From Cohnella sp. (GTDB taxonomy: Bacteria; Bacillota; Bacilli; Paenibacillales; Paenibacillaceae): a stretch of 64,000 nt of DNA. Positions 1 to 64,000 of this stretch are shown here, piece by piece. Both the position numbers and the translations under genes were made by a program. Within the stretch, counting starts at the first letter, position 1. Every line of letters starts with the position of its first letter. The DNA lies in contig JAQBPQ010000030.1 in NCBI GenBank assembly GCA_028287445.1, positions 1-64,000 on the forward strand, given 5' to 3'. The notes under the pieces are model-generated. The model saw only the letters and a program-made list of their open reading frames with translations. It was not told the DNA's origin and ran no database searches.

Positions 1-1498
1 CGTAATCGTTTTGCAGCTCTTTAATCGTATCGCGGCGCGAAACAAGCGCCTCTCGCTTCTGCTCCCAGCGACGGGAAGCGGCTTGCGCTTCCTCCAGCTT
101 GCGTTGCAGCTCAGATGACCTGGCGCCTTCCGCCACATAGCGGTCGCGCACTTCCGTCAGCGTCTTGGCCGCGGCGGCCAGCCGCTCTTCCACACGGGTT
201 CGCCGGGTTTCCATCTCATCCGACTGCTGGCGCCACTTGGCTTCCTCTTCTGCGATCCTCGTCATCCGTCGCTCCAGCATTTCGCGCTGGCCTTCGCCGT
301 AGCGGATTTCATTGCGGGCCTGCGCCATCGCGTTCATCACTTCAAAAAGCTCGGCCTTCAGCCGATTTTCGCCTTCTTCGCCGCTGTCGGCCAAAGCCAG
401 CTTTTCTTCTTCACCCGACAGCCTGTCCGTTAGCGAGGCTCGCTCAATCTCAGCCTGCGCACGTTTCTCGTTTAGTGTTTCGCTTTCCGACGAGGCCTGT
501 GCGAATCTCTCCTCTGTGGAAGCCAGAGACTCGAGCAGCCCTTCCCGATTGCGCTCCAGGTTCGTTCTCCGCTCATTCAGCAGCTCCCCGAACCCTTCCG
601 CTTTCTCCGTCTCTTCACTGCAGCGAAGGAGCTCATCTTGCAGCTTCGCCATCTCTTCTTCCAATCGGACGAGCGTCTGGCGATCCTCTTCCAACATCGC
701 GTCGTGGGAGCTGACGAATGTCGACAACACCGTCTCTTCGTCGCGAAGCGCAGCGAGTCGTTCGTTCAGCTCTTTCCATGAAGCGTGTACGCCTTCGATT
801 TGATGGACGTACAAAGCAATTTCCTTCAGCTTCAGCTCTTCTTTGAGCGTTTTAAACAACCCGGCTTTTTCCGACTGCTTCTTAAGCGGCCCGACTTGGC
901 TCTCCAGTTCGCTCACGAGATCGTGGATGCGCAACAGGTTGTTTTCCGTGTCTTCGAGTTTCTTTTGTGCTTCTTTTTTGCGGCTCTTGTATTTCACGAT
1001 ACCGGAAGCTTCTTCGAAAATGCCGCGGCGATCCTCGGACCGGCTACTGAGGATTTCTTCAATGCGCCCTTGCCCGATGATGGCATAAGCTTCTCTGCCA
1101 ATCCCGGTATCCATGAACAGCTCGGTAATATCTTTCAGCCGGCAAGCCTGCTTGTTGATCAAATATTCACTTTCGCCGCTGCGATGGACACGTCGGGTTA
1201 CGGTCACTTCGCTGAATTCCAAAGGAAGCGTCTTATCGGTATTATCAAAAGTCAGCGAGACTTCGCCGAAATTAACCGGCTTGCGCGAATCGCTTCCCGC
1301 GAAAATGACGTCCTGCATATTGCCGCCGCGCAAAGACTTCGCGCTTTGTTCGCCAAGCACCCAGCGGATTCCGTCGGAAATGTTGCTTTTGCCGCTGCCG
1401 TTGGGCCCGACGACGGCGGTGATTCCGCGACCGAGTTCCAGTTCGGTTCGATCCGCAAATGATTTGAAACCGGCAAGTTCGATTCTCTTTAAGTTCAT
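1..1498 (-). CDS. smc: Chromosome segregation ATPase SMC (N-terminal part, cut by window edge)
   Basis: SMC forms the condensin-like SMC–ScpAB complex that compacts and separates sister chromosomes. The six-frame track does not list it because the frame runs off the window, but the minus strand from the ATG at 1498 reads MNLKRIELAGFKSFADRTELEF, then the Walker A motif GPNGSGKSN near residue 32, then the VLGEQSAKSLRG segment typical of the SMC head. The rest is Glu/Arg/Lys-rich coiled coil (LEEAQAASRSWEQKREAL). About 499 of the family's roughly 1190 residues are present, and the hinge and C-terminal head are missing only because of the window edge. It lies 16 bases after rnc, as in Bacillus subtilis (rnc–smc–ftsY). 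Confidence 0.95.
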   Translation of the reverse strand, partial: MNLKRIELAGFKSFADRTELELGRGITAVVGPNGSGKSNISDGIRWVLGEQSAKSLRGGNMQDVIFAGSDSRKPVNFGEVSLTFDNTDKTLPLEFSEVTVTRRVHRSGESEYLINKQACRLKDITELFMDTGIGREAYAIIGQGRIEEILSSRSEDRRGIFEEASGIVKYKSRKKEAQKKLEDTENNLLRIHDLVSELESQVGPLKKQSEKAGLFKTLKEELKLKEIALYVHQIEGVHASWKELNERLAALRDEETVLSTFVSSHDAMLEEDRQTLVRLEEEMAKLQDELLRCSEETEKAEGFGELLNERRTNLERNREGLLESLASTEERFAQASSESETLNEKRAQAEIERASLTDRLSGEEEKLALADSGEEGENRLKAELFEVMNAMAQARNEIRYGEGQREMLERRMTRIAEEEAKWRQQSDEMETRRTRVEERLAAAAKTLTEVRDRYVAEGARSSELQRKLEEAQAASRRWEQKREALVSRRDTIKELQNDY

Positions 1499-1514
1499 CT
1501 GCTGCAATCACCTC

Positions 1515-2237
1515 TTATTCGGTCGTGGGTGGTGTTCGTGGCTGCGTGCTATCTGCGAGCAAACGCAGTGCTTGCGAGGCGGCTTGCTGTTCCGCTTCTT
1601 TTTTGGAGCGGCCGGCGCCCCGCCCGAGCGGCCGTTGGCCGACATGGACGACGGCGACGAATTCCCGGTCATGCGCGGGGCCGCGTTCTTCGACAATGTG
1701 ATAGTCCAACGGGCCATATCCCAGATGCTGCACTTTTTCCTGCAATTCGGTTTTATAGTCCTTCAGTGAAGCCTGTCCGTCACCCGGAAGAAGGGGGAAC
1801 AGATGGCTTTCCAGAAAACTTCGAACCGGCTCAAGCCCTTGATCGAGATAGAGCGCTCCGACAAACGCCTCGAAAGCATCCGCCAGCAAGGATGGCCGCG
1901 TGCGGCCCCCCGTTTGCTCCTCCCCTTTGCCGAGCAGCACGACTTGCCCGAAATCGAGCGCCTCGGCAAAACGGACAAGCGAAGGCTCGCATACGATGCT
2001 CGCCCGCAAACGGGTTAATTCGCCTTCCGGACGGTCCGGATATCGGCGGTATAAATATTCCGACACGGTCAGTTGCAGTACCGCGTCTCCGAGAAACTCC
2101 AGCCTTTCATTGTCCGAAGTCCGCACGCCTCTCTGCTCATTCACAAACGACGTATGAGTGAATGCTTGGCGGAGCAGTCCGGCGTTCCGAAAAACGACGC
2201 CCGTCCTTTCCTGCAGCTTACGAAAAGTGTCTTTCAT
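1515..2237 (-). CDS. rnc: Ribonuclease III
   Basis: RNase III cleaves double-stranded RNA and matures 16S/23S rRNA precursors. The protein is 240 residues, the usual length. It has the catalytic signature [12 protein letters not shown] near residue 43, the second acidic cluster [15 protein letters not shown] near residue 115, and a C-terminal dsRNA-binding domain ([11 protein letters not shown] to [13 protein letters not shown]). The track ORF begins far upstream (2489) inside fabF. I chose the ATG at 2237, which starts [13 protein letters not shown] and is preceded by GGAGGG at good distance. It sits between fabF and smc, with a terminator-like hairpin separating it from fabF, so it may have partly independent expression. 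Confidence 0.96.
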
Positions 2238-2280
2238 GCTTTGCCCTCCTGTTTCCCCGAAGCCCGCCGCAAATGGAAAC

Positions 2281-2308
2281 GACGCAGACGGCATAAGCCG
2301 CCTGCGTC
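2281..2308 (-). terminator. Hairpin between fabF and rnc
   Basis: A 12-bp stem (GACGCAGGCGGC / GCCGTCTGCGTC, one G·U) with a 4-base loop lies 18 bases after the fabF stop on the minus strand. It is followed by GTTTCCATTT, a weak T-rich tail. It probably terminates or attenuates fab transcription before rnc–smc. Confidence 0.6.
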
Positions 2309-2325
2309 GCCCTATTCCGCGCCGA

Positions 2326-3567
2326 TTAGGCTTCGTATTTGCGCATGATGAGCGTGGCGTTATGACCGCCGAAGCCGAACGAATTCGACAAAGCGGTTCG
2401 AACGTTCGCCTGCCGCGCCTTGTTCGGCACATAATCGAGATCCAGTTCCGGATCCTGATTGTCCAAATTAATCGTTGGCGGAATGTCACCGTTCTGCAGG
2501 GTCATCACCAGAATGACCGATTCGATTCCTCCGGCCGCTCCGAGTAAGTGCCCCGTCATCGATTTGGTGGAGCTTACGGCCAGTGTATACGCGTGATTGC
2601 CGAATGCCTTCTTGATGGCGATCGTCTCCGATAGGTCGCCCACCGGAGTCGAGGTGCCATGCGCGTTAATGTAATCGATCTCTTCCGGCTCGATGCCTGC
2701 GTCCTTGATCGCCCGGGCCATCGAGCGCGCTGCGCCGTCCGGGTCCGGTTCGACCATATCGTAGGCGTCGCCGCTCATGCCATAACCGATTACTTCGGCG
2801 TATATCCGTGCGCCCCGTTTCTGAGCGTGTTCCAATGATTCCAAGATCATGACGCCGGATCCTTCGCCCATTACGAAACCGTCGCGGTCGACGTCGAAGG
2901 GGCGGCTCGCTTTTTCCGGCTCTTCGTTGCGTGTGCTCATTGCTCTCATGGAGCAGAAACCCGCCAAGCCGATCGGCCGGATCGTGGCTTCGGCGCCTCC
3001 GCAAATCATGGCGTCTGCATCGCCGCGTTGAATGATTTTGAAAGAGTCGCCGATGGAATGGGTACCCGTCGCACAGGCGGAGACCGCCGTTGTGTTCGGG
3101 CCTTTGGCACCGGTCAGCATGGATACTTGGCCGCTCGCCATATTGGCGATCATCATCGGAATGAAGAACGGGCTGACGCGGCGGGGACCTTTTTCCAAGA
3201 GAATCGTATGCTGCTCTTCCCAAGTGCCGAGGCCGCCGATACCCGAGCCGACGATAACGCCTACTCGCTCGGGATCCGCATTCTCTCCGATCTGGAGTCC
3301 GGAATCTTGGAGGGCCATCAGGCTGGCAACCGCGCCGAACTGCACAAAACGGTCCATTTTGCGCGTTACTTTCTTATCGAGACCAAACTCTTGCGGGTTG
3401 AAATTCTTGATCTCCGCCGCAATCTTCGTCGTATATTCGGACGTATCGAAGGCTTCGATACGACTGATGCCGGATTTTCCGGAGAGCAGATTATTCCAAA
3501 ACGCAGGTATATCGGAACCGAGGGAAGTGATAACTCCCATCCCGGTAACTACCACTCGGTGTGTCAA
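2326..3567 (-). CDS. fabF: 3-oxoacyl-[acyl-carrier-protein] synthase II
   Basis: FabF condenses malonyl-ACP with acyl-ACP during fatty-acid chain elongation (type II FAS, cytoplasm). The protein is 413 residues, normal for the family. It shows the thiolase-fold start [17 protein letters not shown], the active-site cysteine in [16 protein letters not shown] near residue 165, and the two catalytic histidines in [12 protein letters not shown] (about 305) and [14 protein letters not shown] (about 340). It follows acpP in the same direction with a 78-base gap that holds a small hairpin. As part of the fapR-led operon it is expected to be repressed by FapR. Confidence 0.97.
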
Positions 3568-3613
3568 AACCAGTTCACCTCTTCAGGGCTAAAGACGCTT
3601 TGAATGTGGAGAA

Positions 3614-3634
3614 GTCCCGTCTTACGAACGGGAC
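3614..3634 (-). other. Small hairpin between acpP and fabF
   Basis: GTCCCGT-TCGTAAG-ACGGGAC forms a 7-bp perfect stem in the 78-base acpP–fabF gap. There is no T-run behind it, so it is more likely an mRNA processing or stabilising structure (acpP is usually needed in excess) than a terminator. That role is inference. Confidence 0.35.
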
Positions 3635-3645
3635 CTTGGCCATCA

Positions 3646-3879
3646 TTACGAATGAGATTGTATGTAATTTACGACTTCTCCCACTGTGGTGATCTTCTCA
3701 GCATCCTCATCGGAAATCTCCAAGTCGAATTCGTCTTCGAGTTCCATCACGAGTTCGACCACGTCGAGAGAATCAGCGCCCAAGTCATCTTTGAAGTTCG
3801 CTTCGTTGGTCACTTCGGCCTCTTCCACTCCAAGGCGCTCAATGACGATGCGTTTCACGCGATCATAAACATCGGACAT
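3646..3879 (-). CDS. acpP: Acyl carrier protein
   Basis: ACP carries growing acyl chains on a phosphopantetheine arm. The 77-residue protein is strongly acidic and has the attachment motif [12 protein letters not shown], with Ser in DSL near residue 37. The track ORF starts 7 codons earlier (3900). The ATG at 3879 ([12 protein letters not shown]) is preferred because GGGAGGTG lies 7 bases before it and the length then matches the family. It is separated from fabG by an unusually long gap (about 210 bases) that contains three degenerate tandem repeats. Confidence 0.96.
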
Positions 3880-3936
3880 CCGGTTCACCTCCCTTACCAT
3901 ATTATACGTGAATCATGGACAAAAAGCCATACAAGT

Positions 3937-4062
3937 AAGCGTAAACCGAGCCGTTCAGAAATGCAAGGACGGCACGCAGGTTTCGCGGCAACAGAAGCGT
4001 AAACCGAATCGCCGGATGAATCAAGGCGAGTGAAGTTTCGCGTCAAAAGAAGCGTAAACGAG
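3937..4062. repeat. Three degenerate tandem repeats upstream of acpP
   Basis: The box AAGCGTAAACCGAG recurs at 3937, 3995 and 4050, a period of 58 then 55 bases. It is embedded in longer similar units: GTTTCGCGGCAACAGAAGCGTAAAC versus GTTTCGCGTCAAAAGAAGCGTAAAC, and GAAATGCAAG after copies 1 and 3. It fills most of the fabG–acpP intergenic region. No protein is encoded there. Function is unknown. Confidence 0.7.
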
Positions 4063-4089
4063 CCCGGTGCGAAATGCAAGCGGTACCCC

Positions 4090-4842
4090 CTACATGTACA
4101 TTCCGCCGTCCACATGGATCGTCTGGCCGGTCATGTAAGAGGCCGCGTCCGAAGCCAGATACAGCACACAGGAGGCGATTTCTTCCGGCCGCCCGATGCG
4201 GCCGAGCGGGATCTCGTTCTCCAGTTTCTCCTTCATGTCGGCAGGCAGCTTGTCGGTCATGTCCGTTCCGATAAACCCGGGAGCCACGGCGTTAACGGTA
4301 ATGTTCCGTGACGCCAGTTCGCGGGCGGCGGACTTGGTGAGGCCGATGACACCCGCTTTGGCGGCGACGTAGTTGGCCTGCCCGGCGTTGCCGAGAGTGC
4401 CGACGACGGAAGAGATGTTGATGATGCGGCCGGAACGCTGCTTCATCATGGAACGCGTGACGGCTTTGATGCCATTAAATACGCCCTTGAGGTTCGTCTC
4501 AATCACGGCATCGAACTCTTCTTCTTTCATCCGCATGATTAGATTGTCTCGGGTGATGCCGGCATTATTCACCAAAATATCCAGCTTACCGAATGTCCCA
4601 AGCACGCCGGCGACCATATCTTCGAACTCTGTGGGCTTACCTACGTTCGCTTTGACCATTATGGCTTTGCGTCCAAGCGCTTCGATCGCTTTCACGGTTT
4701 CCGCGGCGGCGGCTTCGCTGCCGGCGTAGTTAACCGCCACATCTGCGCCTGCTTCCGCCAACGCCACGGCGATCGCCCGCCCGATTCCCCGGGATGCGCC
4801 GGTAACCAGTGCCGTTTTGCCCGTCAAATCCCACATGGGCAT
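4090..4842 (-). CDS. fabG: 3-oxoacyl-ACP reductase, also readable as the C-terminal half of a FabD–FabG fusion
   Basis: FabG reduces 3-ketoacyl-ACP with NADPH. From the ATG at 4842 (MPMWDLTGK) it is 250 residues with all short-chain dehydrogenase marks: [12 protein letters not shown] cofactor loop near residue 13, NNAG near 90, catalytic Ser in ISSVVG and YVAAK (Tyr/Lys) near 155–160, and C-terminal [22 protein letters not shown] lies 9 bases before this ATG, so separate initiation is likely. However, no stop codon separates it from fabD: the frame is continuous over 563 codons (4090–5781). Whether cells make FabG alone, a fusion, or both cannot be decided from sequence. Confidence 0.93.
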
Positions 4843-5781
4843 CGTTGTCGGCCTCCTTTCGGTTGTTTCGCGTGCCGCGGCGGCCGTATTGATCGACACG
4901 ACCTGCACCGACTTGTCGATTTTGCGGATCAAGCCGGCCAGTACCGTACCGGAGCCGATTTCCACGAACGTGTCGACGCCTTGCCCGATCAGGCAACGCA
5001 CCGTGTCTTCCCAGAGCACGGGCGAGACGACTTGCTGAACAAGCAGCTGTCGGAGTTCTGTGCCGGCCGTCACAGGCTGCGCGGTGACATTGGCGACCAC
5101 CGGTACTGCGGCATCACGAAAATCCGCTTCCGCCAGTACGCCCGCCAGCCGATCGGCCGCCGGCTGCATAAGCGACGAATGGAAAGGCCCGCTCACTTCC
5201 AGCGGGATAACCCGCTTCGCGCCGGCTTCCTTGCCGCGCCGGGCGATGGCTGCCACGCCTTCCGCCGAGCCGGACACGACAATTTGGCCCGGGCAGTTGA
5301 TGTTGGCGAGTTCCACCCGGCCAACTGTAGCCGACACTTCGAGGCAGAGCGCTGCCAAAGGCTCGCGTTCCGCCCCCATAACGGCCGCCATGGCCCCTTG
5401 TCCGCCGGGAACGGCCTGCTCCATGAATTGTCCGCGCGCTCGTACCAGCCGAATGGCTTCTTCGAACTCGAGCACGCCGGCAGCGATGAGGGCGCTATAT
5501 TCACCTAAGCTGTGCCCGGCGACGTAATCCGGCTTCACTCCCTGCATTTTATATACCTCGAGGAGAGCAATGCTTGTCGCCAGCAATGCCGGCTGGGTGT
5601 TGGCCGTCTGCCGGAGATCCTCCTCCGGTCCTTCGAACGCGAGCTTGGTCAGCGGGAAACCAAGCGCAGCGTCCGCGCGGTCGAACACCTGTCGCGCAGC
5701 GTCCAGCTGTTCATAAGCGTCCTTTCCCATTCCGACCGATTGCGAGCCTTGGCCGGGAAATACGAATGCGATTTTGCCCAA
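4843..5781 (-). CDS. fabD: Malonyl-CoA:ACP transacylase, fused in frame to FabG (no stop codon)
   Basis: FabD moves malonyl from CoA to ACP, supplying the elongation substrate. Residues 1–313 of the 563-codon ORF (4090–5781) carry the family signatures: [12 protein letters not shown] at the start, active-site serine in [16 protein letters not shown] near residue 90, the conserved arginine segment [11 protein letters not shown], and the catalytic histidine in [11 protein letters not shown] near 200. The usual end (VQVVSINT...) is followed by [23 protein letters not shown], which leads straight into FabG. A stop is expected near there; the GAA at 4860–4858 is a single G-to-T change from TAA. 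It is therefore either a genuine fusion or a lost stop. Confidence 0.93.
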
Positions 5782-5809
5782 CGTGTTCCCTCCCGTTATG
5801 CGGTCCGCC

Positions 5810-6796
5810 TTACAGAATCAGTACAGACGCTCCCCAAGTCAAACCGCCGCCGAAGCCTACCAGGAGCAGGCAGTCGCCTTCCTTTGCGCGCCCTTCCTCC
5901 ACCGCCTCGGCGAGCGCAAGCGGAATCGATGCCGAGGACACATTGCCGTACCGGTCAAGATTGATCACGCACTTGTCTTCCGGCAAATCCAGACGTTCCA
6001 TCGCGGATTGAATGATTCGAACGTTCGCCTGGTGGGGGATCAGCAGGTCGATGTCGTTTTTGCCGAGACCGGCTTTGGCCAGCGCTTCTTCCGCAGAGCT
6101 GCCCATTACCCGGACGGCGAATTTGAATACGTCTCGTCCGTTCATCTCCAAGAAATGGCGCCCCTCTGCCACGGATTGCGCCGTGGACGGAATTCTGGAT
6201 CCGCCTCCGGCCATTCGAAGCAGTTCGCCTCCCGACCCGTCGGCACCCAGCACGAAAGAGCGGAATCCGCGGCCTTCCGCCACTTCGCCCACCACAACGG
6301 CGCCGGCACCGTCTCCGAACAGAATGCAGGTATTGCGATCCGAATAGTCCGTAATACGGGAAAGACACTCCGCTCCTACAACAAGGATATGGCGGTACAT
6401 GCCGGTTTTGATGAAGCCTGTTGCGGTCGCGAGGGCGTAAATGAATCCGGTGCAGGCTGCCGACAGATCAAATGCAGCCGACTGCTTCGCCCCGAGCCGT
6501 TCCTGCAGCAAGCAGGCGGTCGAAGGAAAAAACATGTCCGGAGTAATCGTGGCGACAATGATGAGGTCCAACTGGTCGGCCGTCAAGCCTGCTGCTTGGA
6601 GCGCTCGGAGCGAAGCTTCGTACGCAAGATCCGACGTCGCTTGGGCCGGATCTGCTATTCTCCGCTCCCGGATGCCTGTCCGACTCACAATCCATTCGTC
6701 GTTGGTCTCCACCATTTGTTCCAAATCTTGATTGGTCAATCGGCGTTCCGGAACGTATTTGCCGGTTCCTAGAATGCCTACGGGTATTTCTCGCAT
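5810..6796 (-). CDS. fabH: 3-oxoacyl-ACP synthase III
   Basis: FabH starts fatty-acid synthesis by condensing acyl-CoA primers with malonyl-ACP. It has the N-terminal [16 protein letters not shown], active-site cysteine in [15 protein letters not shown] near residue 113, [17 protein letters not shown] (His) near 240, and [14 protein letters not shown] (Asn) near 270; it ends [13 protein letters not shown]. The track start is a GTG at 6811 overlapping the plsX stop by 4 bases (GTGA). I prefer the ATG at 6796 ([15 protein letters not shown]) by family alignment, but either is possible through translational coupling. Lies 28 bases before fabD. Confidence 0.96.
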
Positions 6797-6807
6797 CGTT
6801 TTTTGTC

Positions 6808-7797
6808 TCACTTTCCGCCGAATTCGCCCTTAATCGCTGATACGAGCCCTCCGGTGAGCGCCGTCCGAGTCTGGCGGATCGCCGTCATCATCGCTTGGAC
6901 ATCGGATGATCCGTGTCCTTTCACCACGAGGCCGTTCAGTCCGAGCAGCGGCGCTCCGTTGTATTCATTGTAATCCAGTTTCTGCTTGACCCGTCGAAAG
7001 CTTGGTTTCAGCATGGCGGCCGCCAGTTTGGATTTCCAGGAAGCGGTCATCTCTTGGCGCAAAACCTTAAAAATAATGTCCGCGACGCCTTCGATCGCCT
7101 TTAGCATGACGTTGCCCGAAAATCCGTCGCATACGAGCACATCGCAGGCCCCGTCCAGCACATCACGAGATTCGACATTGCCGACAAAATAGATCGGCGC
7201 GTTCTCCAGCAGCTTGAATGCCGCTTTCGTGAGCTCATTGCCCTTGGCCGCTTCGGTGCCGACATTGAGCAGACCGACCCGCGGCTTAGACATCCCATGC
7301 GTTTTTTGACGATACAGGCTGCCCATCAAAGCGTATTGCAGCAAATTCTCCGGTTTGGCGTCCATATTGGCGCCGAGATCCAACGCCAGCACTCCTACAT
7401 TATCAAGAGTCGGCAGCATCGGAGCAAGCCCCGGACGATCGATCCCGGGAAGCCTCCCTACCACGAGCAGGCCTGTGGCCATCAACGCGCCGGTGTTGCC
7501 GGCCGAGATCATGGCGTCTGCCGAGCCTTCCTTCACCATTCGGCCGGCAACCACCATCGAGGAGGCGGTTTTACGACGGACTGCTCGTACGGGCTCTTCG
7601 TCCGCCTCGATGACTTCCGGCGCTTCTTCTAGGGAAACATTGGAGGGCATGCGGCCTGATAGAAACGGTCTGATCGCTTCCGTTCGGCCGACGAGAACAA
7701 ACTGCGTGTCCGGCCATTCCGCGGCGGCTTGCAGCACCGCTTCCGTTTGGGCTCGCGGCGCGTGATCGCCGCCCATGGCATCTATGGCGATTTTCAA
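6808..7797 (-). CDS. plsX: Phosphate acyltransferase PlsX
   Basis: PlsX converts acyl-ACP to acyl-phosphate, feeding PlsY in phosphatidic acid synthesis at the membrane. It is 329 residues, typical. It opens MKIAIDAMGGDHAPRAQTEAVL, contains the conserved ISAGNTGALMATG segment near residue 97 and VCDGFSGNVMLKAIEG near 215. The start codon is a TTG at 7797 that overlaps the fapR stop (TTGA), with AAGGGGGCGG ahead of it, so translation is coupled to fapR. The order fapR–plsX–fab is the classic Bacillus arrangement. Confidence 0.96.
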   Translation of the reverse strand: MKIAIDAMGGDHAPRAQTEAVLQAAAEWPDTQFVLVGRTEAIRPFLSGRMPSNVSLEEAPEVIEADEEPVRAVRRKTASSMVVAGRMVKEGSADAMISAGNTGALMATGLLVVGRLPGIDRPGLAPMLPTLDNVGVLALDLGANMDAKPENLLQYALMGSLYRQKTHGMSKPRVGLLNVGTEAAKGNELTKAAFKLLENAPIYFVGNVESRDVLDGACDVLVCDGFSGNVMLKAIEGVADIIFKVLRQEMTASWKSKLAAAMLKPSFRRVKQKLDYNEYNGAPLLGLNGLVVKGHGSSDVQAMMTAIRQTRTALTGGLVSAIKGEFGGK

Positions 7798-8387
7798 TGG
7801 GATCCGCCCCCTTCATGTTCTGAGTCACCTGCCGAGCGGTAAATCACGAAATTCCCTTGAAACACCATCTCTTCTCCCACGTAAGTGAATACTTCCACTT
7901 TGGCTTTTCCTTTAACGGCGCCGCTGGAACGGACATACGCTTTGGCAATGCACTTCTCCGCCAATCGCGCAGGCCGGATAAACCGAATGTCGGCGGAAGC
8001 CGTCAACGCGATCTCATCATTGATGACCGCCACGGCCAGCGAGTTCGCTTGCGCGAATACGTGATGGCCGCGGGCGATGCCGCTCCGGGAAAACACATGT
8101 TCTTCGCGTATTTCAAAAATCGAAATCCCACTCTTATCGAGCTGTAAATCCACAATGTCTCCGATCACTTCATGCAGCGGCAAAGACCGGACGGGATCGT
8201 ACGAACGCTCCGCCATCATCTTCAGCCGTTCCCGCAGTTCCGGAATAGCCAGCTCAAGACGGTCCAGCCGGATCGTCTGGATGCTGACCTTGAGCTGACG
8301 GGTAAGCTCGCGGTCGGTGAGAAACGGATTCTCCTCGATCAGTCGGCTGAGTTGCTGGTGACGTTGACGTTTGGGAATACGTTCCAC
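7794..8387 (-). CDS. fapR: Transcription factor FapR, malonyl-CoA-responsive repressor
   Basis: FapR represses fatty-acid and phospholipid genes and is released by malonyl-CoA. The protein has an N-terminal helix-turn-helix (PFLTDRELTRQLKVSIQTIRLDRLELAIPELRER) and a C-terminal hot-dog domain (HVFSRSGIARGHHVFAQANSLAVAVINDEIALTASADIRF). The track ORF starts at 8465, but that would place the promoter -10 and the FapR operator inside the coding region. I therefore choose a GTG near 8387 (then ERIPKRQRHQQL), giving 197 residues, close to the Bacillus subtilis length; a GTG at 8396 is an alternative. First gene of the plsX–fab operon and probably autoregulated. Confidence 0.92.
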   Translation of the reverse strand: MERIPKRQRHQQLSRLIEENPFLTDRELTRQLKVSIQTIRLDRLELAIPELRERLKMMAERSYDPVRSLPLHEVIGDIVDLQLDKSGISIFEIREEHVFSRSGIARGHHVFAQANSLAVAVINDEIALTASADIRFIRPARLAEKCIAKAYVRSSGAVKGKAKVEVFTYVGEEMVFQGNFVIYRSAGDSEHEGGGSH

Positions 8388-8419
8388 CTTCACCACCGCT
8401 TTCTTTGTCAGGAATTGGT

Positions 8420-8436
8420 TTAATACCTGGTGCCAA
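8420..8436 (-). promoter_or_regulatory. FapR operator
   Basis: The plus strand reads TTAATACCTGGTGCCAA, which matches the Bacillus FapR consensus TTAGTACCTGGTACTAA at 14 of 17 positions, including the central TACCTGGT. It lies just downstream of the fapR -10 box, where bound FapR would block transcription. Confidence 0.8.
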
Positions 8437-8441
8437 AGAGA

Positions 8442-8476
8442 GTATAAAGAAAAACGCGCCCGCATGCAATCGACGG
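8442..8476 (-). promoter_or_regulatory. SigA-type promoter of fapR–plsX–fab operon
   Basis: On the minus strand, TTGCAT, a 17-base spacer and TATACT lie immediately before the FapR operator. The element spacing is ideal. Coordinates are approximate to a few bases. Confidence 0.65.
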
Positions 8477-8549
8477 AAGGCTTCGAGAGAACCGAACTCT
8501 AGAGTCCATACTCGCCGATCCGTCGCTCACGCAGGACGCGTCAGTTATC

Positions 8550-8723
8550 TTATTGCTTAATGATTTCGCGAGATTTGTAAGTGCCGCAAACCTTGCAAAC
8601 GCGGTGCGCCAGCTTCAGCTCGCCGCATTGATCGCATTTCACCATGCCCGGAACGACCAATTTGAAGTGTGTCCGGCGCTTATTTTTGCGGGCTTTCGAT
8701 GTTTTTCCAAAAGGAACTGCCAT
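8550..8723 (-). CDS. rpmF: 50S ribosomal protein L32, zinc-binding form
   Basis: This 57-residue protein, too short for the track, reads [57 protein letters not shown]. The two CxxC pairs (CDQC, CKVC) mark the zinc-containing form of L32. The start ATG at 8723 is preceded by AAGGAGGTGGGAAC. It follows the DUF177 gene with a short gap and shares its promoter, the same pair seen across bacteria (yceD–rpmF). The presence of zinc-ligand cysteines suggests this is the zinc-replete paralogue. Confidence 0.97.
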
Positions 8724-8779
8724 GTTCCCACCTCCTTATCCAATTACGAATGCCGCCGAGGCGCGAAGCCGGCTGCGGA

Positions 8780-9292
8780 TCACTCGGGTTTGTACCAGTC
8801 CTGAAGCGCTTCAAGGCGCGGATCGAGCCGCTCTGTGTTGCAGTTGCAGGCTTGTTCATTCCGGTTCGTTCCGCACTCCGGGCACAGGCCTTTGCAGTCT
8901 TCGCTGCAAATCGGCGCGAGAGGCAAATGAACCAACAACTCTTCCTCCATAAAAGGACGCAAATCGATCCGTTCTCCCGTTACCGGCACGAAATCGACGT
9001 CTTCGTCCGGCTCTGGATCCGATTCTTTCATTACTTGAAACTGTTCCTCAAACGGAATGACGAACGGTTCGTCGATCGGGGTCAGGCATCGCGAGCAAAG
9101 CAGACGAAGCTTGCATGAAAGCTCGCCGGTCACTCCGATTCTTCCGTTCAATGCATGTGCCGTTAACCGATATTCCAGCGGACTGAGCGGAATTACATCC
9201 CGCACGTCACGGAACCGCTCCGCCAAATCGAAGGAACCTTGGAACTCCTCCGGCTCACGCCTGGACAGAAGTTCTTGGACATGAAGAAACAT
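8780..9292 (-). CDS. DUF177 / YceD family protein, 23S rRNA accumulation
   Basis: A 170-residue protein of the DUF177 (YceD, YlbN) family, whose members are needed for 23S rRNA accumulation in bacteria and plastids. Seen here: N-terminal MFLHVQELLSRREPEEFQGSFDL, a cysteine pair LRLLCSRCLTPIDEPF near residue 65, and a C-terminal zinc-like cluster CSEDCKGLCPECGTNRNEQACNC. The track ORF begins at 9562, but the ATG at 9292 has GGAGTGAT 5 bases before it and matches the family start, and a consensus promoter sits just upstream. It forms an operon with rpmF. Confidence 0.9.
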   Translation of the reverse strand: MFLHVQELLSRREPEEFQGSFDLAERFRDVRDVIPLSPLEYRLTAHALNGRIGVTGELSCKLRLLCSRCLTPIDEPFVIPFEEQFQVMKESDPEPDEDVDFVPVTGERIDLRPFMEEELLVHLPLAPICSEDCKGLCPECGTNRNEQACNCNTERLDPRLEALQDWYKPE

Positions 9293-9319
9293 AGGGATCA
9301 CTCCAAACAAACAAAAATT

Positions 9320-9349
9320 ATTATATCGGTGCGAGCCGCCTTTTGTCAA
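9320..9349 (-). promoter_or_regulatory. Consensus SigA promoter of yceD–rpmF
   Basis: On the minus strand: TTGACA, an 18-base spacer, TATAAT. Both hexamers are perfect. It lies 28 bases before the DUF177 start codon. Confidence 0.88.
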
Positions 9350-9502
9350 TGTTTGAGAAAGTTTACGTTGGCTAAAGTGTACAGCAAAAGAAACTTTTTG
9401 TACAAATTTCCGCCAACTGCGGTCGCTCATCTCTGACTTTCTTCGAGCGGCCGGCACGTGATATACTCTACCCCAAATCAATCCCACTTCAAGGAGACTG
9501 CC

Positions 9503-10744
9503 ATGCGAACGGTCGGCGTCATTGTAGAATACAACCCGCTTCACAACGGTCATCTCTATCATTTACAACAATCGAAAAAAATAACGGATGCTGACGCGGT
9601 GATCGCGGTCATGAGCGGCCATTTTTTGCAGCGCGGCGAGCCGGCCCTGGCGGACAAATGGGCCCGCACGGAGATGGCCCTGCAGGCCGGATGCGATCTC
9701 GTGCTGGAACTGCCCGTCGCCTATAGCGCACAGCCCGCGCAATGGTTCGCCTACGGGGCGGTTGCCTTGCTGGATGCGACAGGGATCGTGGACGCACTTT
9801 GCTTCGGCAGCGAAAGCGGCGATTTGCAAGCCCTCGACGCCGCGGCCCAGGCCTTGACGGATGAACCCGAGGCGCTGGCGGTACGCTTGTCTTCACTGCT
9901 CAAGGAAGGCCGCCCGTTTCCTTCCGCGTACACGGCCGCCGCTCAACAACTTTTGGCCGCCAGAGGGCACGCCGATCTCGCTTTCACGCTGGAGCAGCCC
10001 AATCATACGCTCGGGCTTCATTATTTGATTGCACTCCGGCAACTGGGAAGTCGGATCGTGCCCTATACGATCTCCCGCGAAAAGTCCGGCTACGGCCAAA
10101 CGGAGATTACCGACGGCGCTATTGCCAGCGCCACGGCCGTTCGTCGGCTGCTCGCGGAATCCGGTTCTTGGGCGCGCCTCACACCGTACGTGCCGGCGTC
10201 AACCCTCGAGATCTTGATCCGGGAAGCCGAGGCCGGACGCGCCCCGTTAGATTGGGAATCCTTTGCCAGACCTCTGTTTCATGAACTGCTGCGGACTGAA
10301 TCCGCGGAGTTGGCCGTATTCGCCGAAGTGACGGAAGGACTGGAGCACCGGATTCGGCGGGCGATTCCGGAATTGAGTCAGTTCAGCGTGGGTGCACTGC
10401 TGGATCGTTTAAAAACCAAACGTTATACACGAACCAAACTGCAGCGGACGCTGCTTCGGATTTTGCTCGGCCACCGCAAAGAGCAGCTCACCCCGGCGAG
10501 ACTGGCCGCCGGAGTTGAATACATCCGCGTACTCGGTTTTAGCTCCAAAGGCCGGGCGCAGCTGCATGAAATGCGAACTCGCGCATCCGTGCCCGTTGTC
10601 ACTAGTGCCGCACGCGGGAACTGGGAGTACCTGAAGATGGATACCCGCGCGTCGGCTGTGTATGCGCTCGCCTTTCGAGACCCGGACTCCGCAGCGGTGA
10701 TCCGCGATTTCACAATGCCGCCCATTCGGCTTGACCCGGAGTAA
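9503..10744 (+). CDS. tmcAL: tRNA(Met) cytidine acetate ligase
   Basis: TmcAL (YlbM) makes N4-acetylcytidine at the wobble base of elongator tRNA-Met, using acetate and ATP. Seen: MRTVGVIVEYNPLHNGHLYHL, the nucleotidyltransferase HxGH-type motif (HNGH) near residue 16, and AVMSGHFLQRGEPALADKWARTEMAL, conserved in the family. The length is 413 residues, as expected. The track starts at 9458; the ATG at 9503 has AAGGAG 7 bases ahead and matches the family start. It diverges from yceD–rpmF, the neighbour relation seen in Bacillus subtilis (ylbM, ylbN, rpmF). Confidence 0.93.
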   Translation: MRTVGVIVEYNPLHNGHLYHLQQSKKITDADAVIAVMSGHFLQRGEPALADKWARTEMALQAGCDLVLELPVAYSAQPAQWFAYGAVALLDATGIVDALCFGSESGDLQALDAAAQALTDEPEALAVRLSSLLKEGRPFPSAYTAAAQQLLAARGHADLAFTLEQPNHTLGLHYLIALRQLGSRIVPYTISREKSGYGQTEITDGAIASATAVRRLLAESGSWARLTPYVPASTLEILIREAEAGRAPLDWESFARPLFHELLRTESAELAVFAEVTEGLEHRIRRAIPELSQFSVGALLDRLKTKRYTRTKLQRTLLRILLGHRKEQLTPARLAAGVEYIRVLGFSSKGRAQLHEMRTRASVPVVTSAARGNWEYLKMDTRASAVYALAFRDPDSAAVIRDFTMPPIRLDPE

Positions 10745-10993
10745 CCGTGCAAGACCCTCCCCATTACTCCCCCTCAACTACCAGACTAGCAGTCAGAGTA
10801 GATCAGAGCCAAAGTGGGGTTCTGCAACCTCGAAAAACGGTTATAGTGTGCGTTTCACTCTGATTTTGGCCTGCACCTTCCTACACTGCGGTTGCAGTGA
10901 GCCTACCCGCCGCCGGCACTTGGACAAGAAGGTCTAACCATGTACATCATGGCGTAGACATGGTAGGGAGTCCAGGCAAGGGGGAACCGGAAC

Positions 10994-12250
10994 ATGTCGG
11001 AACGATCGCGCCGAAACTGGCCGGTTTTGATGTCCGTAGCGCTAGGCGGTGCGGCGCTGTTTGTCGTGATCGGCATCGTCAAATCGCCCGGAGAAGTGTT
11101 CCGGGCTTCTTTGTCCGGGCTGGAGATTTGGTGGCAGCAGGTGTTCCCCGGATTGGTGCCTCCGCTCATTCTCGCGGAATTGTTTGCCGCGTCCGGATTG
11201 CTTCACGGGTTATCGACGCTGGCCGAGCCGCTGATGCGCAGCTGGTTTCGCCTGCCCGGCGCCGCCGGCTGGGCCCTGGCATTCGGCTGGGCCGCAGGCG
11301 TTCCGGCCGGTGCCAAAGAAACGGCACGCTTGCGGGATGCCGGGTTCATCCGCAACGAGGATACGAACACGCTGCTGCTTATCTCCCACGTGCCGAACCC
11401 GTTTCTCGTCGTCGTCATCGTGGGCAGCGGTTTTTTACAGTCCCCGCCGCTCGGCTGGGCGGTGGCCGCCGGTTTGTGGCTCTCGGCGGTCGCCACCGGA
11501 ATCGTATGGTCCCGCTTCGCGAGATCCGCCGGCCCTCAAATCCCGGCCTTGCCACGCCGTACCATGATCAAGAGAGCGTTTCAAGCGGCCGGCGAGGCCC
11601 GCCAAGCTGACGGCAGGCCGCTCGGCAAGCAGCTGGCCGACGCCGTCACGCATGCCGTAGGAACCCTCATGACCGTCGGAGGGCTCATGATGATGGCATG
11701 CGTCGTCATTCGTCTTCTTCAGCTTACCTTCCCGGCAGCGGACGCCTGGCTCGCGGTTCCCGGAATATATGAAATGCATTTGGGCGCCTATCAAAACGGA
11801 CGCTCTCCCCTGTTCGAGTCTGCTCCTGCGCAGGCGGCGGCCCTCTTAGCGGCGGCTCTGGCATGGACGGGCTGGAGCGGACTGCTGCAAGCCCGAGCGG
11901 TTTTCGGCACGGCCTTCCGTTTCCCATGGGGGAATTTGATTGCCGGCAAACTGCTGCATGCGGCTTTGGCGTTGCTCTTCACGCTTCCGCTTGCCAAAGT
12001 TTTCGCCTCCGCAGCCTCCGGCTTCCACAGCTCCCCTCTCCCGCTTCTTCCACACGGGTGGTCGGCCTCGGACGTCATGACCGCGCACACGCAAGGTTAC
12101 GCTTGGAGCGGCTGGCGTCAATGGCCCGACATCTGGCTGGCCGGCCTGTCCAGCTCGGCCGTGTTCCTTGTCCTTGCGTTGCTCGCTGCCGTCATTCGGC
12201 CCAAGCCGCCTCGCCGCGATCACGATTCCACTCCGCCGCTGGCGCCGTAA
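10994..12250 (+). CDS. ylbJ: Sporulation integral membrane protein YlbJ
   Basis: YlbJ is a nucleoside-recognition (Gate) domain membrane protein required for spore cortex formation in Bacillus subtilis under SigE. Here it is 418 residues with about eight hydrophobic segments, for example SVALGGAALFVVIGIV, VFPGLVPPLILAELFAASG and GTLMTVGGLMMMACVVIRLL, and the conserved GWAAGVPAGAKETARLRDAG loop near residue 100. AGGGGG precedes the ATG. The 249-base gap after tmcAL has no clear promoter; it holds a small CACTGC-GGTT-GCAGTG hairpin near 10880. Converges on coaD. Transport substrate unknown. Confidence 0.9.
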   Translation: MSERSRRNWPVLMSVALGGAALFVVIGIVKSPGEVFRASLSGLEIWWQQVFPGLVPPLILAELFAASGLLHGLSTLAEPLMRSWFRLPGAAGWALAFGWAAGVPAGAKETARLRDAGFIRNEDTNTLLLISHVPNPFLVVVIVGSGFLQSPPLGWAVAAGLWLSAVATGIVWSRFARSAGPQIPALPRRTMIKRAFQAAGEARQADGRPLGKQLADAVTHAVGTLMTVGGLMMMACVVIRLLQLTFPAADAWLAVPGIYEMHLGAYQNGRSPLFESAPAQAAALLAAALAWTGWSGLLQARAVFGTAFRFPWGNLIAGKLLHAALALLFTLPLAKVFASAASGFHSSPLPLLPHGWSASDVMTAHTQGYAWSGWRQWPDIWLAGLSSSAVFLVLALLAAVIRPKPPRRDHDSTPPLAP

Positions 12251-12251
12251 A

Positions 12252-13402
<1,151 letters not shown>

Positions 13403-13536
13403 ACGTTCATCCCCTGGCTGTATTCCTGATGCGGACACCCGCTTGGTTCTCAGGTTTAACTGGTGCTATGTTACCACATTCCGGATAGTTGCAAAAGCAT
13501 TCGCCTGTCCAACCGGAACAATAAACAAAATAAATC

Positions 13537-13560
13537 GACCCCCGTCTCGCGACGAGGGTC
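13537..13560 (-). terminator. Orphan terminator-like hairpin upstream of rsmD
   Basis: GACCCTCGTC-GCGA-GACGGGGGTC (9 of 10 pairs) is followed on the minus strand by GATTTATTTTGTTTATTG. No minus-strand gene precedes it before the ccdC-like gene on the other strand. The 382-base gap 13403–13784 otherwise holds a plus-strand promoter for the ccdC-like gene and no convincing ORF. Confidence 0.5.
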
Positions 13561-13721
13561 TTCATGGGAGAGGAGAAACCGGACGAAGAGCTTATGGGGA
13601 AACGTAAGTCTTCTCCGCGGTTGTCCCCGGCACCTCTCGGCACCGGTACTATCATGGTGCACGGAACGCACGAAAAATATACACTTTCCGGGAAAAAATT
13701 CCGTCATCCTCGTAATCGGCG

Positions 13722-13750
13722 TTACATTTTCGCAAATATCGCGTTAAAAT
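13722..13750 (+). promoter_or_regulatory. Promoter of the ccdC-like gene
   Basis: TTACAT, 17 bases, TAAAAT, followed 20 bases later by AAAGGAGGA and the ATG at 13785. Confidence 0.6.
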
Positions 13751-13784
13751 GAGGGAACCCCAGCCCGAAAGGAGGACTTCTCGC

Positions 13785-14306
13785 ATGCAACACATCGGAC
13801 AAGCCGCGATTCCCGTCGTCCTGATTCTTTTCATCGTCTACCGACGAATCCGGAGAACCGTCGGATCTCAACCGTTTCAACCCCGTAAGCTCAAGATGCG
13901 CGTGGGCATCTTCATCGCCGTCGGACTGCTGCTGCTTGCCACCGGATTTCTGCATCCGATCTTGTGGGCCGCCGATGCGGCAGGCTTGATCGTGGGCAGC
14001 GCGCTGGCATGGTTTGCGATCCGTCACAACCAATTTGAATGGCGGGAGAGCAACCTGTACTATCGAACGCATACCGCGATTCAAGCCATTGTGGTTGCGT
14101 TGTTTGTCGGGAGGATCGCCTACCGGTTTCTGTTTGTCGGCCAGCAAATGTCAAACGCCGCAGACAATCAAGCCCAGATGCAATCCTACACCCGCGATCC
14201 TTGGACGGCCGCCGTCTTTTTCGTTTTGATCGCATTTTATATCGGTTATTACTCCTACATTCTTCGCAAAGGACAACTTTCAGCATCAAATGCGCTGCTC
14301 CGATAA
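13785..14306 (+). CDS. CcdC-like membrane protein (DUF1453)
   Basis: A 173-residue membrane protein resembling Bacillus subtilis CcdC, whose gene lies near cytochrome c biogenesis genes but whose job is unclear. Hydrophobic segments: AAIPVVLILFIVY (N-terminus), VGIFIAVGLLLLATGFL, AAGLIVGSALAWFAI, IQAIVVALFVGRIAYRF, and AAVFFVLIAFYIGYYSYIL, with the polar stretch RHNQFEWRESNLYYRTH conserved in the family. The ATG at 13785 has AAAGGAGGA before it; the track start at 13749 is upstream. It converges on the thiamine ABC operon with only 13 bases between stops and no visible terminator. Confidence 0.78.
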   Translation: MQHIGQAAIPVVLILFIVYRRIRRTVGSQPFQPRKLKMRVGIFIAVGLLLLATGFLHPILWAADAAGLIVGSALAWFAIRHNQFEWRESNLYYRTHTAIQAIVVALFVGRIAYRFLFVGQQMSNAADNQAQMQSYTRDPWTAAVFFVLIAFYIGYYSYILRKGQLSASNALLR

Positions 14307-14319
14307 GCTTGAAAATCCG

Positions 14320-15090
14320 TCACCCTTGTTCGAGCAGCGCCATAATTTCCTGCTTCAACGCCGTGAAAGCCGGTTCCGTCCATACATCCGCGCGCCGCGG
14401 CCGCTCGAACGGCACCGTGATCTCCCGCATCACCTGCGCCGGAGCCGGAGACAAAACGTAAATCCGGTCGGACAGCGTCAACGCTTCCTCGATGCTGTGG
14501 GTGACGAACAGCACGGAACGGCGCTGCGTTTCCCAGAGCTGAAGCAGCCATTTTTGCATATCGGTGCGCGTAAGCGCGTCGAGCGCGGCGAACGGCTCGT
14601 CCAGGCACATGACATCTCGCGGCATCAGCAGCGCACGAAGAAAAGATACCCGCTGCTGCATGCCGCCGGACAACACGCGCGGGTATTCGTTGCCGACCGA
14701 ATCAAGCCCGATTCTCCGCAGCCATTCTTGTGTCGTCGTGCGTGCTTCTTGCCGTGAGACTCCGGCGATTTCCAGCGCGGAGACAATATTGTCCCGCGCA
14801 TTCATCCACGGGAAAAGCGAGGCTTGCTGAGGCATGTAGCTGATCAGCCCTCGCATACCGGTGACGACACGACCGCCGATGGACACTTGCCCCTCGTCGG
14901 GAACTTCCACGCCGCCGATCAGCCTAAACAAGGTCGATTTGCCGCTTCCGGAAGGGCCGATGAGCGTGACGAACTCGCCTTCGTGCACCCGGATGGAAAC
15001 ACCGTCCAAGACGGGGAAGGTTTTTCGATCGCGCACGTAGCTTTTCGATATGCCCCTGAGCTCCAATTGGACTTTGCTGTCGAGGTTCAT
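14320..15090 (-). CDS. thiZ: ABC transporter ATP-binding protein, thiamine precursor uptake
   Basis: ATPase subunit of an HMP/pyrimidine-precursor importer of the ThiXYZ type. Motifs in 256 residues: Walker A GPSGSGKST near residue 43, Q-loop region SYMPQQASLFPW, signature LSGGMQQRVSF near 142, Walker B VMCLDEPFAALD near 165, and the switch histidine in FVTHSIEEAL near 198. It overlaps the permease gene by 4 bases and is last in a four-gene operon controlled by a TPP riboswitch. Sequence alone resembles nitrate/taurine-type ATPases; the substrate call rests on the operon and riboswitch. Confidence 0.88.
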   Translation of the reverse strand: MNLDSKVQLELRGISKSYVRDRKTFPVLDGVSIRVHEGEFVTLIGPSGSGKSTLFRLIGGVEVPDEGQVSIGGRVVTGMRGLISYMPQQASLFPWMNARDNIVSALEIAGVSRQEARTTTQEWLRRIGLDSVGNEYPRVLSGGMQQRVSFLRALLMPRDVMCLDEPFAALDALTRTDMQKWLLQLWETQRRSVLFVTHSIEEALTLSDRIYVLSPAPAQVMREITVPFERPRRADVWTEPAFTALKQEIMALLEQG

Positions 15091-15872
15091 CTTTTTTCAC
15101 CTGGCCTCAGCGGCTGGGATTGAGGCCGCCAATACACGACCCATTTCTCCAGCAGCACCGCAATACCGTACAACACCAGGCACATGGTCACAATGCAGAT
15201 GACTGCAGCGAATACGGCGGACGTATCGTAGCCCTTGAACTTGAGGACCAGATAATAGCCGATGCCTTTGCTCGCACCGAGCCACTCCGCGACAATCGCC
15301 GACGTCACGCTGTAGGTCACGGTGATTTTTAAGCCCGAAAATAGAAACGGCAGCGATGCCGGAATTTCAAGCCGGCGCAAAATCTGCCACTTGGAAGCGC
15401 CGATCATGGCCAAATATTCGCGCAAATACGGCTCTGCCCGCCCAAGCCCGGCCAACATTGACCAGGCTATGGGGAAAAAGCAGACGAGCGTGAGCAAAAT
15501 TAATTTGGGTTCGAGACCGAACCCGAACCAGATCATCAGCAGTGGACCCAGCGCAATCAATGGCACGTTCTGCGAGGCAATCACAAAAGGCGATATCGCC
15601 GACCGGACGACCGGCAGCAGATGAAGCATAATCGCCAACGCGACCCCCGCCGCCAGGCCGATCCCCACGCCTGACGCGGCGAGCTGGAGCGTTGCGGCGA
15701 GATGCTTCATCAACAGGCCCGATTCTTCCTTCATCCGCATGGCGATTCGCACCGGACTCGGGAGCGTCCAAGGATCAATCGCGAACACGGCGCAGCTTGC
15801 CTGCCAGAGTGCCAAGAAAACAGCGAAGGAAACGGCGGGAGGCCATACCCGCCACCAAACTTTATTTCCCAT
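15087..15872 (-). CDS. thiX: ABC transporter permease, thiamine precursor uptake
   Basis: Membrane subunit of the same importer. It has 261 residues with about six hydrophobic segments (AVSFAVFLALWQASCAVF, LQLAASGVGIGLAAGVALAIML and others) and the binding-protein-dependent permease EAA-like loop LAMIGASKWQILRRLEIPASLPFLFSGLK near residues 155–185, which docks on the ATPase. It overlaps both neighbours (11 bases with the upstream thiamine-binding protein gene, 4 bases with the ATPase gene), which indicates tight translational coupling. Confidence 0.88.
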   Translation of the reverse strand: MGNKVWWRVWPPAVSFAVFLALWQASCAVFAIDPWTLPSPVRIAMRMKEESGLLMKHLAATLQLAASGVGIGLAAGVALAIMLHLLPVVRSAISPFVIASQNVPLIALGPLLMIWFGFGLEPKLILLTLVCFFPIAWSMLAGLGRAEPYLREYLAMIGASKWQILRRLEIPASLPFLFSGLKITVTYSVTSAIVAEWLGASKGIGYYLVLKFKGYDTSAVFAAVICIVTMCLVLYGIAVLLEKWVVYWRPQSQPLRPGEKR

Positions 15873-16170
15873 CGGGATATTTCTCTAGCAGCCGCTCTAT
15901 CGACGCATGCGGGCCGCCCACCAGAAGTTTGACCTGCGACATGACCGACGGACTCCCCATCTCGAACATCGCTTCATTCATCTTCTTCAGTACGTCGAGC
16001 AGCTCGTCGAACTCACCCTCCATCGTCGTTTCTAGAGGTCCGACACGGTAATTTACGCCGGATTCCTTAATGATCGCGATGGCACGGTCCACGTAAGGAA
16101 TGACGTCCTCCCCGCCGTTCGTCTTCGGAATAATCTGCACGCTCAGTAACGCTTGCGCCATTGTCGACAT
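15862..16170 (-). CDS. Thiamine-binding protein, YqgV/MTH1187 (DUF77) family
   Basis: A 102-residue ferredoxin-like-fold protein of the COG0011 family. Members bind thiamine or related pyrimidines and resemble half of Bacillus subtilis YkoF. Seen: QALLSVQIIPKTNGGEDVIPYVDRAIAIIKESGVNYRVGPLETTMEGEFDELL, with the conserved GPLETTMEGE stretch. There is no signal peptide, so it is cytoplasmic and may buffer or hand over the imported substrate. It lies between the lipoprotein and permease genes under the TPP riboswitch, which supports a thiamine role. Confidence 0.85.
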   Translation of the reverse strand: MSTMAQALLSVQIIPKTNGGEDVIPYVDRAIAIIKESGVNYRVGPLETTMEGEFDELLDVLKKMNEAMFEMGSPSVMSQVKLLVGGPHASIERLLEKYPDGK

Positions 16171-16197
16171 CCCCTCTCACCGGCTCAGCCGGCCGTA

Positions 16198-17274
16198 TCA
16201 TTTCGGCAAAAATTCGTTCGTAAACATCTTGTCGAAATCGAGTTTTTTCTTCATGATGCCATGGCTCGTCATCCAGTCCGCGTACCCTTCCCATACTGCT
16301 TTCTTTTGCTCGCCCCAACGCGGCGCATCGTCCTGGTATCTCGGGCTCAGCCATTTTTGGCTGGCGCGTACAAGGTCCGCATTCAATTCCGGAACCGCCT
16401 TGATCAGGACATTCGCAGCTTCATCGGGATGGTCGATGGCGAACTTGTATCCTTCCGCAGCCCCCTCCGTGAAGGCGCGGACGACATCCGGCTTGTCACG
16501 AATCATTTTTTCGCTTGTCATGAGGAGCGGTGTGTAATAATCGAGCCGTTTGTCGTAATCCTTCATCCAAACCATGTTCAGCGCTTCCTTGCGGGTTTCC
16601 GCGTCCACGCCCGTCCATGCGTAATAAATCCACGCGAAGTCGATGTCCCGCTTGACGGCGGTGAAGTAGTCCGCGGTACCGATGTTGACGATTTTGACTT
16701 TGGAGGGATCGGCTCCACTCTCCTTCATGAGCGTCTCAATAACGGCCTGCTCCACCGGCGAACCCCATCCACCGTAGGTTTTGCCGGCGAAATCCTTAGG
16801 CGACTTGATGTTCTTGGCCACCGGCGAAGCAAAGCCCGATGTATTATGCTGGATGATCGCCGCAAGCGACACGAGCGGCACGCCGTTTTCTCTCCCCAGC
16901 GTCATGTCCTCTTGAGCGCCGACTCCGAATTGCGCCGCGCCGCTCGCCACCATTTGGCTTGCGCCGGTATCCGGCGGCTGCACGATCTCCACCTTCAGCC
17001 CGCGTTTCTCCCAAAAGCCTTGATCCCGCGCGACATACAGACCGGTATGGTTCGTATTCGGCGTCCAGTCGAGAACGACCTTCACTTCGGTCAGCGGCTT
17101 GCCCGCTTCCGGTGATGCGGATGATGAGGCCGATGTGGCAGATGCAGATGCAACCGGAGTTGACGGAGACGCTGCTCCGTTCACGTTGTTTTTGTTTCCG
17201 CAGCCCGTCAGCAGAAGCAATCCCGCCAATACCGCCACGCCCATGCTTTTCCAACCCTTGATTCCTGCTTCCAT
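16198..17274 (-). CDS. thiY: ABC transporter substrate-binding lipoprotein, NMT1/THI5-like
   Basis: Extracellular binding protein for a thiamine pyrimidine precursor (HMP or formylaminopyrimidine in characterised ThiY). 358 residues: signal peptide with lipobox LLLLTGCGNKN (Cys near residue 26), a Ser/Ala-rich linker (PSTPVASASATSASSSASPEAG), then the NMT1/THI5 fold beginning VKVVLDWTPNTNHTGLYVARDQGFWEKRGLKVEIVQPPD and containing YGGWGSPVEQAVIETLMKESG. First gene of the operon, behind a TPP riboswitch with a terminator, so expression should fall when thiamine pyrophosphate is plentiful. Confidence 0.92.
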   Translation of the reverse strand: MEAGIKGWKSMGVAVLAGLLLLTGCGNKNNVNGAASPSTPVASASATSASSSASPEAGKPLTEVKVVLDWTPNTNHTGLYVARDQGFWEKRGLKVEIVQPPDTGASQMVASGAAQFGVGAQEDMTLGRENGVPLVSLAAIIQHNTSGFASPVAKNIKSPKDFAGKTYGGWGSPVEQAVIETLMKESGADPSKVKIVNIGTADYFTAVKRDIDFAWIYYAWTGVDAETRKEALNMVWMKDYDKRLDYYTPLLMTSEKMIRDKPDVVRAFTEGAAEGYKFAIDHPDEAANVLIKAVPELNADLVRASQKWLSPRYQDDAPRWGEQKKAVWEGYADWMTSHGIMKKKLDFDKMFTNEFLPK

Positions 17275-17337
17275 GTTTCTCTCCCTCTCTTGTCCGCATT
17301 CGATGATGCGTCATGGCGAAGAGGTCCGCTTCAACAC

Positions 17338-17366
17338 AAAAACGCCCCCCGATTCCGGAGGGCGTT
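17338..17366 (-). terminator. Terminator of the TPP riboswitch expression platform
   Basis: On the minus strand, AACGCCCTCC-GGAATC-GGGGGGCGTT is followed by TTTTTG. It lies between the riboswitch aptamer and thiY, so it is the likely off-switch stem. Confidence 0.88.
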
Positions 17367-17410
17367 CATTAAATATGAACGTATGCGCAAGCGATCATAC
17401 GACCGTCGCG

Positions 17411-17508
17411 CTCCCGCCTTCCTACGCTGGTACTAACCAGATCAGGTATAAGGGTCTGCATCATAGGGATGCACTCTCAGCCGGCCGCATGTCCAGCTCC
17501 CCCGGGGC
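17411..17508 (-). ncRNA. TPP riboswitch (THI element)
   Basis: The minus strand carries the conserved aptamer parts in order: CCCCGGGGGAGC, GGCTGAGAGTGCATCC, GACCCTTATACCTGATCTGG, TTAGTACCAGCGTAGGAA. The CUGAGA and ACCUGAUCUGG boxes are diagnostic for thiamine pyrophosphate sensing. It stands in the leader of the thiY–thiamine-binding–thiX–thiZ operon and is followed by an intrinsic terminator. With these elements the 445-base gap 17275–17719 is largely accounted for. Confidence 0.97.
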
Positions 17509-17544
17509 TTATGGAATTGTCGAAACCTTCTTCGTTCCCCCCTT

Positions 17545-17572
17545 ATTATAGCAAACGCGCCGGCGATGTCTA
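17545..17572 (-). promoter_or_regulatory. SigA promoter of the thiamine transport operon
   Basis: On the minus strand: TAGACA, 16 bases, TATAAT, located about 40 bases upstream of the TPP aptamer. Confidence 0.8.
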
Positions 17573-17651
17573 CCCGTTTGTTGGGCGCTCCGTCGCAGAT
17601 GGCGAACACCTGTCGCAGCCGAAAAACGGACAAACCGGAATAAATTGACCC

Positions 17652-17681
17652 TTGTATGGGAACAACTGTTCGTAGTATCAT
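17652..17681 (+). promoter_or_regulatory. Promoter of uvrX
   Basis: TTGTAT, 18 bases, TATCAT on the plus strand, with the LexA box lying in the spacer. A TTGACC at 17645 is an alternative -35 but would be too far from the -10. Confidence 0.5.
17659..17672 (+). promoter_or_regulatory. LexA (SOS) box upstream of uvrX
   Basis: GGAACAACTGTTCG matches the Gram-positive LexA/DinR consensus CGAAC-N4-GTTCG at all but the first base. It lies 48 bases before the uvrX start, between the promoter hexamers, where LexA would block RNA polymerase. Confidence 0.82.
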
Positions 17682-17719
17682 TTGAGAACGGACATTCCCA
17701 TACAGGAGGCGGCGGACAC

Positions 17720-18988
17720 ATGCAGGAAAAGCGCGAGCGCACCATTTTCCTGGTCGATTGCCAATCGTTTTATGCGTCCGTGGAGAAGGCGGCCCATCCC
17801 GAATATAAGGATCGGCCTGTCGCTGTCGCCGGAGACCCCGAGCGCAGATCCGGGATTATTCTTGCCGCTTGCCCGATTGCCAAGGCCCGGGGAGTCACCA
17901 CGGCGGAAAGGCTCGGAGAAGCGATCGGCAAGTGCCCGGAGCTCGTGATCGTCCGGCCTCGCATGCAGACTTATATCGTCGTGTCTCTGCTGATCACCGA
18001 AATATTCGAGACGTTTACCGACCTGGTCGAGCCTTATTCCATCGATGAGCAATTTTTGGATGTGACGGGCTCTCTGGCGTACTTTGGAAACAAGGAAGAG
18101 ATTGCCCGGCAGATTCAAAACAAAATTTTTATGAATACCGGGGTATGGGCGCGTGTCGGGATCAGCTCCACCAAAATTCTAGCCAAGACGGCAACGGACA
18201 ATTTCGCCAAGAAGAACGGCACCGGCATCTTTACCCTGGCCAAAACAGACGTCGAATCCGTCTTATGGCCGCTTGCGGTCGACCGAATGTTCGGCGTCGG
18301 TTCGCGAATGACCAACCACTTTAAGCGGATGGGGCTTCACACGATCGGAGATATCGGCCGCATGCATTTGGGCGACTTCAAACGGCTTCTGGCCACCCGA
18401 ATGGGCCGCAACAGCGACATCCATGCCGAATTGTTATGGCAGACGGCACGCGGCGATGACCCGAGTCCGGTGAGTCCGGGCACGCTTTACGACGCTCAGA
18501 AGGCGGTCGGCCACCAGATGACGCTTCCCCGGGATTACGGGGCCAAAGAGGAAATCGAGGTCATTCTGCTCGAACTCGCCGAAGAGGTTTGCCGCCGCTC
18601 CCGCACCAAAGGCTACATGGGCCGCGTCGTGTCGGCCGGCGCGCAGGGAGCCGACTTTGACCGGCCGACCGGCTTTTTTCGGCAAACGACGCTTCCGGAT
18701 TCTACCGACATCACAGCGGAAGTATACGAAGCGGCCAAGACAGTTTTTTTCAAGCATTGGAACGGCCAGCCGGTGCGCAAAATCGGAGTGACGTTGTCCG
18801 GCCTGTCGCCTGCCGACCAGTATCAGCTCACCTTGTTCGGGGACCGCGAAAGACAACGAGAAATGGCCCGAGTGACCGACGGAATCAAGGACAGATTCGG
18901 CGGGGGAGCCATTCTCCGCGCCTCCTCCCTGCTCTCCGCCGGCCAGGCGCTCGAGCGCACAGCTAAGATCGGGGGACATTACAAATGA
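17720..18988 (+). CDS. uvrX: Y-family DNA polymerase, UvrX/YqjW type
   Basis: Error-prone lesion-bypass polymerase of the UmuC/DinB superfamily. From the ATG at 17720 (MQEKRERTIFLVDCQSFYASVEKA, with AGGAGG ahead) it is 422 residues. It carries the first catalytic motif DCQSFYASVE near residue 12, the palm motif PYSIDEQFLDVTGS near 105, a helix-hairpin-helix region (MFGVGSRMTNHFKRMGLHTIGDIG), and a C-terminal little-finger region ending YQLTLFGDRERQRE, which includes the beta-clamp-like QLTLF. It overlaps the YolD-like gene by 4 bases. SOS control is inferred from the LexA box. Confidence 0.93.
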   Translation: MQEKRERTIFLVDCQSFYASVEKAAHPEYKDRPVAVAGDPERRSGIILAACPIAKARGVTTAERLGEAIGKCPELVIVRPRMQTYIVVSLLITEIFETFTDLVEPYSIDEQFLDVTGSLAYFGNKEEIARQIQNKIFMNTGVWARVGISSTKILAKTATDNFAKKNGTGIFTLAKTDVESVLWPLAVDRMFGVGSRMTNHFKRMGLHTIGDIGRMHLGDFKRLLATRMGRNSDIHAELLWQTARGDDPSPVSPGTLYDAQKAVGHQMTLPRDYGAKEEIEVILLELAEEVCRRSRTKGYMGRVVSAGAQGADFDRPTGFFRQTTLPDSTDITAEVYEAAKTVFFKHWNGQPVRKIGVTLSGLSPADQYQLTLFGDRERQREMARVTDGIKDRFGGGAILRASSLLSAGQALERTAKIGGHYK

Positions 18989-19455
18989 GCAAAAAACTGA
19001 CCGGCAACGGGCGATGGGAGTCAAGCCGCATGATGCTTCCGGAGCATCGCACCCAATACATCGAGCGGCAAGACGACGCCGCGAATCCTCGGGTACCCAG
19101 CAAAGAAGAATTGGAACTCATCCGCGATTCCGTACTGCTGCCCATGATTCTGTCGATCGCCGAGAAGAACCGGCAGGAGGTGGAGCGTACCTCGTATACC
19201 TTTAAGCCGGTTTTTCTGAAGGCGATGCTTATTTTTATGGATGTGGTCAGCCAGGATCTCGCCCGGGTGAAACGAGAGCTTAAGCAGCGGAATATCAAGG
19301 TGATTGAGGATGAGCAGGTGGATTTGGTCATGTATTTCCGGTTCATCTGCCGCGGATATGAAGAACGCTTCGGCATGATCCGCGAAGTCGTGCGGGCGGA
19401 AATCTCCGTCCGTATCACCCAATATATCCGGGAGGTGTTCAAACCCCTTGCCTGA
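18985..19455 (+). CDS. YolD-like protein, partner of the Y-family polymerase
   Basis: 156 residues starting MSKKLTGNGRWESSRMMLPEHRTQYIERQ, the hallmark N-terminus of the YolD family, followed by a helical, charged C-terminal region (KPVFLKAMLIFMDVVSQDLARVKRELKQRNIKVIEDEQVDLVMYFRFICRGYEERFGMIREVVR). YolD proteins are found next to UvrX/YqjW-type polymerases and are thought to act like UmuD in mutagenesis; that role is family knowledge and inference. Starts inside the uvrX stop codon (ATGA), so translation is coupled. Confidence 0.88.
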   Translation: MSKKLTGNGRWESSRMMLPEHRTQYIERQDDAANPRVPSKEELELIRDSVLLPMILSIAEKNRQEVERTSYTFKPVFLKAMLIFMDVVSQDLARVKRELKQRNIKVIEDEQVDLVMYFRFICRGYEERFGMIREVVRAEISVRITQYIREVFKPLA

Positions 19456-19545
19456 AACCGTCGAACCCCTCCCGAACAAGGATGCGCTTTGCGCGGAAAC
19501 CCGGTACAATCGGAAGGAACGGGTTGAACGGAGGGAAACTTTGCT

Positions 19546-20223
19546 ATGTGCGGAAGGTATACGATTACGATCACGTTTGAGGAATTGATGATGCGGTATT
19601 TCGCCGATATCCCGTCCGTTCCGTTTCATCTGCCGCGTTACAATGTGGCGCCGACCCAGATGATGCCCGCCGTCGTGAATGACGGCCGGCGCAACCGGCT
19701 GGGCCTGCTCAGATGGGGGCTTATTCCGCCCTGGGCCGCGGACGAGAAGGCGGGAAACCGCATGATCAACGCCCGCGCCGAAACGCTGGAGGATCGCCCG
19801 GCGTATCGGGAGGCCTTCCGACGCAGACGGTGCCTCATTCCCGCGGACGGTTTTTACGAATGGAAGACGGTACCGGGCGGTGCAAAGCGGCCCTATCGCA
19901 TCGTGCTAAAGAGCGGAGAGTTATTCAGCATGGCGGCGCTGTACGAAACATGGACGTCGCCGGATGGAGGCAAAGTGAGCTCTTTCGCCATCGTCACAAC
20001 GGAGCCGAACGGGCTGATGGCCGATATCCATGACCGGATGCCGGTCATTTTGCGGCCGGCCGACGAAGCATTGTGGCTGAATCGGGACGAGCAGGATCCG
20101 GGCCGGTTGAAGGAACTTCTCATCCCTTATCCGCAGGAGGAGATGGACGCCTATGAAGTGCACCAACGCGTCGGTAGTCCGGCCAACGACGATCCGGCGT
20201 GTCTTGAGAAGGTAACCGGGTAG
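19546..20223 (+). CDS. SOS response-associated peptidase (SRAP/HMCES family)
   Basis: SRAP proteins (YedK, YoqW, HMCES) crosslink to abasic sites in single-stranded DNA and protect them. 225 residues: the catalytic cysteine directly after Met (MCGRYT), Asn in LPRYNVAPTQ near 36, MINARAETLEDRPAYREAF near 74, the catalytic Glu in IPADGFYEWK near 106, and the His in IHDRMPVIL near 165. GGAGGG lies upstream of the ATG. It is 90 bases after the YolD-like gene and may belong to the same SOS unit; I could not see a separate clear LexA box. Confidence 0.95.
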   Translation: MCGRYTITITFEELMMRYFADIPSVPFHLPRYNVAPTQMMPAVVNDGRRNRLGLLRWGLIPPWAADEKAGNRMINARAETLEDRPAYREAFRRRRCLIPADGFYEWKTVPGGAKRPYRIVLKSGELFSMAALYETWTSPDGGKVSSFAIVTTEPNGLMADIHDRMPVILRPADEALWLNRDEQDPGRLKELLIPYPQEEMDAYEVHQRVGSPANDDPACLEKVTG

Positions 20224-20267
20224 TCACAGGTAAGGGCGGCGATTACCCGGTTGGGCCGTATAACGGC

Positions 20268-20312
20268 AAAACGCTCTGTCTCCCGGCAGTTTGCAGGGGG
20301 ACGGAGCGTTTT
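20268..20312. terminator. Bidirectional terminator between SRAP gene and spoVIF
   Basis: AAAACGCTCTGTCTCCC-ggcagtttgca-GGGGGACGGAGCGTTTT forms a 17-bp stem with two G·U pairs, flanked by A/T on both sides. It serves the two convergent genes. Confidence 0.9.
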
Positions 20313-20328
20313 CGTGTGGATTTGCGGC

Positions 20329-20622
20329 TTATCGGAACATCGCCCACAGCTTGATCAGGTGGAGCGTATTCTGGGGGTCGATTTTTTGCGCCAGAACGAA
20401 CGCGATGAGCTGCTCCTCCTGAATCTCCGTCAGCGGCTCGCCGAGAATGCGGGACGCGGATCTGACCAGTTGGCGCACCTTCGCCCGCTCCTGCAGATCG
20501 TACTTCGTGACGCCATCCAACAACGCCTTCATCCGGTCCTTGATGACCGGATTTTTCATTTTCAGCTTGACGCGCTCGATCAGGTCCGGTCTGATGCCGA
20601 ACTTTTGCCAGCTTGCGCTCAT
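20329..20622 (-). CDS. spoVIF: Stage VI sporulation protein F
   Basis: A 97-residue, helical, basic protein: MSASWQKFGIRPDLIERVKLKMKNPVIKDRMKALLDGVTKYDLQERAKVRQLVRSASRILGEPLTEIQEEQLIAFVLAQKIDPQNTLHLIKLWAMFR. It matches the SpoVIF (YjcC) family, needed for spore coat assembly, in the form common in Paenibacillaceae. The call rests on remembered similarity. The start at 20622 has AAAGGG about 16 bases upstream, rather far. It stands alone between a strong terminator and the recG end. Confidence 0.8.
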   Translation of the reverse strand: MSASWQKFGIRPDLIERVKLKMKNPVIKDRMKALLDGVTKYDLQERAKVRQLVRSASRILGEPLTEIQEEQLIAFVLAQKIDPQNTLHLIKLWAMFR

Positions 20623-20801
20623 GCCCGTCTGCCACGCCCTTTCCGCATCGCCTTCCGTTCATCTTATGCCGAAAAACACGGAAGATGAGTGGGCGGATAC
20701 CGCGGCTTCGGCGGCTTAGTGAGACGAATAGCGGAACTGTGGTTCCGTTATGTACCGGCATTGCCGGTGCTCGAACCATTAGGACGTATAAAGCATGAGA
20801 G

Positions 20802-22853
20802 TCAGTCGAGCGGCTCCCCTTGCAGCCGCGCCTCTCGCAGCAGGTGCTCGCGAAGCATCGCATAAGCCGGCGACGACCAAAAATCATCCTTCGCCGTCAA
20901 TTCGGCGGCATCATCGCGGGCTTGCTCGAGCACGGCGAAATCGCCCAGCAGATCCGCGAGCCGGAATTCCGGCATGCCGCTTTGTTTCGTGCCGAAAAAA
21001 TCGCCGGGTCCCCGCAGCTCAAGATCCCGCCTGGAAATTTCGAAGCCGTCGTCGGTGTCGGTCATTGCCTTCATCCGCTCTTGCCCGTTTTCGGACTTCG
21101 GATCCGCGATCAGAATGCAGTACGACTGGTGTTCCCTGCGCCCCACCCTTCCCCTCAGTTGATGAAGCTGGGACAAACCGAAGCGATCCGCGTCCATGAC
21201 GATCATGAGCGTGGCGTTCGGCACGTCCACCCCAACCTCGATGACAGTCGTGGACACCAGTACATCCGACTCCCCGGCTGCGAACGACCGCATCGCCTCT
21301 TCCTTCTCCGCCGGCATCATCCGACCGTGCAGCAGGCCGATCCCGAGCTCCGGCAGCGCCTGGCGAAGTTGGGTATGCAAATCGATCGCATTTTGCACAT
21401 CCAGCTTCTCCGATTCTTCGATGAGCGGACAGATAAAAAACGCCTGGCGGCCCGCTTCTTTCTCCCGTCGGATGAAGCCCAGCACACGATCCATCATGCC
21501 GTGCTTCACCCAATACGTCTTGATCGGCTTGCGCCCCTTGGGCCGCTCCCGCAGCGTCGACACGTCCAGATCTCCGAATACGCTGATCGCGAGCGTTCGC
21601 GGAATCGGTGTGGCCGTCATCGTCAGGACGTCGGGGTTCATGCCCTTGCGCCTTAAGATGCTCCGCTGGTTCACGCCGAACCGGTGCTGCTCGTCCGTTA
21701 CAACAAGACCGAGCCGCCGGAAGTATACGTCCTCCTGGATCAACGCGTGCGTACCGACAACGATGTCCAGCAGCCCCATTTGCAAGGACGCCACAATGTC
21801 CCGGCGTTTGCGCTCAGTCAGACTTCCCGTGAGCAGGCCGACCTGGATCCCGTGCGGTTCGAACAGCTTGGACAACGAACGAGCATGCTGTTCGGCCAAA
21901 ATTTCCGTGGGCACCATGAGCGCGCCTTGGTTGCCATCCCGCACTGTAGCGAAGAGCGCTACGGCGGCCACGACTGTTTTGCCCGCTCCGACGTCCCCCT
22001 GCAGCAGCCGGTTCATCACGTAAGGACGCTTCATGTCATGCAAAATTTCGTTTATGACCTGCTTTTGCGAATCGGTCAAATCGAACGGCAGTCCGCCTAC
22101 GAAATTACGAATTTCATCATTGTTGACGTTGTGCGCCACCCCGTCGGGCTGTTTCCGGTTGGCGGCGCGGTAGGCCTGCAGTTTCATCTGGAACAGGAAA
22201 AGCTCCTCGTATACCATGCGGCGGCGCGCTTCCTGTCCTTCATTCGTGTTCTCCGGCCGGTGAATGCGGAGCACCGCTTCCCGGCGGGGAATCAAATCGT
22301 GGCGGGCCACGATTTCCGCCGGCAGCAGCTCTGGAATCCAAGCGCCGTACTGAGTCAGCGCGCGGTCGATCGTTTTGCGAATCCACATCTGGGTGATGCT
22401 TCCGCCAATCGAATAGACCGGTTGAAGCGTGCCGGTTTTGACCGCGCCCCGGTCCGGAAATTCAGAATCCGCCACGGTTAGTTGCCGGCGCCGCTGGTCC
22501 CATTTGCCGGTCAGCGTAATCTCCCGGCCGATCGTCATCTGCTCTTGCAAAAAAGCGCGATTGAACCAGACCGCTGAGAGCAGAAGCCCTTCCACCGTCA
22601 CCCGGACAAGAAGACGTGATTTGCGTCCGTATCTCTGCAAAGAAGGAGTGGAAGCGATCACCCCCTGAACAGTGATTTTCTCTCCGTCCTTCACCTCATG
22701 AAACGGTCGTATCCGGTAATCCTCGTACCGGAACGGATAATATTCGATCAAATGACCGACCGTGGCAATGCCTAAGGCGTGAAGCTCCTCTGCCTTAGAG
22801 GGGCCCACGCCTTGAAGCTGTTCGACCGGTATGGCAAACAAATCGTTCTTCAT
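20802..22853 (-). CDS. recG: ATP-dependent DNA helicase RecG
   Basis: RecG remodels stalled replication forks and Holliday junctions. From ATG 22853 (MKNDLFAIPVEQLQGVGPSKAEEL) it is 683 residues, the usual length. It has an N-terminal wedge/OB domain (VQGVIASTPSLQRYGRKSRLLVRV), Walker A LLQGDVGAGKTVVA near 290, DEQH box VVTDEQHRFGVNQR near 395, motif III MTATPIPRTLAIS, and C-terminal LRGRVGRREHQSYC and LRGPGDFFGTKQSGMPEFRLADL. The track start at 22940 lies within degV. Downstream of degV in the same direction; two small hairpins (20724–20770) after its stop lack T-runs. Confidence 0.96.
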   Translation of the reverse strand: MKNDLFAIPVEQLQGVGPSKAEELHALGIATVGHLIEYYPFRYEDYRIRPFHEVKDGEKITVQGVIASTPSLQRYGRKSRLLVRVTVEGLLLSAVWFNRAFLQEQMTIGREITLTGKWDQRRRQLTVADSEFPDRGAVKTGTLQPVYSIGGSITQMWIRKTIDRALTQYGAWIPELLPAEIVARHDLIPRREAVLRIHRPENTNEGQEARRRMVYEELFLFQMKLQAYRAANRKQPDGVAHNVNNDEIRNFVGGLPFDLTDSQKQVINEILHDMKRPYVMNRLLQGDVGAGKTVVAAVALFATVRDGNQGALMVPTEILAEQHARSLSKLFEPHGIQVGLLTGSLTERKRRDIVASLQMGLLDIVVGTHALIQEDVYFRRLGLVVTDEQHRFGVNQRSILRRKGMNPDVLTMTATPIPRTLAISVFGDLDVSTLRERPKGRKPIKTYWVKHGMMDRVLGFIRREKEAGRQAFFICPLIEESEKLDVQNAIDLHTQLRQALPELGIGLLHGRMMPAEKEEAMRSFAAGESDVLVSTTVIEVGVDVPNATLMIVMDADRFGLSQLHQLRGRVGRREHQSYCILIADPKSENGQERMKAMTDTDDGFEISRRDLELRGPGDFFGTKQSGMPEFRLADLLGDFAVLEQARDDAAELTAKDDFWSSPAYAMLREHLLREARLQGEPLD

Positions 22854-22893
22854 CATTCCAACCTCGAATCGTCCCGCAGGGTTACCCCTTAGT

Positions 22894-23748
22894 TTATTTT
22901 GCGGGGGTGACGAACACACCGATGGTTCCTGGCCCGGCATGGGTGCCGACTACAGGACCAATTTGCGCCTCTACATAACTGCGTACCCCGAATCGTTGTT
23001 TCAACAGCGCCGCCATTTCCTTGGCGCCCTCATCGAATCCCGGCGTGAGTGCGATATTCAAATGGATCGGACGAGCCCCGATATCGGCTTCCAGCAACTC
23101 GGCGATTCGGGCCATGGCGCGTTTATGTCCCCGAACTTTCTCCACAGGGAAAATGCCGCCATCATCGTCGATGGACAAAATCGGCTTGATGTTCAGCAAG
23201 GAGCCAACGACCGCAGCCGCCTTGCCGATCCGTCCGCCTTTTTGCAAATATTCAAGTTTATCGACTAGAAAATAAAGCCGCATTTCCCGGCGTAATCTAT
23301 GTATTTCCTCCACAATTTCGTCTACCGAAGCTCCTTCGGCCGCCATTTCCGCAGCCGCAACAACCAGCATCCCATAACCGTAAGATGCCGATTTGGAGTC
23401 GACGACGGTAATGTCGCCCTCTCCTTCCAGCATGGACTTCGCGATAAGAGCCGATTGGTAAGTGCCGCTAAGCGTTCCCGACAGTTGGATGGAGACGACG
23501 GTACGTCCTTCGTCCGTCAACTTTTTGAATACTTCGAAAAAATCGGCGGGTGACGGCTGGGAAGTCGTTGGCAACGATGAGGATTGGACGAGTTTTTGGT
23601 AAAATTCCGCCGGCTGCAAATCGATATTGTCCAGATAAGTATCATTTCCGAAAGCAACCTTAAGCGGCACCATAGAAATGCCGAGCCGATCCCGTATCTC
23701 CTTGGGAATGTCCGCCGTACTGTCCGTCACAATAGCGATCGTCGCCAT
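22894..23748 (-). CDS. DegV family fatty-acid-binding protein (FakB type)
   Basis: FakB proteins hold a free fatty acid so that FakA can phosphorylate it. 284 residues: MATIAIVTDSTADIPKEIRDRLGISMVPLKVAFGNDTYLD start, LPTTSQPSPADFFEVF near 75 (TSQPS segment of the family), SIQLSGTLSGTYQSA near 105, and the C-terminal fatty-acid pocket region GPVVGTHAGPGTIGVFV. AAGGAGG precedes the ATG. It lies directly downstream of fakA, which supports a functional pair for using exogenous or recycled fatty acids in phospholipid synthesis. Confidence 0.92.
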   Translation of the reverse strand: MATIAIVTDSTADIPKEIRDRLGISMVPLKVAFGNDTYLDNIDLQPAEFYQKLVQSSSLPTTSQPSPADFFEVFKKLTDEGRTVVSIQLSGTLSGTYQSALIAKSMLEGEGDITVVDSKSASYGYGMLVVAAAEMAAEGASVDEIVEEIHRLRREMRLYFLVDKLEYLQKGGRIGKAAAVVGSLLNIKPILSIDDDGGIFPVEKVRGHKRAMARIAELLEADIGARPIHLNIALTPGFDEGAKEMAALLKQRFGVRSYVEAQIGPVVGTHAGPGTIGVFVTPAK

Positions 23749-23764
23749 CTATATATCCTCCTTA

Positions 23765-23805
23765 GCGGGCCTGACACCATGTTAATGGTGGGGGTATCGA
23801 CCCGC
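23765..23805 (-). other. Branched hairpin between fakA and degV
   Basis: An inner stem CACCAT-TAAC-ATGGTG sits inside an outer stem GCGGG/CCCGC in the 69-base fakA–degV gap. There is no T-run, so it is probably an mRNA stability or processing element rather than a terminator. Confidence 0.3.
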
Positions 23806-23817
23806 GTTCACAACTCA

Positions 23818-25614
23818 TTAAGGCTCAACCGCAAATAAGAAAGGATATAGCGGCTGTCCGCCGTTTTGCACTTCGACTTCGGCGTCGGGATATCGCTCGT
23901 TGAGCCAGGCTTCAAGACGTTGAGCCTCTTCTGCGTCCGCGTCCGCACCGGTCAGAATCGTCACGATTTCCCCGCCGCCGACCAGCATTCGTTCAAGAAG
24001 CTGTCGTCCGGCATCTTCACTCGTCGCGGCACTAGTGACAATCGTTTTGTCCAATATGCCGATAAATTGTCCCGCACGAATGTCCAAGCCTTCCATCTGG
24101 GTATCCCGTACCGCCTGCGTGACGGAACCGGTCAGTACGCGTTCGTAAGCTTTGGTCATCCGCTCCGCGTTCGTCGCTTCCGAATCTTCCTCCCGAAACG
24201 CGAGCAACGCCGCCATGCCTTGCGGAATCGTGCGGGTCGGCAGCACCGTCACCGGACACTCCGCGAGTTCGGCCGCCTGTTTGGCCGCGAGCAGGATGTT
24301 CGGATTGTTCGGCAGTAAAATGATGGATTGAGCGGACAGGGAACGGATCGCGCCGAGCAAATCCTCCGTGCTCGGATTCATGCTTTGACCGCCCGACAGG
24401 ACCACGTCCGCTCCAAGGCTTCGGAATAAATCGGCATTCCCTTCGCCTACGCTTACAGCGATAACTCCGTAGGGAGCCGTTTCATACACATCGGGATTCG
24501 GCTCACTCTCGGGGGACGCCGTGACGCCGGAAAGCGCGAAATCCCCATGCGGAATCCCGGCGGCGGCTTCCACCCCGAGGGCGTCGCCATGATCCTGCGC
24601 CTTGGTTGCAGCGGAACCAGCCGAAGGAGCCGAGGGCGCGGTATCCGCCGCAGGCCGCAGAAGCTCCCTATGCTGCTCTCTCATGTTTAAAATATGCAGA
24701 TGAGTCAATTCCCCATATGCCAGCGCGCTGTTGAGTACGTCCCCTGGACGGCGGGAATGAACATGCACTTTGACCACGCCGCCGTCCTCGATGAGGATGA
24801 TCGAATCACCGTCGCGCTCAAGAGCCTGGCGGAAGGATTTTTCCGAAAACGGAACCGAACCGGAAACACGACGAATGAAAAATTCCATGTCATAGGGAAA
24901 ATCGATACTCTCGGTTTCCAGCTTGGCCTGCGCCGACGCGCGCGGCATCAGAACCGCCGCGCCGGTTGCCGGAACCGTTGTGAAGGCGACGGGTACCGGA
25001 GTGCCGGATAAATAAGAAAGGAATCCCTCGTAGATACAGACAAGTCCTTGGCCTCCCGAATCCACGACGCCCACCTGTTTCAGCACGGGCAGCATATCCG
25101 GCGTGCGCGCCAGCGTTTCGGACGCCTTAACGAGCACTTCCCTCATCCATTCCGCCAAATCGGTTGTCCGGCGGGCGGATGTCAAGCCTTGACGGGCGGC
25201 TTCCCGTGCCACGGTAAGAATGGTTCCTTCCACGGGCTTCACAACAGCTTTGTAAGCGGTATCAACTCCCTGCTGCAAAGCGTTAGCGAACAAAAGCACG
25301 GTAAGCTCGCTCTCCGAAGCCACCGCCCGGGCGAAGCCTCGGAACAGCTGCGACAAAATAACGCCGGAGTTGCCCCGGGCGCCCATAAGGAGCCCCTTGG
25401 AGAGCACCTCTGCGGCCCGTCCGACTTCCTGCGCGGGTTTATGCGTCAATTCGGCCACTCCAGCCGACATGGTCAGATTCATGTTCGTTCCCGTATCTCC
25501 GTCCGGTACCGGGAATACGTTCAGCGCATTGATGCGGCTCTCGTTGGCGGATAACCTCTCCGCGCCAGCCAGCACCATCGCCGCCCATTCCATTCCGTTC
25601 ATAGAACGACTCAA
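23818..25614 (-). CDS. fakA: Fatty acid kinase FakA (DAK2 domain, YloV)
   Basis: FakA phosphorylates FakB-bound fatty acids. N-terminal DAK2/DhaL domain: ALNVFPVPDGDTGTNMNLTMSAG near residue 35 (Asp nucleotide/Mg ligands) and ARGNSGVILSQLFRGFA near 95. Middle domain: SGGQGLVCIYEGFLSYLSG. C-terminal DegV-like half ends FLFAVEP. A low-complexity Ala/Ser linker (AADTAPSAPSAGSAATKAQDHGD) separates domains. The track start at 25806 is inflated. AAGGAG lies 9 bases before a TTG at 25614 (then SRSMNGMEWAAMVLAG), which aligns with Bacillus YloV, giving 598 residues; the ATG at 25602 is the alternative. Cotranscribed with the Asp23 gene upstream, as in Bacillus. Confidence 0.94.
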   Translation of the reverse strand: MSRSMNGMEWAAMVLAGAERLSANESRINALNVFPVPDGDTGTNMNLTMSAGVAELTHKPAQEVGRAAEVLSKGLLMGARGNSGVILSQLFRGFARAVASESELTVLLFANALQQGVDTAYKAVVKPVEGTILTVAREAARQGLTSARRTTDLAEWMREVLVKASETLARTPDMLPVLKQVGVVDSGGQGLVCIYEGFLSYLSGTPVPVAFTTVPATGAAVLMPRASAQAKLETESIDFPYDMEFFIRRVSGSVPFSEKSFRQALERDGDSIILIEDGGVVKVHVHSRRPGDVLNSALAYGELTHLHILNMREQHRELLRPAADTAPSAPSAGSAATKAQDHGDALGVEAAAGIPHGDFALSGVTASPESEPNPDVYETAPYGVIAVSVGEGNADLFRSLGADVVLSGGQSMNPSTEDLLGAIRSLSAQSIILLPNNPNILLAAKQAAELAECPVTVLPTRTIPQGMAALLAFREEDSEATNAERMTKAYERVLTGSVTQAVRDTQMEGLDIRAGQFIGILDKTIVTSAATSEDAGRQLLERMLVGGGEIVTILTGADADAEEAQRLEAWLNERYPDAEVEVQNGGQPLYPFLFAVEP

Positions 25615-25634
25615 GCTGATTGTCTCCTTCCCAG

Positions 25635-25746
25635 ATGCGTTCGGTGAAGTGCGCGCGACGTGCACGTCCGAACAAGCATAGTGCGACCGAAGACGTGACG
25701 TCTGCGTCGCGATTCGGTCGTCGCGCATGCGTTCGGTGAAGTGCGC
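25635..25746. repeat. 20-bp direct repeat in the asp23–fakA gap
   Basis: ATGCGTTCGGTGAAGTGCGC occurs exactly at 25635–25654 and 25727–25746, 92 bases apart. The 163-base gap holds no other feature than the fakA ribosome binding site. Confidence 0.75.
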
Positions 25747-25777
25747 CGTAACCCGGTCGTCACTGATGTACGTACGG

Positions 25778-26137
25778 CTAATTGATGACGCGCACGCCTT
25801 GAACATAGATGTTGACGAAATCGACTTTCAGCCCCACGACTTCTTCCAAAACATATTTTACTTTTGATTGAATATTGTGGGCCACTTCAGAGATCTTGGT
25901 TCCGTAGCTGACGATCACATACAGATCCAAATGAAGCAGCTCTCCATCGCGTCGAACTTCGACGCCGCGGGACAAGTTCTCCCGGCCGAGCAGCTCGGCG
26001 ATGCCGTCTTTCAGTCCTTTGCGGGAGGCCATGCCTATCAGTCCATAACAATCCATCGCCGCAGAACCCGCAATGACGGCGATTACCTGATCCGCCACGT
26101 CGATTTTTCCGTTTTCCGTCACCAGCTGCATCGGCAT
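25778..26137 (-). CDS. Asp23/Gls24 family envelope stress protein (YloU type)
   Basis: 119 residues: MPMQLVTENGKIDVADQVIAVIAGSAAMDCYGLIGMASRKGLKDGIAELLGRENLSRGVEVRRDGELLHLDLYVIVSYGTKISEVAHNIQSKVKYVLEEVVGLKVDFVNIYVQGVRVIN. The whole length fits the Asp23 domain; no membrane segment. AAAGGAG lies upstream of the ATG. It precedes fakA as yloU precedes yloV in Bacillus subtilis. The exact role is unknown; in related bacteria Asp23 proteins form membrane-associated layers. A second Asp23 gene lies at 60405. Confidence 0.9.
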   Translation of the reverse strand: MPMQLVTENGKIDVADQVIAVIAGSAAMDCYGLIGMASRKGLKDGIAELLGRENLSRGVEVRRDGELLHLDLYVIVSYGTKISEVAHNIQSKVKYVLEEVVGLKVDFVNIYVQGVRVIN

Positions 26138-26178
26138 CGAAATTCACTCCTTTATGCCTGTATTATGGACCATACTTC

Positions 26179-26207
26179 ATTGTACTATAAAAAAACGGGA
26201 GTTTGAA
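26179..26207 (-). promoter_or_regulatory. Putative promoter of asp23–fakA–degV–recG
   Basis: On the minus strand: TTCAAA, 17 bases, TACAAT. An 8-bp hairpin (GCCGCTTT/AAAGCGGC, 26209–26230) lies just upstream. Moderate match only. Confidence 0.45.
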
Positions 26208-26315
26208 GCCGCTTTCTCCGAAAAGCGGCGGTAATCGGCAAACCATGACGAAAATCCCGTGGTACGCGTACCTTCCGCCTCCTATCCTGCGCCTCCTGTA
26301 CCAAGCTTTTCGGCA

Positions 26316-26345
26316 TTGCACGACGGTTAAGCCTTATGCTATGAT
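26316..26345 (+). promoter_or_regulatory. Promoter of rpmB
   Basis: TTGCAC, 18 bases, TATGAT, followed by GGGAGGTGG and the rpmB ATG at 26384. Confidence 0.7.
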
Positions 26346-26383
26346 AGTATGGTGTTTGCAGTCTCGGTAGGGAGGTGGATTTA

Positions 26384-26572
26384 ATGGCTCGCAAATGTTT
26401 CATCACGGGAAAGAAACCCGGTTCCGGCAATCATGTCTCTCACGCCAATAACCATAACCGCCGCAGTTGGGGCGTTAACGTACAAAAAGTGCGCATTTTG
26501 GTGAACGGTAAGCCGAAACGGGTATATGTGAGCACCCGCGCCCTGAAGTCCGGCAAAGTGGCTCGCGTATAA
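26384..26572 (+). CDS. rpmB: 50S ribosomal protein L28
   Basis: 62 residues: [62 protein letters not shown], the complete L28 family. Only one cysteine is present, so this is the zinc-free form, in contrast to the zinc-type L32 at 8550. The track ORF starts 3 codons early; the ATG at 26384 follows GGGAGGTGG. It is transcribed alone and opposite to its neighbours, from its own promoter to its own terminator. Confidence 0.97.
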
Positions 26573-26592
26573 GATGAACGCCATTGGTTTGT

Positions 26593-26649
26593 AAAAGGGC
26601 TCTTCCGAACGGATCCGCATCATCGGTCCTTTCTCGGAGAGCCCTTTTT
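26593..26649 (+). terminator. Terminator of rpmB
   Basis: AAAAGGGCTCT and CGGAGAGCCCTTTTT pair across a long loop, ending in a T-run. Confidence 0.85.
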
Positions 26650-26691
26650 GTGCTCCTATCGGACGACACCGCGGCGGCCCGCTTCAAGCGG

Positions 26692-26714
26692 CAAAAACAC
26701 CTGCAGAGCAGGTG
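26692..26714 (-). terminator. Terminator of spoVM
   Basis: On the minus strand, CACCTGC-TCT-GCAGGTG is followed by TTTTTG, about 40 bases after the spoVM stop. Confidence 0.88.
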
Positions 26715-26750
26715 CTCTTCGTAAAGGCCCGCTGCCGGCAGCCGGGGACG

Positions 26751-26831
26751 TCAATTTTTGTTAAACGTATTCAAAATCGCTTTGACGAAGCCGCCCAAAA
26801 ATCTCGGCAGCTTGATGGTGTAAAATTTCAT
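26751..26831 (-). CDS. spoVM: Stage V sporulation protein SpoVM
   Basis: A 26-residue peptide, MKFYTIKLPRFLGGFVKAILNTFNKN, hidden at the end of a longer track ORF. It matches SpoVM, the amphipathic helix that senses the positive curvature of the forespore membrane and anchors SpoIVA to start coat assembly. The conserved proline (LPRFLGG) and the hydrophobic/basic face are kept. GGAGGAGGGATGGGAGA precedes the ATG at 26831. It lies between rpmB and rpe, as in Bacillus subtilis. Confidence 0.96.
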   Translation of the reverse strand: MKFYTIKLPRFLGGFVKAILNTFNKN

Positions 26832-26955
26832 TCTCCCATCCCTCCTCCGCAGCTTCACCCATCCCCCGGAATCCACCGGCCCGGTTCCGACACGCCCGCC
26901 GGTTTTTCCCCGGATTCCGACGCGTTGTGATTTGCGGGCGCTCTCTGTTGATTTA

Positions 26956-26986
26956 TACGTATGCGGATTTTGTCTTGTCCTATACC
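26956..26986 (-). promoter_or_regulatory. Candidate SigE promoter of spoVM
   Basis: On the minus strand, GGTATAGG, 15 bases, CATACGTA. The -10 CATAC and the spacing fit the mother-cell SigE consensus (ATA near -35, CATACANT at -10). SigE control is known for spoVM in Bacillus subtilis. It lies about 125 bases before the gene. Confidence 0.5.
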
Positions 26987-27038
26987 AGACAATAGCGGGC
27001 GGAGGAAAAATGGGCGCTTTCGGTATCAAACAGCAAGC

Positions 27039-27704
27039 TTATCGGCGAAGGCGCGAAGCCGCGCGCAGAGAAGCGATGGCTGAAGCCCGATCCTGCTGAC
27101 CGAAGATATACGTGCCGGCCACCAAGGCGTCCGCTCCGGCTTCCGTTACAAGCGCTGCGGTTTCGGCATTGATCCCTCCGTCCACTTCGATCCGGATATC
27201 CTGTCGGCCTTTACGGGCTAACATCTCGCGCAACTCCCTCAACTTGGGGAGCATCGACGGCAGAAACGTCTGTCCACCGAATCCCGGATTAATCGTCATG
27301 ATCAGAACCAAATCGATTTCTGCCAAAATGTATTCCAAAACCGATAACGGTGTATGAGGGTTCAAAGCGACGCCGGCTTTTAATCCCAGCTCCCGGATGG
27401 CGGCAAGGGTCCGATGAAGGTGTACGCACGCTTCGGGATGAACACTCAGACGGTTGGCTCCCGCTGCGGCAAGCGCCGGAAACAGTGTCTCCGGAGATTC
27501 CGTCATGAGATGTACATCAAACGGAAGCTGGGTCACTGGCCGAATCATCGAAACAATCGGCGGGCCGAACGTCAAATTGGGCACGAAATGATTGTCCATA
27601 ATATCGACGTGAATCCAATCCGCTCCCGCGGCTTCTATGTCTCGTATTTCCTCCCCGAGCCGCGAGAAATCAGCGGCGAGGATGGATGGGGCGATCGTCA
27701 GCAT
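27039..27704 (-). CDS. rpe: Ribulose-phosphate 3-epimerase
   Basis: Interconverts ribulose 5-phosphate and xylulose 5-phosphate in the pentose phosphate pathway. 221 residues with the TIM-barrel family motifs: IAPSILAADFSRLGEEI start, WIHVDIMDNHFVPNLTFGP near 32 (metal ligands His and Asp), FDVHLMTE near 64, VLIMTINPGFGGQTFLP near 135, and IEVDGGINAETAALVTEAGADALVAGTYIFG near 172. Directly follows rsgA with a one-base gap, the same order as in Bacillus subtilis. Confidence 0.97.
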   Translation of the reverse strand: MLTIAPSILAADFSRLGEEIRDIEAAGADWIHVDIMDNHFVPNLTFGPPIVSMIRPVTQLPFDVHLMTESPETLFPALAAAGANRLSVHPEACVHLHRTLAAIRELGLKAGVALNPHTPLSVLEYILAEIDLVLIMTINPGFGGQTFLPSMLPKLRELREMLARKGRQDIRIEVDGGINAETAALVTEAGADALVAGTYIFGQQDRASAIASLRAASRLRR

Positions 27705-27705
27705 G

Positions 27706-28611
27706 TCAGTACCTCCGCGCTTTCTCTTTCCACTCGATCATGAATTCCTTGTAATGGTCATAACGGCTTTGTGCCGCTTCGCCTTGTTCCACGGCCTGGC
27801 GCACGGCGCAATGCGGCTCATGGATGTGCGTGCATCCGCGAAATTTGCAGCCGGACGACAGCTCTCGGAATTCCCGAAAACAGGAGCCGATGTCGGCAAT
27901 GCCGAGTTCCCCAAAATCCAGTTGGCTGAAGCCGGGGGTATCCGCGACAATGCCTCCGCCGGGCAGCGGAACGAGTTCCACGTGCCTTGTCGTATGTTTG
28001 CCTCGCCCGATTTTCTCGCTGATTTCGTTCGTTTGCAGCGTCAACCCCGGAACAAGCGCGTTCAAAAGCGACGATTTGCCGACACCCGATTGCCCGGCGA
28101 ACACGGCGATATGTTCCGCCAGACGGGTTTGCAATTGCGCTACGCCCTGCCCAAGACGTGCACTGGTCAGCAGAACCTCGTAACCGATGGAAGCGTAAAG
28201 GCTTCGTGCCCGCTCCATATTGTCGCGAGTCTCATCGCCTTCCGGACCCGAAGGAATTCGATCCGTTTTGGTCCATACCAACAGCGCATCCAAGCCGGCA
28301 TGCTCAATGTGGACCAAAAACTTGTCGATCAGCAAAAGATTCAATTCCGGATGCGTCACCGAAAAGACGAGAACTGCCAGGTCGGCGTTGGCTACAGGCG
28401 GGCGAATCAGCTCGGTATGGCGCGGTAAGATTTCGTTCACCGTGCCTTCCCCATTCTCCGTCCGGACAAATACGACACGGTCGCCTACCAGAGGCGACTC
28501 CCCCCGTTTTTTGAAAATACCGCGGGCGCGGCATTGCACCGCCTCGCCGCCCCCGTCGTCCAACACGTAATAATAACCGCTGAGCGCCTTCCTGATCGTT
28601 CCTTCCGGCAT
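27706..28611 (-). CDS. rsgA: Ribosome small-subunit-dependent GTPase A
   Basis: RsgA (CpgA/YloQ) is a late 30S assembly GTPase. 301 residues from ATG 28611 (the track uses the preceding TTG). An OB-fold N-terminus (MPEGTIRKALSGYYYVLDDGG) precedes a circularly permuted GTPase domain: KTDR (G4) before GQSGVGKSSLLNAL (G1) near 168, then VADTPGFSQLDF (G3) near 212. The C-terminal zinc knuckle is GCKFRGCTHIHEPHCAV. GAAGGAG is upstream. Lies between prkC and rpe in the conserved operon; it is a known PrkC-linked gene in Bacillus. Confidence 0.96.
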   Translation of the reverse strand: MPEGTIRKALSGYYYVLDDGGGEAVQCRARGIFKKRGESPLVGDRVVFVRTENGEGTVNEILPRHTELIRPPVANADLAVLVFSVTHPELNLLLIDKFLVHIEHAGLDALLVWTKTDRIPSGPEGDETRDNMERARSLYASIGYEVLLTSARLGQGVAQLQTRLAEHIAVFAGQSGVGKSSLLNALVPGLTLQTNEISEKIGRGKHTTRHVELVPLPGGGIVADTPGFSQLDFGELGIADIGSCFREFRELSSGCKFRGCTHIHEPHCAVRQAVEQGEAAQSRYDHYKEFMIEWKEKARRY

Positions 28612-28648
28612 CAACTCACGGCTCCTTCAAATTCAGTACAAGCAGGGA

Positions 28649-30688
28649 TCATTGCCCGCCACCCTGATCCCCTTGGCTGCCTCCGTCTGCCGGAGGATTG
28701 CCTGGACTTGGCGAAGCGCCCGCCGGTTGGTCCTGATAAGGGACCGGCGTGATGCCGACTAACTCTCCGTCGCGATACACCATAATTTGCCCATCCTTGC
28801 CGGGCGCGAGCACAAGCGTTACCGGAAATTCCGTCATCGACTTGATTTTCATCGGCGTTTTCCATAGCAGATTGTCGCCTCTGGCATCGGAGTACGTGAT
28901 CTTGATTATGCTTTCCTGGCCGTCTACGGCAGGACTCACCATCACAGGCGCGGGCACTTCCTTGGCATCCGACGGGTATCCGCTGCTGACCCAAAGCTGA
29001 ACTTCGGTGCCGGCCGTCACCGCTTCATTTTGTTCAGCCGGAAACTGCTTAAACACCGTTCCCTTCGCTACGGAGTAACTCGGCTCTTGAATGACTTTGT
29101 TGTCCTTGAGCTTCAGGTTGTTTTGCTGGAGCACGGCCCGCGCTTCAATTTCCTTTTTGTTGATCAGGTTCGGCATCGGGAATGTCGCTTTGCCCAGACT
29201 TACCTTGAGCGTAACGGTTCCCTTCGGATCCAACTGCGTCCCTTCTTTGGGAATCTGGTCCAGAACGGTGCCCGGCTCGCTGTCGTCGTTGACGGGGTTT
29301 TGTCCGATAGATTCGGAATTGACGCCAAGGTCTTGCAGCATGTTTTTCGCGTCGTTAAACGTCTTGCCCGTCACACCCGGCATCAATGGAAGATCAGGTC
29401 CGGTACCGATCGTCAGGGTGATCAGGGACCCTTGCTTCACTTGGATGTCCTTCTTGGACTGCTTGGTCACGAGGCCTTTCTCGGCTTCCGTGCTCGATTC
29501 TTTAAGTATGGGATCATCAACCTTAAGTCCGGCCGCCTCCAGCTTCGCTGTCGCCTGCGCTTCATTCTGACCGACGACAGACGGCACAAGCACGTCCGAC
29601 GGACTAAGTTGACCTTTGAGTGCGATAACCGCCCATAGCAGCACGCCGATCAAAACCGCAGCCATAATGCCCAGTACGGTCGGCATCACCCAGCGGCGTT
29701 TATTCTCCTCAAGGCCGCGAGAGTCCCACCGCTCATCAGAAGACGAGCCTTTAACGGCAGGAGCTTCGATCGTATTCCGCATGTCCGGCCGAATCGCCGG
29801 GATTACCCGGGTTTTGTCCGATTCCGCGTCGTCGTCGCTCGCAAATCGCGCCGGCGGTTCATGCAAACGCTGCGGTTGCAGGCACGTTTCCAGGTCGGCG
29901 AACATTTCCCTGGCGGATTGATATCGTTCTTGCGGATTTTTACGCATCGCGCGGAGAATGATGTTCTCCACGCTTTGCGGAATATGCGGGTTCACTTTAC
30001 GCGGCTCTTCGAACGGTTCCTGCAAATGTTTGAGAGCCACGCTGATCGGGCTTTCGCCAAGAAACGGAAGGCGGCCCGTGAGCATTTGATAAAGTACGAT
30101 ACCGAGAGAATAAAGATCCGATTTCTCGCCGGTGGATACGCCCTTGGCATGTTCCGGCGAGAAATAGTGAACAGAACCGACCACCGAGCCGGTCTGCGTG
30201 ATCGTGGACGAAGTAATGGCCCGGGCGATGCCGAAGTCCGTTACCTTCACCCGGCCGTTGGAGCCCATCAAAATATTGTGGGGTTTAATGTCGCGATGGA
30301 TAATTTGATTATGGTGGGCATGATCCAGAGCGTCGGCAATTTGACCGGCGATTCTGACCGCTTCATCCGGCTGGAGCGGAGCCCTCTCGCGAATAATTTC
30401 ATTTAAATTGGGTCCATCCACGTATTCCATGACGATATAATGCGTATCCTCTTCTTGTCCGACATCGTAGATGCTCACGATGTTCGGATGGGAAAGCGAA
30501 GCCGCTGCCTGCGCTTCCCGGCGGAAACGTTTCACAAAATCTTCATCATGCATGAATTGCTGCCGCAAAACCTTTACCGCAACGAAACGGTTCAACAGGT
30601 TGTCTCGCGCTTTGTAAACGAGCGCCATTCCCCCGCCGCCAACTCGGGCCAGCAGTTCGTAACGTCCGCCCAGCGTTTGTCCGATCAT
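28649..30688 (-). CDS. prkC: PASTA-domain Ser/Thr protein kinase PrkC
   Basis: Membrane kinase that senses muropeptides; in Bacillus it is linked to germination and stationary-phase signalling. 679 residues: glycine loop VGGGGMALVYK, Lys39 in VAVKVL, catalytic HRDIKPHN at 131–138, DFG at 151–153, activation-loop threonines TSSTITQTGSVVGS, a single membrane span at about 333–357 (WVMPTVLGIMAAVLIGVLLWAVIAL), then three PASTA repeats starting near 365 (VLVPSVVGQNEAQAT, PLMPGVTGKTFNDAK, FPMPNLINKKEIEA). An extra extracellular C-terminal domain ends in a Gly/Ser/Pro/Gln-rich tail. Overlaps the phosphatase gene prpC by 4 bases. Confidence 0.96.
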   Translation of the reverse strand: MIGQTLGGRYELLARVGGGGMALVYKARDNLLNRFVAVKVLRQQFMHDEDFVKRFRREAQAAASLSHPNIVSIYDVGQEEDTHYIVMEYVDGPNLNEIIRERAPLQPDEAVRIAGQIADALDHAHHNQIIHRDIKPHNILMGSNGRVKVTDFGIARAITSSTITQTGSVVGSVHYFSPEHAKGVSTGEKSDLYSLGIVLYQMLTGRLPFLGESPISVALKHLQEPFEEPRKVNPHIPQSVENIILRAMRKNPQERYQSAREMFADLETCLQPQRLHEPPARFASDDDAESDKTRVIPAIRPDMRNTIEAPAVKGSSSDERWDSRGLEENKRRWVMPTVLGIMAAVLIGVLLWAVIALKGQLSPSDVLVPSVVGQNEAQATAKLEAAGLKVDDPILKESSTEAEKGLVTKQSKKDIQVKQGSLITLTIGTGPDLPLMPGVTGKTFNDAKNMLQDLGVNSESIGQNPVNDDSEPGTVLDQIPKEGTQLDPKGTVTLKVSLGKATFPMPNLINKKEIEARAVLQQNNLKLKDNKVIQEPSYSVAKGTVFKQFPAEQNEAVTAGTEVQLWVSSGYPSDAKEVPAPVMVSPAVDGQESIIKITYSDARGDNLLWKTPMKIKSMTEFPVTLVLAPGKDGQIMVYRDGELVGITPVPYQDQPAGASPSPGNPPADGGSQGDQGGGQ

Positions 30689-31458
30689 GCTGTTTCCCCT
30701 CCCGCAGCGATTGCTTCATCTGCTTCTACCAAAACCAATGTCACGTTGTCGTCTCCGCCTGCGTCCAAAGCCATTTGCACGAGCTGGTCCGCAACCTGCT
30801 CCAATTTCGCGTCTGTCTGAGCCAGTGCGGCGTGAAGCATATTCGGATCCACCATGCCGCTCAGCCCGTCGCTGCAGAGTAGCAGCCGGTCTCCCGGCTG
30901 CCAATCGATCGCCATCACATCGGCCTTCACATCCCGGTCCGTTCCCACTGATCTGGTGATCGCGTGACGAAGAGGATGCCTTGTGGCTTCCTCCGGGCTG
31001 AGCTGCCCGGACTTGGTCAGCTCGTTGATGACCGTATGGTCGTCCGTTAATTGTTCCAATTCTCCTGCCCGAAGCCGATAGATACGACTGTCCCCTACAT
31101 GTGCAATCAAGCCGCCATCGCGGTTGAGCACCGCGACAACGACCGTCGTTCCCATGTTGTAGTACTCCTCATTCAGGGAAGCCGTCTCAAACACGACACT
31201 GTTCGCCTGTTGGATCATTTCCTGCAGCTTAAGCCCGCCCTCATCCGGCGTCTGGGACGGATTCCAGAACTGCAGCGCCTCCGCCAGGCAGCCTACCGCA
31301 AGCTCGCTCGCCACATCCCCGGCCCGGTGGCCTCCCATACCGTCGGCCACGATTACCGCGGTCCACCCGTCAGTCAACCGGCCGCTCCAGGCCCGATCCT
31401 CGTTCACTTGCCGGACTTTTCCTACATGCGTCCTCCAAGCGGTTTTCACACCGATCAC
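30685..31458 (-). CDS. prpC: PP2C-type Ser/Thr phosphatase, PrkC partner
   Basis: Removes phosphate from PrkC and its targets. 257 residues from a GTG at 31458 that overlaps the rlmN stop (GTGA); the track start (31500) lies inside rlmN. Metal-binding motifs: [10 protein letters not shown] near 17, [20 protein letters not shown] near 37, [11 protein letters not shown] near 110, [13 protein letters not shown] near 190, and [12 protein letters not shown] near 235. The gene order rlmN–prpC–prkC–rsgA is conserved in Bacillus. The exact start is uncertain (a GTG at 31449 is the alternative). Confidence 0.95.
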
Positions 31459-32537
31459 CCCGTCGTCGCTTCCATATGCTTCGCCCGCAGCTGCCCGCAA
31501 GCCGCCGCGATGTCATGCCCCTGCTCCCTGCGAATCGTCGCGTTTACGTTCCTGTTTTGTAATATGCGTTGGAATTCGAAAATGTCATCCCTCGGCGTCC
31601 GGACATAATCGCGCTCCGGCACATAATTGACCGGGATGAGATTGACGTGGCAAAGCATGCCCTGCAGCACCGCGGCCAGTTCTTCCGCATGCTCGGGCCG
31701 GTCATTCACACCGCCGATTAAAGCATATTCGAACGTGACCCTGCGACCCGTTTTTTCGATGTAGTAACGGATGGCGTCCATGACTTCGGTAAACGGGTAC
31801 CGCCGGTTAACCGGCATGAGCTTGGACCGCAGCGCATCGTTCGGAGCGTGAATGGAAATCGCCAAATTGATCTGGGTGTTCTCGTCCGCAAACTTGTACA
31901 TGCTCGGCACGATGCCGCTCGTAGATACCGTGATGTGCCGCGCTCCGATGTTCAGCCCTTTCGGATGGATCATGTTTCGAAGGAATTTCATCGTGGCATC
32001 GTAATTCTCGAACGGTTCGCCCGAACCCATGATCACGATGCTGGATACCCGCTGATCCTCCGGATCGAGCAGCTTTTGGCACTGCACCACCTGGGCCACA
32101 ATTTCACCCGGAGTGAGATTGCGTTTCAATCCGCCAATTGTGGATGCGCAAAATGTACAGCCGATGCGGCAGCCCACCTGGGTCGTTACGCATACGCTGT
32201 TTCCGTAGTTGTGGCGCATGAGGACCGTTTCAATCCCGTGGTTGTCATGCAGACCAAACAAGAATTTGACCGTTCCGTCCTTGGACTCAAACTTGGCAAT
32301 TTCCGTCAGCGTCACGAACGCAAAGCTATCATCCAGTTTGATGCGAAGAGGCTTAGGCAAGTTGCTCATTTCTTCGAAGGAACCGACCCGCTTGACGTAG
32401 AGCCATTCGAAAATCTGGTCGGCACGAAAGACAGGCTCTCCCTGCTCTCTCGTCCATTCCTGAAGCTCTTCCAGCGAGTAATCGTAAATAAAAGGTTTAT
32501 CGTTTTCTATCTCTTGTTTCAAAGTTGTCACCACCAT
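31455..32537 (-). CDS. rlmN: 23S rRNA (adenine(2503)-C2) / tRNA A37 methyltransferase RlmN
   Basis: Radical-SAM enzyme that methylates A2503 of 23S rRNA and A37 of some tRNAs. 360 residues: cluster motif CRIGCTFC (CxxxCxxC) near residue 127, [19 protein letters not shown] near 178, [10 protein letters not shown] near 212, and the C-terminal catalytic cysteine in [19 protein letters not shown] near 345. The start at 32537 has only a weak ribosome binding site (TAGATCGA); the following GTG codons are possible alternatives. Lies between rsmB and prpC. Confidence 0.96.
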
Positions 32538-32597
32538 TCGATCTATTTTAGCATAAACACTCAGCGAGCCGAAACACCATGAGATCAGATCGCTGTA

Positions 32598-34010
32598 CTA
32601 TGTTCTCCGCAATCGGGCAATAAAGAATCCGTCGCTGCCAAAATGATGAGGCAAAAGCTGCACCATGCCCGGGAATGGCTCGGGGATGATGTTCCGCTCG
32701 CGCAGAGGCTCCAGCACCTCATCCGGCCACTCGGAATCAAGCGAGAAGTGCGGATGGTCCGCCAGAAATACCCGGATCGACTCCCCATTTTCTTCCGGCG
32801 TGATCGTGCAGGTGCTGTAGACGAGCACGCCTCCCGGCTTCACCAAGGCGCTCGCGGCCCTCAGTAGTTGATGCTGAAGTTCGGCGAGGCCCGCGATGTC
32901 TTCCGGCGTCTTGTTCCATTTGATTTCCGGTTTCCGGCGAATGACTCCGAAGCCGGAGCAAGGGGCGTCGAGCAGTACGACGTCCATCGAATCCGGCGGC
33001 AGCAGGTCCGTCAGCGCAAGCGCGTCCGAGGTCGTCGTTTCGATAATGCCAAGGCCGAGTCTCTCCTTCTGTTTGTCGATCAAGGGCCGCTTATGCGGGT
33101 GGACGTCGTTGGCGATCACCCGTCCGCGGTTCTGCATGATCTCCGCCAGATGCGTCGATTTGCCGCCCGGCGCCGCGCAGCAGTCCAGCACCGACATGCC
33201 CGGCTTCGGATCGGCGACCGCAGCCACGAGCATGGAGCTTTCATCCTGCACGGTCAGCAGGCCGTTCCGGTACCAAGGGGTGTCCGCCAAACTGCCGGCT
33301 CTGGTCGCGACGATGGCATCCGCTGATAAAGGAGACGGTGACACATCCAGTCCGGCTTCCGCCATGTCGGCGAGAAGTGCCGCACGATCCGTTCTCAATC
33401 GGTTCACGCGCACCGAAGCATGAGGCGGCTCGTTGTCAGCCGCGCACAACGTTTCTGCGGTTTGCTCGCCGTATGCCGCGATCCATCGCTCCACCAGCCA
33501 CCGGGGATGGCTGTGCGTCAAGGAAATTCGCTCGGCAACGGGCAAATCGGCCGGCAGCGGAAGGGTTACGCCTTCGCGAAGCAGACCCCGGAGTACGCCA
33601 TTCACAAGACCGGCAATGCCGGCGTGGCCGCGCTTTTTGGCGATGCGAACGGCTTCATCTACCGCGGCATGAGCGGGAACCCGCTCCAGCCAGCGCAGCT
33701 GGTAATAGCTGAGACGGAGCAGACAGCGCACCCACGGTTCCACTTTGCGGGGCCAGCCCTTCACTTTGGAGGAGAGAACTTGGTCGATCGTATTCAGCCG
33801 CTGAATCGTTCCGTACACGAGTTCGGTCGCCAACGCCTTGTCGGGACGGGAAAGCTCCGCCTCCGAGAGCATGCCGTGCAGCGCAAGTCCGCTGTATGCC
33901 CCTTGCTCTTCAACGCGCCGCAGCACTTCCAGCGCCAATTCCCGGGGTCCGTCCGGCCGGCGTGCTCCTTTTTTATGTTGTTCCGCCAAACTCGCTGCCT
34001 CCTTCCCCAT
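32598..34010 (-). CDS. rsmB: 16S rRNA (cytosine(967)-C5)-methyltransferase
   Basis: RsmB methylates C967 of 16S rRNA. 470 residues: N-terminal NusB-like domain (PRELALEVLRRVEEQGAYSGLAL to HAAVDEAVRIAKKRGHAGIAGLVNGVLRGLLR) and C-terminal SAM domain with VLDCCAAPGGKSTHLAEI near 275, LLDAPCSGFGVIRRKPEIKW near 345 (PC motif), and YSTCTITPEENGESI near 400, holding the catalytic cysteine. AAGGAGG precedes the ATG. A strong terminator after fmt suggests that rsmB depends on read-through or its own promoter, although no clear promoter was seen in 34011–34092. Confidence 0.95.
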   Translation of the reverse strand: MGKEAASLAEQHKKGARRPDGPRELALEVLRRVEEQGAYSGLALHGMLSEAELSRPDKALATELVYGTIQRLNTIDQVLSSKVKGWPRKVEPWVRCLLRLSYYQLRWLERVPAHAAVDEAVRIAKKRGHAGIAGLVNGVLRGLLREGVTLPLPADLPVAERISLTHSHPRWLVERWIAAYGEQTAETLCAADNEPPHASVRVNRLRTDRAALLADMAEAGLDVSPSPLSADAIVATRAGSLADTPWYRNGLLTVQDESSMLVAAVADPKPGMSVLDCCAAPGGKSTHLAEIMQNRGRVIANDVHPHKRPLIDKQKERLGLGIIETTTSDALALTDLLPPDSMDVVLLDAPCSGFGVIRRKPEIKWNKTPEDIAGLAELQHQLLRAASALVKPGGVLVYSTCTITPEENGESIRVFLADHPHFSLDSEWPDEVLEPLRERNIIPEPFPGMVQLLPHHFGSDGFFIARLRRT

Positions 34011-34092
34011 GATGGGTGCCGATTACATCCAGTATCTCCACATTGCTTAGCAGCCATTTGAACGCGGCATAGCTTGCTCATCGAGCTTTATG

Positions 34093-34125
34093 AAAAAAAA
34101 CGGCGCCCGGTTCACCCGAGCACCG
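34093..34125 (-). terminator. Terminator of the priA–def–fmt segment
   Basis: On the minus strand, CGGTGCTCGG-GTGAA-CCGGGCGCCG (10 pairs, two G·U) is followed by eight T. The fmt stop TGA forms the loop. Confidence 0.9.
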
Positions 34126-35065
34126 TGCCGCGGGCCAACCGAGCGCCTTTGGCGAATTCCGCAGCGGGCAGCGATTTTTTGCCTGCCGGCTGCACTTCCG
34201 TGAGCACCACGCTGCCGTCTGCCGTGCGTACCCGAATGCCGAACGAGCCGGTTTCGAGCACGGAACCCGGCTCCAGCCCTTCCCACTCCGGACGGAGGAT
34301 CCGGTCGAATTCCTGCGGGATGCTGCACGCCCATACTTTGAACACTTCGCCGTTCAACAAGGTGAAACCGCCGGCCATCGGATTCAGCCCCCGTACGCGG
34401 TTGAACACCTCGCGTGCCGTAACGTTCCATTGCAACTGCTCGTCCTCGCGCGTCAAATTCGGCGCGTAGGTCGCTTCCTCATCGTTTTGTTTCTCTCTTG
34501 GAGCAGTACCGTCGAGGATCATCGGCAGCCAAGCCCGCAGCAATTCCGCCCCTACCAAACTGAGATTCCGGAACACCGAACCGGCTGTATCTTCATCCCG
34601 GATGGGGACCTCCGCTCGAGCGATCATATCGCCGGTATCAAGCCCCTCCGCCATGTACATAAGGGTCACACCGGTAACCGTTTCGCCATGAATGAGCGAT
34701 CTTTGAATCGGTGCACCGCCACGGTAACTGGGCAACAGCGATCCGTGAACATTAATGCAGCCGAGCCGCGGCAGATTCAGAACCGACTTCGGCAATATTT
34801 GGCCGTAAGCCGCCGTGATGATCAGATCAGGCTGTAAAGCAGCCAATTCCGCTACCGCTTCCGGAGCACGGAGCTTGTTCGGCTGAAGAACCGTCAGTCC
34901 GCTTGCCGCCGCGAACTCTTTGACCGGCGGAGGAGTAGGCTCGCGTCTCCTGCCCTTGGGCCGGTCCGGCTGTGTCACAACCGCAACGACATCGCATAAC
35001 TCTTCGAGGAGCATCTGCAAAGTAGGAACGGCGAAATCCGGCGTCCCCATAAACACGATTCGCAT
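34112..35065 (-). CDS. fmt: Methionyl-tRNA formyltransferase
   Basis: Formylates initiator Met-tRNA. From ATG 35065 (MRIVFMGTPDFAVPTLQML) it is 317 residues; the track start at 35107 lies inside def. Motifs: VVTQPDRPKGRRREPTPPPVKEFA near 38, ITAAYGQILPKSVLNLPRLGCINVHGSLLPSYRGGAPIQRSLIHGE near 90–135 with the SLLPxYRGAAPI-type catalytic stretch (Asn/His), and DTGDMIARAEVPI near 155. It starts one base after the def stop; the pair opposes in function (formylation/deformylation) and is cotranscribed. Confidence 0.96.
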   Translation of the reverse strand: MRIVFMGTPDFAVPTLQMLLEELCDVVAVVTQPDRPKGRRREPTPPPVKEFAAASGLTVLQPNKLRAPEAVAELAALQPDLIITAAYGQILPKSVLNLPRLGCINVHGSLLPSYRGGAPIQRSLIHGETVTGVTLMYMAEGLDTGDMIARAEVPIRDEDTAGSVFRNLSLVGAELLRAWLPMILDGTAPREKQNDEEATYAPNLTREDEQLQWNVTAREVFNRVRGLNPMAGGFTLLNGEVFKVWACSIPQEFDRILRPEWEGLEPGSVLETGSFGIRVRTADGSVVLTEVQPAGKKSLPAAEFAKGARLARGTVLG

Positions 35066-35066
35066 G

Positions 35067-35555
35067 TTATTCGCCGTCCTGTTCCGGCGCCAGCTTGCGC
35101 GCTTCATAGACGGATTCGGCTAAATCGATGAACAGCACGCCGTTCAAATGATCCAACTCGTGTTGGAACGCGCGGGAGAGCAGTTCCGACCCTTCATATT
35201 GAACAGGTTGGCCATGGCGGTTAAACCCTTTGATCACGACCTTGTTCGCCCGCTTCACATCGCCCTGCAAGCCGGGAATGCTGAGACAACCTTCTGCGCC
35301 CATCTGCTCGCCTTCCCTGCTGACGATCTCCGGGTTGATGAGCTCGATCAGCCCGTGCTCTTCGTCCGCATCCACCACAAGAATCCGCTTCAAAATGCCG
35401 ATTTGCGACGCAGCGAGCCCGACCCCGTCGGCGTCGTACATCGTATCGGCCATATCGTCAAGCAGCTTGTGCAGACTGGCGTTGAATTTGGTCACTTCCT
35501 GGGCCCTCTCCCGCAGTACGGGGTCGGGATGTTTCACGATCAACCGGATGGCCAT
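35067..35555 (-). CDS. def: Peptide deformylase
   Basis: Removes the formyl group from new proteins. 162 residues with the three family motifs: GVGLAASQIG near 45, EGCLSIPG near 92 (metal-binding Cys), and QHELDHLNG near 132 (HExxH). This is the shorter, Gram-negative-like type I form rather than the long type II form. Preceded by priA with a 17-base gap and followed by fmt. Confidence 0.96.
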   Translation of the reverse strand: MAIRLIVKHPDPVLRERAQEVTKFNASLHKLLDDMADTMYDADGVGLAASQIGILKRILVVDADEEHGLIELINPEIVSREGEQMGAEGCLSIPGLQGDVKRANKVVIKGFNRHGQPVQYEGSELLSRAFQHELDHLNGVLFIDLAESVYEARKLAPEQDGE

Positions 35556-35572
35556 CCTTCATCAGTCCTTTG

Positions 35573-38062
35573 TCAAAGCATCATCTGCGGATCCACGTCG
35601 ACGCTCACTTGCACTCCGCCGCGTTTGACCGCATCGCTCATATCCCGCAGCACTCCTGCGGTCAAGGCGCTTGCGTCGAGCTCTCCCCGATATTTTACCA
35701 TAACTTGAAAACGGCTGCGATCCTTCAGCTTGGCAATCGGGGAAGGAACCGGGCCCAGAATGTCCAACGCCGCCGATCCCCCGGCCGCTGAAGACGGCGG
35801 ATAGCCCATTTCTCTCGCTCGCTCACGCATTGTTCTTGCAAACATTTCCCCGACCGAAATCAGCATGGCAACCGATTCGTGCGAAAAAATGACCGAGATA
35901 AGCCGCCCGTACGGCGGGTATCCCAGCACATGCCGGGTACCCAGCTCATGCCTGACAAATCCCTGGTAATCGTGACCTTCCACGGAAGCGACGGAAACAT
36001 GCTCCGGGTCATACGTTTGCACGACGACTTCCCCGGGCAACTCATGCCGGCCGGCTCGCCCGGCTACCTGCGTAAGCAGTTGGAACGTCCGTTCCGCCGC
36101 ACGAAAATCCGGAAGACGCAGCGCGGCATCGGCCGCCAGTACCCCGACCAGCGTCACGCGGGGAAAATCGAGCCCCTTGGCCACCATCTGGGTGCCCAGC
36201 AGCACATCCGCTTCCTGATTCCGGAACATCGTCAGCCACTTTTCGTGAGAACCTTTTTCGGAAGTGGTGTCCACATCCATTCGGATGACGCGAATGCCGG
36301 GGAATGTCTCCGCAAGCGCCTCCTCGACCTTCTGTGTTCCAGTCCCGAAAAATCGGATGTGAGGGCTTTGGCAAGAAGGACACGTCTTCGGTTCGGATTC
36401 CGAATAACCGCAATAATGGCAGCGAAGATTGTGGGAGCCGCGGTGATAGGTCAAGGCAATGTCGCAATGGGGACAGGAGCACGTGTACCCGCATGAGCGG
36501 CACATGACGAAGGTTGCATAACCGCGCCGATTCAACAGCAACACGGCTTGCTCCTGCTTGCGGAGCCTTTCCCGCAGTGCTTCCGTCAGCATCCGGCTAA
36601 ACATGGCACGGTTGCCTAGCTTCAATTCCGCGCGCATGTCCACGATATGTACAACGGGCAGCGGTCGAGCCGCCACGCGCTCGGGCAAGGAAATATATTG
36701 TACTTCCCCCGCATGCCCGATTTCCCCCTTGGCCGCCGCGTAGCTTTCGAGGGATGGGGTCGCGGAACCCAGCACGACGACTGCCCCTTGAAGACGTGCA
36801 CGTTCAACGGCTGCATCGCGTGCATGGTATTTCGGACTTTCTTCCTGTTTATAGGAAGTTTCGTGTTCTTCATCAATGACAATGAGACCAATCTTCGAAA
36901 AGGGAGCAAATACGGCGGAACGCGCCCCAACCGCCACTTGGGCGCGGCCTTCCCGGATTTTGCGCCATTCGTCGTAACGTTCACCGTGGGACAGCCGGCT
37001 GTGAAGCACCGCTACCCGCTCGCCAAAACGGCTCTTGAACCGCTCGACCATTTGAGGCGTCAGCGCGATTTCCGGTACAAGCACGATCGCTTGGCGCTCT
37101 TGGGAAAGACATTGCTGAATCGCCTGCAAATAAATTTCCGTTTTGCCGCTGCCGGTTACTCCATGCAGCAGGAATACCCGGTGTTCGTGCTCCGCCAACG
37201 AAGCGGCGATCGGCTCCAGCGCACAACGCTGAGCGGGTGTGAGCGTGAGTGGTGCCGAAGCCGGAAATTCCCGGCCTTGGTAAGGATCCCGATCCTCCGT
37301 GAGTTGGCGGATCTCGAGCGCTCCCCGATCAGCCAGCGCGCGGATCGTCGACGGGGTCGTTCCGACCGCATCGGCCAAAACCGCCAATCCAATCGGCTCT
37401 GAATTCGACGCCAAATATTCCAACACTTCCCGCTGCTTACGCGCCCTGGCCGGTACATCCGCCAAGGAGGCTTGCAGCTTGCCGTTGTCCGGCGGAAACA
37501 CGGTGGACACCGTTTTGACCGACAACCGGTCCTCGACTTGCTGTCGTTCCGTTAAGCGGCCTTCCTTCAACCAGCGCTTGAGCAGCGGTCCCCGGTCCGG
37601 GAACTGCTGCATCAGCGACGACCATTTCATAACCGCTCGCTGCCGGAACACATGCCAAACGGCGGCCTCCGGCGGTTCCATCCCGATCGGATCAACCGTG
37701 CCTTCCGCCAAAGCGATATATTTTTCCGTGCGGCCTTTGAGGGCGGCCGGGAGCATCACCTGCAACGCCACCACAAGCGGACAAAGCCAGCGCCGGCTCA
37801 TCCACATCCCCAACTCGATGAGCTCGGGGGTGAGCGGCGGCATCGCATCCAACACGTCGTTGAGCGGCTTCAGCCGGCTCAGGTCGACTTCCGCTTCTTC
37901 CGTGAACCCGGTCACGATTCCCTGCAGCGTACGTCCGCCGAACGGCACGGCGACGCGACTGCCGACTTCCGTCCATGCCGCCAGTCGCTCCGGAACCAAA
38001 TAATCAAACGGCCGATCCGTTTCGCGGCTCGGCACGTCTACGATTACGCGGGCAATCGTCAT
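35573..38062 (-). CDS. priA: Primosomal protein N', replication restart helicase PriA
   Basis: PriA reloads the replisome at stalled forks. 829 residues: N-terminal DNA-binding domain (VIVDVPSRETDRPFDYLVPERL), Walker A LLHGVTGSGKTEIYLQA near 300, DEEH box LIVIDEEHETSYKQ near 395, LGSATPSLES, a zinc region with CRSCGYTCSCPHCDIAL and CHYCG...CPSCQSPHI (eight cysteines) near 510–550, and the C-terminal helicase motif TQVAGRAGRHELPGEV. It overlaps coaBC by 4 bases, so the two are translationally coupled. Confidence 0.97.
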   Translation of the reverse strand: MTIARVIVDVPSRETDRPFDYLVPERLAAWTEVGSRVAVPFGGRTLQGIVTGFTEEAEVDLSRLKPLNDVLDAMPPLTPELIELGMWMSRRWLCPLVVALQVMLPAALKGRTEKYIALAEGTVDPIGMEPPEAAVWHVFRQRAVMKWSSLMQQFPDRGPLLKRWLKEGRLTERQQVEDRLSVKTVSTVFPPDNGKLQASLADVPARARKQREVLEYLASNSEPIGLAVLADAVGTTPSTIRALADRGALEIRQLTEDRDPYQGREFPASAPLTLTPAQRCALEPIAASLAEHEHRVFLLHGVTGSGKTEIYLQAIQQCLSQERQAIVLVPEIALTPQMVERFKSRFGERVAVLHSRLSHGERYDEWRKIREGRAQVAVGARSAVFAPFSKIGLIVIDEEHETSYKQEESPKYHARDAAVERARLQGAVVVLGSATPSLESYAAAKGEIGHAGEVQYISLPERVAARPLPVVHIVDMRAELKLGNRAMFSRMLTEALRERLRKQEQAVLLLNRRGYATFVMCRSCGYTCSCPHCDIALTYHRGSHNLRCHYCGYSESEPKTCPSCQSPHIRFFGTGTQKVEEALAETFPGIRVIRMDVDTTSEKGSHEKWLTMFRNQEADVLLGTQMVAKGLDFPRVTLVGVLAADAALRLPDFRAAERTFQLLTQVAGRAGRHELPGEVVVQTYDPEHVSVASVEGHDYQGFVRHELGTRHVLGYPPYGRLISVIFSHESVAMLISVGEMFARTMRERAREMGYPPSSAAGGSAALDILGPVPSPIAKLKDRSRFQVMVKYRGELDASALTAGVLRDMSDAVKRGGVQVSVDVDPQMML

Positions 38063-39282
38063 GCGCCGTTCATCCGTTCGACGGCGAGCCGCCAGATCCG
38101 CTCCGCCACGATTGATTTGGCGGACAGCGCAATATTTTCCACAAGGCCTTCAGGTCCGTAGATGCTGACAATATTGGTGTCGGATGCAAATCCCGCTCCC
38201 TCCCGGGAAACGTCATTGGCCACGACCAGGTCGCACTTTTTGCGTTGCAGTTTGTCCATCGCGAATGTCTCCAAATCGCCGGTTTCTGCAGCAAAGCCGA
38301 TGACAAACGGGACCCGTTCTCCGGGATATGCCGTTTTCCATTCTCCGATCGCCTGCAAAATGTCCGGGTTGCGGACGAGCTCGAGCGACAAGGTTTGTTC
38401 TTTCTTTTTGATCTTCGATTGGTACTGAACGGATGGCCGATAGTCGGCCACAGCCGCCGCTTTCACAATGACGTCCACCGTGCCGAGCCGGTTCATCACC
38501 GACTCGTACATGTCGGCGGCCGATTCCACTTGAACCAGTTCAACGCCGCCAGGCGGCTTTTCATCCGTCCGCGCACAGATCAGCGTGACTTCCGCCCCTA
38601 AATCACGGGCCGTTTCCGCCAGCGCAAACCCCATTTTACCCGAGGAATCGTTCGTAATGTAGCGTACAGGATCGATGCGCTCCACCGTTCCTCCGGCTGT
38701 TATCATGACCTTACGCCCCGCAAGAAGCTTTGGCCCCGTCAACCATGCTGCGATCGCCTCCGCGATTTCGTCCGGCTCCGCCAGTCTGCCTTTGCCAACA
38801 TATCCGCAAGCGAGTTGCCCGGTTCCCGGTTCGACGAACCGCACGCCGCGAGAGCCAAGTTTGACGACATTCTCGATGACCGCCGGGTGTTCCCACATGT
38901 GAACGTTCATCGCCGGTGCAACGACGACCGGAGCGGTGGTGGCCAGCAGCAAGGTGCTCAGCATGTCATCCGCGATGCCGTTCGCCATTTTGCCGATGAT
39001 ATTCGCCGTCGCCGGAGCGACGACGACCAGATCGGCGGCGTCCGCCCAATCGATATGCTGCACGACCGACGGATCCCGCTCGTCAAACACGTCGGTCGCC
39101 ACCGAGTGGCGTGACAGCGTTTGAAGGGTCAGCGGCGTAATAAAGCGTGTCGCCCCTTCCGTCATCACCACACGAACCGAAGCTCCCCATGAGACGAGGC
39201 GGCTGCACAATGAGGCTGCCTTGAACGCGGCGATGCCGCCTGAAACGCCGAGCACGATCGTTTTCCCCGAGAGCCGCTTCAC
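38059..39282 (-). CDS. coaBC: Bifunctional phosphopantothenoylcysteine decarboxylase / phosphopantothenate–cysteine ligase
   Basis: Catalyses two successive coenzyme A steps. 407 residues. The CoaC half has the flavin-binding start KTIVLGVSGGIAAFKAASL, the histidine stretch QHIDWADAADLVVVAPATANIIGKMANGIADDML near 72, PAMNVHMWEHPAV near 122, and GTGQLACGYVGKGRL (catalytic Cys) near 153. The CoaB half begins GRKVMITAGGTVERIDPVRYITNDSSGKMGFALAE near 190 and has KAAAVADYRP near 275. Complements coaD elsewhere in the window. Confidence 0.96.
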   Translation of the reverse strand: MKRLSGKTIVLGVSGGIAAFKAASLCSRLVSWGASVRVVMTEGATRFITPLTLQTLSRHSVATDVFDERDPSVVQHIDWADAADLVVVAPATANIIGKMANGIADDMLSTLLLATTAPVVVAPAMNVHMWEHPAVIENVVKLGSRGVRFVEPGTGQLACGYVGKGRLAEPDEIAEAIAAWLTGPKLLAGRKVMITAGGTVERIDPVRYITNDSSGKMGFALAETARDLGAEVTLICARTDEKPPGGVELVQVESAADMYESVMNRLGTVDVIVKAAAVADYRPSVQYQSKIKKKEQTLSLELVRNPDILQAIGEWKTAYPGERVPFVIGFAAETGDLETFAMDKLQRKKCDLVVANDVSREGAGFASDTNIVSIYGPEGLVENIALSAKSIVAERIWRLAVERMNGA

Positions 39283-39319
39283 TTCGTTTCCCCCTCCGAT
39301 ACATAGGAATGCGGCCTAG

Positions 39320-39344
39320 AAAAAAAACAACCGCAGGGGTTGTC
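39320..39344 (-). terminator. Terminator between rpoZ and coaBC
   Basis: On the minus strand, ACAACC-CCTGC-GGTTGT is followed by a run of T. It separates the remA–gmk–rpoZ unit from coaBC–priA. Confidence 0.8.
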
Positions 39345-39377
39345 CTTCCTCGGTACCAAACAGGTCCGAACCGTTTA

Positions 39378-39575
39378 TTATTCCAGATGTTCGACTTTCA
39401 CATAATCGTGATAAATCTCTTCAAGCGCGACTCCAACCACTTTGTGCGATTTGGGAGCCATCATCTCCGACTGGATGCCGTCCCGCAACCCGCGGGCTCT
39501 CTTCGAAGCCGCCACAACCAGCGTGTATTTACTGTCTACTTTACGGACCAATTCGTCAATCGACGGATATAACAT
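39378..39575 (-). CDS. rpoZ: RNA polymerase omega subunit
   Basis: Omega helps to assemble RNA polymerase around beta-prime. 65 residues: MLYPSIDELVRKVDSKYTLVVAASKRARGLRDGIQSEMMAPKSHKVVGVALEEIYHDYVKVEHLE, with the conserved SKYTLVVAASKRARGL helix. Follows gmk by 4 bases, as in most bacteria. Confidence 0.96.
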   Translation of the reverse strand: MLYPSIDELVRKVDSKYTLVVAASKRARGLRDGIQSEMMAPKSHKVVGVALEEIYHDYVKVEHLE

Positions 39576-39579
39576 ACAT

Positions 39580-40215
39580 TCACCTCTCCGATACGTTTTC
39601 TGCAGCGGTCAACTCTTTCAATTCCCGAAACAATTCGTGCAGGAACCGTTCCCGCTTGCAGTGTTCCGCCGTGATAATGGCGCCGATCCGGCCGCAAGCC
39701 GAATCGATTTGATCATTAACGACGGCGTAATCATAATGATACAGCAAATTCATCTCTTCCACAGCAACGGATAAACGATTGTCGATGGTCGCCTGCGATT
39801 CGGTGCCTCTCCCGACGATTCGCTGCTTCAATTCATTCAGCGACGGGGGGAGCAGGAAAACAAACACGCCCTCCGGAAACTTCTCTTTCACTTTTAAAGC
39901 GCCCTGCACTTCAATTTCTAAAATGATATCCTTGCCTTCCGCCAGTGTCTTGTCGACGAATTCTCGGGGTGTGCCGTAATAATTGTCAACATATTCAGCA
40001 TATTCGAGCAAGGCGTCATGCGTGATCATGTCTTGGAATTGTTCTCGGGATTTGAAAAAATAGTTCACACCTTCGCGCTCGCCTTCCCGGGGTGCCCGGG
40101 TGGTCGCGGAAACAGAATAAATCAGCTCGGGCTGTTTGCGGCGAAGCGCCGCGCATACGGTTCCTTTGCCGACACCGGATGGACCGGATAACACGATCAG
40201 CAATCCTCTGTTCAT
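39580..40215 (-). CDS. gmk: Guanylate kinase
   Basis: Converts GMP to GDP. From ATG 40215 ([25 protein letters not shown]) it is 211 residues; the track start at 40272 lies inside remA. Walker [10 protein letters not shown] near residue 11, [22 protein letters not shown] near 35 (GMP binding), YYGTPREFV near 78, and [30 protein letters not shown] near 93. GGAGAAGTAC precedes the ATG. Confidence 0.97.
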
Positions 40216-40228
40216 GTACTTCTCCGAT

Positions 40229-40489
40229 TCATTCGTCATGTTCGTCGTCTTTGGTAGACAACCGGTGCGCAACCGTCTCCGGCTGGACGGCAGACAAAAT
40301 CACATGGTCGCTGTCGGTGATGATCACAGCGCGCGTGCGGCGGCCGTATGTCGCATCGATCAGCATATGCCGGTCACGGGCTTCTTGGATGATGCGTTTG
40401 ATCGGCGCGGATTCCGGACTTACGATGGAAATGATCCGGTTCGCCGATACGATGTTCCCGAAACCGATATTGATCAGCTTGATTGCCAT
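40229..40489 (-). CDS. remA: Extracellular matrix regulator RemA
   Basis: RemA (YlzA, DUF370) is a DNA-binding activator of biofilm matrix and osmoprotection genes in Bacillus. 86 residues: [77 protein letters not shown], matching the family through the conserved GFGNIV and [12 protein letters not shown] motifs. GGAGGG is upstream. It is first in the remA–gmk–rpoZ unit; the yicC gene that usually precedes remA is absent here. Confidence 0.95.
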
Positions 40490-40623
40490 GCAACGATTCC
40501 CTCCGGTCTCTCCTCGTCAGCAGCTTCCGGGGCGTCCCTAACACGCTCCCATTGTTGCCGAAAGCGGCCCCCCGCATACTGCGGGACGGATGTGTCAGCC
40601 ACATCCTATTGATTGATTGCTTT

Positions 40624-40652
40624 ATTGTACTTCAAATCCTTAGGACGGACAA
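40624..40652 (-). promoter_or_regulatory. Promoter of remA–gmk–rpoZ
   Basis: On the minus strand: TTGTCC, 17 bases, TACAAT. It lies in the gap after yitJ, about 135 bases before remA. Confidence 0.65.
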
Positions 40653-40675
40653 GAGCCGAGAGCGGCATTCTCCGG

Positions 40676-42562
40676 CTATCTGCTCTGGGAAGGTAAGGCA
40701 CCGTGGATCACGTATTTCGTTAAAGAGACGCTCATGTCGTAGGAAAGAAACGGCGTAATCAGATAGATTCCGTTAAACAACGGCATAGCCGAATCCAGCA
40801 GCTCACGCGCAATCGCCACCCCTTCGGCGCGGCCTGCCGGGCCTTCCAATCCGTTCATCCGCCGGCGCACTTCATCCGGCAATAGGATGCCAGGCACTTC
40901 GTTGTGCAAATACTCGGCATTGCGCCCGCTCGCCAGCGGCATGATGCCGAGAAATATCGGCACGCTGAGATGACTCGTGGCCTCGGCCATGCGCTCGATC
41001 AATGCCGGGTCGTACACGGGCTGCGTCATGATGTAATCGGCGCCGGACGCTACTTTGCGTTCCAGCCGTTCCACCGCTTTATCCAGGTATTTGACGTTCG
41101 GGTTGAAGGCCGCCCCCACGATGAAATTCGCCTTTTGTTTAAGCGGTTTGCCGGAAAACGCGACACCTTCGTTGAGCTGTTTGATCATGCGGATGATTTC
41201 GAAAGAGGTCAAATCGTACACCGAGCTCGAACCGGGCAAATCGCCGAACTTTGCCGGGTCACCGGTTACCGCCAGCACGTGATCGATGCTGAGGGCGTCA
41301 AAACCCATCAGGTGCGACTGGGTTCCGATCAGGTTGCGGTCGCGGCAAGCGATGTGCACGAGAGGCCGAATCCCGACTTTTTCCTTGACAAGCGCTCCCA
41401 GCGCCATATTGCTCATACGAGTGACGGCAAGCGAGTTGTCCGCCATCGTCAGAGCATCCGCTCCGGCGTCCTTAAGCGCCTGTGCTCCTTGCATGAAACG
41501 GGCGATGTCCAGATCGCGCGGAGGATCCAATTCTACAATGACTGTGTGGCGCTGCCGCACGAGATCGACCAGGCTCGGTTCCTTGTAGCCGGCCGCTCCT
41601 TCGGCATTGCGGGCGGCGGGCTGCAGAGCTTCCTGAACGGCAATCGAGCCTGCCGCGGTTGGTGCGGCGGCGGATTCCCTCCCAGGCGCAGCCGGGGCAT
41701 AACTGTTGAGCGCTTTCGCAATGGCGGCAATGTGTTCCGGTGTTGTGCCGCAGCACCCGCCGATCAGCCGGGAATTCAGATCGGCGAATCGTTTCGCCGA
41801 TGTGGCGAAATATTCGGGCGAGGCCTTATACTCGACTTTGCCGTCCACATAGTCCGGAATGCCCGCATTGGGAAACACGCTGAGCGGTACGCCAAGATCG
41901 CCCGGGATCGTTTCCATCGCCCGGAGAATGGCGTTAGGACCGCTGCGGCAATTGAAGCCGATGACGTCCGCACCTTCGCCCTTGAGACGCCGGAACGCTT
42001 CGGCCAGCGGAACGCCATCTTGCGTGCGCGCAGCGTCTTCCACCGCGAATTGGCAGATGACCGGAAGCCCGCTCCGCTTGCGAATGAGGGCAAGAGCCAG
42101 CGACAGTTCCTCAAGGTCGAAAAACGTCTCGAGCAACAACCCGTCCGGCCCGGCAGCCAGCAGCGCTCCGATCTGTTCCTCGAAGTCCCGCTTCATGCTG
42201 GTTGTACGCACATTTTTGCGCCGGCCTGCGCGGATCGCGCCGATCGCACCCACCACGTAAGCGGCATCTCCCGCCGATTGCCTGGCAATGGCCACACCCG
42301 CTGCATTGATCTCTTCCGTTTTCTTCTCCAGACCATATTTGGACAGTTTCCCGTGTTGAGCGGAGAACGTGTTCGTCTCGATCACTTGTGCGCCCGCTTG
42401 GACATAGCGTCGGTGCACGTCGGCGATAACGTCCGGCTTAAGCAGGTTGAACTCTTCATACGAGACTCCGACCGGAAAGCCGAGCTGATATAAATAAGTT
42501 CCCATCGCACCATCGCCTACAAGAGGTTTTTCCCTAAGCGCCATGCGCAAATCCGGTTTCAT
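40676..42562 (-). CDS. yitJ: Bifunctional homocysteine S-methyltransferase / methylenetetrahydrofolate reductase
   Basis: Links methyl-folate production to methionine synthesis. 628 residues. N-terminal homocysteine methyltransferase domain: GDGAMGTYLYQLGFPVG, ETNTFSAQHGKL, zinc cysteine in IGFNCRSGP near 202, and the paired cysteines GGCCGTTPEHIAAIA near 268. A Pro/Ala linker (YAPAAPGRESAAAPTAAGS) follows. C-terminal MetF-like domain: VIVELDPPRDLD near 347, DALTMADNSLA, HIACRDRNLIGTQSHL, VTGDPAKF, FIVGAAFNPN, and DYIMTQPVYDP. No SAM riboswitch was seen upstream, although Bacillus subtilis yitJ has one. Sits at an unusual place between dapF and remA. Confidence 0.93.
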   Translation of the reverse strand: MKPDLRMALREKPLVGDGAMGTYLYQLGFPVGVSYEEFNLLKPDVIADVHRRYVQAGAQVIETNTFSAQHGKLSKYGLEKKTEEINAAGVAIARQSAGDAAYVVGAIGAIRAGRRKNVRTTSMKRDFEEQIGALLAAGPDGLLLETFFDLEELSLALALIRKRSGLPVICQFAVEDAARTQDGVPLAEAFRRLKGEGADVIGFNCRSGPNAILRAMETIPGDLGVPLSVFPNAGIPDYVDGKVEYKASPEYFATSAKRFADLNSRLIGGCCGTTPEHIAAIAKALNSYAPAAPGRESAAAPTAAGSIAVQEALQPAARNAEGAAGYKEPSLVDLVRQRHTVIVELDPPRDLDIARFMQGAQALKDAGADALTMADNSLAVTRMSNMALGALVKEKVGIRPLVHIACRDRNLIGTQSHLMGFDALSIDHVLAVTGDPAKFGDLPGSSSVYDLTSFEIIRMIKQLNEGVAFSGKPLKQKANFIVGAAFNPNVKYLDKAVERLERKVASGADYIMTQPVYDPALIERMAEATSHLSVPIFLGIMPLASGRNAEYLHNEVPGILLPDEVRRRMNGLEGPAGRAEGVAIARELLDSAMPLFNGIYLITPFLSYDMSVSLTKYVIHGALPSQSR

Positions 42563-42641
42563 GAAGCCTCCCCATCCATTCCATCGATAAAGTAATTATA
42601 AATGTAGCACAATATGCGCCATGCGAAAACGCGGAAACGCC

Positions 42642-42665
42642 AAAAACCCGGCCCCGGAGCCGGTT
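42642..42665 (-). terminator. Terminator downstream of dapF
   Basis: On the minus strand, CCGGC-TCCGGG-GCCGG is followed by GTTTTTGG. It lies about 95 bases after the dapF stop and before yitJ. Confidence 0.7.
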
Positions 42666-42757
42666 AAGCGTAATCCCTTGACTTCATATTCCCGTTATTG
42701 CACCATTATGCGCACGAGCAAGGCATCCAAAAAACGGGTTATCCGGGCACCAGGGCG

Positions 42758-43588
42758 TTAGATACGACCCGTGAACACGAACGCAGCAGGGCCGGTCATA
42801 TACACTCGATTGTTATCTTCTTTCCACTCGATCAGCAGATCTCCGCCGGCAAGCGAGATCGTCGCTTTGCGGTCCGTACGCCCGCTCAATACAGACGATA
42901 CAAGCGTCGCACAAGCCCCGGTACCGCAGGCAAGCGTGGGACCCGCTCCCCGTTCCCATACGCGCATGTCCACCTGTGAGCGGGAGTTGACCTTCGCAAA
43001 CTCCACGTTGATCTTGCGGGGGAACAATGGATGTTTCTCGAGCTTCGGCCCCCACTGCGCCACATCGAAACCCACCGCATCATCCACATAGATGACGCAA
43101 TGGGGATTGCCCATCGATACGGCTGTGAATCGGAACTCGCGCCCGTCTACTTCCACGGAATGATCGATCACCGGATTTGCGTCGATCGTGGTCGGTACAT
43201 CGAGCCCGTTCAAAATCGGGGCGCCCATGTCGACGGTCACACGAGCCGCTTTGCCGCCTTCGGTTTCCAGAACGAGCGGCTGCACGCCTGCACCCAGCGT
43301 CTCGATGGTCATCTCTGTCTTGTCCGTCAGGCCGTTATCATACAGGTACTTGCCCACGCAGCGAATCGCATTGCCGCATTGCTCCGCTTCCGAGCCGTCG
43401 GAGTTCATGATCCGCATCCGGAAATCCGCTTTGTCGGACGGCAAAATATAAACAAGTCCATCCGCACCGATACCGAAAAACCGGTTGCATAGCTGAACGG
43501 CCAACTGCCCCGCTCCAGCAGGAAGCTCCCGCTCCCCATAAACGACGATGAAGTCATTGCCTAGACCGTGCATTTTCGTGAATTCCAT
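42758..43588 (-). CDS. dapF: Diaminopimelate epimerase
   Basis: Converts LL- to meso-diaminopimelate for lysine and peptidoglycan. From ATG 43588 (MEFTKMHGLGNDFIVVYGE, with GAAGGGGG upstream) it is 276 residues. Catalytic cysteines lie in SDGSEAEQCGNAIRCVGKYL near 75 and GPTLACGTGACATLVSS near 220; substrate residues in MGNPHCVIYVDD near 160. The track start at 43633 is too early. No lysine riboswitch or other dap genes nearby. Confidence 0.96.
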   Translation of the reverse strand: MEFTKMHGLGNDFIVVYGERELPAGAGQLAVQLCNRFFGIGADGLVYILPSDKADFRMRIMNSDGSEAEQCGNAIRCVGKYLYDNGLTDKTEMTIETLGAGVQPLVLETEGGKAARVTVDMGAPILNGLDVPTTIDANPVIDHSVEVDGREFRFTAVSMGNPHCVIYVDDAVGFDVAQWGPKLEKHPLFPRKINVEFAKVNSRSQVDMRVWERGAGPTLACGTGACATLVSSVLSGRTDRKATISLAGGDLLIEWKEDNNRVYMTGPAAFVFTGRI

Positions 43589-43715
43589 GACTGACTTCCC
43601 CCTTCTACGTCCTGCCCTTTCTTGCATATGCAACGTATTTTACCGTATATAGACGGGAAACAGCATACAACCATTCACTCTTTGTTTGCACTTTTCCGTT
43701 AACCACCCCGCAACC

Positions 43716-44876
43716 TCAGCCCTTCGTGAGCCGCAGCTTGTCCAATGCCTCTTTCGCCCTCCGGCGCGCTTCCTCGATCGTATCCGCAGTAGAGAGCGTC
43801 ACGGCCATCCGGCGTCCGGGCTTCGTGACCGGCTTGCCGAACAAGCGGGCTTGCGTTTCCGGCACCGACAACGCCTCTTCCAGCCCTTCGATCCGATAGG
43901 ACGCCCATTCGGCTTCCGCTTTCAGGGGCCGGCTCGCCCCCGGGGCAACTGTGCGGATTTCCGGAATCGGCAATCCCAAAATCGCCCGTACATGCAAGGA
44001 GAACTCCGAAAGATTCTGGCTGACCAGCGTCACAAGGCCCGTGTCGTGCGGACGCGGCGATACTTCGCTGAAGAAGACACGGTCCCCCGCCAAAAACAGC
44101 TCGACACCGAACAGACCCGCGCCGCCCAGCGAGTCGGTAATGATGCGGGCGATCCGTTTCGCTTCCGCGATTTGAACGCTCGTCATGCCATGAGGCTGCC
44201 AGGATTCGATATAGTCCCCGTCTCGCTGAACATGTCCGATCGGATCGCAGAATTGCGTTCCATCCACGGATCGGACGGTTAGCAGCGTGATTTCCGAATC
44301 GAATCGGATGAACTGCTCCACGATCACCTTACCGTGCCGGACACGTCCGCCTTCCATGGCGATCTCCCAGCAGGGAGACAGATCCTCCTCGGAATGACAG
44401 ACACTCTGGCCTTTGCCCGAGGAACTCATAAGCGGCTTAACCACACATGGAAAACCGATTTCCCGTGCTGCACCGCCAAATTCTTCGAATGTCTCGGCGA
44501 ATCGATAGCCGGCCGTGGGCAGACCCAGCGTTTCAGCCGCAAGACGCCGGATTCCTTCCCGGTCCATCGTCAGCCTGGCTGCCCGCGCTGTCGGGATGAC
44601 CCGAAAGCCTTCTTCTTCGAGCTTCTCCAATTCCGCGGTGGCGATAGCCTCGATTTCCGGCACGATCAAATCCGGCTTTTCCTTTTCCACCAATGCCCGA
44701 ATCGCACTCCGGTCGAGCATGTCGATGACGTAGCTCCGATCCGCAACGTGCATGGCCGGCGCTCCCTCGTACCGATCCACCGCCACCGTCTCCACGCCAA
44801 GCCGTTGAGCTTCGATGATGATTTCTTTTCCAAGCTCTCCTGATCCGAGCAGCATCATTTTTTTCGTTAGATACAT
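43716..44876 (-). CDS. purT: Formate-dependent phosphoribosylglycinamide formyltransferase
   Basis: PurT uses formate and ATP for the third step of purine synthesis, as an alternative to folate-dependent PurN. 386 residues with an N-terminal [41 protein letters not shown], an ATP-grasp domain ([26 protein letters not shown] near 140, [19 protein letters not shown] near 190, [29 protein letters not shown] near 270), and a C-terminal segment. No purine operon or PurR box is visible nearby. It stands alone between dapF and the P-type ATPase. Confidence 0.95.
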
Positions 44877-44990
44877 GGGCTCTACCCTACCGCCTTTCCC
44901 GCGATTGATTGTTCGTCATGAGGTAAAGAATACCCTGAAACCACCAAGACATAAAGTGTCCATCGGTAAAAAATGCCGGGAGAAACCCAG

Positions 44991-45022
44991 AAAACCCTCC
45001 GGCACATCATGTGCGGAGGGTT
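44991..45022 (-). terminator. Terminator of the P-type ATPase gene
   Basis: On the minus strand, AACCCTCCG-CACATGATGTG-CCGGAGGGTT is followed by TTCTGGGTTTC, ten bases after the stop codon. Confidence 0.82.
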
Positions 45023-45031
45023 CCTGCTCTT

Positions 45032-47854
45032 TTACCGGGAAGCCGGACGGGCATTGGCAGTACCGCCGTAGGTGATCTTGCCGCCCTTGCTTGGTTTGGA
45101 CGTGCCCAGTACGCTGCCAATTCCCATGGCGAATGTCGGAATTCCGGCGGCGACAATAACGAGTGCCCAATCTCGCAGGCCGAGCGGGACTGTTTTGAAA
45201 ACGGGCTGCAGCGGCTGCACATAGAGAACGGCCAACATCAACAGCAGGGACGACAGCACGGCAAGCACGAGGAAGCGATTTTCCAGCAGTTTTCGGTGAA
45301 AAATGGAGCGGGAGCTTCTGCAGTCGAACACATGAATCAATTGTGCCATGACCAGCGTAGCAAAGGCGACGGTTTGCGCATGTACAAGCGAAGCCGCATC
45401 ACCCGAGCCGGCGCGCAGTGTCAGCAGGAACGCCGCCAGCGTACATAGACCGATCAAAATGCCTCGGCTGATAATTTTCCACCCGAGCCTGCGTGCAAAA
45501 ATATTCTCCTTGGCGGAACGGGGTCTTTGGCGCATCAGATCGCTTTCGGCCTGGTCGACTCCAAGTGCCATCGCCGGTAGACCGTCCGTCACGAGATTTA
45601 CCCACAAAATCTGAATGGGGACCAGCGGAAGCGGCAGCCCCATCATCATCGCGATGAACATCGTCATGATTTCCCCGACATTCGAGGCCAGAAGATACCG
45701 GATGAATTTGCGGATGTTCTCATAGATGCCGCGGCCTTCTTCCACAGCGGCGACGATCGTCGCGAAATTGTCGTCCGAGAGCACAAGTGCGGAGGCTTCC
45801 TTGGTCACATCGGTACCGGTAATGCCCATCGCGATCCCGATATCGGCTGCCTTGACCGCGGGAGCGTCATTCACGCCGTCACCGGTCATCGCCACCACAT
45901 GTCCGCGCCGCTGCAGCGCCTGCACGATTCGCAGCTTGTGCTCCGGAGAAACGCGTGCGAATACGTTGACCTCATCCGCAATCTTGTCGAGATCTGCGTC
46001 GGTCATACCCGACAGCTCCGCACCGGTCACCACCCGGCCGCCGCGCTGCATGATGCCGATGCTGCGGGCAATGGCCTCGGCCGTCAGACCGTGGTCGCCG
46101 GTGATCATCACCGTCTTGATTCCGGCTTGGCGGCACTTCACAATGGCCTCATGCACTTCTTTGCGAGGCGGATCGATCATGCCCGCCAAGCCGACGAACA
46201 CAAGCCCGGCTTCCGCCTGATCGTTCGTGTCGCAGGCTTCGTGGGTTTTGACATCCCGATAGGCGAAGCCGAGCACACGAAGCGCGTCTTTGGCCATCGC
46301 TTCGTTCGCCTGCACCACCCGTTGGCGGATTGTGGCGGTGAAGGGCATCACCTGATCGCCCCATAATACATAGGTGCAGCGTTCGACCAGCAAATCGGGC
46401 GCGCCTTTGGTCAAGAGCAGGCGTCCTCCCTGATGAGCGACGAGAACCGACATCCGTTTGCGATCGGGGTCAAACGGAAATTCCTGCATCCGCCGATAAA
46501 GCGTTTCGAGCGCGGAACGGGTCAGCCCGGTTTTGGCCGCGAGCACCAGCAGTGCGCCTTCCGTCGGATCACCCTTCACTTTCCAATGGCCTTCTTCCGC
46601 CGCTACTTCGTCTTTATCGGGTTTCCGCTTGCGCTCCGCTTCCTCTTGGTCGTCCTGGGCCAGCATGGCATTATTGCACAGCGCAGCGACTTGGGTGAGA
46701 CGGCGAAGCGTGCCGTCACCCTTGGCTTCCACCGTATTCCCCTCTTCCTTGAGCTGGCCGACCGGCTCGTATCCTTCCCCGGATACTTCGATTCGCCTGC
46801 CGCCGAGCCATAACCGGGTGACGGTCATCTGGTTTTGGGTGAGCGTGCCGGTTTTGTCCGAACAGATGACGGAGGCGCAGCCGAGCGTTTCAACCGATGG
46901 GAGCTTGCGGACGATCGCACGCCTCCGGATCATGCGCTGGACACCTAACGCCAAAGCGATGGTGACGATCGCCGGAAGTCCTTCCGGGATCGCGGCGACC
47001 GCCAGACTGACACCGGCCAGGAACATGCCGTACATCGGCTGCCCGTGCAGCACCCCGGCAACCACGACCAACACGGTCAGCAAAATGGAGACGGCAATCA
47101 GAATTTTACCCAACTGCTCAAGGCGATGCTGAAGAGGCGTATCAGCCTCTTCCGTCCGTTGAATCAGATCCGCGATTTTCCCCATTTCGGTGGCCATGCC
47201 GGTTACCGTCACGAGTCCTTTGGCCGTCCCTCGGGTGACCATTGTTCCCAGATAAGCATAGTTTTTGCGGTCTCCGAGCGTCAGATCGGCCGCCTGCAGG
47301 GGACCCGATTCTTTCATGACAGGCACCGATTCCCCGGTCAACGCCGATTCGTCCACGGCGAACTGCTGGCAATCGATCAGCCGCAAATCCGCAGGCACCC
47401 GGTCGCCGCTTTCGAGCAGCACCAAGTCTCCTGGCACCAAGGCACGGGCCGGAATCGTCTCCATCGTGCCTCCGCGGATCACCTTGGCCGAAGGCGCGGA
47501 CAATTCCTTCAAGGCGCGCAGCGAGCGCTCCGCCCGGTACTCCTGGAAAAATCCGAGAATGCCGTTGATCAGAATGATCGCGATAATCGTAAGGGCATCC
47601 AACATTTCTCCCAGCAGGCCGGATATAACCACCGCTCCGACCAGGACGAGCACCATGAAGTCTTTGAACTGATGGAGGAGAAGCTTAATCGGCGATTCGC
47701 CGCGTCGTTCCTGCAGTTCGTTGGCGCCTTGCTCCTGCAGACGCCTGACCGCTTCCTCCGGCGTGACGCCGCTCCGCGGATCGGTGCCGAGCGTCTCGGC
47801 GAGGACGGCTTCGTCCATCTGATGCCACGTTTTCTCTTGCACTTGGATGTTCAT
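45032..47854 (-). CDS. yloB: Calcium-type P-type (P2A) cation-transporting ATPase
   Basis: Membrane pump of the SERCA-like type, probably exporting Ca2+. From ATG 47854 (MNIQVQEKTWHQMDEAVLAETL) it is 940 residues. Seen: actuator TGES (DESALTGESVPV) near 185, PEGLPAIVTIALALGVQRM in TM4, phosphorylation site CSDKTGTLTQNQMTV near 335, nucleotide-domain KGAPD, MITGDHGLTAEAIA, TGDGVNDAPAVKAADIGIAMG, and NLVTDGLPAMALGVDQ in TM6 (Asn/Asp ion ligands). A charged loop with KRKPDKDE lies in the N domain. Divergent from rqcH, the same neighbour pair as yloA–yloB. Ion specificity is inferred. Confidence 0.92.
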   Translation of the reverse strand: MNIQVQEKTWHQMDEAVLAETLGTDPRSGVTPEEAVRRLQEQGANELQERRGESPIKLLLHQFKDFMVLVLVGAVVISGLLGEMLDALTIIAIILINGILGFFQEYRAERSLRALKELSAPSAKVIRGGTMETIPARALVPGDLVLLESGDRVPADLRLIDCQQFAVDESALTGESVPVMKESGPLQAADLTLGDRKNYAYLGTMVTRGTAKGLVTVTGMATEMGKIADLIQRTEEADTPLQHRLEQLGKILIAVSILLTVLVVVAGVLHGQPMYGMFLAGVSLAVAAIPEGLPAIVTIALALGVQRMIRRRAIVRKLPSVETLGCASVICSDKTGTLTQNQMTVTRLWLGGRRIEVSGEGYEPVGQLKEEGNTVEAKGDGTLRRLTQVAALCNNAMLAQDDQEEAERKRKPDKDEVAAEEGHWKVKGDPTEGALLVLAAKTGLTRSALETLYRRMQEFPFDPDRKRMSVLVAHQGGRLLLTKGAPDLLVERCTYVLWGDQVMPFTATIRQRVVQANEAMAKDALRVLGFAYRDVKTHEACDTNDQAEAGLVFVGLAGMIDPPRKEVHEAIVKCRQAGIKTVMITGDHGLTAEAIARSIGIMQRGGRVVTGAELSGMTDADLDKIADEVNVFARVSPEHKLRIVQALQRRGHVVAMTGDGVNDAPAVKAADIGIAMGITGTDVTKEASALVLSDDNFATIVAAVEEGRGIYENIRKFIRYLLASNVGEIMTMFIAMMMGLPLPLVPIQILWVNLVTDGLPAMALGVDQAESDLMRQRPRSAKENIFARRLGWKIISRGILIGLCTLAAFLLTLRAGSGDAASLVHAQTVAFATLVMAQLIHVFDCRSSRSIFHRKLLENRFLVLAVLSSLLLMLAVLYVQPLQPVFKTVPLGLRDWALVIVAAGIPTFAMGIGSVLGTSKPSKGGKITYGGTANARPASR

Positions 47855-48020
47855 CTCCCTCCGTTTCCCGCTGTTCGCTCCTATGTATCGGGCGGACAGC
47901 CTTTTCAAGCTATGTCTATTCAGACAAGCCGGGAAATATCCCGGCCTCCCTTTCCCTTTGAGGACAACTATGGCATCATAGGAAGACACGAAAGCGAACA
48001 GGAATAGGAGTTATGGCCTT

Positions 48021-49805
48021 ATGTCTCTCGACGGTATCGTCACTCGCGCCCTCGTTCATGAACTGCAAAACGCCGTCGGCGCGCGCATCGCCAAAATCTA
48101 TCAGCCAACCGGTAACGAAATTGTGCTTCATATCCGCGGCCAAGGCGTCAACGGCCGCCTATTGCTGTCTGCCCACCCTTCCATGCCGCGCCTGCACTGG
48201 ACGGAACAGGTATGGGACAATCCATCGGAGCCTCCCATGTTCTGTATGCTGCTTCGCAAGCATTGTGAAGGCGGTATCATCGAAAGCATCCGGCAGGAAG
48301 GTCTGGAGAGGATCGTTTGGATCGACGTGAGACATCGGGACGAACTGGGTGACTTCTCACTCAAAAGGCTGACGCTCGAACTGATGGGCAGGCACAGCAA
48401 CCTCACCCTGCTTGATCCTGCCACCGGTCTCATCCATGACGGCATACGCCATGTAACCCCTTCGATCAGCAGCTATCGCGTCGTTCTTCCGGGTGTTATT
48501 TATGTGTCTCCGCCGTCTCAGGACAAACGAGATCCGCTGGCTGAGACAGAACCGGGCTTCCGCGAAACCGTTCCGGATCTATTCGCGGCTGCGGACATTC
48601 CGGCCCCGAAAACCGCGGCACAGGCCATGCTGAACGGTTATATCGGTGTGAGCCCGTTGACCTCCCAGGAAATCGCCCACCGTGCCGCAGGCCGATCCGA
48701 CCGGCTGTGGCAGGTGTTCCACGAAGTGATGGAGGATGCGGTGAATCACCGATATTCGCCGAATCTCGTGGAAACGGCCGACGGTAAAACGGTGTTTTCG
48801 GCGATTGCTCTCACTCATGTGCCTGGAGAAGTCCGCATGTTTGATTCCATGCATGAATGTCTCGAAATCTACTACAGCGACAAAGCGGAGCGCGACCTTG
48901 TCCGGCAGCGGACGACTGACCTCAACCGCTTCCTTCTCAACGAGAAGGCCAAAAACGAGAAAAAGCTGATCAAGCTGGAAGAAACGCTGGAGGAAGCACG
49001 GGAAGCGGACAAGCTGCGGCGAATCGGGGAGCTGTTGACGGCTCAGCTTCATTTATTGTCTCGAGGAGACCAGTCGGTGCAAATCACCGATTATTATGAG
49101 GAAGACCAACCGCTGGTGAAAGTGACGCTTGATCCGCTGCTTACCCCCACGGAGAATGCCCAGCGGTATTTTCGCAAATATAACAAGATGAAGAACAGCA
49201 AAGCCGTAGTCGAGGAACAAATGGCTGCGGCAAAATTGGAAATCGGTTATTTGGAGTCCGTGTTGCAAGGTTTGGAGACGGCGACACCGAGGGATATAGA
49301 GGAAATCCGGGAAGAGTTGACGGATCAAGGCTACATTCGTCAGCGGGGGAGCAAACGGGGAATCCGCAAAAAGAAAAAAGATACGCCCGCCGTGCTCAGC
49401 TTTACTTCGAGCGAAGGTGTCGAGATTTATGTCGGCAAAAACAACACACAGAACGACTACGTCACCAACCGGCTCGGCCAGCCTTCCGATACTTGGCTGC
49501 ACACGAAGGACATCCCCGGCTCACACGTGCTGATCCGCAGTTCCGAATACGGGGATGCGACCTTGCATGAAGCCGCGGTGCTGGCTGCCTATTACAGCAA
49601 AGCTCGTGAATCGGGCAACGTGCCCGTCGATTACACCCGCATTCGCAACGTTCGCAAGCCGAATGGAGCGAAGCCCGGCTACGTCATCTACGAAGGACAA
49701 AAAACGCTGTATGTTACACCAGACGAGACATTGATCCAACGGCTTCCCAGCCGGGTGAAATCGTTGTTAGGGGGCAAATCAAAACGGGTTCAACGTACCT
49801 TGTGA
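48021..49805 (+). CDS. rqcH: Rqc2 homologue RqcH (NFACT family)
   Basis: RqcH binds stalled 50S subunits and adds C-terminal alanine tails that mark nascent chains for degradation; older annotation is fibronectin-binding protein FbpA/YloA. 594 residues: NFACT-N domain (MSLDGIVTRALVHELQNAVGARIAKIYQPTGNEIVLHIRG, LELMGRHSNLTLLD near 137), coiled-coil middle (LNEKAKNEKKLIKLEETLEEAREADKLRRIGELL), and NFACT-R domain (EIYVGKNNTQNDYVTNRLGQPSDTWLHTKDIPGSHVLIR near 475). GGAG lies 10 bases before the ATG. The stop codon lies in the loop of its terminator. Confidence 0.95.
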   Translation: MSLDGIVTRALVHELQNAVGARIAKIYQPTGNEIVLHIRGQGVNGRLLLSAHPSMPRLHWTEQVWDNPSEPPMFCMLLRKHCEGGIIESIRQEGLERIVWIDVRHRDELGDFSLKRLTLELMGRHSNLTLLDPATGLIHDGIRHVTPSISSYRVVLPGVIYVSPPSQDKRDPLAETEPGFRETVPDLFAAADIPAPKTAAQAMLNGYIGVSPLTSQEIAHRAAGRSDRLWQVFHEVMEDAVNHRYSPNLVETADGKTVFSAIALTHVPGEVRMFDSMHECLEIYYSDKAERDLVRQRTTDLNRFLLNEKAKNEKKLIKLEETLEEAREADKLRRIGELLTAQLHLLSRGDQSVQITDYYEEDQPLVKVTLDPLLTPTENAQRYFRKYNKMKNSKAVVEEQMAAAKLEIGYLESVLQGLETATPRDIEEIREELTDQGYIRQRGSKRGIRKKKKDTPAVLSFTSSEGVEIYVGKNNTQNDYVTNRLGQPSDTWLHTKDIPGSHVLIRSSEYGDATLHEAAVLAAYYSKARESGNVPVDYTRIRNVRKPNGAKPGYVIYEGQKTLYVTPDETLIQRLPSRVKSLLGGKSKRVQRTL

Positions 49806-49819
49806 GGTGAACCCGTTTT
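49781..49819 (+). terminator. Terminator of rqcH
   Basis: AAAACGGGTTCA and TGAACCCGTTTT form a 12-bp stem; the rqcH stop TGA is in the loop. Confidence 0.88.
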
Positions 49820-49856
49820 CGTCGGATCTCGGAGACCCTTTAGAAGTGGCCATCGT

Positions 49857-49902
49857 TAAAAAACGGCAATTCCCGTTTACTGAACCGGAATTCGCCGTTT
49901 TA
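49857..49902 (-). terminator. Terminator of the LysR–PHP–MerR unit
   Basis: On the minus strand, AAAACGGC-GAATTCC and GGAATT-GCCGTTTTTT pair with one bulge; the MerR gene stop TAA is in the loop. Confidence 0.85.
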
Positions 49903-50800
49903 ATTTTTCCACCGTATCTCTCGCGTTGCCTGATAACAAATAAACGTTTTTCGAGCCCGGCAGAAGCCGGTCTTGCCGCACGATTTGACCGCCCACAATG
50001 ACTTTGGTGGTTACGCCCTTGCTTCGGATGCGTTCATCCAAACCAAGCAAAAAGGGTGTGGCCTTGTCGAGCAGATTTTCCGTCGTGAAGCTGAACAGAA
50101 ACGCGCGTGGCCGCAATCCTTCCAAACAATCCATGATGCCTTTCTCCGAAGGCGAAACGCCTAGATGGACGACACGATACCCTTGCTGCATGGCAAAATA
50201 GCCGAAGAAGAGAATGCCGAGCTCGTGCTGCTCCCCCGGACCGCATGCAGTGACGATCAGCGGATCGTCTGAACGGACAGGAAAAACGTTCTTGAGCGCG
50301 AGCAGTTTCTCCCGCACAAAATGGCTGCCGAAGTGTTCCTGGTACTCCGATATCTGTCCTCTTCTCCACCGTTCACCCAAATCCACGAGCACGGGCTCCA
50401 AGATGTTCAACAACACGTATTCGATATGGTGAACCGCGAGAAGCCGGTCAAAATACTGTTGAGCGCCTGCGTAGTCCAGCTTCAGGAACAGACCCAGCAA
50501 CCGATCCCCTGCTTGCTTGCTTCCACCCGCCAGAGTGTCGTATTCCTCCGCTTCCGGTTTTCGACCGCTGCCCGCACTTGAATCCCGTTGTTGAACGGCC
50601 AAACCGATCGGCACCCCTTCTTGCACCCTGGTTTTAAGAGCGGCGAGTCTGGAGATATCTTCCAGCGTGTAACCCCGATAGCCGTTCGGAAAACGTCGCG
50701 GTTGAACCGCCTCGTAGCGCTCCTCCCATTTGCGGATCAATTGGGTGGAAAGCCCGGTGCGCAGCGACGTTTCTTTAATCGTAAACAGGCGTTGATTCAT
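49877..50800 (-). CDS. MerR-family regulator with cobalamin-binding domain (CarH/LitR type)
   Basis: 307 residues. An N-terminal MerR helix-turn-helix (FTIKETSLRTGLSTQLIRKWEERYEAVQPRRFPNGYRGYTLEDISRLAALKTRVQEG) is followed by a helical bundle with GERWRRGQISEYQEHFGSHF (the W-x9-EH motif of CarH). A Rossmann B12-binding domain then holds GPGEQHELGILFFGYFAMQQGYRVVHLG (the ExHxxG motif) and VIVGGQIV. In characterised CarH these residues position adenosylcobalamin, whose photolysis breaks up the repressor tetramer. Light sensing here is inference. The linker (AVQQRDSSAGSGRKPEAEEYDT) is low complexity. Target genes are unknown; it is downstream of a PHP and a LysR gene. Confidence 0.88.
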   Translation of the reverse strand: MNQRLFTIKETSLRTGLSTQLIRKWEERYEAVQPRRFPNGYRGYTLEDISRLAALKTRVQEGVPIGLAVQQRDSSAGSGRKPEAEEYDTLAGGSKQAGDRLLGLFLKLDYAGAQQYFDRLLAVHHIEYVLLNILEPVLVDLGERWRRGQISEYQEHFGSHFVREKLLALKNVFPVRSDDPLIVTACGPGEQHELGILFFGYFAMQQGYRVVHLGVSPSEKGIMDCLEGLRPRAFLFSFTTENLLDKATPFLLGLDERIRSKGVTTKVIVGGQIVRQDRLLPGSKNVYLLSGNARDTVEKLKRRIPVQ

Positions 50801-50836
50801 GCTCGCTCCACCTCCGGCGGTCTCATGCGTATTCGT

Positions 50837-51685
50837 TCAACATCTTCGGGAATGGAGCGCGATCAGTTGATCCACGACGGCGGCGTCTACCGTCCTATGC
50901 CCAATCCTTCCATGAAACGTGACGCCACCCCGGGTACCGTGAAAATCCGAGCCCCCGGTGACGAGCTTCCCGCGCGATTTGGCGAGCGTCTTATAATGAC
51001 GCTGCATGGATTCATCATGGTCAGAGTGGTAAGCTTCCAGTCCATCTGCCCCCCGATCCAGCAATTCGAGAACGAGCCGGTCGTTCCGATACAATCCGGG
51101 ATGGGCAACGATCGCGGCGCCTCCGGCTTCGTGAATCCAGGATACAGACTCCTCCGGGTCAATCCGAGGAGGATTCACATAGGCGGCACCGGTTTCCCCG
51201 AGATACCGGTTGAAGGCGTCGCGCAAATCCTTCGCAAAACCGCCCCGCACCAGTACATCGGCCATATGAGGGCGCCCTACGGATCCATCCCCCCGCGGTG
51301 AGGCGGACGCTTCTAGTTCCACTTCGGCGAGAGTAATCGGAATGCCCAGACCGTTTAACCGGGCAATCATCTCTTCGTTGCGCCGATTGCGTACTTCACG
51401 CAGCGACTCCAGCCGCTGAAGCAGAATCGGATCGCCTTGTTGAAAACCGTAGCCGAGAATATGGATGTCCTTGCCACCCGCCGATGTGCTGATCTCCACG
51501 CCCGGGACAACCCGGATTCCATATTGCAGGCCGGCTTCCATCGCTTCGGCCACTCCGGCCACCGTATCGTGGTCGGTAATCGCAACGGCGGACAGCCCGG
51601 CTTGCCGGGCCATCCGAACGACTTCTTCGGGCCGATGCTTGCCGTCGGACGCGGTCGTGTGCGTATGCAGGTCAGCCAGACTCAT
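50837..51685 (-). CDS. PHP-domain phosphoesterase (RNase AM / YciV type)
   Basis: 282 residues with the metal-binding PHP motifs: DLHTHTTASDGKH at the start, AITDHDTVAG near 36, VVPGVEIST near 60, SVGRPHMADVLV near 135, AIVAHPGLYRNDRLVL near 190, and VTGGSDFHGTRGG near 245. Related proteins are 5'-3' exoribonucleases or 3',5'-nucleotide bisphosphate phosphatases; which applies here cannot be told. It overlaps the upstream LysR gene by 14 bases and lies 36 bases before the MerR regulator gene. Confidence 0.88.
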   Translation of the reverse strand: MSLADLHTHTTASDGKHRPEEVVRMARQAGLSAVAITDHDTVAGVAEAMEAGLQYGIRVVPGVEISTSAGGKDIHILGYGFQQGDPILLQRLESLREVRNRRNEEMIARLNGLGIPITLAEVELEASASPRGDGSVGRPHMADVLVRGGFAKDLRDAFNRYLGETGAAYVNPPRIDPEESVSWIHEAGGAAIVAHPGLYRNDRLVLELLDRGADGLEAYHSDHDESMQRHYKTLAKSRGKLVTGGSDFHGTRGGVTFHGRIGHRTVDAAVVDQLIALHSRRC

Positions 51686-52580
51686 GCGACAATCCCCTCA
51701 ATTCTTCCAATAATGCGGCTGCCGGTACCGGCAGCAGAGAGGACTGCAGCCGCACGGCAAAAAATTGGCGCCTGAAAGCCACATCCCGGATGCGCACCGT
51801 CTTGAGCAAACCGAGCGTCGTCTCGTGTTTGATTGTCCAAACCGACAGCACCGACAATCCCAATCCGGCTTCCACCGCTGACTTGATCGCTCCGGTGCTG
51901 CCGAATTCGCTCACGACCCGAAGCCGTCCTTCATCCGCCCCCTGACGGACCAGCTCTTCCTCTACGATCTGCCGTGTTCCCGAGCCTTTTTCACGCAGGA
52001 CCAACGGCTGCTCCAGCACTTCGGACAGCTCCACAGAATCCCGTATCGCAAACGGATGACCCGCGGGTACGACCAACATCAATTCATCGTTCATCACGGC
52101 TTCCGTGTAGAAACCCGGAACGTCGCAAGGCGCTTCGATCAGGCCAAAGTCCAATCCTTGGTGTTGGATCGCATCTATGATTTCCGTTGTATTCATCACC
52201 CGCATGCTGACCGAAAGCTCGGGATGCCGCCTAAGGAAAGCGCCGAGCAGCGGCGGCAGCACATATTCACCGATCGTTAGACTGGCGGCGAACTGTAGTC
52301 GTCCTTTCAAATCTTCAATGAATCGGACCATCATAGCGTCGGTCTCGCGCATAAGTTCCACGGCTTTGCGGGCTTGGGGCAGGAGCCGGTGGCCGGCTTC
52401 GGTCAATTCCAGCTTCTTGGTTGTGCGATTGAGCAGTTTGGTCCCGAAGCGTTCCTCGAGCGCCTGAACCTGCATCGTAACGGCCGGCTGGGTCATGTGA
52501 AGCATCCCGGCTGCCGCGGAAAAACTGCCTCTTTCCGCGACGGTGTAAAAAATATGCAGTTGATGCACATTAAGCGCCAT
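51672..52580 (-). CDS. LysR-family transcriptional regulator
   Basis: 302 residues from ATG 52580 (MALNVHQLHIFYTVAERGSFSAAAGMLHMTQPAVTMQVQALEERFGTKLLNRT), with GGGAG upstream. Winged helix-turn-helix at residues 5–60 and a type 2 periplasmic-binding-like effector domain (LQFAASLTIGEYVLPPLLGAFLRRHPELSVSMRVMNTTEIIDAIQHQGLDFGLIEAP). It resembles the CysL/YwfK subgroup. The effector and target are unknown. Unlike typical LysR genes it is not divergent from an obvious target; it overlaps the PHP gene. Confidence 0.9.
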   Translation of the reverse strand: MALNVHQLHIFYTVAERGSFSAAAGMLHMTQPAVTMQVQALEERFGTKLLNRTTKKLELTEAGHRLLPQARKAVELMRETDAMMVRFIEDLKGRLQFAASLTIGEYVLPPLLGAFLRRHPELSVSMRVMNTTEIIDAIQHQGLDFGLIEAPCDVPGFYTEAVMNDELMLVVPAGHPFAIRDSVELSEVLEQPLVLREKGSGTRQIVEEELVRQGADEGRLRVVSEFGSTGAIKSAVEAGLGLSVLSVWTIKHETTLGLLKTVRIRDVAFRRQFFAVRLQSSLLPVPAAALLEELRGLSHESG

Positions 52581-52636
52581 GCTCTCCCGCCTTCTCACGC
52601 GTCAAATTTACGTTCATTATACCATATCGCGCCATA

Positions 52637-52682
52637 ACAAAAGGCTGCTCCGGCGGGTGTACATGCCCGCGGAACAGCCTTC
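52637..52682 (-). terminator. Terminator of the unknown gene at 52703
   Basis: On the minus strand, AAGGCTGTTCCGCGGG-CATGTACA-CCCGCCGGAGCAGCCTT (small bulges) is followed by TTGTTAT, 20 bases after the stop. Confidence 0.85.
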
Positions 52683-52702
52683 GTCAGGAGAATATAACGC
52701 TT

Positions 52703-53140
52703 TCAACGCCGCTTACGGTTGTTCTTGATCAGCGTCATCCTGCGGGAATGCCGCAGCCACGAATAATAAGTTTTCAGATCACGCAGTTCCATCGTTTCGG
52801 ACATCCGTCCGAGAAAGGTGACCACAATCATCTTATGCAGCGGATTGCCGAGCAGATCGGTATCCTTGTCGGAGACTGTAAATTCCGCCACGAACACGAG
52901 GTCGTCATCGATTGTATAAACATCCTGCTCATTCCGGTAATAGGAGACGATCCGATCGTCCTTCAAACATTCCCACATGTATTGGGCAATATCGGAATAG
53001 CCGGTTTTTTCGCTTTCCACCCGGTCGGTCCAGCGCTCTCTGGCGTGGTTGGTAATAATGATATCGGCTACTCTCTTATCGCCCAGAACGACGTGAAAAG
53101 GTTCGTAGGTGTTCCACCGCTCCGTGTGTTTGTCTTTCAC
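52703..53140 (-). CDS. Conserved-looking protein of unknown function
   Basis: 145 residues, GTG start at 53140 with GGGAGCGATGG ahead. I do not recognise it. It is soluble and strongly charged, with a notable segment VADIIITNHARERWTDRVE, acidic middle (YTIDDDLVFVAEFTVSDKDTD), hydrophobic strand KMIVVTFLGRM, and a basic tail RHSRRMTLIKNNRKRR. The HARERWxxR stretch and alternating strands are reminiscent of small nuclease-fold or toxin-like families, but this is weak. It has its own promoter and a strong terminator, so it is a monocistronic gene, not an ORF by chance. Confidence 0.7.
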   Translation of the reverse strand: MKDKHTERWNTYEPFHVVLGDKRVADIIITNHARERWTDRVESEKTGYSDIAQYMWECLKDDRIVSYYRNEQDVYTIDDDLVFVAEFTVSDKDTDLLGNPLHKMIVVTFLGRMSETMELRDLKTYYSWLRHSRRMTLIKNNRKRR

Positions 53141-53211
53141 CGGCCCATCGCTCCCGACATTAGGTCTTTAAACCCACTTAAGCATCCCGTTTCCCACATG
53201 AAGATAAGTCC

Positions 53212-53241
53212 ATTTTACCCCATCGGTTCCCGAGGATTCAA
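53212..53241 (-). promoter_or_regulatory. Putative promoter of the unknown gene at 52703
   Basis: On the minus strand: TTGAAT, 18 bases, TAAAAT, about 70 bases before the GTG start. Confidence 0.5.
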
Positions 53242-53302
53242 CAAAAATTTAAATGCCGGGCAAGTATTCCATTTATTGGTAATCAACGAGTGCTTTGATA
53301 GA

Positions 53303-53332
53303 AATAAAAAAGCCTCCGGTTCAGGGAGACTT
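53303..53332 (-). terminator. Terminator of ylbF–ylbG
   Basis: On the minus strand, AAGTCTCC-CTGAACC-GGAGGCTT (one G·U) is followed by TTTTATTTC, about 20 bases after the ylbG stop. Confidence 0.88.
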
Positions 53333-53352
53333 CTTCGCGCGTCGTCCACGGC

Positions 53353-53616
53353 TTACAGCCCATAAAACTGGGTTTTGTCCGGGACGCTTTTCTCGTATTC
53401 GGTTTTGATGTCGCCCCGATAGGAACGTTCGATCTTGTGCACAAAAGGCAGCCGCTGCATGTTGCGAACCGCCTCCTCGGCGCTTTCCGCATTCATGTAA
53501 AGCACGGCGTAGTTCATTTTGCGCGACATATAATGAAGGGTGCCGTATTTATCCAACCCACGGGCAGCTTTCCAATCGTTGAACCATACGATGTATCCGA
53601 TGCGTTCCGCAAACAT
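53353..53616 (-). CDS. ylbG: YlbG family protein (DUF2129)
   Basis: 87 residues: MFAERIGYIVWFNDWKAARGLDKYGTLHYMSRKMNYAVLYMNAESAEEAVRNMQRLPFVHKIERSYRGDIKTEYEKSVPDKTQFYGL. The YGxLHYxSRKMxYAVLY and LPFVxKIExSYR stretches match YlbG. Function unknown. The ATG at 53616 has GGAGG 8 bases before it; the track start (53622) is too near. Located downstream of ylbF as in Bacillus, but here ylbFG are about 40 kb from rsmD–coaD. Confidence 0.88.
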   Translation of the reverse strand: MFAERIGYIVWFNDWKAARGLDKYGTLHYMSRKMNYAVLYMNAESAEEAVRNMQRLPFVHKIERSYRGDIKTEYEKSVPDKTQFYGL

Positions 53617-53677
53617 TGGCATTTCCTCCGGTATTCCGATCTGGTGGGCCCTAACATTCGGGCCTAGTCAATTGAAG

Positions 53678-54166
53678 TCAACTGCAGCCGCCGCTGCCGC
53701 ACGAGCAAGAGCCTCCATTGCCGCAGCCTTTGGCGCTGCCCGGGTCTCCGTCGGGCACTTTAATCGTTTCCGAAACGGCCCGGGCGACGGCGAACGAGAT
53801 TTCGTGCAGCAGTTCATCCAACTCGCGCTCAGCTGTTTTGAAGTGACTGACGGATTCCAGTCCGTCGAGCTCCGCCTGCACGGCATAAACGCGGTCGAGC
53901 GCTTCGTTGTAATCGGGATGAAAGCGGCCGAACCGCTCGCATTCCGCAAACTTATCCTTCGCGGCGGCAAGTCGGCGGGCGATCCGTTTCGCCTCGTCGT
54001 CCCTGCTGACGATTTGTTTCCAGTAAGCATATTCATCCGCCATCGCGGATCGTTTAATCAGGTCTCCCAGCGAGTAGGCGCGGGACAGCAGCTCCGTCAA
54101 ATCGGCTGGAACGGCTTCCTGTGCGCCCGGCATTGCCGCAGGGAGGGTATGTGGCATGACGGCCAT
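53678..54166 (-). CDS. ricF: RicF/YlbF, subunit of the RicAFT (Y) complex
   Basis: RicF acts with RicA and RicT to direct RNase Y and affects competence, biofilm and sporulation in Bacillus; the complex carries iron–sulfur clusters. 162 residues from ATG 54166: a helical body (LTELLSRAYSLGDLIKRSAMADEYAYWKQIVSRDDEAKRIARRLAAAKDKFAECERFGRFHPDYNEALDRVYAVQAELDGLESVSHFKTAERELDELLHEIS) typical of the YlbF/YmcA fold, then a cysteine-rich tail CGNGGSCSCGSGGCS that may supply cluster ligands. Transcribed with ylbG from an extended -10 promoter. Confidence 0.88.
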   Translation of the reverse strand: MAVMPHTLPAAMPGAQEAVPADLTELLSRAYSLGDLIKRSAMADEYAYWKQIVSRDDEAKRIARRLAAAKDKFAECERFGRFHPDYNEALDRVYAVQAELDGLESVSHFKTAERELDELLHEISFAVARAVSETIKVPDGDPGSAKGCGNGGSCSCGSGGCS

Positions 54167-54205
54167 AAGCCTCACCTCACCTCTCGGCTATTCAGTACTT
54201 TTCTA

Positions 54206-54236
54206 ATCATACCACACATGGGCGACAAGCGGTCAA
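54206..54236 (-). promoter_or_regulatory. Promoter of ylbF–ylbG
   Basis: On the minus strand: TTGACC, 19 bases, TATGAT, with TG one base before the -10 (extended -10, TGGTATGAT) to compensate for the long spacer. Confidence 0.6.
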
Positions 54237-54263
54237 CAACCCGCCACTGCACGTTTGTGAGCA

Positions 54264-56558
54264 TCAGTAAGGGAAATGTTTACGGATCATTTCCAGAACC
54301 ACCTTGGTGCTGATCGGCTTGCTGATATAATCGTCCATGCCGGCCGCCAGGCATTGTTCCCGGTCACCTCTTAAAGCGCTGGCCGTTACGGCCACAACGA
54401 TCGGAGACTCTTCGGCTTTCAGCGCATCCTTGATTTTCGCCGTCGCTTCGAATCCGTTCATTCCCGGCATATGGATGTCCATTAGAATGAGATCGAATTG
54501 CTCGGTTAAAGCCGCTTCGATCACTTGTTCGCCGCTTTCCGCAATCCGGATCCGATAGCCGTATTTTTCCAACATTTTACCGAGAACGAGCTGATTGATT
54601 TTATTGTCTTCGGCAATCAGAATGTTGAGATTAGGATGCGGAGCTTGCTCGGCTGCGGCCGCCCATTGATCCTCGGCGATCGACGCCGGTTTCCCGCCGT
54701 CTTCGAGGGTCAAAGTAAATACGAAGGTGGCTCCGGGCTCTCCCGAATGTTCCACCCAGATATCTCCGCCCATTCGATTTACAAGTTTTTTGCTGATCGT
54801 CAGGCCCAGACCGGTACCTTCCGAATGTCTGGTCATGAAATTATCCAATTGGTAAAAGGGCAGGAACAATTGATCCGTCTTCTCCTTCGGAATGCCGATG
54901 CCGGTATCTTTAATCCTGAACTTCAGCATGACCTGATCTTGATGGCGGGCTTCCTGCCTGACCGCAACCGAGACGCCGCCTTTGTTGGTGAACTTGATCG
55001 CATTCCCGATCAAATTGATGAGCACCTGCTTCAGCCGATTGGCGTCACCGATTAAAACGGACGGAACGTCCGGATGTAAGGAGAAAGAAATGTCCAGATG
55101 TTTCTCGTTCGCCTTGGGCGATAAAATATCAATGGCCTCGACAATGCACGCTCTCACATCAAAAGGTTCTTCGAACAGCTCCGTTTTTCCGGAATCGATT
55201 TTGGAAAAGTCTAGAATATCGTTGATGATGGTAAGCAGCGTTTCGCCGCTTTTACGAATGATATCGAGAAACTCTCTTTGCTGGGGATCAAACGTCGTCG
55301 TTTCCATCAACAAATCGGTCATCCCGATGACGCCGTTCATCGGCGTCCGGATTTCATGACTCATCATGGCGAGAAATTCACTTTTGGCCCGGTTCGTCGA
55401 TTCTGCCGCCTCTTTGGCAATTATCAATTTTTTTTGTTCCGTGATGTCTTTGGCGATAATGTAATAACCCACGTTTTCATTATTGATGATAATGGGCGCG
55501 ATGGTGGTCAACACTTCGACCGTCTGGCCGTTTTTATGAATCAGTTTATCGATACTTTTTTCCACGGAGACATCTTTGAGCGAGTTGGACAAAATATCCT
55601 TGACGTTCTCTTTTTCGATAAATTTGCTCAAATTTTGGCCGATCATTTCGCTGATGGAATATCCGGTCAGTTTCTGGGCCATGGTGTTGCCGTTAATGAT
55701 GTTGCCTTCAATGTCCAGGGAAACCACGGCGTCGTGGTTGTATTTTTTGAGAGACGTATACCGTTCTACGGTTTCTTGCAGCTTCAATTCGACCTTTTTG
55801 CGATCTGTGATGTCCTGAATCGTTCCGTTGATTTTGACGGGTTCCGCATGGACGCCATAAGAAACAAGCCCGAGAATATGCAAATATTTGATCGTTCCGT
55901 CCTCTTGATTCTGCCGAAATTCAAAGCTTAGCTCGTGACTTAGCAGAGACCGCTCGATTTCTGCTTGAAAGTCAGGGCGACAATCAGGCGGCACCAAATC
56001 CAGCAGACGGGGGGATCGGTCTTTCCATTCATTCATTTCGATCGTAAAAATCAGATGAAGCTGATCCGAGAAAGAGAGCTCGTCATGCACCACATCCCAT
56101 TCCCAGCTGCCGATCCTCGCGATTCGATGAGCTTGCGCAATGAGATCTTCCTTTTTCTTGCGCTCGGTGATTTCTTGCCCGGTTCGCTGGATAAACGACA
56201 CTCCGGTTTCACAGAAAAGGCTGTCCGTGATCATTTCAAACCATAAATAGTTCCCATTGGCATGCCGCATCCGAACTTGGTTGACGATTCCGTCCTTCGC
56301 TTTACGAAGCTTGCGCAGATCGTCAGGGTGATAAAGGTTTTCTTCGCTCCCCCCTTCCCATTCATGAGCCGAATATCCCAACAACTCCAGGAGCGATGGG
56401 GAACAATAAACGATCAAACCGTCCGGGCTGCATTGGTAAACGATATCACGGGTATTTTCAGACAGGAGGCGGTATAGTTTCTCCACTCTCTCGAGTTTGC
56501 GTTCCGTCTCCTTTAAACGGTCGGCCAAACTTTGTTCATTGATCTCTGAAATTGGCAT
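54264..56558 (-). CDS. Hybrid sensor histidine kinase with three PAS domains and a receiver domain
   Basis: 764 residues from ATG 56558 (MPISEINEQSLADRLKE); the track start at 56690 lacks support. No membrane span, so it is a cytoplasmic sensor. Order: coiled coil, PAS 1 (about 28–135), PAS 2 (145–265), PAS 3 (280–390), HisKA FLAMMSHEIRTPMNGVIGMTDLL (phospho-His near 415), HATPase NLIGNAIKFTNKGGV and GTGLGLTISKKLV, and receiver LNILIAEDNKINQLVLGKML with phospho-acceptor DLILMDIHMPGMNG near 690. No cognate regulator lies beside it. Hybrid kinases without membrane spans are less common in Bacilli. The signal is unknown. Confidence 0.92.
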   Translation of the reverse strand: MPISEINEQSLADRLKETERKLERVEKLYRLLSENTRDIVYQCSPDGLIVYCSPSLLELLGYSAHEWEGGSEENLYHPDDLRKLRKAKDGIVNQVRMRHANGNYLWFEMITDSLFCETGVSFIQRTGQEITERKKKEDLIAQAHRIARIGSWEWDVVHDELSFSDQLHLIFTIEMNEWKDRSPRLLDLVPPDCRPDFQAEIERSLLSHELSFEFRQNQEDGTIKYLHILGLVSYGVHAEPVKINGTIQDITDRKKVELKLQETVERYTSLKKYNHDAVVSLDIEGNIINGNTMAQKLTGYSISEMIGQNLSKFIEKENVKDILSNSLKDVSVEKSIDKLIHKNGQTVEVLTTIAPIIINNENVGYYIIAKDITEQKKLIIAKEAAESTNRAKSEFLAMMSHEIRTPMNGVIGMTDLLMETTTFDPQQREFLDIIRKSGETLLTIINDILDFSKIDSGKTELFEEPFDVRACIVEAIDILSPKANEKHLDISFSLHPDVPSVLIGDANRLKQVLINLIGNAIKFTNKGGVSVAVRQEARHQDQVMLKFRIKDTGIGIPKEKTDQLFLPFYQLDNFMTRHSEGTGLGLTISKKLVNRMGGDIWVEHSGEPGATFVFTLTLEDGGKPASIAEDQWAAAAEQAPHPNLNILIAEDNKINQLVLGKMLEKYGYRIRIAESGEQVIEAALTEQFDLILMDIHMPGMNGFEATAKIKDALKAEESPIVVAVTASALRGDREQCLAAGMDDYISKPISTKVVLEMIRKHFPY

Positions 56559-56701
56559 AACCCTACCGCTCCTCAAGTTGAAAATGGACATAATGTATCG
56601 ACTCATTACCCTCGTCCTGATCATACAAAACAACGGAACAAGAAAAAAGTCCGTTTTCGGATTTCTCCGAATAAACGGACCAACTGCCATGCTGCCACGA
56701 G

Positions 56702-57142
56702 TTAGTGTGTCCAGGCCGATTCCCTATGCTCGTGTTCGGAGATCCCGCTCAGGGCGTCTCCGGCTTCGTTGACAAATATCTGGCGGACAGCCAAATCCCC
56801 CAGTGCGACGATCCCTTTCAGTTCGCCGTCCTCGACGACGGGAAGCCTGCGAATCTGCATCGAAGCCATCAGTGTCACAGCTTCGTCGACCGACAGGTTC
56901 GGAGACACTGTCTGTACGTCATCCGATAAAACTTCCATGACCGACGTGGATCCGGAATGTTTATCGGCATAGCCCCGGATGACAAGGTCTCTGTCGGTGA
57001 GGACGCCGATCAGCTTTTTGCCGTCCACGACGGGCATAAAACCGATGTCGTGTTCCCTCATTTTGAGCGCCGCTTGGTACAGGTTTTCATCCGCCGTTAC
57101 CGTCACACAGTCCTTCGTCATGATATCCGCAATTTTTCTCAT
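56702..57142 (-). CDS. Tandem CBS-domain protein (YhcV type)
   Basis: 146 residues from ATG 57142 (MRKIADIMTKDCVTVTADENLYQAALKMREHDIGFMPVVDGKKLIGVLTDRDLVIRGYA), with AAGGAGGG upstream. Two CBS motifs (residues about 7–60 and 70–125: VMEVLSDDVQTVSPNLSVDEAVTLMASMQIRRLPVVEDGELKGIVALGDLAV) form one Bateman module that binds adenosine nucleotides in family members. The track start at 57406 overlaps the next gene. Function unknown; possibly a sensor of energy state. Confidence 0.88.
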   Translation of the reverse strand: MRKIADIMTKDCVTVTADENLYQAALKMREHDIGFMPVVDGKKLIGVLTDRDLVIRGYADKHSGSTSVMEVLSDDVQTVSPNLSVDEAVTLMASMQIRRLPVVEDGELKGIVALGDLAVRQIFVNEAGDALSGISEHEHRESAWTH

Positions 57143-57197
57143 GGTTTCCCTCCTTCCGACATAGCGTGACCGAAAAAGGGAAACTCCATTCGGTTCT

Positions 57198-58379
57198 TTA
57201 CCGGTGCGGTATATCTGCGGCTGAGTCGTCGGCCACAGCCACGAGCATGCGCGCAGCGACCAGCATCGCCCGTTCATCGATATCGAACCGGGGATGATGA
57301 TGCGGCGGCGCCATGCCATCCTCCGTGCCGGCTCCGACGAAGAAAAAGCAGCCGGGTTTTTGTTGCAAATAATAAGAAAAGTCTTCCCCCGCCATGATCG
57401 GATCACTGATCTGCATACTTCCCTGTGGGAGCAATGTGGATGCCACGGCCATCACCCGCTGCGTTTCGGTCTCGTCGTTGACGACGGGCGGATATCCCTC
57501 GACATATTGAAAACGGTACTCGGTTCCGTGCATCTCGCATGTGTGCCGAACGATTTGCTCCAAACGACGGCGCACCAATGCGCGAACCTCAGGGGTGAAG
57601 GTCCGAACCGTTCCGCTTAGCCGGCAGCGTTCGGCAATTACGTTGTTGGCCGTTCCGGCGTGAAGCCGGCCGATCGACACCACCGCCGAGTCCAGCGGAT
57701 TCACCGCACGCGCGACGATGTTTTGAAGTGCCGAGACCAAGGCGGCACCGGCGACAAGCGCATCCGCTGCCTGATGCGGCAGCCCGGCATGGCCGCCTCG
57801 TCCGATGATTTCCACTTCAAATTCATCGGGACAAGCCATAAAGGGACCGGATCTTGCCGCCACAATCCCGCAAGCAAGCGGGGACCAGACATGGATGCCG
57901 TAAATCGCATCCACTCCGTCGAGTGCCCCTCCTTCAATCATGCCAACGGCTCCGCCCGGCAGCACTTCCTCGGCGGGTTGAAACAGAAAAATCCGGTTGC
58001 CTGCGGTATCTTCCCTGTGCAGGCCGTAATAACGGGCGACCGCCAGCAGCTGCGAGGTGTGCGCATCGTGGCCGCAGGCATGCATCACCCCGGCAACTGT
58101 CGAAGTGTACTCGCAATGTTTCTCATCGCCGATCGGAAGCGCATCGATATCCGCGCGAAGCGCGATGGTTCGGCCGGGAAGAGCACCGGTCAACTTCGCG
58201 ACCACTCCCGTTCCCGCTACGTTGCGGCGCACCTCGAGCCCCCAGGACTCCAGCAGGTCCGCAATCATTCGCGATGTCTCGAACTCACGGAAAGACAATT
58301 CGGGATGGCGGTGAAGATGTCGGCGCCATTGCACCATGTCGGGATAAAACGACTCCAGCGTTTGCTCCTTCACGATCAA
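57198..58379 (-). CDS. M20-family amidohydrolase (N-acyl-amino-acid amidohydrolase type)
   Basis: 393 residues of the dinuclear-metal M20D family: MVQWRRHLHRHPELSFREFETSR, ALRADIDALPIGDE near 73, GVMHACGHDAHTSQLLAVA near 97 (metal Cys/His), FLFQPAEEVLPGGAVGMIEGGAL near 131, dimerisation-domain EIIGRGGHAGLPHQAADAL near 190, and DPIMAGEDFSYYLQQKPGCFFFVGAG near 330, with HHHPRFDIDE at the end. Such enzymes remove acyl groups from amino acids (hippuricase, N-acetyl-LL-diaminopimelate or indole-acetyl conjugates); the substrate cannot be told. Monocistronic, opposite in direction to yugN. Confidence 0.92.
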   Translation of the reverse strand: MIVKEQTLESFYPDMVQWRRHLHRHPELSFREFETSRMIADLLESWGLEVRRNVAGTGVVAKLTGALPGRTIALRADIDALPIGDEKHCEYTSTVAGVMHACGHDAHTSQLLAVARYYGLHREDTAGNRIFLFQPAEEVLPGGAVGMIEGGALDGVDAIYGIHVWSPLACGIVAARSGPFMACPDEFEVEIIGRGGHAGLPHQAADALVAGAALVSALQNIVARAVNPLDSAVVSIGRLHAGTANNVIAERCRLSGTVRTFTPEVRALVRRRLEQIVRHTCEMHGTEYRFQYVEGYPPVVNDETETQRVMAVASTLLPQGSMQISDPIMAGEDFSYYLQQKPGCFFFVGAGTEDGMAPPHHHPRFDIDERAMLVAARMLVAVADDSAADIPHR

Positions 58380-58524
58380 GGTAGCGCCTCCTTCGGTCGG
58401 CCGATCCTTGAAATCGCCGATTTTTCATTATTGTATCAGAAACACCCGAACGAGTCATCGCCGCAACGACGCTTTTGATCGGCAAACTGTCATCAAACGT
58501 TCGCACTTCCCCGGTCCGACAGGC

Positions 58525-58553
58525 TTGCAGAAGGCAGGCAAACCGTCTATGAT
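58525..58553 (+). promoter_or_regulatory. Promoter of yugN
   Basis: TTGCAG, 17 bases, TATGAT, 50 bases before the yugN ATG. Confidence 0.7.
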
Positions 58554-58602
58554 GAAGGGTGAAAACAAAGGCTTGTTTGGCCTTCTAGAGGAGGAGCTTG
58601 AC

Positions 58603-58947
58603 ATGTTACTCGATAATACAGGTTTAAACGGAATGCGGAGCGATTTGGCCCATTTGGACGATTCCAGCGAGAAGCTCGGCTTTGTCCGCTGGCAGTGGGA
58701 ATACCGCCGCGCTACATATGATTTGAAGCTTCACGACGGGACGAACGGAGAAGATTATTTCCTCCGCATCAATACCCGCGCAGTGGAAGGCAAGCTGGAA
58801 AATCCGGATGCCATCCTTGAAGTCGAAGCCGTCTACATAGGCCGTGCGACGTTCCCGCACGGACTGGATTATGAATCCCCAATTCCGCAGCCGATCCTGA
58901 ACACGGCAACCCAGCGCGTGGCGGAATTGAAGCAGTTGCTCGCCTGA
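58603..58947 (+). CDS. yugN: YugN-like family protein
   Basis: 114 residues from ATG 58603 (MLLDNTGLNGMRSDLAHLDDSSEKLGFVRWQWEYRRATYDLKLHDGTNGEDYFLRINTRAVEGKLENPDAILEVEAVYIGRATFPHGLDYESPIPQPILNTATQRVAELKQLLA), with GAGGAGGAG just upstream. The sequence fits the YugN family found in Bacilli, whose function is unknown. The track start at 58408 is upstream of the promoter and wrong. Followed 19 bases later by ftsW, possibly in one transcript. Confidence 0.85.
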   Translation: MLLDNTGLNGMRSDLAHLDDSSEKLGFVRWQWEYRRATYDLKLHDGTNGEDYFLRINTRAVEGKLENPDAILEVEAVYIGRATFPHGLDYESPIPQPILNTATQRVAELKQLLA

Positions 58948-58966
58948 GCCGCCGGGGGATAATCCA

Positions 58967-60148
58967 ATGAAAACCCCAGCCACGGGCCAGCGCGGGACGC
59001 CGGATTTTTTGCTGCTCATCCTGACGCTTCTGCTCGTCGGCTTCGGCCTTGTGATGGTATTCAGCGCCAGCTCGAGCATGACCGTCGTATCCGCCAAGTA
59101 TGGCAACGATGCCTTGTATTTCACGAAAAAACAGCTCATATGGGCGGGTCTGGGAACGTTCATCATGCTTATTCTGATGAATGTTCCCTACCAAAAATAC
59201 AAAAAGTGGTTCGCTCCGTTCCTGTTCCTCACGATCGGGATGCTCATTATGGTTCTATTTGTGGCAAAAGTAACGAACGGCGCCCGAAGCTGGTTCGGGA
59301 TTGGCGGTTTAGGCATTCAGCCAACCGAATTCGCCAAGCTGGCGATCATCCTTTATCTGGCAGCCATCATTACGAAGAAGGACGTAAAATTTCGCGAGTA
59401 CAAGCGTGGTTTGTTACCGGTCATGGTCGTAATCGGATTCATCGTCTCTCTGATCTTGCTTCAGCCGGACGTGGGTTCTTGCATCATCTTGCTGCTAAGT
59501 GCAACCGCTGTGATCGTGGCCGGTGGCTCGAACCTGAAACAAGTGTTTTTGACCGCAGTCCTACTGATCGGAATCGGCATACTCGGGTTCAGTATCTACC
59601 AACTTACTCATCCGGGTTTCGACGGAGGGTACCGGGGCGCCCGTTTTACGGCTTTCTTGAATCCACTAGCAGACGAAAGAGGAGCCGGCTTCCAGCTCAC
59701 CAGGTCTCTGGAAGCGTTCGGTCATGGCGGTCTGACCGGCGCTGGGCTTGGACATAGCGTACAAAAGCTGTTTTATTTGCCAGAGGCCTACAATGATTTC
59801 ATTTTCGCCGTCATTGCCGAAGAGTTGGGTTTTATCGGTACGACCATTTTCGTTATTTTTTATGTTCTTTTTCTTTGGCGGGCACTGATCGTTGCTCTTC
59901 GCTGCCCAGACATATTCGGAACGCTTGTAGGTGTGGGAATCGTATCTCTGATCGCCATTCAGGCATTAATCAATATGGGCGGCGTCAGTGTAGCCATCCC
60001 CCTTACGGGAGTGACACTTCCCTTCATCAGTTACGGTGGTTCATCCCTGCTGGTGACCCTGACCGGTATGGGCATTCTGCTCAACGTCTCCCGGGAATAT
60101 AACCGCGTGGACAGAGACAAGGAACGTCGGCACGTGACGACTGCCTGA
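58967..60148 (+). CDS. ftsW: SEDS-family peptidoglycan polymerase FtsW
   Basis: FtsW polymerises septal peptidoglycan with a partner class B PBP. 393 residues with about ten membrane spans: DFLLLILTLLLVGFGLVMVFSASS start, GARSWFGIGGLGIQPTEFAKLAIILYLAAII near 105–140, LLQPDVGSCIILLLSATAVIVAGG near 165 (PD in the conserved Q-P-D), the extracellular loop with AEELGFIGTT near 280, and VSVAIPLTGVTLPFISYGGSSLLVTLTGMGILLNVSREY near 340. GGGGGATAATCCA precedes the ATG. RodA is similar, but nearby ylaN supports FtsW, as in Bacillus subtilis. Confidence 0.9.
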   Translation: MKTPATGQRGTPDFLLLILTLLLVGFGLVMVFSASSSMTVVSAKYGNDALYFTKKQLIWAGLGTFIMLILMNVPYQKYKKWFAPFLFLTIGMLIMVLFVAKVTNGARSWFGIGGLGIQPTEFAKLAIILYLAAIITKKDVKFREYKRGLLPVMVVIGFIVSLILLQPDVGSCIILLLSATAVIVAGGSNLKQVFLTAVLLIGIGILGFSIYQLTHPGFDGGYRGARFTAFLNPLADERGAGFQLTRSLEAFGHGGLTGAGLGHSVQKLFYLPEAYNDFIFAVIAEELGFIGTTIFVIFYVLFLWRALIVALRCPDIFGTLVGVGIVSLIAIQALINMGGVSVAIPLTGVTLPFISYGGSSLLVTLTGMGILLNVSREYNRVDRDKERRHVTTA

Positions 60149-60154
60149 TACGGA

Positions 60155-60186
60155 AACACTTCCGGCAATGACCGGGAGTGTTTTTT
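60155..60186 (+). terminator. Terminator of ftsW
   Basis: AACACTTCCGG-CAATGA-CCGGGAGTGTT (one T·G) followed by TTTTAT, directly after the stop. Confidence 0.9.
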
Positions 60187-60264
60187 ATAGCCGGTTGCGA
60201 ACACTGTAAACTATCGTATGAGGTAAGAATTTCATCTGTGTGATGAGCCGATCAATCAACAGAT

Positions 60265-60320
60265 ACAAGTATAAACGGCTGTCGCCGTCCTTGGATGGCA
60301 GCATACGTTTATGTCGGTGA
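60265..60320. repeat. Structured intergenic repeat element, copy 1
   Basis: ACAAGTATAAACGGCTGTCGCCGTC, then a variable hairpin, then CGTTTATGTCGGTGA. The outer stem ATAAACG/CGTTTAT (7 bp) encloses an inner stem GCCGTC-CTTG-GATGGC. It is followed at 60319–60364 by a second long hairpin (CGTTTTCAGAAAAGTA / TACTTTCTGAAACG). It lies between the ftsW terminator and the convergent asp23 terminator. A near-identical framework is at 62547. Orientation and function unknown. Confidence 0.8.
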
Positions 60321-60367
60321 CGTTTTCAGAAAAGTACAGGTGACAACTTATACTTTCTGAAACGTTC

Positions 60368-60397
60368 AAAAAGGGCCAACCCGATGGCTGGCCCTTT
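60368..60397 (-). terminator. Terminator of the second Asp23 gene
   Basis: On the minus strand, AAAGGGCCA-GCCATCGGGT-TGGCCCTTT followed by TTG. Confidence 0.9.
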
Positions 60398-60404
60398 ACC
60401 TCAC

Positions 60405-60785
60405 TTACTTTACCCGGTTCAATTCTTCGATTTCCTCATCCTTGAAGGTGACGCCTTCCACCTTCACGTTCACTTCGACCACGTGAAGGCCGGTCATGTT
60501 CTCGACGGTTTCCCTGACGTTATCCTGCAAGCGGCGGCCGACCTCGTGGATTGGAATACCGTATTGGACGACGATGCGCAAGTCGATGGCCGCCTCCACT
60601 TGGCCGACTTCGACGGAAACGCCCTTCTGTGCGTTGCGGCCGCTGAGCCGTTTGGCCAGTCCTTCCGATATACCGCCCGACATGGCGGCGATGCCCGGCG
60701 TTTCCAACGCCGCGAGCCCGGCGATGGTGGCGACAACGTCATCGGATATACGAATGAAACCTGCTTGCACCAATTCTTCCGTCAT
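60405..60785 (-). CDS. Asp23/Gls24 family protein, second paralogue
   Basis: 126 residues from ATG 60785 (MTEELVQAGFIRISDDVVATIAGLAALETPGIAAMSGGISEGLAKRLSGRNAQKGVSVEVGQVEAAIDLRIVVQYGIPIHEVGRRLQDNVRETVENMTGLHVVEVNVKVEGVTFKDEEIEELNRVK), with GGGAGAG upstream; the track GTG at 60794 is too close to that site. It resembles the YqhY/AmaP-associated branch rather than the YloU type at 25778. No AmaP membrane partner is seen beside it. Monocistronic, with its own terminator. Confidence 0.88.
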   Translation of the reverse strand: MTEELVQAGFIRISDDVVATIAGLAALETPGIAAMSGGISEGLAKRLSGRNAQKGVSVEVGQVEAAIDLRIVVQYGIPIHEVGRRLQDNVRETVENMTGLHVVEVNVKVEGVTFKDEEIEELNRVK

Positions 60786-60961
60786 GGCGGCCACTCTCCC
60801 GAACCTTTAATGTTTTCATTGTACTGGAAGAACCCGCCAGAAGCAACCGATTCCACTTCTCTTCCCGCCTGCCGGCCGCATTTACTTGACTACGGCTTTT
60901 CGCTATAGTTTAGGAGAAAATGTGATGTCCTCCCTATTTGACTACAACGAGGTGTCTAGAC

Positions 60962-62020
60962 ATGAAAAAGCTGTTCTTCCCCCTGCTGATCGCTGCTTTC
61001 GCTCTAAGCGCAGCCGCTCATTTTCTCCATTTCGGTGCGATTCCGGAGTTTATCCTGTCCGCCGTTGCGATTGTTTTCGTAGCCGGTTTCCTAGGCAAAG
61101 CGACTGAATCGGTCGCCCATTATGCCGGCCAGCGTTTGGGCGGCTTTCTCAACGCCACCTTCGGCAACGCGGCGGAGCTGATCATTTCTATTTTCCTGAT
61201 CAAAGAAGGATTGTTTGATATTGTCAAAGCCAGCTTAACGGGCTCGATCATCGGCAATCTGCTGCTCGTGCTTGGCGCCAGCGCCTTGGCCGGCGGCCTC
61301 AAATACAAAGAGCAGAAGTTCAACATCCACCTGGCCGGCCAGAATGCCTCTCTTATGTTGCTGGGGATCATCGCGCTGTTTATTCCGGCCGTATTCGTGA
61401 AAACGGAAAAATTCCCGGCCAACGAAACGTTAACGCTGAGCCTTATTGTGGCGGGCTGTCTGATCCTCGCCTATGTGGGCTGGCTGATTTATTCCATGTT
61501 CACGCATAAGGATTTTCTGGAAGACCACGAAGACACTCAGGCCGATCACGGAGAGGAACCGGCATGGTCTCGCAACAAGTCCATCCTGTATCTGGTGCTC
61601 GCCACCGTTATGGTAGCTTTCGTGAGCGAATGGCTTGTCCGTACGCTGCACGTTTTCACCGACCGGTTCGGTCTTTCGGAGTTATTCGTCGGAGCGTTCC
61701 TCGTGGCCATCATCGGTAACGCCGCCGAGCACAGCGCAGCAATCATGCTGGCGATGAAAAACAAAATGGGCGCCGCCGTTGAAATCGCCGTAGGCAGCAG
61801 TCTTCAGATTGCACTGTTTGTCGCACCTGTGCTCGTATTCATCAGTCTTCTGTTCAACAAACATATGAACCTGATTTTCTCGACCATTGAACTGGCGGCC
61901 ATCGCCGTTGCCGTTCTAATCGCCACCTCAATCTCACGAGACGGCTCCACCACTTGGTATGAAGGCAAACTGTTGCTGATCGTTTACATCATTCTGGGTG
62001 TTGCTTTTTATTTCGTGTAA
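60962..62020 (+). CDS. cax: Calcium/proton antiporter CaxA/ChaA type
   Basis: 352 residues from ATG 60962 (MKKLFFPLLIAAFALSAAAHFLHFG), with GAGGTG upstream. About eleven membrane spans. The two inverted alpha repeats are clear: GGFLNATFGNAAELIISIFLIKEG near 62 and VGAFLVAIIGNAAEHSAAIMLAMKNKMGAAVEIAVGSSLQIALF near 250, both holding GNAAE with the ion-coordinating Glu. A polar central loop (HKDFLEDHEDTQADHGEEPAWSRNK) is acidic, as in other Cax proteins. Function by family: Ca2+ export against H+. Followed by a terminator. Confidence 0.93.
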   Translation: MKKLFFPLLIAAFALSAAAHFLHFGAIPEFILSAVAIVFVAGFLGKATESVAHYAGQRLGGFLNATFGNAAELIISIFLIKEGLFDIVKASLTGSIIGNLLLVLGASALAGGLKYKEQKFNIHLAGQNASLMLLGIIALFIPAVFVKTEKFPANETLTLSLIVAGCLILAYVGWLIYSMFTHKDFLEDHEDTQADHGEEPAWSRNKSILYLVLATVMVAFVSEWLVRTLHVFTDRFGLSELFVGAFLVAIIGNAAEHSAAIMLAMKNKMGAAVEIAVGSSLQIALFVAPVLVFISLLFNKHMNLIFSTIELAAIAVAVLIATSISRDGSTTWYEGKLLLIVYIILGVAFYFV

Positions 62021-62026
62021 TCGCTA

Positions 62027-62051
62027 AGCGGGCTAGCCCCGCCCTTTTTTT
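62027..62051 (+). terminator. Terminator of cax
   Basis: GCGGG-CTAGC-CCCGC followed by CCTTTTTTT, seven bases after the stop. Confidence 0.85.
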
Positions 62052-62068
62052 GGTGGAACGCAACCTAT

Positions 62069-62101
62069 AAAAATGACGGTCGACCACAAGGTCAACCGTC
62101 A
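62069..62101 (-). terminator. Terminator of ylaN
   Basis: On the minus strand, TGACGGTTGACC-TTGT-GGTCGACCGTCA followed by TTTTTAT. Confidence 0.92.
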
Positions 62102-62131
62102 CAAATTCGAAGATAGCGGAGCACGATTCGG

Positions 62132-62428
62132 CTACTCTATTTTTTGATTCAATGCTTCGTACAACAAGGCCAAATTTCGTTCCAGCTGACTGACCAGCAG
62201 CTTGCCGGAGCCTTCTTCCATCAATCCGGTACGTACCGCGAAATCGACCGCTCGAGAAAAGCCGTACATTTGCGTATCCAGCACTTCTTCGTAAAGCGGG
62301 CATTGGCGGGTTGTCAGATTTTCCATCTGGATGGAGATCAGCTTCTCGATTTTATCGGCATCATCCTGCAGCAGGCGGAGCGCCTTCTGCTTCAGGTTCA
62401 TAATCGTATCCGTCTCCAGTGAAGCCAT
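62132..62428 (-). CDS. ylaN: YlaN family protein (DUF1507)
   Basis: 98 residues from ATG 62428 (MASLETDTIMNLKQKALRLLQDDADKIEKLISIQMENLTTRQCPLYEEVLDTQMYGFSRAVDFAVRTGLMEEGSGKLLVSQLERNLALLYEALNQKIE), with GGGGGAG 7 bases ahead. The CPLYEEVLDTQMYGFSRAVDFAVR core is the YlaN signature. In Bacillus and Staphylococcus YlaN binds iron and the Fur repressor and is needed under iron limitation. Near ftsW, as in Bacillus subtilis, but on the opposite strand and with asp23 and cax in between. Confidence 0.93.
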   Translation of the reverse strand: MASLETDTIMNLKQKALRLLQDDADKIEKLISIQMENLTTRQCPLYEEVLDTQMYGFSRAVDFAVRTGLMEEGSGKLLVSQLERNLALLYEALNQKIE

Positions 62429-62546
62429 TCCCACTCCCCCTGTGCCATACTCCCATTCATCTTTATCCCTTCATATTAGACGAAATTGCAGTGAAGTACA
62501 AGGACGGGGCGTCATAGAGACAACCCGGTCACGAGATTAGCGAGGA

Positions 62547-62603
62547 ACAAGGATAAACGGCTGTCGCCGTCGTCTTCACGACGGTAGATGTTTATGTCGG
62601 AGA
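62547..62603. repeat. Structured intergenic repeat element, copy 2
   Basis: ACAAGGATAAACGGCTGTCGCCGTC, variable hairpin, TGTTTATGTCGGAGA. Outer stem ATAAACG/TGTTTAT, inner stem CCGTCGT-CTTC-ACGACGG. The 5' arm matches copy 1 at 24 of 25 bases and the 3' arm (TTTATGTCGGnGA) at all fixed positions, while the inner hairpin differs yet still pairs. It lies in the ylaN–HPr gap (62429–62696), next to the HPr terminator, as copy 1 lies next to the Asp23 terminator. Confidence 0.8.
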
Positions 62604-62649
62604 TCATTCAGAGATGAGCGCTTCAGCTTATAAATCCTGTATGATCGAC

Positions 62650-62681
62650 AAAAAGCACCCCGTCACGAACGGACGGGGTGC
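62650..62681 (-). terminator. Terminator of the HPr-like gene
   Basis: On the minus strand, GCACCCCGTC-CGTTCGT-GACGGGGTGC followed by TTTTTG. Confidence 0.93.
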
Positions 62682-62696
62682 CCTCAAACGCATGAA

Positions 62697-62936
62697 TTAT
62701 TCCATTACTTTGACGTTCAGGTTATGCTTGGCGAACACCGCCGCCACTGCTTGCTTAGCCTCTTCCGCGTCCGGACCGTGCACATGAAGCTCGTATGCAT
62801 GGTTGCCTACCAAAGTGGTGAACAGGCCCAGAATGCTTTTCACGTCGATGTACTTGTTTTCGGCTTGGAGCACGACGGAAGAACGAAATTTGTTCGCCGT
62901 TTGGGACAATTCGACGATTGCCGCGTTGTTGGACAT
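62697..62936 (-). CDS. Degenerate HPr-family protein lacking the phospho-histidine
   Basis: 79 residues: MSNNAAIVELSQTANKFRSSVVLQAENKYIDVKSILGLFTTLVGNHAYELHVHGPDAEEAKQAVAAVFAKHNLNVKVME. The helix TANKF and the regulatory-serine loop VKSILGLF align with HPr (QTASKF and LKSIMGVM), but the N-terminal strand and the GIHARPA active site are missing: the protein begins where His15 should be. GGAGGG 7 bases before the ATG supports this start, so it is not a mis-called N-terminus. It cannot be a normal PTS phosphocarrier. A Crh-like regulatory role, through the HPr kinase serine, is possible. It has its own strong terminator. Confidence 0.85.
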   Translation of the reverse strand: MSNNAAIVELSQTANKFRSSVVLQAENKYIDVKSILGLFTTLVGNHAYELHVHGPDAEEAKQAVAAVFAKHNLNVKVME

Positions 62937-63016
62937 CGGAATCCCTCCAAATTATAGGGTTGAACTTGCTTCCCTCATAATACTTGTTAGAGCGAAGGCA
63001 TGCAAGGGTTAACCTA

Positions 63017-64000
63017 TTATTTTAAGGCGTCCGGATTGAGGCTTTGCAGCTCAGGAATGACGAAGAGGCCGTCTTTGCGGATCAGCCGATCGTCGAAATA
63101 AATCTCACCGCCGCCATAATCCGGACGCTGGATCAGAACCAGATCCCAGTGAACGGAGGAGCGGTTGCCGTTGTCGGTATCCTCGTATGCCTGTCCCGGT
63201 GTAAAATGCAGACTTCCGGCGATTTTCTCGTCGAATAGCGTGTCTTTCATCGGGTGCAAAATATACGGGTTGAAGCCGAGACTGAATTCGCCGATATAAC
63301 GGGCTCCCTCGTCTGTGTCAAGCAATGCGTTGATTCGATCCGTGTCGTTGGCGGTGGCTTCAACGATTTTGCCGTTTTCGAAACGGAATTTTACATTTTC
63401 GAAAGTGAAGCCGTTATACACACTTTGGGTGTTGTAGGAAAGCGTGCCGTTAACGGAGTCGCGCACCGGGCAAGAGTACACTTCACCGTCCGGGATGTTT
63501 CGTTCGCCGGAACATTTTTTGGCGCCGATGCCCTTGATGGAGAAGGTTAAATCCGTTCCCGGTCCCTTGATCTGAACTTTGCCGGTCCGTTTCATCAAGT
63601 CCGCCAACGGATCCATGGCCTGGTCCATTTTGGCGTAATCCAGGTTGCAGACGTCAAAATAAAAATCTTCGAACGCCTCTGTGGACATCTGGGCCAACTG
63701 CGCCATGGAGTCGCTTGGGTAACGAAGCACGACCCATTTGGTTTTCTTTACCCGCTGTTCACTATGTATCGGATGGCGATAAATACGGTCATATCGTTTG
63801 TACGAGTCGGAAGGAACATCCGCCAATTCGTTGACATTGGTTCCCGACCGGATGCCGATGTAGCCTTGCATCTGTTTCATCCGCTCCAAATCGTAAGCGG
63901 CCCATGTTTCCATCATTTCCGGTGTTGCATTCCGAAGCAGCGCCCGCTCTACCGATTTGTCCGTAATTTCGACGAAGGGACGGCCCCCTCTCTGCGCCAC
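63017..64000 (-). CDS. M29-family aminopeptidase (AmpS type), N-terminus cut by window edge
   Basis: Metal-dependent aminopeptidase of the thermophilic M29 type. 327 residues lie in the window; the GTG used by the track as start is an internal valine, and about 40 residues should precede it. Seen: VAQRGGRPFVEITDKSVERALLRNATPEMME, IGIRSGTNVNELADVP, the metal-binding glutamates in FSIKGIGAKKCSGERNIPDGEVYSCPVRDSVNGTLSYNT near 175, RYIGEFSLGFNPYI near 238, LHFTPGQAYEDTDNGNRSSVHWDLVL (His and Asp) near 268, and YFDDRLIRKDGLFV at the end. Confidence 0.93.
   Translation of the reverse strand: MAQRGGRPFVEITDKSVERALLRNATPEMMETWAAYDLERMKQMQGYIGIRSGTNVNELADVPSDSYKRYDRIYRHPIHSEQRVKKTKWVVLRYPSDSMAQLAQMSTEAFEDFYFDVCNLDYAKMDQAMDPLADLMKRTGKVQIKGPGTDLTFSIKGIGAKKCSGERNIPDGEVYSCPVRDSVNGTLSYNTQSVYNGFTFENVKFRFENGKIVEATANDTDRINALLDTDEGARYIGEFSLGFNPYILHPMKDTLFDEKIAGSLHFTPGQAYEDTDNGNRSSVHWDLVLIQRPDYGGGEIYFDDRLIRKDGLFVIPELQSLNPDALK

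Follow-up and report, generated by a model that had tools for sequence, protein, structure and literature searches.

A dispersed hairpin repeat of Cohnella and its relatives, usually found directly 3' of intrinsic terminators

What are the two similar structured stretches that interrupt the intergenic DNA of a Cohnella sp. contig? Within the window, which is the whole 64,000-nucleotide stretch of DNA that was analyzed, an initial annotation had described a pair of repeats (60265–60320 and 62547–62603) with conserved arms and compensating inner stems, and had offered a riboswitch-like leader, a small RNA or a REP/MITE-like repeat as identities. Both copies were found in the sequence at these positions with the arms described, and with up to three mismatches allowed the window contains two matches to the 19-mer ATAAACGGCTGTCGCCGTC (shuffled sequences give an expectation of 0.01). 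The two stretches proved to be the left halves of longer units (Table 1). This gene-free unit is about 99 bp long. It opens with CAAGY (Y being C or T), continues through hairpin 1 into the box GTCGGAGA and closes with hairpin 2; the CAAG start is shared by 132 of 144 distinct copies. Hairpin 1 reads ATAAACG ... CGTTTAT outside and GCCGTC ... GATGGC or variants inside, whereas hairpin 2 is a long AT-rich palindrome, with the forms GACGTTTCAG...CTGAAACGT or GATCATTCAG...CTGAATGATC in the genome of the window. The stems named in the annotation are present and copy 1 folds alone as described, but the outer stem of copy 2 forms only with its flanks. Likewise, the AT-rich hairpin reported to the right of each copy is there, but as the second half and best covarying helix of the unit rather than as a neighbor. 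The reported siting of both copies beside the terminator of a minus-strand gene was right, and copy 2 lies between the promoter region of the DUF1507 (YlaN-like) gene and the HPr terminator.

Table 1 Features of the two element copies in the window and of their surroundings
Feature	Position	Strand	Basis
Element copy 1, full unit, CAAG end to hairpin 2 end	60266..60365	+	covariance-model match, 97.9 bits, E 3.2e-15
Terminal tetranucleotide CAAG, copy 1	60266..60269	+	sequence
Hairpin 1, copy 1	60271..60312	+	outer stem 60271-60277/60306-60312, inner stem 60284-60289/60294-60299
Left-arm mini-hairpin ACGGC-TGTC-GCCGT, copy 1	60275..60288	+	sequence; arm pairing in 144 copies
Hairpin 2, copy 1: AT-rich palindrome, strongest covariation	60320..60365	+	sequence, folding, covariation
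Target of copy 1: bidirectional terminator of the Asp23-family gene	60366..60397	-	sequence; A-tract 60368-60372, stem 60373-60378 with 60389-60394
Asp23-family gene (PF03780); copy 1 follows its terminator	60405..60794	-	
DUF1507 (YlaN-like) gene	62132..62434	-	
Element copy 2, full unit	62548..62645	+	covariance-model match, 87.6 bits, E 3.0e-13
Hairpin 1, copy 2	62553..62595	+	outer stem 62553-62559/62589-62595, inner stem 62567-62573/62578-62584
Terminator-like mini-hairpin, copy 2: GACGGCGACAGCCGTT then TATCCTTGTT	62556..62571	-	
Hairpin 2, copy 2: GATCATTCAG...CTGTATGAT	62602..62645	+	
Target of copy 2: terminator of the PTS-HPr gene	62650..62683	-	sequence; terminator scan
PTS-HPr family gene (PF00381); copy 2 follows its terminator	62697..62936	-	

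The element is far more numerous than a pair. In the genome of the window, a covariance model made from 27 copies yielded 56 matches (cut-off E <= 0.01), and a pattern search found 53 places. On contigs C129, C170, C30 and C90, some copies follow one another head to tail at intervals of about 93-99 bp. This genome is a fragmented metagenome assembly, 78% complete and in 278 contigs, several of which end inside element copies, as would be expected if the repeat were a product of misassembly. An assembly artefact or chance similarity is nevertheless virtually excluded. Two complete single-contig genomes, G024 and G006, carry 60 and 42 copies, exact pattern matching across named genomes turned up the element in Cohnella luojiensis, whose copies are 98% identical, and in Paenibacillus sp. 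LHD-38, and a class-wide sample of 400 genomes gave matches in the window's own family only, so that chance matches must be rare. Among 61 relatives 32 had matches, from none to more than 60 per genome and patchily within the genus. Across the order, a broader covariance model of 91 sequences detected the element in 122 of 350 genomes, spread over four families and 17 of 49 genera. Other genera have different letters in the flanking stem (CAAGAAGAAAC, CAAGGTGAAAC, CAAGTAGAAAC) but keep the core ACGGCT..GCCGTCCTT and both hairpins. Each copy in the genome of the window is typically 96% identical to its nearest copy (96-98% in this genome, G026 and G029), which argues for recent spread in this lineage; the medians of 89% in G024 and 86% in G006 indicate older copies, and the value for G023 (82%) is that of three copies only. 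The initial annotation knew no named family with these boxes, and the comparison with Rfam agreed, as neither the window at the gathering threshold nor eight copies at E<=1 gave a relevant match. Phage, plasmid and viral collections contained no match to the element, and a literature search, subscription journals being outside its scope, found no described Paenibacillaceae or Cohnella repeat.

The structure of the element is conserved across the order. Changes on both sides of a base pair were seen in 18 of the 24 pairs among 68 copies from six genomes (11.6 in the shuffled control) and in 22 of the 24 among 91 copies (12.9 in the shuffled control). The compensating changes noticed between the two window copies therefore hold throughout the family, with 283 double-changed cells versus 80 in shuffles, and controls in which the pairing was slid gave far fewer double-sided changes than were observed. 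As these alignments were fitted to the model, the covariation percentages lean towards it; the covariation of hairpin 2 was already seen in a plain MAFFT alignment. The left arm of hairpin 1 can also form a mini-hairpin (ACGGC-loop-GCCGT) that is mutually exclusive with hairpin 1. All five of its pairs are present in 103 of the 144 distinct copies, including the arm variants ACGCC/GGCGT and ACAGC/GCTGT, and its support on the fitted alignment was weak. On the minus strand the mini-hairpin of copy 1 reads ACGGC-GACA-GCCGTTTATACTTG and resembles an intrinsic terminator. In IS200/IS605-type elements a guide sequence 5' of the hairpin foot pairs with the cleavage site; here, the AAG beside the foot of the mini-hairpin could pair with the CTT of CTTG in about two-thirds of copies, a pairing that lacks covariation because both partners are nearly invariant.

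Insertion of the element is directional: it always has one orientation and usually lies directly 3' of an intrinsic terminator. No base was preferred on the left, whereas the right flank read N-A-A-N-A-A-A-A, usually followed by a GC-rich inverted repeat. Of 115 single or rightmost copies, 82 had an A-tract (at least six A residues in right-flank positions 2-10; 71%, random 1.4%). Two automatic terminator detectors were too strict (58/124 and 53/115), and we used an inverted-repeat test instead, which scored 86 of the 115 copies (75%) at 4-17 nt from the right end, compared with 16 (14%) in the left flank and 18.6% at random. These frequencies of A-tract and inverted repeat identify the 3' side of an intrinsic terminator as the usual target. 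Along the terminated gene, the element comes after hairpin, T-tract and NTTN. About one-quarter of sites are A-rich without a hairpin, and some of these are apparent ribosome-binding sites. One copy of the sister species G026 has a T-box terminator on one side and a methionyl-tRNA-synthetase-like gene on the other. The lagging-strand template carries the terminator-sense strand in 94 of the 102 copies of G024 and G006, where gene orientation leads to an expectation of 82% (p = 0.006); tested by genome against gene orientation, the bias was 58/60 in G024 (p = 0.001) and 36/42 in G006 (p = 0.34). Replichore orientation looked near-absolute when uncontrolled, but becomes a modest excess once gene orientation is taken into account, which lends some support to insertion into the lagging-strand template without settling it.

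We judged mobility by presence and absence between species. For four occupied sites of the sister species G022 and G026, there is an empty counterpart that is clean or nearly so: one is exact (ACGCAC^GAACCC), one (GAAC^GCAAAAAAC) has the terminator already in place, and two differ by a few bases. At both window sites, nearly all of the 30 relatives compared have no element; element-like sequence was found at three ylaN-region loci, two of them at the HPr-ylaN site. The many copies at unrelated loci, by which the initial annotation had proposed to recognize a mobile repeat, were found together with structural covariation, and these copies, the species-specific subfamilies, the empty sites and the tandem arrays bear out its REP/MITE-like option. 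A riboswitch-like leader does not fit, there being no fixed gene context and no Rfam match, and the terminator rather than the downstream gene sets the orientation. It is well supported that the element is a dispersed, structured, gene-free mobile repeat with a terminator target. No target-site duplication was seen at the compared occupied and empty sites of G022 and G026, which argues against DDE transposases, and insertion on one side and in one direction points to a single-strand or retro mechanism.

Several known systems share part of this description. Like PATEs and the ends of IS200/IS605 elements, the element is gene-free, has a hairpin under structural constraint at each end and a terminal tetranucleotide and uses a one-sided target without duplication; it may also share their lagging-strand-template bias, which is weak in the element and significant in G024 only. 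As in a PATE, on one strand a short conserved target (right-flank profile NAANAAA) directly adjoins one end and a conserved tetranucleotide (CAAG, in 132 of the 144 distinct copies) closes the other. Unlike these systems, it targets the T-tract behind a terminator, is deeply conserved across an order and has no parent IS with matching ends or cognate Y1 gene among those found; as the parent IS was not found, we do not file it as a PATE and call it PATE-like only in its working. REP/BIME sequences mobilized by RAYT (TnpA_REP) are likewise dispersed intergenic palindromes, often clustered and tied to gene 3' ends, and are recognized by a RAYT gene and by a palindrome of 20-40 bp that bears a GTAG or CGTC tag at its foot (PMC3733652, PMC6006769). 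In contrast, the element is 99 bp long with two different hairpins and a defined insertion target, and no RAYT gene lies beside its copies. The foot tag is absent from the element consensus, and Y1 genes are absent from many element-rich genomes. The Gram-positive MITEs bcr1 and RUP and the BOX repeats, which are also modular and structured, resemble the element in being short, non-coding, numerous and patchy among strains. They differ from it in target, which in the element is the one-sided terminator, and DDE-type MITEs such as bcr1 and RUP are expected to have terminal inverted repeats and a target-site duplication, neither of which the element has. Group IIC introns insert 3' of intrinsic terminators in the gene sense without target duplication, as the element does, but the element is only 99 nt long and lacks a ribozyme core and a reverse transcriptase (RT) open reading frame, and RT genes do not track it. 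Integron attC cassettes also offer folded single-strand sites, head-to-tail arrays and one-sided insertion, whereas the element has neither attC core motifs nor a cassette gene and is scattered at ordinary terminators.

How might such an element move? We consider it about an even bet, or slightly better, that it is non-autonomous and travels as a single-stranded DNA hairpin with the help of a Y1-type enzyme acting in trans. IS200/IS605 elements have subterminal hairpins, a flanking target tetranucleotide and a terminal tetranucleotide, and use the lagging-strand template (PMC6006769). By analogy, the terminator-sense strand would be organized as 5'-TTTNTTN (target) / hairpin 2 - box - hairpin 1 - CTTG / -3', with slashes at the element ends. 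An HUH/Y1 (IS200/IS605-like) enzyme would excise and paste the element as folded single-stranded DNA, cutting after the target NTTN and after the terminal CTTG. The hairpin 1 mini-hairpin followed by TTTATGCTTG would imitate a terminator, such that each insertion would recreate the target at the far end. The element end on the terminator-sense strand, ACGGC-GATA-GCCGTTTATGCTTG, is indeed terminator-like, and if the enzyme took this end for a target, tandem head-to-tail arrays would result. True IS200 elements of the genus encode a 180-residue Y1 transposase, and in five of five cases they follow an intrinsic terminator directly on its 3' side, in the same direction; thus, Y1-type insertion at terminators exists in these bacteria.

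A cognate mobilizing enzyme was not found among the candidates that we considered. Y1 transposase genes are absent from the complete genomes G024 and G006, from G019 and G023 and from the 78%-complete genome of the window; as the copies of G024 and G006 are older, the enzyme may have been lost from these two. The mobilizing enzyme may sit on an intermittent element that was lost from lineages with old copies only. G022, G026 and G029, which have young copies, each carry a Y1 gene, and the types and ends of these genes' elements differ. The ends of resident IS200 and IS605 elements have no resemblance to those of the element, and no element copy was found within 1.5 kb of any Y1 gene. The Y1 transposase was rejected as the obvious mobilizer, since its presence does not track copy number, as were the IS605-type elements of the element-rich genomes G022, G029 and G021, the ends and target (TTTAAC) of which differ. 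A search for genes recurring within 1.5 kb of copies returned only housekeeping genes, the neighbors being unrelated.

The explanations that compete with Y1-type transposition each account for part of the evidence. Copying through RNA, in which a terminator-sense transcript is inserted 3' of terminators by a reverse transcriptase related to those of group IIC introns, would give the target, the orientation and the absence of target duplication seen here, as these introns insert at intrinsic terminators and, lacking an endonuclease, rely on replication-fork primers (PMC4424553). RT genes are present in most genomes of the genus, but G023, with 16 copies, has none, and G022 and G026, with more than 60 copies, some of them 98% identical, have only weak RT fragments. 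Moreover, the element matches nothing in Rfam and so lacks group II domains, and deleted copies are often intact at both ends instead of 5'-truncated. We therefore think this route improbable; RVT_1 was also rejected as mobilizer because its presence does not track the element. Site-specific DNA recombination, whether by a tyrosine recombinase, a serine recombinase or an enzyme of the IS110 type, would place the element like a cassette in att sites that resemble terminators; this route is similarly unlikely, if slightly less so. It would accommodate the missing target duplication, the likeness of the element end to the target and the head-to-tail arrays, and IS110-type genes occur in every element-rich genome tested. 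However, such genes are equally frequent in element-free genomes (15 in G035, six in G012 and five in G008) and absent from G032, which has 10 copies. IS110 copies lack the element ends, and the two in G024 that adjoin element fragments are not its parent; the element sequence contains no integron attC core motif (RYYYAAC/GTTRRRY).

The strong covariation of both hairpins, their order-wide conservation and the terminator-like mini-hairpin could instead reflect a structure that is mainly useful to the host, a backup terminator, insulator or small RNA selected beside terminators. This reading has to contend with the range from none to more than 60 copies among species of one genus, with common empty sites and unrelated neighbor genes, and with the one-quarter of copies at A-rich, hairpin-less sites, some resembling ribosome-binding sites. 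Hairpin conservation is also a trait of mobile elements, in which it serves the transposase. The element may be transcribed into a small RNA, but nothing found requires this. We regard host function as the main explanation as a quite unlikely one. A more tentative alternative to the favored Y1-type mechanism, less likely than not but a less doubtful one than these, is that the element belongs to an undescribed, order-wide lineage of "terminator-homing" hairpins. Their own end would imitate a terminator and thereby rebuild the target at every insertion, and the enzyme moving them would be something other than a resident Y1 transposase or a group II RT.

Small non-autonomous repeats are a known kind of element, whereas this family, its target and its putative self-renewing end appear to be undescribed in the sources searched. 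Small repeats of Gram-positive bacteria are poorly catalogued, and here a family that is present in about one-third of the sampled genomes of an order has no Rfam entry. The insertion geometry is defined and can be tested by transposase assay. The target ties the element to a universal expression signal, the intrinsic terminator. Its copies alter the sequence just past terminators, the region of readthrough and transcript 3' ends, and the harmless niche that lies beside terminators may explain the rise of the element to dozens of copies.

Two copies of the element, the ~99-bp two-hairpin mobile repeat, have about 40 extra bases in common on their right side in the complete related genome G024 (TTATTTGATCAAAATCTAATG.TTTTATATTTT), and element and extension together constitute a composite repeat. 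Element fragments also adjoin IS110 copies in this genome (L306, L307), and three copies of the element are hosted by another repeated sequence, apparently a second repeat family, into which they have inserted. In the window's own genome, two copies (L038 and L044) carry a different palindrome (AAAACGGATTCGC...) in place of hairpin 2, the AT-rich right half of the element; this is perhaps another small repeat that inserted into hairpin 2.

One copy of the element in G026 is flanked by a T-box leader (68.3 bits, under the Rfam gathering score) and a methionyl-tRNA-synthetase-like gene, and the counterpart site of the sister species G022 is empty, lacking the element. All five IS200-type copies have an intrinsic terminator (hairpin, T-tract and TTG) directly 5' of them.

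Features of the window and of extracted loci (L-numbers; coordinates count within each locus)
Feature	Location	Strand or side	Remark
Element with common right extension	L243 1463-1600; L306 1165-1290		G024
Apparent second repeat	L232, L237, L238	element's right flank	G024; motif CATTCTACTT.GA.GAAAA...CCTATTGTGTA.CAAGTACGATCATAA
T-box site with element	L275 1189-1567		G026
IS200-type elements beside terminators, window's genus	L181, L182, L183, L186, L191, around 1290-1345	transposase sense	180-aa Y1 transposase
ylbH leader (RF00516)	window 13527-13620	+	Rfam match
TPP riboswitch (RF00059)	window 17402-17513	-	Rfam match
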